Source of the DNA: an uncultured Anaerolineae bacterium
Lineage (GTDB): Bacteria; Chloroflexota; Anaerolineae; Anaerolineales; Villigracilaceae
Direction of reading: 5' to 3'
NCBI GenBank assembly: GCA_937120535.1
Contig: CAKZJX010000096.1
Location: 1 to 32,377, forward strand
Length of the DNA: 32,377 nucleotides
The notes below the pieces were generated by a model. That model worked only from the letters and a program-made list of their open reading frames with translations, had not been told where the DNA came from and ran no database searches. Shown here one piece after another: positions 1-32,377 of this stretch. How positions within the stretch are numbered: the stretch's first letter is position 1; each line of letters opens with the position of its first letter. The position numbers and the translations under genes were made by a program.

Positions 1-107
1 TCGCTATCTTTCAAAGTCGGTTGCGGGCCACGCTGCCGAAGCCGCTTACCTTGGAGATAATCGTCAATCAAGCAGAACACAGCAATGATAAATGTGGTAA
101 TATCCAT
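1..107 (-). CDS. IS982-family transposase, N-terminus only (runs off window)
   Basis: Reading the minus strand from the ATG at 107 gives 35 codons open to the window edge, beginning MDITTFIIAVFCLIDD and continuing through RLRQRGPQPTL. This matches, from memory, the conserved start of IS982-family DDE transposases, which would cut and paste the element. An AGGAG Shine-Dalgarno lies 8-9 nt upstream of the ATG (plus strand 117-121), which supports the start. The catalytic DDE residues lie outside the window, so whether the copy is intact cannot be judged. The element points away from the gene at 167-1102 and its outer end must lie in the roughly 60 bp between them. Confidence 0.8.
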   Translation of the reverse strand, partial: MDITTFIIAVFCLIDDYLQGKRLRQRGPQPTLKDS

Positions 108-165
108 AGTGGAGATCTCCTGAAGATTTTTGGTTTGAACCCTACATTTTCGGGGATCTCCTTTT
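1..165 (-). mobile_element. IS982-like insertion sequence, right end (approximate)
   Basis: This covers the transposase start plus the presumed terminal region. The inverted-repeat boundary is not resolved. Two similar motifs, GGAGATCTCC near 111-120 and GGGGATCTCC at 153-162, lie between the transposase and the next gene and one may belong to the IS end. The other end of the element is outside the window. Confidence 0.45.
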
Positions 166-166
166 C

Positions 167-1102
167 TTGTCAAGGGGGTACAAAAAAAAAAAAACTTGCA
201 CATCGGGTTTCTTAGCTTGCTTCGGACTAGTTTTTCTCCTCTCTGGCGTAAACAGCAACGTTCTGATTCCCGTGCTGTTCGTTGCAATCCTAGCAGTGCT
301 GCTTGTACTGGGTTTTGTCCCCTCCTTATTGAGAACAATCAATCTCTTCACAAAACTCAAGAGCGACCGTGACAATCGCGCCATCCGCCAGGCGCAGGGA
401 CAATTGTCTTTTGACCAAGACCGTTACTGCCTCTGGACCGGTGAACGCTGCCTGCCGCTTCCTTTCAAGGAGCATACCGGCGGACTGATGCCCGGCGCGA
501 CCTATCGGGTCTTTTACCTGGAGCAAAGCGGCTTTGTGCTTTCTGCCGAGCAAGTCTTTGCGGCCAGCCCGGCCCAGGCCCGGGCGGCGTTGCTCAACAT
601 TCTGGCCAAAGCCAACGGCTTTACATCGGAGGATCTGGCCAGCAATCGCAACGGTCAGATTACCGCTTTGCAGCGTCTCAAGCCGCTTGGTCACGTGCTG
701 GGCGGTCTTCTTACCATCCTGATTCCCCTGGGGATAGGCGGCCCGATCGCTTTTTTAGTCTTCTCTGCCGCGAATAACACGGCTTTTCTTCTTGTCTTTC
801 TTATCCCGGCTTTGGCATTGGGAATTTTTGTGCTGACAGGCCTCTGGTCGGTGCTGAACGGATTGCTGGATATGTCCATTTCAGGCCTCCGGCAAATCCA
901 GGGAGTCGGCTACAAGAGAGAAATCATCCGGCGTAGGCGCGGCCGCTCCACGCGCAGTTGTTACTATGTGATCGGCGAGGATCGTTTTCAGGTCAACTAT
1001 CGCGCCTATCTGGCCTTGATGGACGGCTTGGAATATCGCCTCTATTACCTGCCGCGCACCAGAAAAATACTTTCGATCGAGCCGATTGGTATTCTCACTT
1101 GA
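167..1102 (+). CDS. Hypothetical membrane protein with duplicated C-terminal-type module
   Basis: A 311-residue ORF starting at a TTG. The function is not recognised. It has two N-terminal hydrophobic segments (about residues 14-52), a soluble stretch, two more strong membrane segments (about residues 175-235), and a soluble tail. The soluble parts carry two versions of one motif, YRVFYLEQSGFVLSAE and YRLYYLPRTRKILSIE, so the protein is probably built from a duplicated module split by membrane helices. Related proteins occur in Chloroflexota as far as I recall, with unknown role. The start is doubtful: a run of 13 A gives four lysines right after the TTG, and the IS982-like element lies immediately upstream. 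The native N-terminus may have been lost, with the TTG only a fortuitous start. Confidence 0.6.
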   Translation: MSRGYKKKKTCTSGFLACFGLVFLLSGVNSNVLIPVLFVAILAVLLVLGFVPSLLRTINLFTKLKSDRDNRAIRQAQGQLSFDQDRYCLWTGERCLPLPFKEHTGGLMPGATYRVFYLEQSGFVLSAEQVFAASPAQARAALLNILAKANGFTSEDLASNRNGQITALQRLKPLGHVLGGLLTILIPLGIGGPIAFLVFSAANNTAFLLVFLIPALALGIFVLTGLWSVLNGLLDMSISGLRQIQGVGYKREIIRRRRGRSTRSCYYVIGEDRFQVNYRAYLALMDGLEYRLYYLPRTRKILSIEPIGILT

Positions 1103-1115
1103 AAATTCAACTTTT

Positions 1116-1249
1116 ACAGGACGGACAGGATAGGCAGGATAGGCTTTTTTTGGGGCGGGCGCGTATTCGTTGACTCGTGGCCGAGTCTAGCCACCTGACA
1201 GTGGACTGAAGTCCCCGGCTCAGGGCGTTGAAGCCCGCTCGAGCGGGCT
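1116..1249. repeat. REP-like cluster of three hairpins after a short tandem repeat
   Basis: A short direct repeat (GGACAGGATA then GGCAGGATA, about 1123-1144) precedes three consecutive perfect stem-loops: 1172-1187 (GACTCG-TGGC-CGAGTC), 1203-1214 (GGACT-GA-AGTCC) and 1232-1249 (the 18-bp palindrome AGCCCGCTCGAGCGGGCT). The arrangement, 3 prime of a gene and without a T-tract, resembles repetitive extragenic palindromes more than one terminator. It could still protect or end the mRNA of the gene at 167-1102. Confidence 0.5.
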
Positions 1250-1261
1250 GTTCCTTACCTG

Positions 1262-1735
1262 CTAAGCCCCCGCTTCAGCGCCTACCTTCCTTGCCGAAGG
1301 CGCAGCGCGGCGGCCCCACTCGCTCACCCGTCGAAACTGCCATACCGCCAGCAGGAAGAACAGCACCGCATAGCTCGCCAGCGCGGCCAAGGGCAGCAGC
1401 CCCGACTCGAAGCCGAGCAGGCGGACGGCGATGTTCTTGAAGCCGTCCATCGCCTAGGCGACGGGGGTGATATGCCCAACGGCCTAGAACGCCGAGTCGG
1501 TGTACTCCAGCGGCGTCCAGGCTCCGCCCAGGGCAGAGAGAAAACGAACATCAGGATGAGCGCGAAGGCAATCGCCTGTTCCTCGTTCTTGGCCAGCATG
1601 CCAATCAGCAAACCCAGCGAGGCAATGCACAGACTGGCCAGGATTTGCCAGCGCCCAACCGGCGCGGTCAACAGGCGCTGGAGCGAGCAGGTCTTGCGTT
1701 CGGCGACGAGGACGGTGCCGCTGGTCAGCGCATGT
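1262..1735 (-). pseudogene. Decayed ABC-2 type transporter permease
   Basis: Minus-strand frames carry pieces of an ABC-2 permease in family order: VLVAERKTCSLQRLLTAPV, then IASLGLLIGMLAKNEEQA, then (in a second frame) ALGGAWTPLEYTDSAF, then MDGFKNIAVRLLGFESG and a final membrane helix. Three kinds of damage are visible. About 40 residues are missing between the first two pieces. A frameshift lies near 1540, where the reading changes from FSLPWA to FSALGG. Two in-frame TAG codons flank GHITPVA, the second where family members have Trp (AWAMDG). The N-terminal half is absent. The fragment abuts the 3 prime end of the GT87 gene, suggesting a deletion joined them. It once formed the membrane part of an exporter and is now non-functional. 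Confidence 0.75.
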
Positions 1736-2930
1736 TTGTGGTAGGTGGATCGGTGGATGGAGTGCATACCACCTGTCGAGAAAGGAGCATTAGCGCAGTC
1801 AGCGGTAGGAATGGGCTTCCGCTGCGACCGAAAAGACCGAGTAAGATCAGAGGCAGCAACCAGGCGATCGCCGGCCAGAACCAATCTACAGGGCGGATGG
1901 AAGCTGTTGTCAGAAATAGTGGAACAAGCAGCAGGGCAAAATCGTAGTTGAGCAGATAGGGATCGGCCGATAGGGTGATTAAGATGACGGTGCTGATGAA
2001 CGATTCAGGCCGGCGGAAGATCGGGCGGCGGAGGAAGAACAGGCCGGCAAACAGGATGATCAACAGCACCGCACCGATCGGCAGGGCCAAGCTCACATCG
2101 GTACGGCCAATCAGGAGGGCTGTTAATCCTACGGGCAGGCTAGCACATAGGGCGCAGGAAGAGACGCCTGGGAGATGACGGAAATCAAAGAGGGAACGCA
2201 GATAGGCGATCGGCCAGAGAGGATCGGCCAGAAAGCCCAACCCAAAAAGCAAAACGGCAACCACCAGGACGGCCTTGAGCGCGCGGCGAGCGAATTCGCC
2301 ACGATTGAGAAGGAGATAAAGAATAGTTGCGCCAGAGAGAGGACCGCCTAGGTGTGGCTTGAAGGTCAAAAGTGCGGCGGCTAGGGCGGTAAGCTTTGCG
2401 TTGCCGTGGCGGAGGGCGTAATTCATCAACGAGGCGCCGAGAAGAACCGGAAAGATAAATTGTCCCACGTACAGGCTACCGACAACCGGGGCGAATAAGA
2501 TGGCTGCGAGAAATGAAGCAAGACGGGGTGCGGGTCGCCATCCGTCGGTAATCAGCCAAACGGAGATGAGAAGCATGGATAGGTTGAGACCAAACCACAG
2601 GCGTGCCGCGCTTTGTATGGGCAACAGCGCCAGAAACAGAGTAGACAGCGCATACCAGGGTGGATAGGGAAAGGGTAAAACGATAACTTGATCGGGATGG
2701 ACGCCTGCCAGATGAGCGATCAGCTCGGTTTGGGCCGCGTGGTCGTAGAGGGCGATGCCCTGGAGCAGGCCGAGATTGGCATGATAGAGCACTTGAAAAT
2801 CGAGGTAGGGGGGGATGGGGAAAGGGATGAAAAAGATCCATAGGGGAAATGTAAAAAAGAGAAAGAACAGGACGGTGGTTTTGTTCATTAGCATAACCAG
2901 GGAGGGGTAGATCGAGAATGGTTGACGCAT
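1725..2930 (-). CDS. GT87-like polytopic membrane glycosyltransferase
   Basis: A 401-residue protein made almost entirely of hydrophobic helices, about ten in number. The first periplasmic loop reads PPYLDFQVLYHANLGLLQG followed by ALYDH and later FPYPPW, the pattern of GT87 (DUF2029) mannosyl/arabinosyl-type GT-C transferases that use polyprenyl-phosphate sugars. Asp44 is the likely catalytic acidic residue of the first loop. The start is chosen at 2930 because AGGA lies 8 nt upstream; internal ATGs at residues 13 and 15 lack a site. It lies 64 bp downstream of the other GT-C-type gene and is probably co-transcribed with it. Oddity: the last roughly 12 residues run into the permease remnant, so the C-terminal tail may have been created by a deletion. 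The substrate is unknown. Confidence 0.7.
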   Translation of the reverse strand: MRQPFSIYPSLVMLMNKTTVLFFLFFTFPLWIFFIPFPIPPYLDFQVLYHANLGLLQGIALYDHAAQTELIAHLAGVHPDQVIVLPFPYPPWYALSTLFLALLPIQSAARLWFGLNLSMLLISVWLITDGWRPAPRLASFLAAILFAPVVGSLYVGQFIFPVLLGASLMNYALRHGNAKLTALAAALLTFKPHLGGPLSGATILYLLLNRGEFARRALKAVLVVAVLLFGLGFLADPLWPIAYLRSLFDFRHLPGVSSCALCASLPVGLTALLIGRTDVSLALPIGAVLLIILFAGLFFLRRPIFRRPESFISTVILITLSADPYLLNYDFALLLVPLFLTTASIRPVDWFWPAIAWLLPLILLGLFGRSGSPFLPLTALMLLSRQVVCTPSTDPPTTNMR

Positions 2931-2994
2931 CTTGCTATTCCTGGCAGGCAGACCGAAGTGGTTCGGTGGGCCTTTGCCGGCGTGATGGAGGGGT

Positions 2995-4518
2995 TCACTT
3001 TTCTTTGGCGAGGATGATGGCGACCGAATCGTTGTAGCGCAGCGCCCATCCTTCCTGTTTCAGGGCCTTGGCAAGCGGCGCGTTGGGAGGGAGGATGACC
3101 CATTTCACATCGTAGCGTTCCAGCACCTCGTTCCAGCCGCTGCCAGCCAGAAGGGTGTGCTCATATTCTCGCATCAGCTGTTCCCCATAAAAATCGGTTT
3201 GACTATCTACAAACACTTTCTCGCCGGGCCACAGGCGATAGAGAAGGTATCCGCCCCAGTTGATGTCGTTGAACATGTTTCCTGAGGGCGGGTTTTCAAT
3301 CAGCCACGTGGCGGCGGCAACCGGGAAGAGACGCGAATCGAATTCAACTCTCGATTCCTGGTGAACTTGATAGCGGATTGCTGTAAACAGAGCCAATCCT
3401 ACCCCGATCAGAATCGGCCAAACCGCACCCTGCAGCGGACGCTCCAGTGCAGCGACGTTTGCCTCAACCCGTTTCCATCGTTTGGAATGTTCCAAGATAG
3501 GTGCAAGCCATTCTGCCAAAACAGGCGCAGCCGATAAGGCAAAAAGTGGGATGTTGCGTGTAATCCCCAGCGCCAGCAAAGAAAAGCCGGCCAGCAAGAA
3601 CACCAGGGCGGGCGGCAAAGATTTGCGCCTCAGCCAGGTGATCGTTCCAGCTATCCATGTAAGTAGAAGAAGAAGCACAAACGGCCAGGTGCCAGTTTGA
3701 GAGAGATCGGGCGGCCTGGTTTCAACGGTTCGGCTCAGAATGAATATGCTGTTGTTGTTGAGCACAGCTTGCCAGTTGCCCCACAGGGAAGGGGTAGCGA
3801 TTGATGCCATCCAGGCGAACAAGCCGATCAAGGCTAGTTTTTTGCCCTGGTCGGTTAGATGTAAGGAGGATGGGTTGCTTTTTGAGGATTCGGCGAGCCT
3901 CAGTTGGACGGTCTCCCATAACCAACCTGTGAAGTAGGCCAACCACGCCAACATCCCGAAGATAAATCCTCCATGAGCATTGGCCCAGAGGAGCATCAAG
4001 GCCGGAAATCGCCATAGTCCAATTTGTTTTCCCTGTCGAACGCGCTCGAGCCAGGCCAGCCAGATGGCAAGAAAGAGGAAGGTAATCAGGTGGGGACGCG
4101 GAAGCCAGTGTAGAGAGGAGACGGCCGCAGCCAACAGGGAAACCAGAAAGGCGGTCACGGGCCGGCGGCTACGTTGCACGGCGTCCAGGTAGACCACGCC
4201 AAATGATGCGCTAATGATGAACGCGCATACCACGATAACGCCGTCTAGGCCGGCGATGCGGTTGGCCAGCGCGAACCAAACTTGTGTCAGCCATTCATAT
4301 GGGGGTCGCAGTTCTCCGCTTTTGGTGTGGGAAAGAATGTCGGTGGTGGGGATGAGGCGTTGATCGAGGATGAAATTGCCAAGGGCGAGGTGCCGGCCGA
4401 GATCACTATCGAGCGACATCATGCGTGGGCCTAGAATCCACACCGAGAGGAAAAGAGCTGCGAGTAAAGTCTCGCACAGACGAGGGATGAGAAGGAAGAT
4501 CAAGACTCTACTTTTCAT
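2995..4518 (-). CDS. Polytopic GT-C-like membrane protein
   Basis: A 507-residue integral membrane protein with about nine to eleven helices and a C-terminal extracytoplasmic domain. The early loop LDSDLGRHLALGNFILD, the later PYEWLTQVWF and RPHLITFLFLAIW, and the tail containing FNDINWGGYLLYRLWPGE, VFVDSQTDFYGEQL and YDVKWVILPP match a bacterial group of GT-C-fold membrane proteins, usually annotated only as hypothetical or glycosyltransferase family 39-like. The start is placed at 4518 (MKSRVL), where membrane character begins, with GGTGG just upstream; 44 extra codons in frame upstream look non-coding. With the GT87-like neighbour it may add sugars to surface polymers or proteins. Donor and acceptor are unknown. 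Confidence 0.6.
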   Translation of the reverse strand: MKSRVLIFLLIPRLCETLLAALFLSVWILGPRMMSLDSDLGRHLALGNFILDQRLIPTTDILSHTKSGELRPPYEWLTQVWFALANRIAGLDGVIVVCAFIISASFGVVYLDAVQRSRRPVTAFLVSLLAAAVSSLHWLPRPHLITFLFLAIWLAWLERVRQGKQIGLWRFPALMLLWANAHGGFIFGMLAWLAYFTGWLWETVQLRLAESSKSNPSSLHLTDQGKKLALIGLFAWMASIATPSLWGNWQAVLNNNSIFILSRTVETRPPDLSQTGTWPFVLLLLLTWIAGTITWLRRKSLPPALVFLLAGFSLLALGITRNIPLFALSAAPVLAEWLAPILEHSKRWKRVEANVAALERPLQGAVWPILIGVGLALFTAIRYQVHQESRVEFDSRLFPVAAATWLIENPPSGNMFNDINWGGYLLYRLWPGEKVFVDSQTDFYGEQLMREYEHTLLAGSGWNEVLERYDVKWVILPPNAPLAKALKQEGWALRYNDSVAIILAKEK

Positions 4519-4635
4519 GGAGCCACCCAAGGCATGATGACCGGGGTCAGTGAAAGCAGGCTGCTTTTGGGTGTTTCGCCGTTGGGAAAATAGCCGGACT
4601 GGTTTAATTTGTAACTCGGGTGCAATCGGCTCGAT

Positions 4636-4671
4636 CGAAAAGCAGGTCACGTTTGAACGACGTGACCTGCT
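4636..4671 (-). terminator. Rho-independent terminator of rpoD
   Basis: A perfect 12-bp stem, AGCAGGTCACGT (4641-4652) with ACGTGACCTGCT (4660-4671), and a 7-nt loop. It is followed on the minus strand by TTTT and begins 8 nt after the rpoD stop codon. It separates rpoD from the GT-C genes. Confidence 0.85.
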
Positions 4672-4679
4672 GCTTGGTC

Positions 4680-5903
<1,224 letters not shown>

Positions 5904-5931
5904 TCTTCAACACCTCAAATTGATCTGATAA

Positions 5932-5959
5932 AATATAGCATGGCGTTCAAGGTCGCTAA
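5932..5959 (-). promoter_or_regulatory. Candidate rpoD promoter with extended -10
   Basis: On the minus strand TTAGCG (5954-5959), a 16-nt spacer ending in TGC, and TATATT (5932-5937) form an extended -10 promoter about 30 nt upstream of the rpoD start. The -35 match is weak, and the TG motif compensates. Confidence 0.5.
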
Positions 5960-6019
5960 CGAGCCATCCTGTTGCCTACTATAGAATACGACTTTTTGAG
6001 TTGAAATGCAATCCCCTTT

Positions 6020-6673
6020 TTACGGCGTCGGAGTCGCTGAGGGCGTTTCTATGCCCGCAGGGGAGGTCTCGACGTCATCGGAGGGGGGATTCGGGGTTGG
6101 GGTTGGAGTCGGTGATGGTGTGGGCGAGGGGGTCGGCGTTTCGGCGTAGGGAGGCGACTCCAGCAGTGAGAGCAGGGAATCGACACTATGCTTTCTAATG
6201 ACGACGATGCTGCCGTCGTTCTTACGCGCGTAGTATCCGTTGCCGGTAGGGGTCACGTCGCCGATCCAGGCGGTGAGGGTTTGGCCGTTGCTGAACTCGA
6301 CGGTGATGGTATAGGCTGGAGGATCTAGCCCGACATCGGCGGGATTCAGGTCCAGGCGCGTCACCACGCTTAGAGAGGTGAGCTGGCTGGTTGCCGCTTC
6401 CATCGAGCCGGCTTGAGCGGCCGCTTCGATCGGCTCGAGCAATCGCCAGGCCTCCTCCTGACGCACGGCACGTAGGCGATGCCCCTCGCGGCTCTCCAAC
6501 GTTAGGGCAACGACAACCCCTTGATCGGCTGGGAAGAGGAACTCGACCGGCGCTACAGTGGCCGAAGGGGTTGCTTGGGCGGTGGTTGAGTTCGGAGCGT
6601 ATCTTTGGTAGAGCGCGAAGCCGGCCAGCGCCAGGAACAGCGCCAGCATGATCCAAGTTGTTCGTTTGATCAT
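6020..6673 (-). CDS. DUF4340 domain protein, last gene of Gld-type ABC operon
   Basis: A 217-residue protein with an N-terminal membrane anchor (residues 6-22), then a DUF4340-type domain: VEFLFPADQGVVVALTL, LEPIEAAAQAGS, a VGLDPPAYTITVEF strand and VTPTGNGYYARKND. The tail after residue 178 is a TPSPTPSPTPTPTPNPP low-complexity stretch typical of exported proteins of this lineage. It lies 3 bp after the GldG-like gene. DUF4340 proteins usually follow GldG-type genes, so it is probably a periplasmic partner of the ABC complex. Its biochemical role is unknown. It is short for the family, with apparently one domain copy. Confidence 0.8.
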   Translation of the reverse strand: MIKRTTWIMLALFLALAGFALYQRYAPNSTTAQATPSATVAPVEFLFPADQGVVVALTLESREGHRLRAVRQEEAWRLLEPIEAAAQAGSMEAATSQLTSLSVVTRLDLNPADVGLDPPAYTITVEFSNGQTLTAWIGDVTPTGNGYYARKNDGSIVVIRKHSVDSLLSLLESPPYAETPTPSPTPSPTPTPTPNPPSDDVETSPAGIETPSATPTP

Positions 6674-6676
6674 CGC

Positions 6677-8281
6677 TCATCCTCGACGACGTCGTGCTAT
6701 CCAGGCTGCCACACCGGCCGCCAATACCAACCCTGGCAATCCACACACCGAGCCAAGCAGAATGGCCAACCATTGCAATTGACTGGGCGGGATAAAAGTG
6801 CGCTCCAGAGTTGGGCGGGGGGTGATGTCCACTGTGGTTTCCTTATCTATGTTGGCGGCCCAATCTACGGCGTTGATGAACAGGTCGCCGTTGCCGTACA
6901 CATCGAAGCCCTCATCGCCGGCAAAGATCGCATTACCAAAGACCACCAGCCGGCCCTGCGTGGATAGCTTTTCGGCAGCCACTGCTAGGATCAAGGGGCC
7001 GGGCGCGTCTTCCGGATCCAAGGAGACCTGAGCGGTCTCTCGTTCTAGGACGCTGAAATCGGTTTCCCCCCAGGCTTGAGAAGACGGGCTGGTCTGGACC
7101 AAGGGCGTCAAAATCGTCTCTTCGACCGTCTCTTGTTTGAGCTCAATGCTGCGTGCCAGCGGGAAGATGGTGAAGAACATCATGCCGTCGGTGATCGGAT
7201 GACTGGGGCTATATGCAGCGCCGATAGCGTTCTGGGGCATGGTGCTGCTCGTATCCACGATAAAATCGTTGCGTAGGCGAATGCCCCATCGTTGTTCGAG
7301 CGACTCGGTCAATGGTTCGGGCTGATCGCCAAAATCGGTTAGGGGAACTGGTGCGAGCATGGCGACTACACCGCCACCTTGATCGATGAATTGATTGAGC
7401 AAGTCTACTTCGATCTGGGTGAGGGGTTTGATCGGGCCGGCCACGATGACCACATCGGCATCTTCTGGAACACGGTTGTCGGCCAGCAAGCTCAGGGTTT
7501 TAACCGCGTAATTTTTGCTTTCGAGGGTCTCGCGAGCTCGGCTCAGAGCGGTTTGGCCGAAGCCGTTGATGTCCATTTCTCCGTGGCCGGTTAGGAAGTA
7601 GACAGTGCGTGCTTCGGGATTGAGTAGACGATTGATGGCGCGCAGGAGTTCGGCTTCGTCGGCGTAGTCGGCAAGCTCGCGCCGGCCGTTCATCTCCAGC
7701 ACGATTTTGCCGTCGCCCGTCACGCCGGCGTTCTTGGCCTCTACCGGATTGGCTACTGGATCGACAAATCGGAAGTCAAATCTGCCGTTGCTGTTGTTCT
7801 TGATGTTTTGCAGGAGCTGCTGGGCCGAGTCACGCGGCATCTGGGGGGAGTAGTAGGCTGTGGCCGTTATTGGCGCCGGGAGCTTCTTGAGGGTTTCTAG
7901 CGTTTCGGGGGCTAGCGTGTTTTGTTTGTCCTCCGTCAGGTCAGCTAGGTCGCGAGGGTTTTGATAAGCCAGGTAGTTGGCTACAAAGAGAATGCCAAGA
8001 AATGCTATGCTCATCACCAACGCGTTGCTTCCGTAGCGGGTTTGTCGCTTGCTCAGGAAGCTCCGCACAGCATCCGGCGCCACCATGGCGTAGACCAACA
8101 CGCCCAACACCGTTATGGCAGCACTAAGCGAGAGGGCTAGGTTGATTCGATCGGGGTTGGGTGGCGTGTACAGGTCTAGGGCCATCACAACGCGCACCGT
8201 TCCTAGCACGAGGGTGGCGATGAGAGCTAGTAGGGAGATGTAGAGGGGAAGGAAGCGATATGATTTCTGGAGCTGTTTCAT
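6677..8281 (-). CDS. GldG-like ABC transporter auxiliary protein
   Basis: A 534-residue membrane protein of the family called ABC-type transport system involved in gliding motility, auxiliary component. Three or four N-terminal helices are followed by LADLTEDKQNTLAPETL, the usual DLTxxKxxTLxPxT start of the extracytoplasmic domain. Next comes a Rossmann-like part with VYFLTGHGEMDINGFG, DADVVIVAGP and DQGGGVVAML, and finally a single C-terminal helix ending in RRRR. The start at 8281 is chosen because TAATG overlaps the upstream stop and GGAG lies 10 nt before it; a second ATG at 8290 has no spacing for a ribosome site. It acts with the permease and ATPase. Despite the gliding label, substrates in non-gliding bacteria are unknown. 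Confidence 0.85.
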   Translation of the reverse strand: MKQLQKSYRFLPLYISLLALIATLVLGTVRVVMALDLYTPPNPDRINLALSLSAAITVLGVLVYAMVAPDAVRSFLSKRQTRYGSNALVMSIAFLGILFVANYLAYQNPRDLADLTEDKQNTLAPETLETLKKLPAPITATAYYSPQMPRDSAQQLLQNIKNNSNGRFDFRFVDPVANPVEAKNAGVTGDGKIVLEMNGRRELADYADEAELLRAINRLLNPEARTVYFLTGHGEMDINGFGQTALSRARETLESKNYAVKTLSLLADNRVPEDADVVIVAGPIKPLTQIEVDLLNQFIDQGGGVVAMLAPVPLTDFGDQPEPLTESLEQRWGIRLRNDFIVDTSSTMPQNAIGAAYSPSHPITDGMMFFTIFPLARSIELKQETVEETILTPLVQTSPSSQAWGETDFSVLERETAQVSLDPEDAPGPLILAVAAEKLSTQGRLVVFGNAIFAGDEGFDVYGNGDLFINAVDWAANIDKETTVDITPRPTLERTFIPPSQLQWLAILLGSVCGLPGLVLAAGVAAWIARRRRG

Positions 8282-9021
8282 TAGCGCCATCTCCGAATGT
8301 CAATAGACAACGTGCCGACGAATAAGCCCAGGGCGATTAGGCTGAAGAAATAGACCAAGTCGGTCAGGTTGATTTTGCCAACGCTGAGCGAGTCGTAAAA
8401 GTGGGTTTGCAGGTCCAGGTAGCGAAAGATGTCTGCTCCGGTTTGGACGTAATTGGCCGGGAAGCCGACCAGCCACCACAAGGTGATCAGGACGGCTAGG
8501 GTGGCGAAGAAGGCAGCCACTTGGTTGCTGAAAAGAGCTGAGATGCCTACGCCGATCGACAGGAAGGACGCAGCAACCAAGATCAGACCGAGATAGGCGG
8601 TTATCATCAGCCCTTGGTCAATTCCGGGCCGAACCAGAGCGTTGAGGACGATCGGGTATACCAAGGTGATGGCAATGATGGTCAGCATGAACAGGAAGCT
8701 GCCCAACCATTTGCCGACGATTAACTCGATATCGCGCACCGGGGCTGTAAGCAGAAGTTCCATCGTGCCCATGCGGTTTTCATCGGCTAGCAGGCGCATG
8801 GTCAGGGCCGGCGTGGAAAGGACTAGCAAAAACGCAAATGAGCCAGTGATCGGGCGAATATCAGGCACGCTGCCAAAAAAGACGTTTTGAGAAGAAGAAT
8901 AGATGACCAGCGCAAAAATGATGCCCAAGACCAGCAAAATTGCGAAGGCAACCAGGTAGGCGATCGGGCTGATAAAGAAATGATTGTATTCGCGTTTGGC
9001 GATGGTCCAAATGTTTCGCAT
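8281..9021 (-). CDS. ABC-2 permease, GldF-like
   Basis: A 246-residue permease with six predicted helices. It opens with MRNIWTIAKREYNHFFISPIA, a hallmark of this subfamily, and carries DENRMGTMELLLTAPVRD, the cytoplasmic coupling loop that contacts the ATPase. The start is placed at 9021 (ATG, GAGG 7 nt upstream) and not at the GTG at 9033, which overlaps the end of the ATPase gene. The stop shares TAATG with the GldG-like gene, indicating translational coupling. The transported substrate is not evident from sequence. Confidence 0.88.
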   Translation of the reverse strand: MRNIWTIAKREYNHFFISPIAYLVAFAILLVLGIIFALVIYSSSQNVFFGSVPDIRPITGSFAFLLVLSTPALTMRLLADENRMGTMELLLTAPVRDIELIVGKWLGSFLFMLTIIAITLVYPIVLNALVRPGIDQGLMITAYLGLILVAASFLSIGVGISALFSNQVAAFFATLAVLITLWWLVGFPANYVQTGADIFRYLDLQTHFYDSLSVGKINLTDLVYFFSLIALGLFVGTLSIDIRRWR

Positions 9022-9029
9022 AAAGCACC

Positions 9030-9959
9030 TCACATAGGCAGGCCGGCGTTGTCTTTGGTCAACTCCAGGAAGATCTCTTCTAGGCTCATGCTGATGGTGC
9101 GCATCTCGAGCAATTCGTGGCCGGCTTCGATGATCGCTCGTGCCACTCTTGGGCGTACGTCTTGAGTGGGCAAGAATTCAAACTCGATCGTCCCGTCGAG
9201 GTTGACCACAGCCTGTCGCACTCCCGGAATGGCCTGAATCTGGGGAAGTACATCATCGGCCTCGCCGCGCACCTGAATCATCACCCGTTTGGCACCCAAC
9301 AAACGCGCTTGTAGGTTCTCCGGCGTATCCTCAGCGATGATTTGGCCTTTGTTGATGATAATTACGCGATCGCAAATCTGCTGGGCTTCCGAGAGGATAT
9401 GGGTGGAGAGCAGCACGGTTCGTTCTTTGCCCAATTCTCGGATCAGGTTGCGAATTTCTACGACTTGATTGGGATCCAAGCCAATGGTCGGTTCGTCCAG
9501 GATCAGCACTTCGGGGCGGTGAAGCAAGGCCTGGGCGAGTCCAACACGTTGGCGCATGCCTTTGGATAGGTTGCCGATATAGCCGTTGGCGCGCTCGATC
9601 ATGCCAACCAGCTCCAAGGCTTCTTCCACGCGTTCTTCTGCGTCGGGCAAATGACGCAGGTCGGCCATGAATTTTAAGTAATCGAACACAACCATATCAT
9701 TGTACAAAGGCACGGTCTCCGGCAGGTAGCCCACACGCTTGCGCACCTCTAGCGATTCGCTTACCACATCGTACCCCGCTACGATGGCCTCACCTTCTGT
9801 TGGGGGCATGTAACCGGTGAGAATGCGCATGGTGGTGGTTTTGCCGGCCCCATTGGGCCCCAGAAAACCGACCACCTCGCCCTGTTGGGCATGGAAGGTC
9901 AGGCCACATAAAGCGCGTCGCTGACCATAGTCCTTAATCAAGTTGTTGACCCGAATCAT
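9030..9959 (-). CDS. ABC transporter ATPase, GldA-like
   Basis: A 309-residue ATP-binding subunit. Walker A is GPNGAGKTT at residues 34-42, the signature is LSKGMRQRVGLAQA, Walker B is VLILDEPTIGLDP, and the switch His lies in LSTHIL. The C-terminal roughly 80 residues form the extra domain seen in ABC-2 exporters (RVMIQVRGEADDVLPQIQ). The start is set at 9959 (MIRVNNLIKDYG) with AAGGAG 10 nt upstream; 13 further in-frame codons upstream look like leader. It is the first gene of the four-gene operon and energises export through the adjacent permease. Confidence 0.92.
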   Translation of the reverse strand: MIRVNNLIKDYGQRRALCGLTFHAQQGEVVGFLGPNGAGKTTTMRILTGYMPPTEGEAIVAGYDVVSESLEVRKRVGYLPETVPLYNDMVVFDYLKFMADLRHLPDAEERVEEALELVGMIERANGYIGNLSKGMRQRVGLAQALLHRPEVLILDEPTIGLDPNQVVEIRNLIRELGKERTVLLSTHILSEAQQICDRVIIINKGQIIAEDTPENLQARLLGAKRVMIQVRGEADDVLPQIQAIPGVRQAVVNLDGTIEFEFLPTQDVRPRVARAIIEAGHELLEMRTISMSLEEIFLELTKDNAGLPM

Positions 9960-9990
9960 GTATAAAGAACTCCTTGCCCTGTAAATTGTG

Positions 9991-10040
9991 CGAAACAAAC
10001 GGCACGCCAGGGGAGCTGGCCGTGCCGTGTTTCGTTTTTT
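9991..10040. other. Leader hairpin of ABC operon; terminator-like on plus strand
   Basis: CGAAAC...GTTTCG, ACGGCACG...CGTGCCGT and CCAG...CTGG stack into a long stem with small bulges (9991-10034). On the plus strand it is followed at once by TTTTTT, a textbook intrinsic terminator, yet no plus-strand gene precedes it. On the minus strand it lies in the 5 prime UTR of the ABC operon, about 30-75 nt before the ATPase start. It could stabilise the mRNA or block antisense transcription. Confidence 0.65.
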
Positions 10041-10054
10041 GGGTGGCCGAAAGT

Positions 10055-10083
10055 ACTATACAAAATTTTGAGGACAAAGTCAA
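10055..10083 (-). promoter_or_regulatory. Strong sigma70-type promoter of the ABC operon
   Basis: The minus strand reads TTGACT (10078-10083), a 17-nt spacer and TATAGT (10055-10060), about 96 nt upstream of the ATPase start. It is one of the best promoter matches in the window. Confidence 0.8.
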
Positions 10084-10175
10084 GTAGCCGACACAACTTC
10101 TAATCGTTAGCTAATTCGTTGCGACGGTCGGTGTGGCGCTGCTGCGCCGCAGGGCCGGCGAGTGTTTTTCCTCTC

Positions 10176-10391
10176 TCAGCTACACTTCACCTGTCCAAGA
10201 TGCGTATCTTTCACCTTCTTGTTCACCTGTCCCCAACGCTGGAAGGTCTCCCCACCGCAATCAGGGCATTTCTTTGGACGCTCCTCGCTGTCTTGCTTGA
10301 AATCAAGGCAACTTTTAGGATGAAAGTTGACATAGGCGAGCTCCTTTTCGTGCGTCATCTCCCACGTACAAGGAGCTCGCCTTTTTGTCAA
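10176..10391 (-). pseudogene. Zinc-ribbon transposase N-terminus remnant (possible small protein)
   Basis: A 71-codon ORF whose second half reads PKKCPDCGGETFQRWGQVNKKVKDTHLGQVK, resembling the N-terminal zinc ribbon of transposases in which a second Cys pair and a DDE domain follow. Here the frame ends just after the first Cys pair (KCS then stop), and no DDE domain is seen downstream. The start is uncertain: the segment before residue 20 overlaps a 13-bp inverted repeat. An ATG at 10333 with AAGGAG 7 nt upstream opens a different 36-codon frame. Most likely a truncated IS remnant; the transposase family is not assigned. Confidence 0.4.
10334..10386. repeat. 13-bp perfect inverted repeat, hairpin with T5
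   Basis: AGGCGAGCTCCTT (10334-10346) and AAGGAGCTCGCCT (10370-10382) are exact reverse complements around a 23-nt loop that can itself pair CGTG with CACG. Plus-strand TTTTT follows. On the minus strand one arm contains AAGGAG, seven bases before an ATG at 10333, so the hairpin would hide that ribosome site. Confidence 0.7.
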
Positions 10392-10470
10392 AACCCACCA
10401 AGAGCGTTCGAAAATTCTTTGCCGATCCAGCAGATGCGGTCAAAGTTACCGTCAACGAACGGCAGAACGA

Positions 10471-10488
10471 AGACACCTTGAGGTGTCT
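10471..10488 (-). terminator. Possible terminator of the third TadG gene
   Basis: The perfect palindrome AGACACCT-TG-AGGTGTCT begins 11 nt after the stop codon of the TadG-like gene. The following T-rich stretch is weak (TCGTTCT), so termination is only likely. Confidence 0.45.
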
Positions 10489-10498
10489 GAGATTGATC

Positions 10499-11716
10499 CT
10501 AGCGCACCAGTTCGATCATAGGTGGAACGGTGGCGTCATAATTCTCTTCATCGTTGTAGCGCACGATGCCGTCAAACGTGCCTCCGATCTCCACTGTGTA
10601 ACCGATGATCTGGGTGCGGTAGGAGTCAGTATTGGCTGTACCCAGCAGGACGATATTCGACGCTGGGGCCAGGATCGTGCCCTTGAGCAGCTGATCGTTG
10701 GTGCCGTTGATGCGAATCTCGCTGTTGTTGGTTATCGGGAAGTAAATCAAGAGTCCTTTGAACGGTCCGCTGGTGGGTGCCGAGAGGTGCAACGCGCCGT
10801 TGCCATTCCAGCGAATGTTTCCTGACTCCATGTAGATCACCACTTCATGGCCGATTAGGGTGTCGTTTCCATTCAGTGAGAAGCTTCCGTTCACGCAATA
10901 CACGCCGGGATTGAGGTGCGTCACGCCGCTAGGCGGGAAGGATCCATTCACTCGACCGGGGTTGAGAGTATTGCCAACTTTGGTAGCGTTTTGGGTGCAG
11001 GTAGGCCGGGGAAGGTTGAAATTCGGAGGATATGGAACTTGGGGCGCGTTGTAGACAATACCTGGTCCTACCATTTGTGGGCAGGATTGTGAGGCGACCA
11101 TGGTAATCGAAGGGGTGATCAGATCAGGGACGCCGTTGCTGGTGAAGCCACAATTGGTCGAGGAATTAACGAAGACCCCACCGCCAACTGTTCGTACACG
11201 AGGATTACCATGCATCCAGAACGTTCTTTGCTGATTTGGCTTTAAAGCCACAATCGCATTTCCAAAGAGCAGGGGTTGAACTGAAGGCGGTCGAGCGCGC
11301 GCAATGGCTTCTACGCAATGGTTCACCTGCTGAACGCCGATCGCTCGGCCAAAGGAGGTGCGAGTGACCGAGCGGATGATCACCTGCACATACTCGGTGT
11401 TTCCCACGTAGGGATTGGGTTGGCCGCCACAGCCAGGAACCGGCGGGCTATGAACTTCTACGGTGTTGGTGGCGCCGTTGTTGTTAAAACCGTTGCTGGC
11501 AGCGCGTTCTTGTGCTTGTTGTTGCCAGTCGTTTTGCCCGCGCGCTTTGGCAAGAGCAGCGTCCAGCACGGCAGCATCGGCCACGTTTTGTGCCTGTCGT
11601 CGTTCGGTGTAGGCCAGACCAGCATCGACTGCGGTGGCAGTGAGGGCTAGCATGGCGATCATGGCCAGAACAATTAGGATCAGCGCCTGTCCTCTTTCAG
11701 TCTTTGAATGATTCAT
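10499..11716 (-). CDS. TadG-like pilus/surface protein, paralogue 1
   Basis: A 405-residue protein. The TadG-like N-terminus has TERGQALILIVLAMIAMLAL as the membrane helix, then VDAGLAYTERRQAQNVADAA, the region shared by Tad minor-pilin-like proteins. The C-terminal half is predicted to be a repetitive beta structure: GVTHLNPGVYCVNGSF, LSAPTSGPFKGLLIYFP, GTILAPASNIVLLGT and IIGYTVEIGG recur almost unchanged in the two paralogues at 14-17 kb. The start at 11716 (MNHSKTERGQ) is chosen for GGAGG 5 nt upstream; 16 upstream codons are leader. It is probably inserted in the envelope with the C-terminal domain outside. It lies apart from its paralogues, downstream of glmS, with its own likely promoter. 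The exact function is unknown. Confidence 0.8.
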   Translation of the reverse strand: MNHSKTERGQALILIVLAMIAMLALTATAVDAGLAYTERRQAQNVADAAVLDAALAKARGQNDWQQQAQERAASNGFNNNGATNTVEVHSPPVPGCGGQPNPYVGNTEYVQVIIRSVTRTSFGRAIGVQQVNHCVEAIARARPPSVQPLLFGNAIVALKPNQQRTFWMHGNPRVRTVGGGVFVNSSTNCGFTSNGVPDLITPSITMVASQSCPQMVGPGIVYNAPQVPYPPNFNLPRPTCTQNATKVGNTLNPGRVNGSFPPSGVTHLNPGVYCVNGSFSLNGNDTLIGHEVVIYMESGNIRWNGNGALHLSAPTSGPFKGLLIYFPITNNSEIRINGTNDQLLKGTILAPASNIVLLGTANTDSYRTQIIGYTVEIGGTFDGIVRYNDEENYDATVPPMIELVR

Positions 11717-11786
11717 AATAACCTCCTTCCAAATAACCAAATCTCTGCTGCCTTGATAAGACACCAGTACAGAGTAGCTATTCTCA

Positions 11787-11815
11787 ATTATAAGCTAACT
11801 TCTGGTTAGAAGAAA
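11787..11815 (-). promoter_or_regulatory. Likely promoter of TadG paralogue 1, overlapping an inverted repeat
   Basis: TATAAT (11787-11792 on minus) lies about 70 nt upstream of the TadG start. The -35 region (TTTCTT at 17 nt) is poor. The spacer contains CTAAC-CAGAA-GTTAG, an inverted repeat that could bind a regulator and compensate for the weak -35. Confidence 0.45.
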
Positions 11816-11854
11816 TTCCAATTTTGAAAGGAGGTGTAATTGAATGGCCTGTTC

Positions 11855-13696
11855 TCACTCTACGGTGACCGATTTGGCCAAATTGCGCGGTTGATCTACA
11901 TCCAAGCCGCGCAGGGCGGCGATGTGATAAGCTAACAATTGCAGGGGCAAGACGGTGATCGCCGGCGAGAGCATCCACGGTGTTTCGGGAACCCATAGGA
12001 CATGATCGGCTATCGAAGCCACCAATTCATCTCCGTCGGTAGCCACGGCGATCACTTTTCCGCCGCGTGCTTTGGCTTGTTGAATTTGGGAGATCATTTT
12101 ATCGTGCCAGGGATCGTTAGGAGCTAAACAGATAACCGGCATTTCTTCGTCAATCAGGGCAATCGGACCGTGTTTCATCTCACCGGCCGGGTACCCTTCG
12201 GCATGAATGTAGGTGATCTCTTTCATTTTCAACGCCCCTTCATAGGCAATCGGCATGTTAATGCCGCGCCCCAAGTAGAGACAGTTGCGGATGTCTTTCA
12301 GGAGATGAGCTAGCTTGATGACCTCCGGCTCTCGCTCAAGAGTGCGCCCGGCCAAGTCGGGGATGAAGCGCAGGTCTGCTACCAGCGCTCGCCGTTTTGT
12401 CTCGTCGATCGCGCCGCGCAGATCAGCCAGCAGGATGGCCAGCATGTATTGATCCACGATCGGGGCGGTGAAAGCTTTGGTAGACGCTACGCCGATCTCC
12501 GGGCCGGTTTGCATCGAGATATACCCGTCGGCAATGCGCATCGCCTGGGAGCCAATGGCGTTGACAATGCTCCATAAGGTCGCTCCTTTGCGCCGGCCTT
12601 CTTCCATGGCGGCCAGGGTGTCGGCCGTTTCTCCGGATTGGCTAATGGCAAGGACGACGGTGTTCGAGTCAATGATCGGGTCACGATAGCGAAACTCGGA
12701 GCCGATCTCCACTTCTACAGGAATGCGCGCTATGGTTTCGATTAAGTATTTGCCTACCATCCCAGCATAGGCAGCCGTGCCGCAGGCAGTGATGTAGATT
12801 TTTTGGATTCTTCTGGCGAGCTCTGGGGTCAAGTTTAGTTCCGGAAGGCGAATCTTGCCTCGTTCAAAATCCACGCGGCCGGCCAGAGTGTCGGTGAGGG
12901 AGCGGACCTGTTCGTGAATCTCTTTCTGCATAAAGTGACGATATTCGCCCTTTTCGGCCGAGACCGGATCCCAAGGCACAACCTGGACGACCGGAGGTAT
13001 CGGCCGGCCGTCGAGCGTCTCGATCTGCACACGATGCCGGGTGACGATCGCCATTTGGCGCGACTCCAGAAACAAGACGCGACGGGTATGTTCGAGAATG
13101 GCAGGAATGTCAGAAGCGACAAACGTTTCCTGATCCCCATAGCCGATCACCACGCCGCCGGCATTCCCCAGGCGAGCAGCCACGATCTTGTCCGGCTCAT
13201 CGGCCGACAGGAGCACGACCACGTTGGCGCCTTGCAAGAGTTGAAAGGTGCGCCGCGCCGCTTCGACCAATCCCAAGCCCGAAGCCAGGTAGTGTTCTAC
13301 CAAGTGGACGATGGTTTCGGTATCGGTGTCGGAGTTAAACGTAACGCCTTCGGCCGTGAGCTCTTGGCGCAGTTCCAGAAAATTTTCAACGATCCCATTG
13401 TGGACGACCACCACTCGACCAGTTTGCCCAATGTGGGGATGGGCGTTGCGCGCACTAGGGGCGCCATGGGTGGCCCAACGCGTGTGACCGATGCCGATCA
13501 CGCCGCTCATCGGTTGTTGCTCGAGCAGCTCGGCCAAGGCGGAGAGCTTGCCAGCCTGTCGGCGAATTTCAATGTGGCCGTTCTGTAAGACAGCAATCCC
13601 AGCCGAATCGTAGCCGCGGTATTCCAATCGTTTCAAGCCGTTGAAGATAATGGGAGTGGCGTTGCGATGCCCGAGATAGCCAACAATACCACACAT
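11855..13696 (-). CDS. glmS: Glutamine--fructose-6-phosphate aminotransferase
   Basis: A 613-residue enzyme that makes glucosamine-6-phosphate from fructose-6-phosphate and glutamine, the entry to UDP-GlcNAc and peptidoglycan. It starts MCGIVGYLGHRNA; Cys2 becomes the N-terminal nucleophile of the glutaminase domain. RLEYRGYDSAGIAV, GHTRWATHG and the RVVVVHNGIVENF region follow. Two SIS sugar-isomerase domains carry SQSGETADTLAAM and STKAFTAPI, and the end DVDQPRNLAKSVTVE is the conserved C-terminus. The length is standard. GGAGG lies 10-12 nt upstream of the ATG. A 367-nt leader with a candidate ribozyme precedes it, pointing to feedback by GlcN6P. The product feeds the same pathway as MurA encoded 6 kb away. 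Confidence 0.97.
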   Translation of the reverse strand: MCGIVGYLGHRNATPIIFNGLKRLEYRGYDSAGIAVLQNGHIEIRRQAGKLSALAELLEQQPMSGVIGIGHTRWATHGAPSARNAHPHIGQTGRVVVVHNGIVENFLELRQELTAEGVTFNSDTDTETIVHLVEHYLASGLGLVEAARRTFQLLQGANVVVLLSADEPDKIVAARLGNAGGVVIGYGDQETFVASDIPAILEHTRRVLFLESRQMAIVTRHRVQIETLDGRPIPPVVQVVPWDPVSAEKGEYRHFMQKEIHEQVRSLTDTLAGRVDFERGKIRLPELNLTPELARRIQKIYITACGTAAYAGMVGKYLIETIARIPVEVEIGSEFRYRDPIIDSNTVVLAISQSGETADTLAAMEEGRRKGATLWSIVNAIGSQAMRIADGYISMQTGPEIGVASTKAFTAPIVDQYMLAILLADLRGAIDETKRRALVADLRFIPDLAGRTLEREPEVIKLAHLLKDIRNCLYLGRGINMPIAYEGALKMKEITYIHAEGYPAGEMKHGPIALIDEEMPVICLAPNDPWHDKMISQIQQAKARGGKVIAVATDGDELVASIADHVLWVPETPWMLSPAITVLPLQLLAYHIAALRGLDVDQPRNLAKSVTVE

Positions 13697-13867
13697 GGTT
13701 GCGGATCCTCCAGATGAGAGAGATGGATGAGTGTCCCGCGCTGGGCCGGCGAGTCAGCCTATCTCCTGACGCGGCCGCTCGGTAGAAACACGCCATTCCC
13801 GGCGCTTTGTCCGCCCAGTTGCCTGCGCGGCGTTGGGCGCCGAGATTTGAGAAACGACTGGAGGGAA

Positions 13868-14024
13868 AGGATCGGGCTTGGCGCGGCCCGGAGGGCATCC
13901 GCTGATCGCTCGATTTTCCTGCAGCTGTTATAGGCTGCAGTTAGCTCCATCTTGCAATGGAGAACCCTCATCCTCGTCACCTTTTCTTGGGTCGATATCC
14001 CCCGCCAAGAAAAGGCCATGCGCT
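13868..14024 (-). ncRNA. Candidate glmS ribozyme/riboswitch with an insertion in the core
   Basis: The minus-strand leader of glmS carries the ribozyme blocks in the right order. AGCGC at 14024-14020 is the predicted cleavage site, between A14024 and G14023. A perfect 11-bp stem follows (14005-14015 with 13980-13990). Next come TGACGAGG (13979-13972) and GAGGG (13969-13965). Then ATCGAG and AGCGGATGCCCTCCGG (13914-13888), where CCCTC pairs with GAGGG, then CGGGC...GCCCG (about 13889-13872), matching the next helix. Unusual: between GAGGGTT and ATCGAG, where the known core loop is only a few bases, two extra hairpins are inserted (13945-13962 and 13919-13940). AGCG replaces the usual GGCG. Assigned by comparison with remembered Bacillus and Thermoanaerobacter sequences. 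Activity is unproven. Confidence 0.65.
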
Positions 14025-14069
14025 TTTCCTTTCCCGAATCAACGGTGCTTGCAATATAAGCTGCTCTAA

Positions 14070-14099
14070 ATTATACCTGATTTATGGCAATTGCTCCAA
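14070..14099 (-). promoter_or_regulatory. Promoter of glmS
   Basis: The minus strand reads TTGGAG (14094-14099), an 18-nt spacer and TATAAT (14070-14075). Transcription would start near 14063, about 40 nt before the predicted ribozyme cleavage site, which fits a self-contained ribozyme-glmS transcript. Confidence 0.65.
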
Positions 14100-14202
14100 A
14101 CCTGTTTGGGGCATGTCCACCTTTCTCTTGACCACTCCCACCGCCCTTTGCGCCATCCTGGATTGGTCATTGGTGGTGATTTTGGAGAGGCTAGCCAGAA
14201 TC

Positions 14203-14227
14203 AAAACAGGCCGAGTTTGCCGGCCCG
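14203..14227 (-). terminator. Terminator of the Tad operon
   Basis: On the minus strand CGGGCCG and CGGCCTG pair (one G-U) around GCAAACT, followed by TTTTGATT, about 26 nt after the stop of the TadG gene at 14253. It isolates the Tad operon from glmS. Confidence 0.6.
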
Positions 14228-14252
14228 TTTTTGCGCTGCGCTTGTTGCAAGC

Positions 14253-15551
14253 TCAGCGGATAAATTCGACCGAGGGATAGATCATCGCATCGTAGTTTTG
14301 TTCGTCTTTGTACTTGACAACGATATTGGACATGCCGGTCACTTCGATCCGCAGACCGATGATCTGGCTGTGGTAGCCATAGGCCGAATCGCTGCCGGCC
14401 AGCCGGATGAGCGAAGTGGGCGCCAGGATGGCGCCTCGGAAGCGCGACTCTGCATTTCCGTTGAGAATGATACGTGCAGTATGGCCTAAAGGGGCGTGCA
14501 TCAATAGGCCGGCCAAGGGCCCGCCGCCCGGAGCAGCGAGATCGATTTTGGCGCTTCCACTGAAACGCACCGTATCCCCGCCGATCACCAGGACTACCCC
14601 CGTGCCTTCCAAATCTTGCTCAACCGTGATATCCCCGTCGATGCAGTAGACGCCAGGCTTGAGTTTCGTGACTCCTGGTGGAGGAAAATTCTCCCCCCAG
14701 TGACCTGGCGACATGGTGGTTCCATCTTCGCTCACGCGGGCGATTTGTGTGCCACAGGAAGGGCGAGGCATGACGAACGGAGGGGGATAAGGGAGAGGCG
14801 ACGCTCCTACAATTGGACGAATCGGAAAACTACCTCCCTGAGCGCGCTGCATATACCCCAGGCCAGGCGCCTGACGTTTGATCAAGTACGGTTTCTGGAT
14901 CAAAGCGCCGCCTACGATGATAAATGGACTGTCATCTTGTATGGCAATACTGCCATTCCCTTGCTGGATGAAGGCGCAAGTCGGATGGTCAGAGTTGACC
15001 CAGATGCCGCCGCCTTGCACTTCAAGCGTAGCCTCGCCATGCACCCAAAACGCTCGGTGTTGTTGGCAATTGCTGTGCGGAGCCAGGCTCACTACCGCAA
15101 AGCCATCGAGCATTTCTCCCCAGCTCGGTGGAACCACGCGGCTGATCGCTTCCACAGTGTTGGTCACGTGGCGGATGCCGACGGTGGAGGCCAACAGGGT
15201 GCGATAGCGTGCGGTCAGCACAACTTGCAGATAGTGCCGTTGGCCGGCGTAGGGCCCGCTTATCGGCGGGTTGTACACTTGCAGATCGTTCAGCAGACCA
15301 TCGGTTTCAAAGCCGTTCTGTCGGGCTTGTTCAAGCGCCGCCAGGCGATAATCTCCACCCTTGATGTAGGTTACACCAGCCGCTAGGGCGGCGGCATCGG
15401 CAGCATTTTGAGCCTGACGACGATGAGCCAAAGCCATCCCGCCGTCGATCACCAAGGCGGCGATGGCAAGCAAGGCAAAGAACGCCATCGCTACCAGGAC
15501 AATGGATTGACCGCGCTCAGAGCGAGAACAAGCGATAAACCTCTCATTCAA
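14253..15551 (-). CDS. TadG-like pilus/surface protein, paralogue 2
   Basis: About 432 residues from a proposed TTG at 15551, which overlaps the stop of the preceding gene (TTGAATGA). An ATG at 15599 would overlap more deeply and has no ribosome site. The N-terminus SERGQSIVLVAMAFFALLAI is the membrane helix, followed by VIDGGMALAHRRQAQNAADA. The C-terminal half repeats the shared module: GVTKLKPGVYCIDGDI, LAAPGGGPLAGLLMHAP, FRGAILAPTSLIRLAG, SQIIGLRIEVTG. It is the most divergent of the three, with an insertion around residues 215-290 (the PSCGTQIARVSE region is longer). It is the last gene of the Tad operon and probably translationally coupled. Function is inferred only from the N-terminal family. 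Confidence 0.75.
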   Translation of the reverse strand: MNERFIACSRSERGQSIVLVAMAFFALLAIAALVIDGGMALAHRRQAQNAADAAALAAGVTYIKGGDYRLAALEQARQNGFETDGLLNDLQVYNPPISGPYAGQRHYLQVVLTARYRTLLASTVGIRHVTNTVEAISRVVPPSWGEMLDGFAVVSLAPHSNCQQHRAFWVHGEATLEVQGGGIWVNSDHPTCAFIQQGNGSIAIQDDSPFIIVGGALIQKPYLIKRQAPGLGYMQRAQGGSFPIRPIVGASPLPYPPPFVMPRPSCGTQIARVSEDGTTMSPGHWGENFPPPGVTKLKPGVYCIDGDITVEQDLEGTGVVLVIGGDTVRFSGSAKIDLAAPGGGPLAGLLMHAPLGHTARIILNGNAESRFRGAILAPTSLIRLAGSDSAYGYHSQIIGLRIEVTGMSNIVVKYKDEQNYDAMIYPSVEFIR

Positions 15552-16791
15552 CCAGCTCAACCGCCGGAGGTTCTGGGGCTTGATAATTTTGGTTGGCATT
15601 ATAGTTAATGTAAGTCGTGCTGTTGCCACTCAGGTTGACGGTGTAGCCAATCACCTGGCTGTTCAAGCCGCTTGTACTGCCGGTGCCTTCAATCGTGATT
15701 TGCGAGGAGGGAGCCAGGATCGTGCCGGTGAAGGTCGACTCCGAATTGCCGTTGATGACGACTTCGTTGGAATTTCCTTCCGGCAAGAAGAGCAACAGTC
15801 CGGCAAATGGCCCAGTGGTCGGTGCACTCAACTGAATAGTAGCACCGCCGTTCCAGCGGACGTCGCCATTGTTCACTCGGATGACCACCTGGCTGCCATA
15901 CAGTTCGTCGTTGGCATTCAGGCGAAAGTTACCATTGACACAGTAGACGCCAGGTTTCAAGTGAGTCACCCCAGAAGGTGGGAAGGTGCCGGTATAGTTG
16001 CCGGGGCTTAGGGTGTTGCCGTCTCGATGGGCTGGACCTGTACAGGTGGGGTTAGGATAGACCGGCTTCGGTAGTGGAGGCGCGCCGGTGACGATGCAGC
16101 TAGAGGGGATGTTGAGCGCGCCGGGGGCATAGGAAATGCCTCCCACAGCCTGCAGACAAGGAGCCGTGAGCTGGGCGGAAGAGCTATTATTGAAAAAGGC
16201 TGCCTGATTGCCCATGCCGCTGCAACTTGAGTTGACATAGATGCCGCCGCCAGTGACAATGGTGTTTGCGTTCCCTTGGTACACCACTGCTTTACACTGA
16301 GTAGGCGCTAGGCCAACGATTGCGTTCCCAAAGAACATCGGACTATACACCAGTGGTTTTGCCCGCCCTACCGCCTCTACCCTATTCGTGATTGTGTGAA
16401 TCCCGATCACCCGAGCAAAAAAGGTTGGAACTCTTGCCGTAATGAAAACTTGAATGTATTCACCGTTGCCGGCGTAGGGCCCGCTAATTGGGGGATTGTA
16501 GATCTCAACGTTCACATCTGGATGGGTGGATGCGGGCGTTGGATCTTGGTCAGCGTAGTGGTTGCTGGCAGCGCGTTCCAAGCCATGAGCAAGCATGTCT
16601 TGGCTGCGCACTTTGGCCAAGGCAGCATCGAGAGCAGTTGCATCAGCAGCGTTTTGGGCGCGGCGACGTTCGGCATACACGTTGCCGCCATCCACGGCCA
16701 GCGCCGTGAGCGCTAGCAGAGTAAAGACGGCCAACCCGATCAGGAGGATGGCTTGACCTTGTTCACGGACTATAAGGGACAACGATTTCAT
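15544..16791 (-). CDS. TadG-like pilus/surface protein, paralogue 3
   Basis: About 415 residues. Two ATGs compete: 16797 has GGGAG only 1 nt upstream, while 16791 has it 7 nt upstream, so 16791 is used. After the EQGQAILLIGLAVFTLLALT membrane helix comes VDGGNVYAERRRAQNAADAT. The C-terminal half has GVTHLKPGVYCVNGNF, LSAPTTGPFAGLLLFLP, FTGTILAPSSQITIEG and SQVIGYTVNLSG, nearly collinear with paralogue 1 at 10.5-11.7 kb. Conserved Cys residues (VYC, a PTCTG site and several in the middle) suggest disulfides outside the cell. It lies between the TadE-like gene and paralogue 2 in one operon. Confidence 0.8.
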   Translation of the reverse strand: MKSLSLIVREQGQAILLIGLAVFTLLALTALAVDGGNVYAERRRAQNAADATALDAALAKVRSQDMLAHGLERAASNHYADQDPTPASTHPDVNVEIYNPPISGPYAGNGEYIQVFITARVPTFFARVIGIHTITNRVEAVGRAKPLVYSPMFFGNAIVGLAPTQCKAVVYQGNANTIVTGGGIYVNSSCSGMGNQAAFFNNSSSAQLTAPCLQAVGGISYAPGALNIPSSCIVTGAPPLPKPVYPNPTCTGPAHRDGNTLSPGNYTGTFPPSGVTHLKPGVYCVNGNFRLNANDELYGSQVVIRVNNGDVRWNGGATIQLSAPTTGPFAGLLLFLPEGNSNEVVINGNSESTFTGTILAPSSQITIEGTGSTSGLNSQVIGYTVNLSGNSTTYINYNANQNYQAPEPPAVELVE

Positions 16792-16817
16792 GTTCATACT
16801 CCCTTCAAGATGGCAAG

Positions 16818-17276
16818 TTAAGGACAAGGGGGGGTGAGGATGGTATCGGTCACCGACGCTCGCAGGCGAATGAAATCCTGCCCAAGAAAGGGGCTAAGGA
16901 AAGATCCAAGAGGAAGCCAATCTAAACGATAGTTGTGGATGAGCGTAACGGTGATCCCGTTCCCTTCACATGCCGGCCCGGTGTATGTGATGTGAACTTG
17001 TAACTCGCCTTGGTCGAACATACGGCGGATCACGCCATTATTTCCTGCTGCGTTTGCCACACGCTGATTGATGCCAGCCAAATCAGTCGGGCGCATTGAG
17101 CCGTAGAGTGCTCCTTCTTGAGCTGCGTCTCGCATGGCGACGAAGTAGAACAGAGCAATGCCGAAATAGATCACACCGGCCAGCAGGATCAGGATAAAGG
17201 TCATGCTAATGGCCATTTCCACCAGGCTTTGGCCTGTTTCAACACTGTGGGACAGGGAAGAGCGTTTTTCGTTCAT
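16818..17276 (-). CDS. TadE-like pilus assembly protein
   Basis: A 152-residue TadE-family protein. SVETGQSLVEMAISMTFILI and the following hydrophobic stretch (residues 13-45) form the pilin-like N-terminal helix with a Glu near the helix start, as in TadE/TadF pseudopilins. AMRDAAQEGALYGS follows, corresponding to the TAAREAARYGA motif of its neighbour. The soluble domain has one Cys pair (PACEG and the C-terminal PPCP). Its ATG overlaps the stop of the upstream TadE gene by 4 nt (17273-17276), indicating coupling. TadE-like proteins are thought to be processed by the prepilin peptidase, which is encoded just upstream. Confidence 0.82.
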   Translation of the reverse strand: MNEKRSSLSHSVETGQSLVEMAISMTFILILLAGVIYFGIALFYFVAMRDAAQEGALYGSMRPTDLAGINQRVANAAGNNGVIRRMFDQGELQVHITYTGPACEGNGITVTLIHNYRLDWLPLGSFLSPFLGQDFIRLRASVTDTILTPPCP

Positions 17277-18403
17277 TGGATCTGATTCGGATCGTTCGAG
17301 TCAAGAGGCAAACAGCTGGCTTCAGCGAAGTAGATGATCAACCTTTCGTTGCCGTTCACTTTGTAGTTTTTCTCGAAGGTGACTCTCAAGAACTTGTTGG
17401 TATTTGGAGACACCGAAACGTTACCGATAAAGGAGTTGAATATAGCCGGCGAGCCGTTGACATTGCCGCTCCAGATCGTCACCTCGCCCAGCGTCAGGGA
17501 AGTTATCGCTTGGCCGGCCGGCGAGGACGGGTTCCAGTAAACGTGGATTTCCGCAACGTGGATGGTTTCCAATACGTTGTTATTGTAAATAGTCATGCCA
17601 AATGGCGAGGTGTAAAATAAACCACGGCGCACTTGACAGCCGAAAGGCGTACCGGTGATCGTTGGCGTGTTGGTCGGCGTGCGAGTTTGAGTGGGGGTTG
17701 GTGTGCGAGAAGGGGTGAACGTGATGGTTGGGGTACGGGTGATGGTTGGGGTATGGGTGATGGTTGGGGTACGGGTGATGGTTGGGGTACGGGTGATGGT
17801 TGGCGTTTGCGTAGGTGTGCCTGTCCGGGTGGATGTGGCCGTCGGCGGCTGAATGGTGATGGTCGGATTCCAAGTTTGTGGAGGAGAGGTGATTTCGATC
17901 GGAACGCTGACCAGAACAGTGCGTGCGCTGACCGATTCGATGGTGAACGCTTGAAAGCCTGGCACGATCGGCAGGATCGGTGCATATTGCGTTTGGACGC
18001 GCACCCGCACCCGGCTATTGTTCCCCGGAGAAGGGGTGAAAGTGGGGTCTTGATTCATGCCAGGGGTGCAGTAGAGCGTCTGATTCACGCCTTCGCCTTG
18101 GTCGTGCCAGATGGTGATCTGATTGTCGGGAAATTCGGTCAGAAACGCTGAGCGACGCGCTGCGGCGCGCATGCCGGCACAGTCTTGATAGCGGGGCGCG
18201 CCGCCGGCCACGTTCACGCCCGTGGTGGCTCCATAGCGCGCTGCTTCGCGAGCGGCTGTATAAACGCTGGCATATATGAACAACAATCGTCCTAATTCAA
18301 TCAGACCATAAATCAGCACCAGCAAGATGGGAAGCACCAGCGCAAATTCTACCATAGCTTGCGCTGGCTTCCTTTCTAGACGAGCAATCCATCTCCTCAA
18401 CAT
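17273..18403 (-). CDS. TadE-like protein with Thr-Pro repeat stalk and C-terminal beta domain
   Basis: A 376-residue, three-part protein. (1) An N-terminal TadE domain: QAMVEFALVLPILLVLIYGL, then YTAAREAARYGATTGVN. (2) Residues about 190-250 form a Thr/Pro-rich stalk with TITRTP repeats encoded by 18-bp DNA repeats. (3) A C-terminal domain of about 120 residues (from GCQVRRGLFYTSPFG) with two Cys, predicted mostly beta, not recognised. The start has GGAG 5 nt upstream. TadE proteins are normally 130-200 residues, so the stalk and distal domain are additions, likely projecting a binding or structural module from the pilus or envelope. It is the second gene of the operon, after the prepilin peptidase. 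Confidence 0.8.
   Translation of the reverse strand: MLRRWIARLERKPAQAMVEFALVLPILLVLIYGLIELGRLLFIYASVYTAAREAARYGATTGVNVAGGAPRYQDCAGMRAAARRSAFLTEFPDNQITIWHDQGEGVNQTLYCTPGMNQDPTFTPSPGNNSRVRVRVQTQYAPILPIVPGFQAFTIESVSARTVLVSVPIEITSPPQTWNPTITIQPPTATSTRTGTPTQTPTITRTPTITRTPTITHTPTITRTPTITFTPSRTPTPTQTRTPTNTPTITGTPFGCQVRRGLFYTSPFGMTIYNNNVLETIHVAEIHVYWNPSSPAGQAITSLTLGEVTIWSGNVNGSPAIFNSFIGNVSVSPNTNKFLRVTFEKNYKVNGNERLIIYFAEASCLPLDSNDPNQIQ
17721..17810 (-). repeat. 18-bp tandem repeats encoding TITRTP
   Basis: Four near-identical 18-bp copies (17721-17738, 17739-17756, 17757-17774, 17775-17792; one C-to-T difference in the second) and a degenerate fifth at 17793-17810. The 18-bp unit keeps reading frame, so copy-number slippage would lengthen or shorten the protein stalk without a frameshift. 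Confidence 0.9.
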
Positions 18404-18579
18404 GACATCTCCACAACAGGCTAGGTCTTATCCTGGGTCTCTGGGCAGCGTGAATGGCCTTCAAGCCAGCGAGCGACATTTATCACCGCTCCAGAGGGCA
18501 TCTGTGAGTTGTCGTACCTACAGCCAAAGCGGTCCTCTCTCTAAGTATAGTGTAGAAAGAGAATGTTTCGCATCCAATC

Positions 18580-19365
18580 CTACTTTGGTACTAAAAATCG
18601 CACCAGCTGTGGGGCGTACAGGATCAGAAAAGCACTGGTCAGGAAGAACGGTCCAAAAGGGATGAAGGTCGCCCAGGGATGAAACCGACCAGAGAGCCAT
18701 AAGATCACTAACAACACGGCGCTGACTACGCCGCCGAGCAGAATGCCAAACAAGAGGCCAAACCAAGCCAACGGCCAGCCGAGCATCAATCCCAGGATGG
18801 TTGCCAAAATGACGTCGCCGGCCCCGAATGCCTCTTCATCATCCGGCTCCAAGTTGGCGGCCTGCAATCGTCGGGCGCGTAGCCGAGTGAAGACCATGCC
18901 CAGCAGATAGAGCATTATCACGATCCCAAAACCGGCTAATCCGCCCAGCAGAGTAGCTGTCCATCCCTGGCGTAGGTTGCCGATCCACAAGGCCAGCCCA
19001 AAGCCGAATAAGCTAGTTGAGTGTAAGATCAAACGATGCTCGAAATCGATCACGAACACGGTAGCAAAATACAACAACGCGATCCAGCTCGGCCAAAATC
19101 CCAAGGACGCCGGTGGCGATGTCCATAAATACAGACTAAATCCAGCCAGAAAGAGATTCACCAGCCACGCTCGCAACCATCGGCCACGACCACAGGAACG
19201 ACAGGCCTGCGGAAGAATCACATCTTGCCAACGGCGCGTTTCCCGACAATCGGGGCAGATCGGCCGGCTGAGCCGTCGCACCGTTGGCAAAACATCGGCC
19301 AGATAATTCACTATCCCACCCCCGATCCAACCGACCAGGGCTGCGGCCAATTCATGGGTGCTCAT
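18580..19365 (-). CDS. Prepilin peptidase (A24 aspartic protease)
   Basis: A 261-residue membrane protease that cleaves leader peptides of type IV/Tad pilins, and in many forms N-methylates them. Two CxxC pairs (Cys37/Cys40 and Cys55/Cys58) form the zinc site of the PilD-type N-terminal domain. The catalytic Asp residues are Asp107 in VIDFEHRLI and Asp184 in GAGDVILA. About seven membrane helices are visible. The start is placed at 19365 (MSTHELAAAL), with ATGs at 19374 and further upstream possible. No Shine-Dalgarno precedes it, and a TATAAT ends 7 nt before the ATG, so the mRNA may be leaderless. It heads the Tad cluster and presumably processes the TadE-type proteins downstream. Confidence 0.88.
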   Translation of the reverse strand: MSTHELAAALVGWIGGGIVNYLADVLPTVRRLSRPICPDCRETRRWQDVILPQACRSCGRGRWLRAWLVNLFLAGFSLYLWTSPPASLGFWPSWIALLYFATVFVIDFEHRLILHSTSLFGFGLALWIGNLRQGWTATLLGGLAGFGIVIMLYLLGMVFTRLRARRLQAANLEPDDEEAFGAGDVILATILGLMLGWPLAWFGLLFGILLGGVVSAVLLVILWLSGRFHPWATFIPFGPFFLTSAFLILYAPQLVRFLVPK

Positions 19366-19372
19366 AAATCTC

Positions 19373-19378
19373 ATTATA
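19373..19378 (-). promoter_or_regulatory. TATAAT immediately before the prepilin peptidase start
   Basis: A perfect -10 hexamer lies 7 nt upstream of the chosen ATG, so transcription would begin at or next to the start codon. The -35 match is weak (TTTTGT at 17 nt). Confidence 0.4.
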
Positions 19379-19446
19379 GCTAGGAAGAGAGGGATACAAA
19401 AGGCGCGCAAGACTTTTGTAACATTCCTGTCAAATCTGTAAAGTGC

Positions 19447-19475
19447 TTGGCAAACGGCGCAGACTGCCGTAGAAT
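19447..19475 (+). promoter_or_regulatory. Promoter of murA
   Basis: TTGGCA (19447-19452), a 17-nt spacer and TAGAAT (19470-19475), with AGGAGG between it and the ATG at 19500. It lies back-to-back with the prepilin peptidase promoter. Confidence 0.7.
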
Positions 19476-19499
19476 GTTGAAAATTTCACAGGAGGCTCC

Positions 19500-20783
19500 A
19501 TGGAACAATTCATCATCGAAGGTGGCCATCCCTTGCACGGAGAGATGACCCCGAGCGGCAACAAGAACGCTGCTCTCCCACTTCTGGCGGCCTGTCTGCT
19601 GACCGACGAGCCGGTCATCTTGCATAACGTGCCGCATATTCGTGATGTGAGCGACATGCGCCATTTGCTTCAAAGTTTGGGGGTGGAGTTAGAGAATCTA
19701 GGTGGAAACTCCTGGCGGATCATCGCCCGAACCGTGCGCCCTGCCGATCTCGACCCGGTCTTGTGCCGACGCATCCGCGCGTCGATTCTGCTTGCGGGAC
19801 CCATGACGGTCCGCACCGGCGAGTTGCGTTTGCCTCCCCCAGGCGGAGATGTGATCGGCCGCCGCCGTTTGGATACTCACATCTTGGCCTTGCGCGCGCT
19901 GGGCGCCGAGGTCAACTACGGGCGCCGCCTAGAGTTCCTGGCGCCCAACGGTTTGTACGGCGCAGACATCTTGCTGGACGAAGCCAGCGTAACTGCCACG
20001 GAAAACGCCATCATGGCTGCCGTCTGCGCCAAAGGGGAGACTATCATCCGCAACGCCGCTTCTGAGCCTCACGTTCAAGAGTTGTGTCATTTCCTGAACC
20101 ACTTAGGGGCACAAATCGAGAACATTGGTTCCAATGTCCTGCACATTCACGGCGTGGAGCGGCTTCATGGCGGCGAGTTTACTGTCGGGCCAGATTATCT
20201 GGAGGTGGTCAGTTACATAGGAGCGGCGGCGGTCACCCGCGGCAAGATTCGAATCCGTCGGGCCGGCGTCAAGTATTTGGAGATGATCGCCCAGGTCTTC
20301 CGTCGCTTGGGGGTGATTTGGGAAGTCGAAGGAGAGGACATCTTCGTCCCCTGCGATCAACCTCTGGAAGTGGTCTACGATCTAGGCGGCGCTATCCCGG
20401 AGATCAAGACCAACGTCTGGCCAGCCTTTCCCACCGACTTGATGAGCATTGCTATCACCGTGGCTACGCAAGCCCGAGGATCGGTACTGTTCCACGACTG
20501 GATGTATTCCGGGCGTATGTATTTCACCGACAAACTGGTCAGCATGGGAGCGCGCATTATCCTCTGCGACCCCTATCGCTGCTTAGTGCAAGGGCCTAGT
20601 CCATTGTTCGGCGAGAGCCTGGAAAGTCCCGATATTCGGGCCGGCATGGCCTTGTTGTTGGCAGCGCTTAGCGCAGAAGGCAGATCAGTGATTCGCAACA
20701 TCGGTCAGATTGACCGCGGCTACGAGCGCGTGGATGAAAAACTGCGCGCTCTCGGCGCGCAGATTGAACGGGTCCAGGAGTAG
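19500..20783 (+). CDS. murA: UDP-GlcNAc 1-carboxyvinyltransferase, Asp-for-Cys variant
   Basis: A 427-residue enzyme of the EPSP-synthase fold that transfers enolpyruvate from PEP to UDP-GlcNAc, the first committed step of peptidoglycan synthesis. Lys22 and Asn23 are present in SGNKNAALP, the active-site loop is LRLPPPGGDVIG, and the C-terminal Arg lies in DIRAGMALLLAALSAEG before IDRGYERVDEKL. The loop Cys (Cys115 in E. coli) is replaced by Asp117. Asp at this site is known from Mycobacterium and Chlamydia and makes MurA insensitive to fosfomycin. AGGAGG lies just upstream of the start. It is one of the few plus-strand genes and has its own promoter. A MurA-like paralogue with another role cannot be fully excluded, but the length and motifs fit. 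Confidence 0.92.
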   Translation: MEQFIIEGGHPLHGEMTPSGNKNAALPLLAACLLTDEPVILHNVPHIRDVSDMRHLLQSLGVELENLGGNSWRIIARTVRPADLDPVLCRRIRASILLAGPMTVRTGELRLPPPGGDVIGRRRLDTHILALRALGAEVNYGRRLEFLAPNGLYGADILLDEASVTATENAIMAAVCAKGETIIRNAASEPHVQELCHFLNHLGAQIENIGSNVLHIHGVERLHGGEFTVGPDYLEVVSYIGAAAVTRGKIRIRRAGVKYLEMIAQVFRRLGVIWEVEGEDIFVPCDQPLEVVYDLGGAIPEIKTNVWPAFPTDLMSIAITVATQARGSVLFHDWMYSGRMYFTDKLVSMGARIILCDPYRCLVQGPSPLFGESLESPDIRAGMALLLAALSAEGRSVIRNIGQIDRGYERVDEKLRALGAQIERVQE

Positions 20784-20788
20784 AATGG

Positions 20789-20811
20789 CTTCATGGCCTA
20801 TGAAGTTTGTT
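20789..20811 (+). terminator. Weak terminator of murA
   Basis: CTTCAT (20789-20794) pairs with ATGAAG (20800-20805) around GGCCT, followed by TTTGTT. The stem is only 6 bp and overlaps the stop codon of the convergent gene. Confidence 0.35.
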
Positions 20812-21832
20812 CACGTCGCCAAACTGCCATTTCTAACGTGAGGCGCTCCAGGTAACTGTTCTCCGGCGCGCCATCCTTGCCATATTCCACGTCCACCACG
20901 GTCACCAACAGTTGAAGGGTGGCCGTCTCGAGCAGGATCTGCTCTTGTTTTCGCAGGAGCACCGGCTCGCCTTTTGCTTCTAGCTCGGCAAAGGTGGCCG
21001 GGTTGTGATAGGCATGGGGCGTCATCAACACCTTGGTCGCTGTTTTGATGTCGTTCTTGTCAAACAACCACACTTCCATAGCAGTGACCTTTTTGGGCTC
21101 GCCGGGGAGGATGGTCTTTGAAATACCAACGCCGTATTCGCCCAAGAAGTCGCCGTTGGGCGCGTCAATGCTGAACGATTCATCGTACAGATCGTCTCCC
21201 AGGACGTAAGTGGTCATGTTTTGGGTGATGGGGGGGGCCAATCCCATCTTGGCGTAATCCGTCCGGGCAGTGCTCTTGGTGATGACTTGGGCTTTTTGGG
21301 CAGCCGAGGGTTCGGCCGAGGCCTGAGGGACTTTACGCAGGCGCGGTCGCAGCAAGTAGAGGTAGCCTGCGCCACCGAGCACCCCTAAGGTCAATACCAA
21401 TCCCAGGACGATCAACCACGTGCGGTTTTGCCTGGTTGCCGTAGGTGTAGGTTCGGCGGCTTGACCTGGCTCCAGGGCTGCTGGGCCAAGCGATTCTTCG
21501 ATGGCTTTTTTGTACCCCAGAATCCAGTTTGGCCTTAAGTCGCCGGGTTGTTGGGCAATGGCGTTGAGCAAATTGGGCGCATTCGGGCCAATATCCTGCC
21601 AACGGCGGACGGCTTGTTCAACATCCTGATTGTTACGGTAGGTGTGGATGGCCATGCGCAGGTAGTCCTCCTGGAAGCGCTGGCTCAGTTTATCGGGAGT
21701 GGCGTTCACCCATTCCACCGGCCAGATCACCCAGCCGATCAGCAAACCGATCAGCAGTCCAAGCACGACTCCTACAAGGGCGGCCCATTGTGGGGTTCGG
21801 AAGAGGGGGAGAATAAGGTTGGAAAGACGCAT
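20798..21832 (-). CDS. Hypothetical protein with two membrane helices and a Pro-rich linker
   Basis: A 344-residue protein of unrecognised function. The first helix (about residues 16-37) has GVVLGLLIGLLIGWVIWP, followed by a domain reading PDKLSQRFQEDYLRMAIHTY and a probably helical RRWQDIGPNAPNLL segment. A PTPTATRQNR linker and a second helix (IVLGLVLTLGVLGGAGYLYL) follow. The C-terminal soluble domain of about 160 residues contains TYVLGDDLYDESFSIDAPNG and AMEVWLFDKNDIKT. The start is at 21832, with AAGGAG 6 nt upstream. Similar proteins occur in Chloroflexota as I recall, without assigned role. It converges on murA and has its own extended -10 promoter, so it is probably monocistronic. 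Confidence 0.75.
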   Translation of the reverse strand: MRLSNLILPLFRTPQWAALVGVVLGLLIGLLIGWVIWPVEWVNATPDKLSQRFQEDYLRMAIHTYRNNQDVEQAVRRWQDIGPNAPNLLNAIAQQPGDLRPNWILGYKKAIEESLGPAALEPGQAAEPTPTATRQNRTWLIVLGLVLTLGVLGGAGYLYLLRPRLRKVPQASAEPSAAQKAQVITKSTARTDYAKMGLAPPITQNMTTYVLGDDLYDESFSIDAPNGDFLGEYGVGISKTILPGEPKKVTAMEVWLFDKNDIKTATKVLMTPHAYHNPATFAELEAKGEPVLLRKQEQILLETATLQLLVTVVDVEYGKDGAPENSYLERLTLEMAVWRREQTS

Positions 21833-21862
21833 TCGGCGCTCCTTGGTTCTCATGCTGGTTTC

Positions 21863-21871
21863 ATTATAACA
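21863..21871 (-). promoter_or_regulatory. Extended -10 promoter of the hypothetical membrane gene
   Basis: The minus strand reads TGTTATAAT, a full extended -10, about 30 nt upstream of the start at 21832. No good -35 is seen. Confidence 0.55.
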
Positions 21872-22128
21872 GCATTCCTGGGGAAAGCGAAATCAGATCA
21901 CGCTCGACAAGCGATGATTTTCTTCCTAGTGAATCGCTAGGAGGGTCCATCCACTATTGTTCCCGAGCGGGCTTTGGTAAGAGGCGGCTAGGGCGGAGTG
22001 GAGCAGGGATCCTCCCCAATTCGTTGGTCTTTCCGAACAAGGTGGAAGGAATAGGGCAAGGGAGGTCTCCCCATCCCTATTTGCGCATTCCAGGCGATGG
22101 CTAGAGGCTTTGAGCGATGCTGGGCCGG
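21872..22128. other. Intergenic stretch without a recognisable gene
   Basis: This lies between the hypothetical membrane gene and the end of rtcB. I see only small hairpins: CCTAG...CTAGG near 21927-21943 and GGGAG-GT-CTCCC at 22060-22071, the latter possibly part of a weak rtcB terminator. No tRNA or conserved RNA is recognised. Confidence 0.5.
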
Positions 22129-23580
22129 CTACCCTTTGATGATTGCCACGGGCCGCAGGCGGGCCACCTTGCGGGCAATTCCTACAGCGCTTACCGTTTC
22201 GACCACAACATCCACATCCTTATAAGCCTGAGGGGCTTCTTCGGCCAGGCCGGGCATGCTGCCGGCACGCACGGCAATGCCGCGATGCTCCAGCTCGTTG
22301 CGCAGCAGCTCGCCGCGCACTTCTTTTTTGGCCTTGGCGCGGCTCATCACGCGCCCTGCGCCATGACAAGTTGAGCCGAATGAACGGGCCATGCTATCAG
22401 CCGTGCCCACCAACACCCAAGACGCCGTGCCCATGCTACCCGGGATGATCACCGGCTGACCAATCGAACGGTATTCTTCCGGCAATTCGGGCGTGCCCGG
22501 GCCGAAGGCCCGTGTGGCTCCTTTGCGATGCACGCAGACTTTCACTGAACGGCCTTCAATGACATGGGTTTCAATTTTGCCCATGTTATGGGTGATGTCA
22601 TACACCTGGGTAAGCTGCCAACCGTGTTTGAAATTCTGAGCAAACGCTTCTTCAAAAGCTTGGCGGGCGGCATATGCTAGAAGTTGTCGGTTGGCAAAAG
22701 CAAAGTTGGCGGCGGCGCGCATAGCACCTAGATAAGCCTGCCCTTCAGGGCTATCCATCGGCGCACAGACGAGCTCGCGATCGGGTAGCTCAATGCCGTA
22801 GCGCTTTACCGCGCTTTGAAAGGACTGCACGTAGTCAGTGCAGACCTGATGGCCCAACCCGCGCGATCCACAGTGTATCTGAACCGCCAGATTGCCCTGC
22901 ACCAATCCCATTGTGCTGGCTGCCTGCTCGTCGAAGATTTCTTCGATGACATCTACCTCGATAAAGTGATTGCCCGCTCCCAACGAACCGATCTGCTCCC
23001 GACCGCGCTGCTTGGCGCGTTCGCTCACCTGCTCCGGTGCAGCCTCTGCCAGGCGGCCGTTCTCTTCGGTGCGGCGGATGTCGTCTGCGGCGGCATATCC
23101 CTTTTTCAAGGCCCAATGCGATCCTTGGCGGAGGACGTGTTCTAGTTCTTCTTTGCTAACGCGCACAACCCCTTCACTGCCTACGCCGCTCGGGCAATAT
23201 TTGTACAATAAGGTAGCTAAGGTATCCATCTTTGGCTTGGCCGCCTCGTAGGGAATGCCCGAAGCCAGCAGTCGTACGCCGCAGTTGATGTCGTAGCCGA
23301 TGGCCCCTGGCGAGACTACCCCATGCGGATATTCTGTGGCTGCTACGCCGCCGATTGGGAATCCGTAGCCTTGGTGTACATCGGGCATCACGATTACATA
23401 TCCCACCAGCCCAGGCAAGGTGGTTGCGTTGACGGCTTGCTCTAGGGATTTGTCTTCAGAGACCTGTTCCAGCAGCTCGCGGCTGGCAAAGATGCGTACT
23501 GGCACGCGCATGTCCTTGCGATAGGAACGCGGGATTTCCCATTCGTAGTCGCTGATCTTGATCAAATGATTAAGGTTCAT
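22129..23580 (-). CDS. rtcB: RNA-splicing ligase RtcB
   Basis: A 483-residue GTP-dependent ligase joining 2 prime,3 prime-cyclic-phosphate (or 3 prime-phosphate) and 5 prime-OH RNA ends, for RNA repair or tRNA splicing. Metal-binding Asp97 and Cys100 lie in [11 protein letters not shown]. The His ligands lie in [21 protein letters not shown] and THNMGKIE. The guanylated His lies in [12 protein letters not shown]. The N-terminal [13 protein letters not shown] motif and the final [12 protein letters not shown] are canonical. The start is at 23580, with GGAGGAGAGG just upstream; an ATG at 23601 overlapping the archease stop (TAATG) lacks a site. It lies directly after archease, its activating partner, so the two form a functional operon. 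Confidence 0.96.
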
Positions 23581-23600
23581 ACCTCTCCTCCGTTCTCGCA

Positions 23601-24011
23601 TTACACATCAAACACAATTGTCACATTTAACCCGTCTTCTGAGGAGCGAATGGCGAGGTTGTGGTATGTCACTGCTTTGATGACCTTATTGATGCGTTCT
23701 AGGGGGGCGCCGCTCATCTCGACCTGGAAGCGCATCACGTTGGGTGTCTCTTCGAAGCGGATAGCGAATTGATCGAAGCCCAGGTGTTCTTGTTCGGCGT
23801 AGTAGATCAATTCGGTCAGAAAGACCACCAGCAGGCTTTCAGCGTCTGGACTTTCGGTGTGAAACGAACGGGATAGCCGAGGCCCTTCGCTCAATTGCAT
23901 GCCGGCCAGGGCGTTCATTCCGAGCGCCGCTTCGCGAAATAGGCCAGGCAAATCAGACGCCCAGACCTGCAACGCCCAATCAGCAGTGTGAGGCACTTCA
24001 CGAAATGGCAT
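23601..24011 (-). CDS. Archease, RtcB activator
   Basis: A 136-residue archease. [18 protein letters not shown] gives the conserved HTAD start with the metal-binding Asp. [16 protein letters not shown] and the final [12 protein letters not shown] are also typical. Archease promotes guanylylation and turnover of RtcB, which is encoded 20 nt downstream. There is no Shine-Dalgarno. A TAAAAT hexamer ends only 9 nt before the ATG, so the mRNA may have almost no leader. The length is normal for the family. Confidence 0.93.
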
Positions 24012-24020
24012 ATTTTTATT

Positions 24021-24026
24021 ATTTTA
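24021..24026 (-). promoter_or_regulatory. Putative -10 of a near-leaderless archease-rtcB transcript
   Basis: TAAAAT (minus strand) is followed by AATAAAAAT and the archease ATG. The expected start of transcription would be 2-3 nt before the ATG. The -35 region is poor. Confidence 0.4.
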
Positions 24027-24044
24027 CACCAAGATGGTGAGGGG

Positions 24045-24914
24045 AGTGGGGCGAATGATCCCCAGGGAAGGATCGTTCCTTGTACACATAGCAGTTTCTG
24101 AACTTGGGAGTCGCTCTTGGGAACCCATTCTACGATCAGCCACTGACCGAGGTCGGCGAAGAAATCGGCCGGGAGCGGCAGAGGAACGTTGTTGGAGACG
24201 GCAGGGTGGTGGATGAAGGCCAGCCCAGGACAATATGGGCCGGCCCGCGCTCGGCAAAGGCCGCTCGCTCTCGATGGCGCCAGCCCAGCGCAGGCGAGGG
24301 ATTGGTCAGGTCGAGCAAAAAGCGGCTGAATTCGCCGGTGTTGGCTCTCAAATCCCAAACCAAGCCAGGGGAGAGGGCCTTTTGCCATCGTTGGAGGAGA
24401 ATCTTTTTGTGCTCCAGGCCGACTGCGGAGCTAGGAAGTGTTGGCAGAATTGGCGATAGGCATCCCAGGGTTTGCCCAGCTGGTGCGCTTCGAAGGACAG
24501 GGTGTCGATCAACACCGGCCGGCCGTCTTCGAACTGGATGTTGTAGGCGTTGGCATCTTTTAGCGACAGGCCGGCCTGCCAGGCCCGCTTTTGGATGGCC
24601 AGGGTGGTCAGGGCGGCGTCTTTCCACAGGGAGAAGGACTACTCGTAGGGGTAGGAAATAAACGGGACGCGCTCCGAGCGGATGACTTTGAAGGCCCGGT
24701 CGGGGTCGGCCGGCGGCTCGTCCACTTCGGTGTGGGGGATCAGCAAGCCGTCGCTCGCCAGCCGATCGTAAAGGCCAGAGGTGTTCAGGAGGGCGTAGTT
24801 GTCGGCGCAGGCTCGGTTGATCTGTCGGTACAGGGTTCCGTCGCGGGTGAAGAGGAATCCGGCCAGGTCTCGGAAGGAAGCGCCAAGGGGAGAAGCGCTA
24901 AGGGGTGTGGTCAT
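24045..24914 (-). pseudogene. Decayed SAM-dependent methyltransferase-like gene
   Basis: Reading the minus strand from ATG 24914 gives MTTPLSASPLGASFRDLAGF and on to ERVPFISYPYE, where TAG (24639-24641) replaces the expected Trp codon. The same frame continues SFSLWKDAALTTLAIQKRAW, KDANAYNIQFEDGRPVLIDT and YRQFCQHFLAP. Then comes a frameshift and a large deletion, followed by a methyltransferase core in other frames: LVWDLRANTGEFSR (the SAM-binding loop, Gly changed to Arg), LLDLTNPSPALGW, LAFIHHPAVSNNVPL and QWLIVEWVPKSDSQVQKLL. Intact relatives are about 450 residues. At least one nonsense change, two frameshifts and the deletion make it non-functional. It overlaps the decayed small membrane gene upstream. 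Confidence 0.8.
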
Positions 24915-25073
24915 CCGTTTTGGAGGAGGGATCGGAGCGGCGGCAGAAGAGGGTTTTGATTCGGCTCCAGGAGGCGGATAGGGCGACACCGGCGGCTAGG
25001 ATGGCCGCGATCAGGATTTGGAGTAGTAGGAACCGGAGCCGGGGTCGAGGTAGGCGGGGGGAGAGAAGTGCAT
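24898..25073 (-). pseudogene. Frameshifted small membrane protein
   Basis: From ATG 25073 the frame reads MHFSPPAYLDPGSGSYYSKS and stops. With one base restored after the second TAC it would continue LLQILIAAILAAGVALSA and SWSRIKTLFCRRSDPSSK to a TAG at 24898. This matches a small one-helix membrane protein of unknown role (YLDPGSGSY motif) that, from memory, accompanies this methyltransferase in Chloroflexota. Its stop overlaps the ATG of the methyltransferase remnant, so the two were once translationally coupled. A sequencing error in one base cannot be excluded, but the neighbour is clearly decayed. Confidence 0.65.
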
Positions 25074-25086
25074 AGGGTCCTCGGAG

Positions 25087-27387
25087 TTATTCGACGGTTT
25101 CGGGGACGATCTCTTCAAGGGGGAAGAATTCGGAGCAGGCGGTGCATTGGGCTTGGCGTTTGTTGGCGATCACGAGCAGGCCGTCGCATTGGGGACAGGG
25201 CGCAGCGATCGGCTTTTTCCAGGAGGTGAAGTCGCATTTTGGATAGTTGGCGCATCCGTAGAAGACGCGCCCACGACGGGTTTTGCGTTCCACCAACTCG
25301 CCTCCGTCTTTGGGACAGGGGACGCCGATCGCTTCTAACCAGGGTTCGGTGTGGCGACACTCGGGGAAGCCGGAGCAGGAGATGAATTTTCCGAAGCGGC
25401 CATAGCGCACGACCAGTTCGCGGCCACACTTTGGGCAGGCGCGGCCGATCGGTTCAGGACCAGACTTGCTGACCGGCATCTCAGCCTGGGCTTTGGTCAC
25501 TTCTTGGGAGAAGGGTTGCCAGAAGTTGCGGACAACGTTCACCCAGTCTTCTTTGCCGGCGGCGATTTGGTCCAGGTCTTCTTCCATGCGGGCGGTGAAT
25601 CCGTAATCCATGACGTCGGGGAAGTATTGTATGAGGAGATCGTTGACCAGGATGCCGGTTTCAGTGGGCACCAGACGGCGGTCGACCCGTTCTACGTAGC
25701 CGCGTTGCTGGATGGTGGAGAGGATGGGGGCGTAGGTGGAGGGACGGCCGATGCCGTTCTCTTCGAGGGCGCGCACCAGGCTGGCTTCGGTGTAACGAGG
25801 CGGCGGCTGGGTGAAGTGTTGTTCGGGTTGGAGGCGCACCAGGCGTTGGGGTTGGCCTTCGGCTATGGAGGTGGGGATGCGGACGTTGGCCTCGTCGTCT
25901 TCTTCTGTCTTTCTGTCTTCATCTTGGGCTTCTTGGTAAACGATTAAGAAGCCGGGGAAGCGGATAGAGGAGCCAGAGGCGCGGAATAGGTATTCACGAT
26001 CGGCCTTTCCGGTCACTTCGACGGAGAGGGTGTCGAGGAGGGCAGCTTCCATTTGACAGGCGACGAAACGCTGCCAGATCAGTTGGTAGAGTTTGAACAT
26101 GGCCGGCTCGAGGTAGGGCTTGACCATGTCTGGGGTGCGGAAGACGGAGGTGGGCCGAATGGCCTCGTGAGCCTCTTGAGCGCCGGCCACTTTTTTGGTG
26201 TAGTGAATAGGTTTTTCGGGCAGGAAGTCGCCGCCGTAGCGTTGACCAATGAAGCGGCGCACCTCGTCAATGGCCAGTTCGGAGATGTTGGTCGAGTCGG
26301 TGCGCATGTAGGTGATCAGGCCAGTGGCGCCACCTTCGCCGACGTCTTGCCCTTCGTAGAGGCCTTGGGCGAGGGCCATGGTGCGTTTGGCGGTGAAGCC
26401 GAGGCGGACGTTGGCTTCTTGTTGCAGAGTGGAGGTGATGAAGGGCGGCAGGGGCCGGCGCCGGCGTTCGCCGCGTTTTACTTTGGTGATCAGGTAGGCA
26501 GCCTTTTCAAGGTCGACCAGGATCGGTTGTACGGTTTTTTGGTTGGGCAGGTTGGGCTCTTCTTGATCGATCCGCACTAATTTGGCCAGGAAGGTTTGGG
26601 TGTCGCCTCTGGGTTGGAATTCGGCGTGGATGGTCCAGTATTCTTTGGGGAGGAAGGCTTGGATCTCGCGCTCGCGCTCGACGATCATGCGCAAGGCGAC
26701 GGATTGGACGCGGCCGGCCGAGAGGCGCGAGCGCACTTTTTCCCATAGGAGAGGGCTGATGCTGTAGCCCACCAGCCGATCGAGCACGCGCCGCGTTTGT
26801 TGGGCGTTGACCAGGTCCATGTTGATCGCCCGCGGGTGGGCGAAGGCTTCTTTGATGGCCGGCTCGGTGATCTCGTGGAAGACCACGCGTCGAACACGTT
26901 TGGGGTCAATGTTGGCGGCTTGGATCAGATGCCAAGAGATGGCCTCCCCTTCGCGATCGGGGTCGGTGGCTAGGTAGATCTCCTCGTGCTCTCGAGCCAG
27001 TTGTTTGATCTCGTTGACGACTTGTTTTTTTTCGTTTGGCACGCGGTATTTGGGGGCGAAGTTGTTCTCGAGGTCGATCGAGAGTTGGGATCGCAACAGG
27101 TCGCGGACGTGACCGATGGAGGCTTTGACCGTGTAGCCCTTGCCGAGGAAACGTCCTACGGTGCGCGCTTTGGCCGGCGATTCGACGATGACCAGCTTGC
27201 CGCTGCGGGAGGCCGCCGGCTCGGGCGGCGTCAGGCCGGCATGGGCTTCGGCAGCGCCGAGACGGTAGAGTTTTGTGCCGCAGATGGAGCACAGGCCAAT
27301 CGTCACTGGTTGTCCTTTGGCGTTGAAGGTCGCTTGCGGTTGGTTGATCTTGCGTTTGGTTTTGCATTTTACGCAGTAGGCTTCCAT
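25087..27387 (-). CDS. topA: DNA topoisomerase I with N-terminal DUF5679-type zinc module
   Basis: A 766-residue type IA topoisomerase that relaxes negative supercoils. Residues 1-45 form a small zinc module with two CxxC pairs (Cys5/8, Cys33/36), resembling DUF5679. The Toprim domain starts at KLVIVESPAKA (residue 64), and its acidic TDPDREGEAISWH is at residues 141-153. The nucleophile is Tyr360 in GLITYMRTDST. SAGRVQSVALR and RPSTYAPILSTIQQRGYV are conserved. The last 110 residues hold three zinc ribbons (CPKCGRELV, CPKDGGELV, CPQCDGLLV), the last degenerate in spacing. The ATG at 27387 has GGAG 5 nt upstream. The gene follows the guanylyltransferase gene by 52 nt. Confidence 0.95.
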   Translation of the reverse strand: MEAYCVKCKTKRKINQPQATFNAKGQPVTIGLCSICGTKLYRLGAAEAHAGLTPPEPAASRSGKLVIVESPAKARTVGRFLGKGYTVKASIGHVRDLLRSQLSIDLENNFAPKYRVPNEKKQVVNEIKQLAREHEEIYLATDPDREGEAISWHLIQAANIDPKRVRRVVFHEITEPAIKEAFAHPRAINMDLVNAQQTRRVLDRLVGYSISPLLWEKVRSRLSAGRVQSVALRMIVEREREIQAFLPKEYWTIHAEFQPRGDTQTFLAKLVRIDQEEPNLPNQKTVQPILVDLEKAAYLITKVKRGERRRRPLPPFITSTLQQEANVRLGFTAKRTMALAQGLYEGQDVGEGGATGLITYMRTDSTNISELAIDEVRRFIGQRYGGDFLPEKPIHYTKKVAGAQEAHEAIRPTSVFRTPDMVKPYLEPAMFKLYQLIWQRFVACQMEAALLDTLSVEVTGKADREYLFRASGSSIRFPGFLIVYQEAQDEDRKTEEDDEANVRIPTSIAEGQPQRLVRLQPEQHFTQPPPRYTEASLVRALEENGIGRPSTYAPILSTIQQRGYVERVDRRLVPTETGILVNDLLIQYFPDVMDYGFTARMEEDLDQIAAGKEDWVNVVRNFWQPFSQEVTKAQAEMPVSKSGPEPIGRACPKCGRELVVRYGRFGKFISCSGFPECRHTEPWLEAIGVPCPKDGGELVERKTRRGRVFYGCANYPKCDFTSWKKPIAAPCPQCDGLLVIANKRQAQCTACSEFFPLEEIVPETVE

Positions 27388-27439
27388 GGGTTCTCCATTA
27401 TTTTCTGTGGGAGGTCTTCGCTAATTTTTCCGGTTGAGC

Positions 27440-28543
27440 TCAAATGTATTGTTCTTGTTTTGATTGGCGCAGGGTCTCGACTACCCAACGCACTTTTTGA
27501 GTATGGTCTTTGTGACACACCAGGAGAACGTCGGGGGTATCGACCACGATCAGATCGTCTACGCCGATGGTGACAATCAAGCGATTGCTGTTGGTGTTGT
27601 CGTAGATCAGGGTATGGTGGGTGTCTTCAGCGAGGTGGTTGGCGCCGAAGATGATGTTGCCGTCTTTGTCGGGGAGGCGGATGTCGAACAGGGAATCCCA
27701 GCTGCCCACGTCGCTCCATTCCAGGCCGCCGGCTGGCAGGACAGCGACTCGCTCGGCGCGCTCCATGATGCCGTAGTCTATCGTAACGTTTTCTAGGTGT
27801 GGCCAGAGTTGGTTAATCACTTCTGTGCGTCGATCGCTGCCGCTGTCGGCGATCTGGTTCAAGACGGTGCTCAAGGAGGGCAAATGCTTGGCGATCTCTT
27901 CTAAGATCACCCGCGCTCGCCAGATGAACATGCCGGAGTTCCACGAATGATCTCCAGAAGCGATCATCTGACGAGCTTGTTCTTCGGTGGGTTTTTCGGT
28001 GAATTTGAGCACGCGGTAGGTGGGATAGACCACCCGTTCTGGGATCGGTTCACCGCGTTGGATGTAGCCGTATCCTGTGGCGGCATAGGTCGGCGTGACG
28101 CCTAGTGTGACCAAGTAGTCGCGTTCGGCTACGTCCACCGCCACGCGCAGCAGGATGTGGAATAGATCGCGGTTGCGGATGTAATGGTCGGCCGGCAAGA
28201 CGATCATCACCGCTTCGGGATCGCGTTCCTGGAGGATAACTGCCGCCAAGCCGACGACGGATGCGGTGCCGCGCGGCATGGGTTCGACAATAAAGTTCTC
28301 TGAAGGGATTTCTGGGGATTGGGCGCGCAAGGTGTCTACCTGCTCGGCAACGGTGACGACGAAAATGCGATCGTTAGGAAGCAGCCCTTTTAGGCGCTGG
28401 ACGGTCGTTTGAAACAGGGTACGGTGCTCTTCCAGGAGAGGCAGCATCTGTTTGGGTCGGTTGCGCCGCGAGAGCGGCCAGAGACGGGTACCTCCCCCGC
28501 CGGCCATGATCACGGCGTAGGTGTGATCGAGAATGTCGGTCAT
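27440..28543 (-). CDS. manC: Mannose-1-phosphate guanylyltransferase
   Basis: A 367-residue nucleotidyltransferase making GDP-mannose from mannose-1-phosphate and GTP. The pyrophosphorylase signature AGGGGTRLWPLSRRNRPKQM is followed by FIVEPMPRGTASVVGLAA, VLPADHYI, FTEKPTEEQA, WNSGMFIWRA, VTIDYGIMERA and WSDVGSWDSL. It lacks the C-terminal phosphomannose isomerase domain of bifunctional ManC, so the product is the short form. The start is at 28543 (MTDILDHTYAV), with GAGGTGG 5 nt upstream; 20 upstream codons are leader. GDP-mannose could supply the GT-C enzymes at 1.7-4.5 kb, which is inference. The gene symbol is by family. Confidence 0.9.
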   Translation of the reverse strand: MTDILDHTYAVIMAGGGGTRLWPLSRRNRPKQMLPLLEEHRTLFQTTVQRLKGLLPNDRIFVVTVAEQVDTLRAQSPEIPSENFIVEPMPRGTASVVGLAAVILQERDPEAVMIVLPADHYIRNRDLFHILLRVAVDVAERDYLVTLGVTPTYAATGYGYIQRGEPIPERVVYPTYRVLKFTEKPTEEQARQMIASGDHSWNSGMFIWRARVILEEIAKHLPSLSTVLNQIADSGSDRRTEVINQLWPHLENVTIDYGIMERAERVAVLPAGGLEWSDVGSWDSLFDIRLPDKDGNIIFGANHLAEDTHHTLIYDNTNSNRLIVTIGVDDLIVVDTPDVLLVCHKDHTQKVRWVVETLRQSKQEQYI

Positions 28544-28662
28544 AGGTTCCACCTCACGGGCGGTCTCGGTTATCCTAATCGCTTGTTCTCGTTGCAGGAA
28601 CAAGAAAGCTAAGCCCAGCAGGCGGGATCCAAGGGCGTGCTGACCTTGGGTCTCACTGCGGG

Positions 28663-29769
28663 TTAACCAGCGGAGTAGTCGGCCTGCTCTTCTCGTAAGG
28701 CGACGTAGTGCATACCACCTACCTGGCGAACCAGGCCTTTGATTTCCATTAGTATAAGTGTAGCGGAGACTTTCTCAATCGGCAAGCCCATTTGCCGACC
28801 GATTTCATCCACATGTTTGGGTTCGGGGCCGAGGACGGCCAACACTTGGGCTTCGACGGCGTCGGCCGGCAGGGCTTTGCGCGCTGCTTTGTATTCGCCG
28901 GCGCGTGTCAGATCCAGCGCTTGGAGCAGGTCTTGTGGACTGAGCAGAGGGTGGGCCCCGTTTTGGATCAATTTGTTGGCGCCCTTGCTTTGCGGCGCAT
29001 AGATGCTCCCTGGGACGGCAAAGACTTCGCGTCCCTGCTCGGCGGCAAAATGAGCAGTGAGCAGAGCGCCGCTGGTTTCGCCGGCCTCCACAACGACTAC
29101 CGCCATGGATAACCCCGAAATGAGACGGTTGCGTGGTGGAAAATTGGCAGCATCGGGCGGTGTGCCCGGCGGATAGTCGCTGAGCAACGCACCTTGGTGG
29201 ATGATCTTTTCGGCCAGCGGGGCGTGTTCTGGTGGGTAAATTTTATCTACTCCACAACCCAGAACGGCCAGGGTTCGGCCGCCGGCTCGCAGAGCAGCCG
29301 TATGGGCCATGGCGTCAACGCCGCGCGCCAAGCCTGAGATCACGGTGATTCCTTGAGAGGCCAGGTGGGAGGCTAGTTCATCGGTGACTTGGCGGCCATA
29401 GGGGGTGATGCGTCGGGCGCCCACAATGGCAACGGCAAATTGATCGTCGAGGGTTAGCTGGCCGCGTAGATACAAGACCGGTGGAGGGTGTTCGATTTGC
29501 TTCAACCGTGGCGGATAGTCATCATCTTCCCAGGTGAGGACGGTGATGCCTTGTTTCTCGATTTGGTCCCACAAGCGATCGAGGTTGACCGTGGCTCGAA
29601 CGCTGGTCAACGACTCGGCCAATTTGGGGCTTAATCCGGCTTCTTGCCATTCGACAGGAGTGGCGTTCCAGGCCTCTTCTAGCGAGCCAAAATATGTCAG
29701 CAAGGATCGCAAACGTACTGCGCCGATCCCCTTCACCAGATTAAAGCCAACCCAAAATCGCTTGTCCAT
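28663..29769 (-). CDS. dprA: DNA-processing protein DprA/Smf
   Basis: A 368-residue ssDNA-binding protein that loads RecA during natural transformation. It has an N-terminal helix-hairpin-helix-like part (VKGIGAVRLRSLLTYFG), a Rossmann DprA domain with GITVISGLARGVDAMAHTAA, VLGCGVDKIYPPEH, PPGTPPDAANFPPRNRLISG and GETSGALLTAHFAAEQGR, and a C-terminal winged helix (GPEPKHVDEIGRQMGLPIEK). The length is standard. It follows rimM by 22 nt in the same direction, so it is probably co-transcribed with the ribosome-biogenesis genes. The start ATG has only a weak GACGAG site. Confidence 0.95.
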   Translation of the reverse strand: MDKRFWVGFNLVKGIGAVRLRSLLTYFGSLEEAWNATPVEWQEAGLSPKLAESLTSVRATVNLDRLWDQIEKQGITVLTWEDDDYPPRLKQIEHPPPVLYLRGQLTLDDQFAVAIVGARRITPYGRQVTDELASHLASQGITVISGLARGVDAMAHTAALRAGGRTLAVLGCGVDKIYPPEHAPLAEKIIHQGALLSDYPPGTPPDAANFPPRNRLISGLSMAVVVVEAGETSGALLTAHFAAEQGREVFAVPGSIYAPQSKGANKLIQNGAHPLLSPQDLLQALDLTRAGEYKAARKALPADAVEAQVLAVLGPEPKHVDEIGRQMGLPIEKVSATLILMEIKGLVRQVGGMHYVALREEQADYSAG

Positions 29770-29791
29770 CTCGTCTGCAGCTCGGTGTTGG

Positions 29792-30364
29792 TTATGTCTC
29801 GAGGTCGTCTTCTCCTGGGATCAGGCCGGCCAGCAGGTGGACCCGTATCTCGCCCTGGTGGAGGTCAATCTCACGAATGACCTGCTCGATGGCCGGCAGC
29901 AGGATTTCTTGACCGTCTTCTGCGATCACCACGTAGACCTTGTTGGCACCGGTCTCGAGAACCTCAGCCAAAGTCCCCAACAAATGACCCTGCTCCGTGA
30001 CGACGCGCAGCCCCAGGACTTGATGAACGTAGAACTGCCCCGCAGGTAGGGGAGGACGATCGGCGGCGGTAACGTAGACCCAAGTGTTGCGCCAGCGCCC
30101 GGCATCTTCGGGGGTGTGAATGCCTTGGAAGGCGATCAGCAAGGCTTGTCTGTGGGGACGCACAGAGGCGATTTCCATCGGTTGATGTTCTTCGCCCAGG
30201 TAGACGATCACCCCTGGGCGAAGGCGTTCTGGGAACTCAGTGTAGACATCCATCAGGATCTCGCCGCGCAACCCATGGGCACGCCGTAAGTAACCCACGG
30301 TCAAATACAGCGGTTCGCCTTGGGGAGAGCTGGGCTTGACAGGCCGGGAGGGAGAACGGGCCAT
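29792..30364 (-). CDS. rimM: Ribosome maturation factor RimM
   Basis: A 190-residue factor needed for 30S maturation. The N-terminal barrel begins YLTVGYLRRAHGLRGEILMD. The second, PRC-barrel part has QFYVHQVLGLRVVTEQGHLL, TGANKVYVVIAEDGQEIL and LPAIEQVIREIDL. It binds S19 and helps 16S rRNA processing. Its ATG overlaps the stop of the KH-domain gene (TAATG), showing translational coupling. The first 20 residues are a Pro/Ser-rich extension compared with short RimM forms. Confidence 0.95.
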   Translation of the reverse strand: MARSPSRPVKPSSPQGEPLYLTVGYLRRAHGLRGEILMDVYTEFPERLRPGVIVYLGEEHQPMEIASVRPHRQALLIAFQGIHTPEDAGRWRNTWVYVTAADRPPLPAGQFYVHQVLGLRVVTEQGHLLGTLAEVLETGANKVYVVIAEDGQEILLPAIEQVIREIDLHQGEIRVHLLAGLIPGEDDLET

Positions 30365-30597
30365 TAGGGCTCAACTACATCAAGTGTGGCTTGTTTTCCT
30401 TGACGTTCAGCCGCCACGCGCAACAAAGCGCGGATAGCATTGATCACCCGACCATTGCGACCGATCACGCGACCCATGTCTTCGGCATTCACTTTGAGTA
30501 CCACTCGGACGCGTCCACCGCGTTCGGTTTCGGTCACCTGTACCTGTTCTGGGTGATCTACAAGCGATTTGGCGATAAACTCGATCAAATCTTTCAT
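30364..30597 (-). CDS. khpA: KH-domain RNA-binding protein KhpA
   Basis: A 77-residue single KH-domain protein. MKDLIEFIAKSLVDHPEQV is the usual start, and GRVIGRNGRVINAIRALLRV contains the GxxG loop (GRNG) that contacts RNA. KhpA acts with KhpB/Jag on RNAs linked to cell division and cell-wall growth in Gram-positives. The order rpsP-khpA-rimM is conserved in many bacteria. AAAGGT lies about 7 nt upstream of the ATG. Confidence 0.95.
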   Translation of the reverse strand: MKDLIEFIAKSLVDHPEQVQVTETERGGRVRVVLKVNAEDMGRVIGRNGRVINAIRALLRVAAERQGKQATLDVVEP

Positions 30598-30650
30598 GCA
30601 ATCTACCTTTTCCTGCCGGCGGAGCAGGTTGGCTTCTGTCCTAGAGAGCG

Positions 30651-30986
30651 CTATTTGCTCTTCTTGGGAGCACGCGCAGCAATCGCCTCGGCGCTCTCTT
30701 TGAGCAGCACCTCCAAGTTTTCGCCTTTCTTGAAGCGCTCAAAGCGTTCCAGGAGGCCAATGCTTTGGAAGATCTTTTCTACTGATTCGGTGAGTTGCGC
30801 ACCGTTCTTCATCCAATGGTAGATCCGATCTTCTTTGACGTGGATGGTCGAGGGATCGGTGCGTGGATTGTAGTAGCCCAGGATTTCTAGAAAGCGGCCG
30901 TCGCGTGGGCTTTCTTTGTCGGCAGCGACAATACGATAGGAAGGTTGTCCTTTGGCACCGGTGCGACGTAAACGAATGCGAACCAT
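30651..30986 (-). CDS. rpsP: 30S ribosomal protein S16
   Basis: A 111-residue S16. MVRIRLRRTGAKGQPSYRIV is the canonical start, and DGRFLEILGYYNPRTDPSTI and HWMKNGAQLTESVEKIF follow. A basic Ala/Lys tail ends KKSK. The start at 30986 is chosen by homology; AAGGAG lies 11 nt upstream, a rather long spacing, and a 33-codon upstream extension in frame is leader. It is the first gene of the rpsP-khpA-rimM-dprA set. The usual downstream partners trmD and rplS are absent here. Confidence 0.97.
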   Translation of the reverse strand: MVRIRLRRTGAKGQPSYRIVAADKESPRDGRFLEILGYYNPRTDPSTIHVKEDRIYHWMKNGAQLTESVEKIFQSIGLLERFERFKKGENLEVLLKESAEAIAARAPKKSK

Positions 30987-31107
30987 TGAGGTATCAACTC
31001 CTTGAACTTCGGATGGAATGCAAACTCGAGGAGAATCGCACAATTTCGCCAGTGCGAGAGGGAGGCGTGGAAAGGCACGCATCACAGGCGAAGAACTGCA
31101 AGCGCGT

Positions 31108-31116
31108 ATTTTACCA
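31108..31116 (-). promoter_or_regulatory. Extended -10 promoter of rpsP operon
   Basis: The minus strand reads TGGTAAAAT, an extended -10, about 120 nt upstream of the S16 start. The -35 is weak, and a TTGTCA (about 31142-31147) lies too far upstream to match. It leaves a leader of about 115 nt in which I recognise no known S16-binding motif. Confidence 0.5.
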
Positions 31117-31560
31117 GAGGATAAATGAAATGGAAGGGGATTTTGACAACGCGGGAGCGGCTAAATTATGGGCTGATAAACTGAAACACATGAGCTGGTA
31201 TAGTTTGGAAGACGCTACTTGCGCCATGGACGGCAGTTGAAGCAGTACATAAAAATCTTCAAGGCTGCCTTCCAGGCTTCTGGACCTGGCCTGCTGAGCG
31301 CCCCTGTGGTACGAAAGGTGGTGGAAAAAGGGGCTATCTCGGCTGGGTCAAACAGAACCATCGAGAATTGAGGCAGGGATTGATCTAGTGGACGACATCG
31401 TTTGCGCCTGGTCAACCTGCCGCCAAGATGGTACGGGTGATCAAAGGACATGGGCGGCTGGAACAATAGGCGTTACATCTTTACCTCTGTAGCGAAGCGT
31501 CCGAGCACAATAGGAGAGCGGTTTCGCTGGCCGGGGGTTCAATGATGCGGTTGGTTGGAG
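31117..31560. other. Region without an assignable gene
   Basis: No ORF here shows a family I recognise. A plus-strand frame at 31204-31368 (RYLRHGRQLKQYIKIFKAAF, then LLSAPVVRKVVEKG) looks protein-like but has no start or ribosome site and ends at TGA. It may be a remnant of a lost gene or transposase. Confidence 0.4.
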
Positions 31561-32377
31561 CGTCTGGTCTGGCGCTCCGGCCAAGCCGCTCCCGAGTACA
31601 GCCGACAGGTTTGGGTGGCCGGCGCCGCCTTCGCCTGGCCCTGGACGGCTGAAGAAGTGTTCAGCGGGGCCGTCGCTCATCCAGTGGGAAATAGGGGCGC
31701 GGCTCCCAATCCACAGTATACTCAAAAACGGCAGGCGCGCAAGCCGTACAATTCGCATTGGCGCAGGCGCAAGCCGCCCGTGCTGCAACGTGGTTTGCAA
31801 CTGCGATGATTCGGCGGCGGCGCCCCAGGCGACCCCGTTCAGGAAGCTATCCCCCCCATGCAGCCGGGCCGGCCGAACTTCAAGCAGGATGCCCCCTCAT
31901 GAGCAAACTCGATCAACCCAAGGCACAACTGGCAGAAGCCCGTCCCTTCGCTTCGATGAACCGTCTCAACCCGAACGCCGCCGGCGTGGACATCGGCGCC
32001 CGCAAAATCCTGGTCCGCGTAGCGGGGGAAGCGAACACCCAACTGGTGCGCTCCTTCGGCGTCCATCCCCCCGACCTGCAGACAATCGCCGTCTGGCTGA
32101 AAGGACACCACGACGACGGCTCGGACGATGACGACCTGCCGCCGCTCCCCGACCACAAGCGCAAGAGCCACAGCAAGAATGCCCCCCGCCGGCAGGGGGA
32201 CATCCGCAAGCATCTCAAGCGCATCTGCGGCGTGGACGTGGCCGCCATTCACGGGCTGGGGGTCTCGCTGGCTCAGCAGGCCGTCATGGAGACGGGAACC
32301 GACATGTCCAAGTTCCCCACCGAAAAACACTTCTGCTCCTGGCTGGGGCTGGCCCCCAAGCGGGAAATCTCCGGCGG
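31561..32377 (+). mobile_element. IS110-family element, left part (internally deleted)
   Basis: This covers the non-coding stretch preceding the IS110 transposase remnant and the coding part that leaves the window. In IS110-group elements the left non-coding end specifies the bridge RNA that guides recombination. The left boundary is not determined; 31561 is a guess placed where the preceding frames lose coding character. Inverted repeats are not expected in this group. Confidence 0.4.
31899..32377 (+). pseudogene. IS110-family transposase with central domain deleted in frame
   Basis: From ATG 31899 the frame is open for 159 codons to the window end. The first 70 residues are the start of the RuvC-like DEDD domain: AGVDIGARKILVRVAGEA with the first catalytic Asp, then FGVHPPDLQTIAVWLKGHH. 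The sequence then jumps to DDDDLPPLPDHKRKSHSKNA and the C-terminal Tnp_20 domain: GVDVAAIHGLGVSLAQQAV, GTDMSKFPTEKHFCSWLGLA, PKREISGG. About 180 residues of the usual protein (second half of DEDD and the coiled-coil linker) are missing, including the remaining acidic residues, so it cannot be active. The reading frame is kept across the junction near 32112. The catalytic Ser region lies beyond the window. Confidence 0.8.

Follow-up and report, generated by a model that had tools for sequence, protein, structure and literature searches.

The window, by which we mean the whole stretch of 32,377 nucleotides that was analysed, carries on its minus strand a glmS gene whose 5' leader matches the glmS ribozyme family. 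A cmscan run against Rfam places RF00234 at 13787-14035 on the minus strand with 43.7 bits (gathering score 37, E 3.3e-7). The alignment spans the whole model with nothing excised from the element, and an RF00234 search of the window's own genome returns the same place. The position is that of a glmS 5' leader: the gene starts at 13696 and the protein directly downstream is GlmS by TIGR01135. From AAGCGCATGG at 14016-14025 it follows that A(-1) is 14024 and G1 is 14023. The features are listed below; P2.2 positions are numbered after PMC7125110, and A1 and A2 are two alignments of relatives described further on.

13787..14035, minus strand: glmS ribozyme, whole RF00234 match (cmscan, 43.7 bits; own-genome search)
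14023..14024, minus strand: predicted cleavage site A(-1)/G1, from the AAGCGC sequence; position by homology to the family, without cleavage data
14017..14023, minus strand: P2.2 5' strand GCGCAUG, with C2, G3 and C4 paired, A5.A53, a bulged U6 and G7-C52
13980..14015, minus strand: P1 hairpin, 11-bp stem (14005-14015 with 13980-13990), from the sequence
13972..13978, minus strand: GACGAGG, forming the P2.1 5' strand and a segment of the active site, with little or no variation in A1 and A2 (P2.1 pairing taken from PMC11602151)
13965..13969, minus strand: P2 5' strand GAGGG, partner 13891-13895; P2 is paired in 99.1% of cells in relatives
13945..13962, minus strand: inserted hairpin 1, with a GNRA-type loop GCAA; supported by folding and covariation (helices 3 and 4, 96.8 and 92.6% of cells paired)
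13919..13940, minus strand: inserted hairpin 2; supported by folding and covariation (helix 5, 87.5% of cells paired)
13899..13914, minus strand: AUCGAGCGAUCAGCGG, comprising P2.1 3' strand, linker and P2.2 3' strand (AUCGA...GCGG), from the sequence and the relatives' alignment
13891..13895, minus strand: P2 3' strand CCCUC, from the sequence
13873..13890, minus strand: P3 hairpin CGGGC/GCCCG (13886-13890 with 13873-13877), from the sequence
13858..13864, minus strand: switch strand CCUCCAG (anti-Shine-Dalgarno) in the P3-P4 joiner, 7 bp with 13707-13713; supported by relatives
13800..13842, minus strand: P4 domain with GGACAAAG (13805-13812), from the RF00234 alignment and the sequence
13789..13795, minus strand: P3.1 3' strand UGGCGUG, pairing with CGCGCCA in loop 3 (13879-13885) over 7 bp with one G-U; seen by eye, without covariation support in glmS leaders
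13707..13713, minus strand: CUGGAGG, the glmS Shine-Dalgarno and partner of the switch strand, 10 bases ahead of the ATG at 13694-13696
11855..13696, minus strand: glmS, glutamine--fructose-6-phosphate transaminase, 613 aa (TIGR01135, 766.2 bits)

The cleavage-site AGCGC and the core segments GACGAGG, AUCGA and GCGGAUG are all present. At the sequence level, without data on the three-dimensional fold, the double-pseudoknot strands P2, P2.1 and P2.2 can be recognised; in the relatives' alignment P2 covaries, and P2.1 is paired in 98.4% of cells yet nearly invariant. Complementary strands for P3.1 (by eye) and a P4 in the model alignment complete the set. Covariance model and covariation among relatives together show that the element is a homologue of the glmS ribozyme, of an expanded two-hairpin subtype; self-cleavage of this RNA is inferred.

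A first-pass annotation, made from sequence alone, had proposed a candidate glmS ribozyme at 13868-14024 with two stable hairpins inserted at 13945-13962 and 13919-13940. All of its block coordinates are confirmed by the sequence, and folding and covariation agree on both hairpins, which did not have to be removed for RF00234 to score above cut-off. The extent was too short: P4 and P3.1 also belong to the element, which reaches about 13789, and the partner strand at the start of glmS (13707-13713) had also been omitted. The switch strand, the regulon and a second genomic copy, all treated below, were not covered by that reading.

Some further observations concern the surroundings of the element. 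A TATAAT is visible by eye at 14070-14075, upstream of the ribozyme; a promoter scan gave no site upstream of the element. Three similar minus-strand ORFs (10499-11764, 14253-15629 and 15544-16827) flank glmS and begin, judged by eye, with Tad/Flp-pilus-like segments. Two adjoining minus-strand ORFs at 22129-24011 resemble, judged by eye, RtcB and archease.

The two-hairpin insert is the most distinctive part of the element. Folded alone it forms two hairpins at -19.3 kcal/mol (z -2.70; 3 of 200 shuffles were equally good). For alignment A2 we reduced 140 usable glmS leaders to 44 that were less than 70% similar and aligned 43 of these; the one left out, L082, has extra sequence elsewhere in the core. 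Across the 43 diverse leaders 94.2% of cells are paired against 69.9 after shuffling, the covariation is 0.673 against 0.205 +- 0.013, and double-change cells number 242 against 74; none of 500 shuffles reached any of these values. A weaker measure is how many pairs show double changes (15), which 31 of the 500 matched. When the structure was slid along the alignment as a control, only 31.7-47.4% of cells were paired. It should be noted that neither the shuffles nor the swaps used below preserve the relatedness of the sequences. The joints to the core are conserved in both A1 and A2 (UAA 3' of hairpin 1, GAAAAUCG 3' of hairpin 2); hairpin 1 carries GNRA-type loops in many members, and hairpin 2 varies widely in length. 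These results show that the insert between the P2 5' strand and the P2.1 3' strand is a covarying side domain. The L082 leader itself carries its extra sequence after AUCGA and not before, which is another site of insertion into the core.

With regard to P2.2, the first-pass annotation had suspected that GCGCA/AGCG would alter one core helix. This did not hold. Among 218 cores with C4, pair 5-53 is A.A in 144, C-G in 71 and something else in 3, position 6 can be any base, and 281 of 286 cores, whatever their kind, have G-C at 7-52. The pairing in the window is the ordinary majority state of the subtype, so that a damaged P2.2 can be ruled out. In the published ribozyme P2.2 is bulged at position 6, and conservation of pair 5-53 is low (PMC7125110). 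Another 58 cores have G (53), A (4) or U (1) at position 4, together with C5, U6 and A53. Their best pairing leaves position 4 bulged and forms C5-G54, U6-A53 and G7-C52, the last in 58/58. This shifted-bulge class comprises 55 of 58 glnA/ada copies and none of 206 glmS copies. In vitro, a bulge shifted closer to the centre of P2.2 restores activity (C4A combined with A6C, a rescue of about 24-fold; PMC7125110). Because of this rescue the glnA/ada copies may still cleave, which is an inference by analogy.

The family is common in Chloroflexota. RF00234 matches were found in 39 of 61 relatives (14 above cut-off), 140 of 298 genomes of the class (89 above cut-off) and 125 of 400 genomes of the phylum (110 above cut-off). 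The last figure corrects the earlier statement that most known glmS ribozymes come from Firmicutes, and the proposal of a Chloroflexota-like genome is confirmed by kinship. Two forms occur, namely a canonical short one with about 10 bases from GACGAGG to AUCGA and the two-hairpin one. Record titles for the latter include at least Anaerolineae, Anaerolineales, Anaerolineaceae, Caldilineaceae, Thermoflexales, Roseiflexus and Oscillochloris. The two-hairpin form is clearly not peculiar to one genome: the same insertion recurs across the class and covaries, which supports the first-pass idea of a divergent, expanded subtype.

A second covariance model, R1, was built from 18 leaders with the cleavage strand AGCGGCUG or AGCGACUG, of which 17 precede glnA and one precedes ada (alignment A1; 18 of 19 were kept, L116 being excluded beforehand). 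Its structure is paired in 96.5% of 681 cells and covaries at 0.385 against 0.195 +- 0.011, a value reached by 0/500 shuffles; 57 of the 500 matched it in the number of additional pair types. Although made from leaders of other genes, R1 still recognises canonical glmS ribozymes, with 19.5 to 31.3 bits (L069, L256, L061 and L063; for instance L061 30.0, L063 31.3 and Brevibacillus L256 27.6 bits), as expected of a relative. R1 matches 172 of 298 genomes of the class, against 140 for RF00234, and within the window's family it matches 73 of 80 genomes. The window element itself scores 72.9 bits in the own-genome search.

Several genomes contain two matches, and that of the window is one of them. 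The second copy, again of the two-hairpin form, lies at G000:C114:37961-38113 (L298:2158-2340; L395) and scores 87.2 bits with R1; the Rfam search listed it neither at E 0.001 nor at E 0.1. When eight loci were scanned with Rfam at E 0.1, four were missed (L298, L137, L262 and L161) and two were above cut-off. The second copy precedes a glutamate-synthase-like gene (PF01645, 343.4 bits); in the ORF that follows, GXGXG is present together with a sub-cut-off GATase_6 match. Given this neighbouring pair, we infer that the window's genome probably has a split glutamate synthase.

Outside the phylum the picture is less clear. The two-hairpin form occurs before a gene with GlmS-type domains on a contig titled Spirochaetaceae bacterium (L161:4256-4398, R1 59.7 bits). 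Of the 58 genomes searched around this locus only its own gave a match and the other 57 gave none, which points to transfer or misbinning; spread among spirochaetes was therefore set aside. Non-Chloroflexota matches such as those from Sphingomonas, Streptomyces and Brevibacillus (L154) were taken as chance, as the cores examined lack a P2 partner. A contig titled Paludibacter (L188) carries the form with 39.1 bits for RF00234 and 72.6 for R1; it is probably misbinned Chloroflexota, though no test stands behind this. Six Deinococcus plasmid records gave no match to the element, and a Deinobacterium control genome gave an RF00234 match.

To survey the genes that follow, cores were selected by pattern and a check of P2, which reduced 391 loci to 327 with a core and 294 unique ones. 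Sixty-four loci gave no core, including the real members L356, L370, L373, L377, L379 and L384 known through R1. Genes were labelled by whichever of eight reference proteins tblastn met first, leaving genes outside these eight unnamed, and the gene families were verified with Pfam and NCBIfam. The 31 short cores precede glmS in 30 cases and a contig end in one. For the 263 two-hairpin cores the first recognised gene is glmS (183), glnA (38), ada-like (20), glutamate-synthase-like (6), a DegT aminotransferase (3), GTPase-SIS (3), CofD with a phosphoglucomutase domain (1) or GlcD-like (1), with eight before a contig end. The GTPase-SIS cases have a GlmS match about 1.37 kb further on. An intervening ORF is found in 5 of 38 glnA cases; four of these resemble the EamA transporter that was identified by Pfam in L392. 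The order ada, EamA-like ORF, glnA on one strand is seen in 3 of 3 longer ada loci that were read (Pfam for L392).

Individual examples include AGCGG-type glmS-like ribozymes before Anaerolineae glnA operons (L133, L137, L221, L225, L240 and others), copies before DegT/PseC-like aminotransferases (L058, L306 and L315), GTPase-SIS copies ahead of a GlmS match (L040, L043 and L052), and single CofD/phosphoglucomutase (L046) and GlcD-like (L274) copies. At one ada locus a 6S RNA lies directly 5' of the ribozyme (L262:1225-1400; RF00013, 73.1 bits). The glutamine riboswitch RF01739 was considered for the glnA leaders and rejected: eight loci scanned at E 0.1 gave no match.

In the relatives a pyrimidine switch strand follows directly after P3. 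When it is optimally paired with the 24 bases upstream of the start codon, the score is 16.59 over 178 glmS leaders, compared to 15.04 +- 0.22 when partners were exchanged between genomes (20 swaps, highest 15.39). For the 96 leaders with both CCTCC and GGAGG, the first flanking position is Watson-Crick in 61.5% (mean of 500 shuffles 33, highest 47) and the second in 53.1% (mean 34, highest 48), with A-U, U-A and G-C pairs all occurring; pairing is not enriched at positions 3-4 or on the other flank. CCTCC is absent from the tract in 72 of the 178 leaders, and only 2 of 15 canonical-form leaders have both motifs. For the group as a whole, complementarity of the switch strand to the Shine-Dalgarno with matched changes is thus shown; that a ligand affects access to the Shine-Dalgarno is inferred.

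Terminators follow a different distribution. A terminator-like hairpin with T-run precedes the first recognised gene in only 2 of 213 glmS leaders; elsewhere it is found for glnA in 22/38, ada in 18/20, glutamate-synthase-like genes in 3/6, GlcD-like in 1/1 and others in 0/7. This amounts to 44 of 65 leaders of the four named classes other than glmS, and 16 of 38 glnA leaders lack such a hairpin. Another terminator definition on a smaller set gave slightly different counts (glmS 1/178 and 0/15, glnA 10/23, ada 9/10). A partner of the switch strand, 7-12 nt long, lies upstream of the terminator in all 44, and contains GGAAGGG in 39. The pairing score of 22.33 is only modestly above that of swapped partners (21.11 +- 0.23, highest of 50 swaps 21.69), one reason being that the partner is almost invariant. 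In most of the 44 rows GGGC of the partner can pair with GCCC of the terminator 5' half, which, as we infer, would form an antiterminator. The second copy in the window's genome likewise has a 10-nt partner (GCUUGCCCUC with GAGGGCGAGC) plus a terminator.

The known glmS ribozyme (RF00234, as in Bacillus and Thermoanaerobacter) shares with the subtype the cleavage-site context, P1, P2, P2.1, P2.2, P3, P3.1 and P4, the core segments and the place before glmS. Its mechanism is cleavage followed by decay through RNase J1 (PMC7125110; PMC2258182). The subtype differs by two covarying hairpins between P2 and P2.1, by a switch strand complementary to the Shine-Dalgarno, and by relatives that precede glnA operons and other genes with terminators. 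McCown, Roth and Breaker (2011) reportedly described Deinococcus-Thermus variants with additional stems in the catalytic core, and nearly all members reportedly stood before glmS. These variants are the closest precedent for the insert, though homology of the stems is not established. The cyanobacterial glutamine riboswitch (glnA RNA, RF01739) likewise precedes nitrogen genes (PMC2864571), but the Chloroflexota glnA leaders have a glmS core and, in the eight loci scanned, no RF01739 match. The bulge shift of the glnA/ada copies resembles that of the in vitro P2.2 mutants (PMC7125110), except that here it occurs in nature, with G, A or U at position 4 in 58 cores. In the literature searched, mostly without subscription papers and limited to titles and starts of abstracts, no item connects glnA, terminators or Chloroflexota leaders with glmS ribozymes.

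Several other explanations have to be weighed. The leader could be a glmS ribozyme of the usual kind, working as in Bacillus through cleavage and decay of the mRNA, with the hairpins as a structural prop and an incidental anti-Shine-Dalgarno match. In favour are the conserved core segments and the RF00234 score above cut-off; moreover, GGAGG can be matched by any pyrimidine tract, and CCTCC is missing from 72 of 178 leaders. Against this, the swap and flank tests are above chance, and the same switch strand finds a partner before terminators in leaders of genes other than glmS, so we consider this reading unlikely. Even less probable is that the hairpins bind a protein or the ribosome, or form a regulated RNase site, outside the ribozyme fold. 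The highly variable length of hairpin 2 and the existence of a canonical core without it would fit. However, conserved single-stranded joints connect the hairpins to the core, and the GNRA-type loops of hairpin 1 in many members suggest tertiary docking, although the latter is an inference.

That the leader is a decayed glmS ribozyme might be argued from the A.A in P2.2 and the modest Rfam score. Yet A.A is the majority state (144/218), the helices covary and the core segments are intact; with the RF00234 match, the covariation and the majority state of P2.2 combined, a decayed or chance element can be practically dismissed.

The explanation that we prefer is a glmS-ribozyme subtype with riboswitch-type expression platforms. 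We regard it as likely: the anatomy and the statistics are shown, and ligand, cleavage and switching are inferred without experiment. By homology GlcN6P would bind a preformed core and support cleavage at 14024/14023. Ligand would also fold the core such that the switch strand is held beside P3 and P3.1 and captures its partner. At glmS the switch strand would pair with the Shine-Dalgarno, and the folded RNA would block translation whether cleaved or not. At glnA operons and the glutamate-synthase-like gene it would capture the GGAAGGG-like strand, so that the antiterminator is lost and termination is favoured. Predicted cleavage leaves the entire switch on the mRNA side, and for this reason cleavage and switch could act together. 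GlcN6P, or a signal related to it, would in this way exert feedback repression on both the synthesis of amino sugars and the supply of glutamine. A shared signal is in keeping with enteric bacteria, whose glutamine synthetase is classically feedback-inhibited by GlcN6P.

A bolder reading, possible but no more than that as a whole, is that the Anaerolineae glmS ribozyme is a regulon-wide riboswitch working mainly by shape change, with a glnA class, marked by the shifted P2.2 bulge, of altered chemistry. Its outputs would be hiding of the Shine-Dalgarno at glmS and termination at glnA operons and the glutamate-synthase-like gene. The glnA class might respond to a different nitrogen signal, for example glutamine, or it might bind but not cleave.

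The glmS ribozyme is the textbook metabolite-driven ribozyme, with one gene controlled by cleavage. The Anaerolineae group would provide a natural two-output set, with ribosome-site and terminator forms of one aptamer, as well as a natural test of the P2.2 bulge shift known from mutant libraries, and would explain why part of the group escapes a general Rfam search. If the reading is true, a large bacterial group uses the glmS fold with ordinary riboswitch outputs, and its glutamine supply would be tied to the amino-sugar level.
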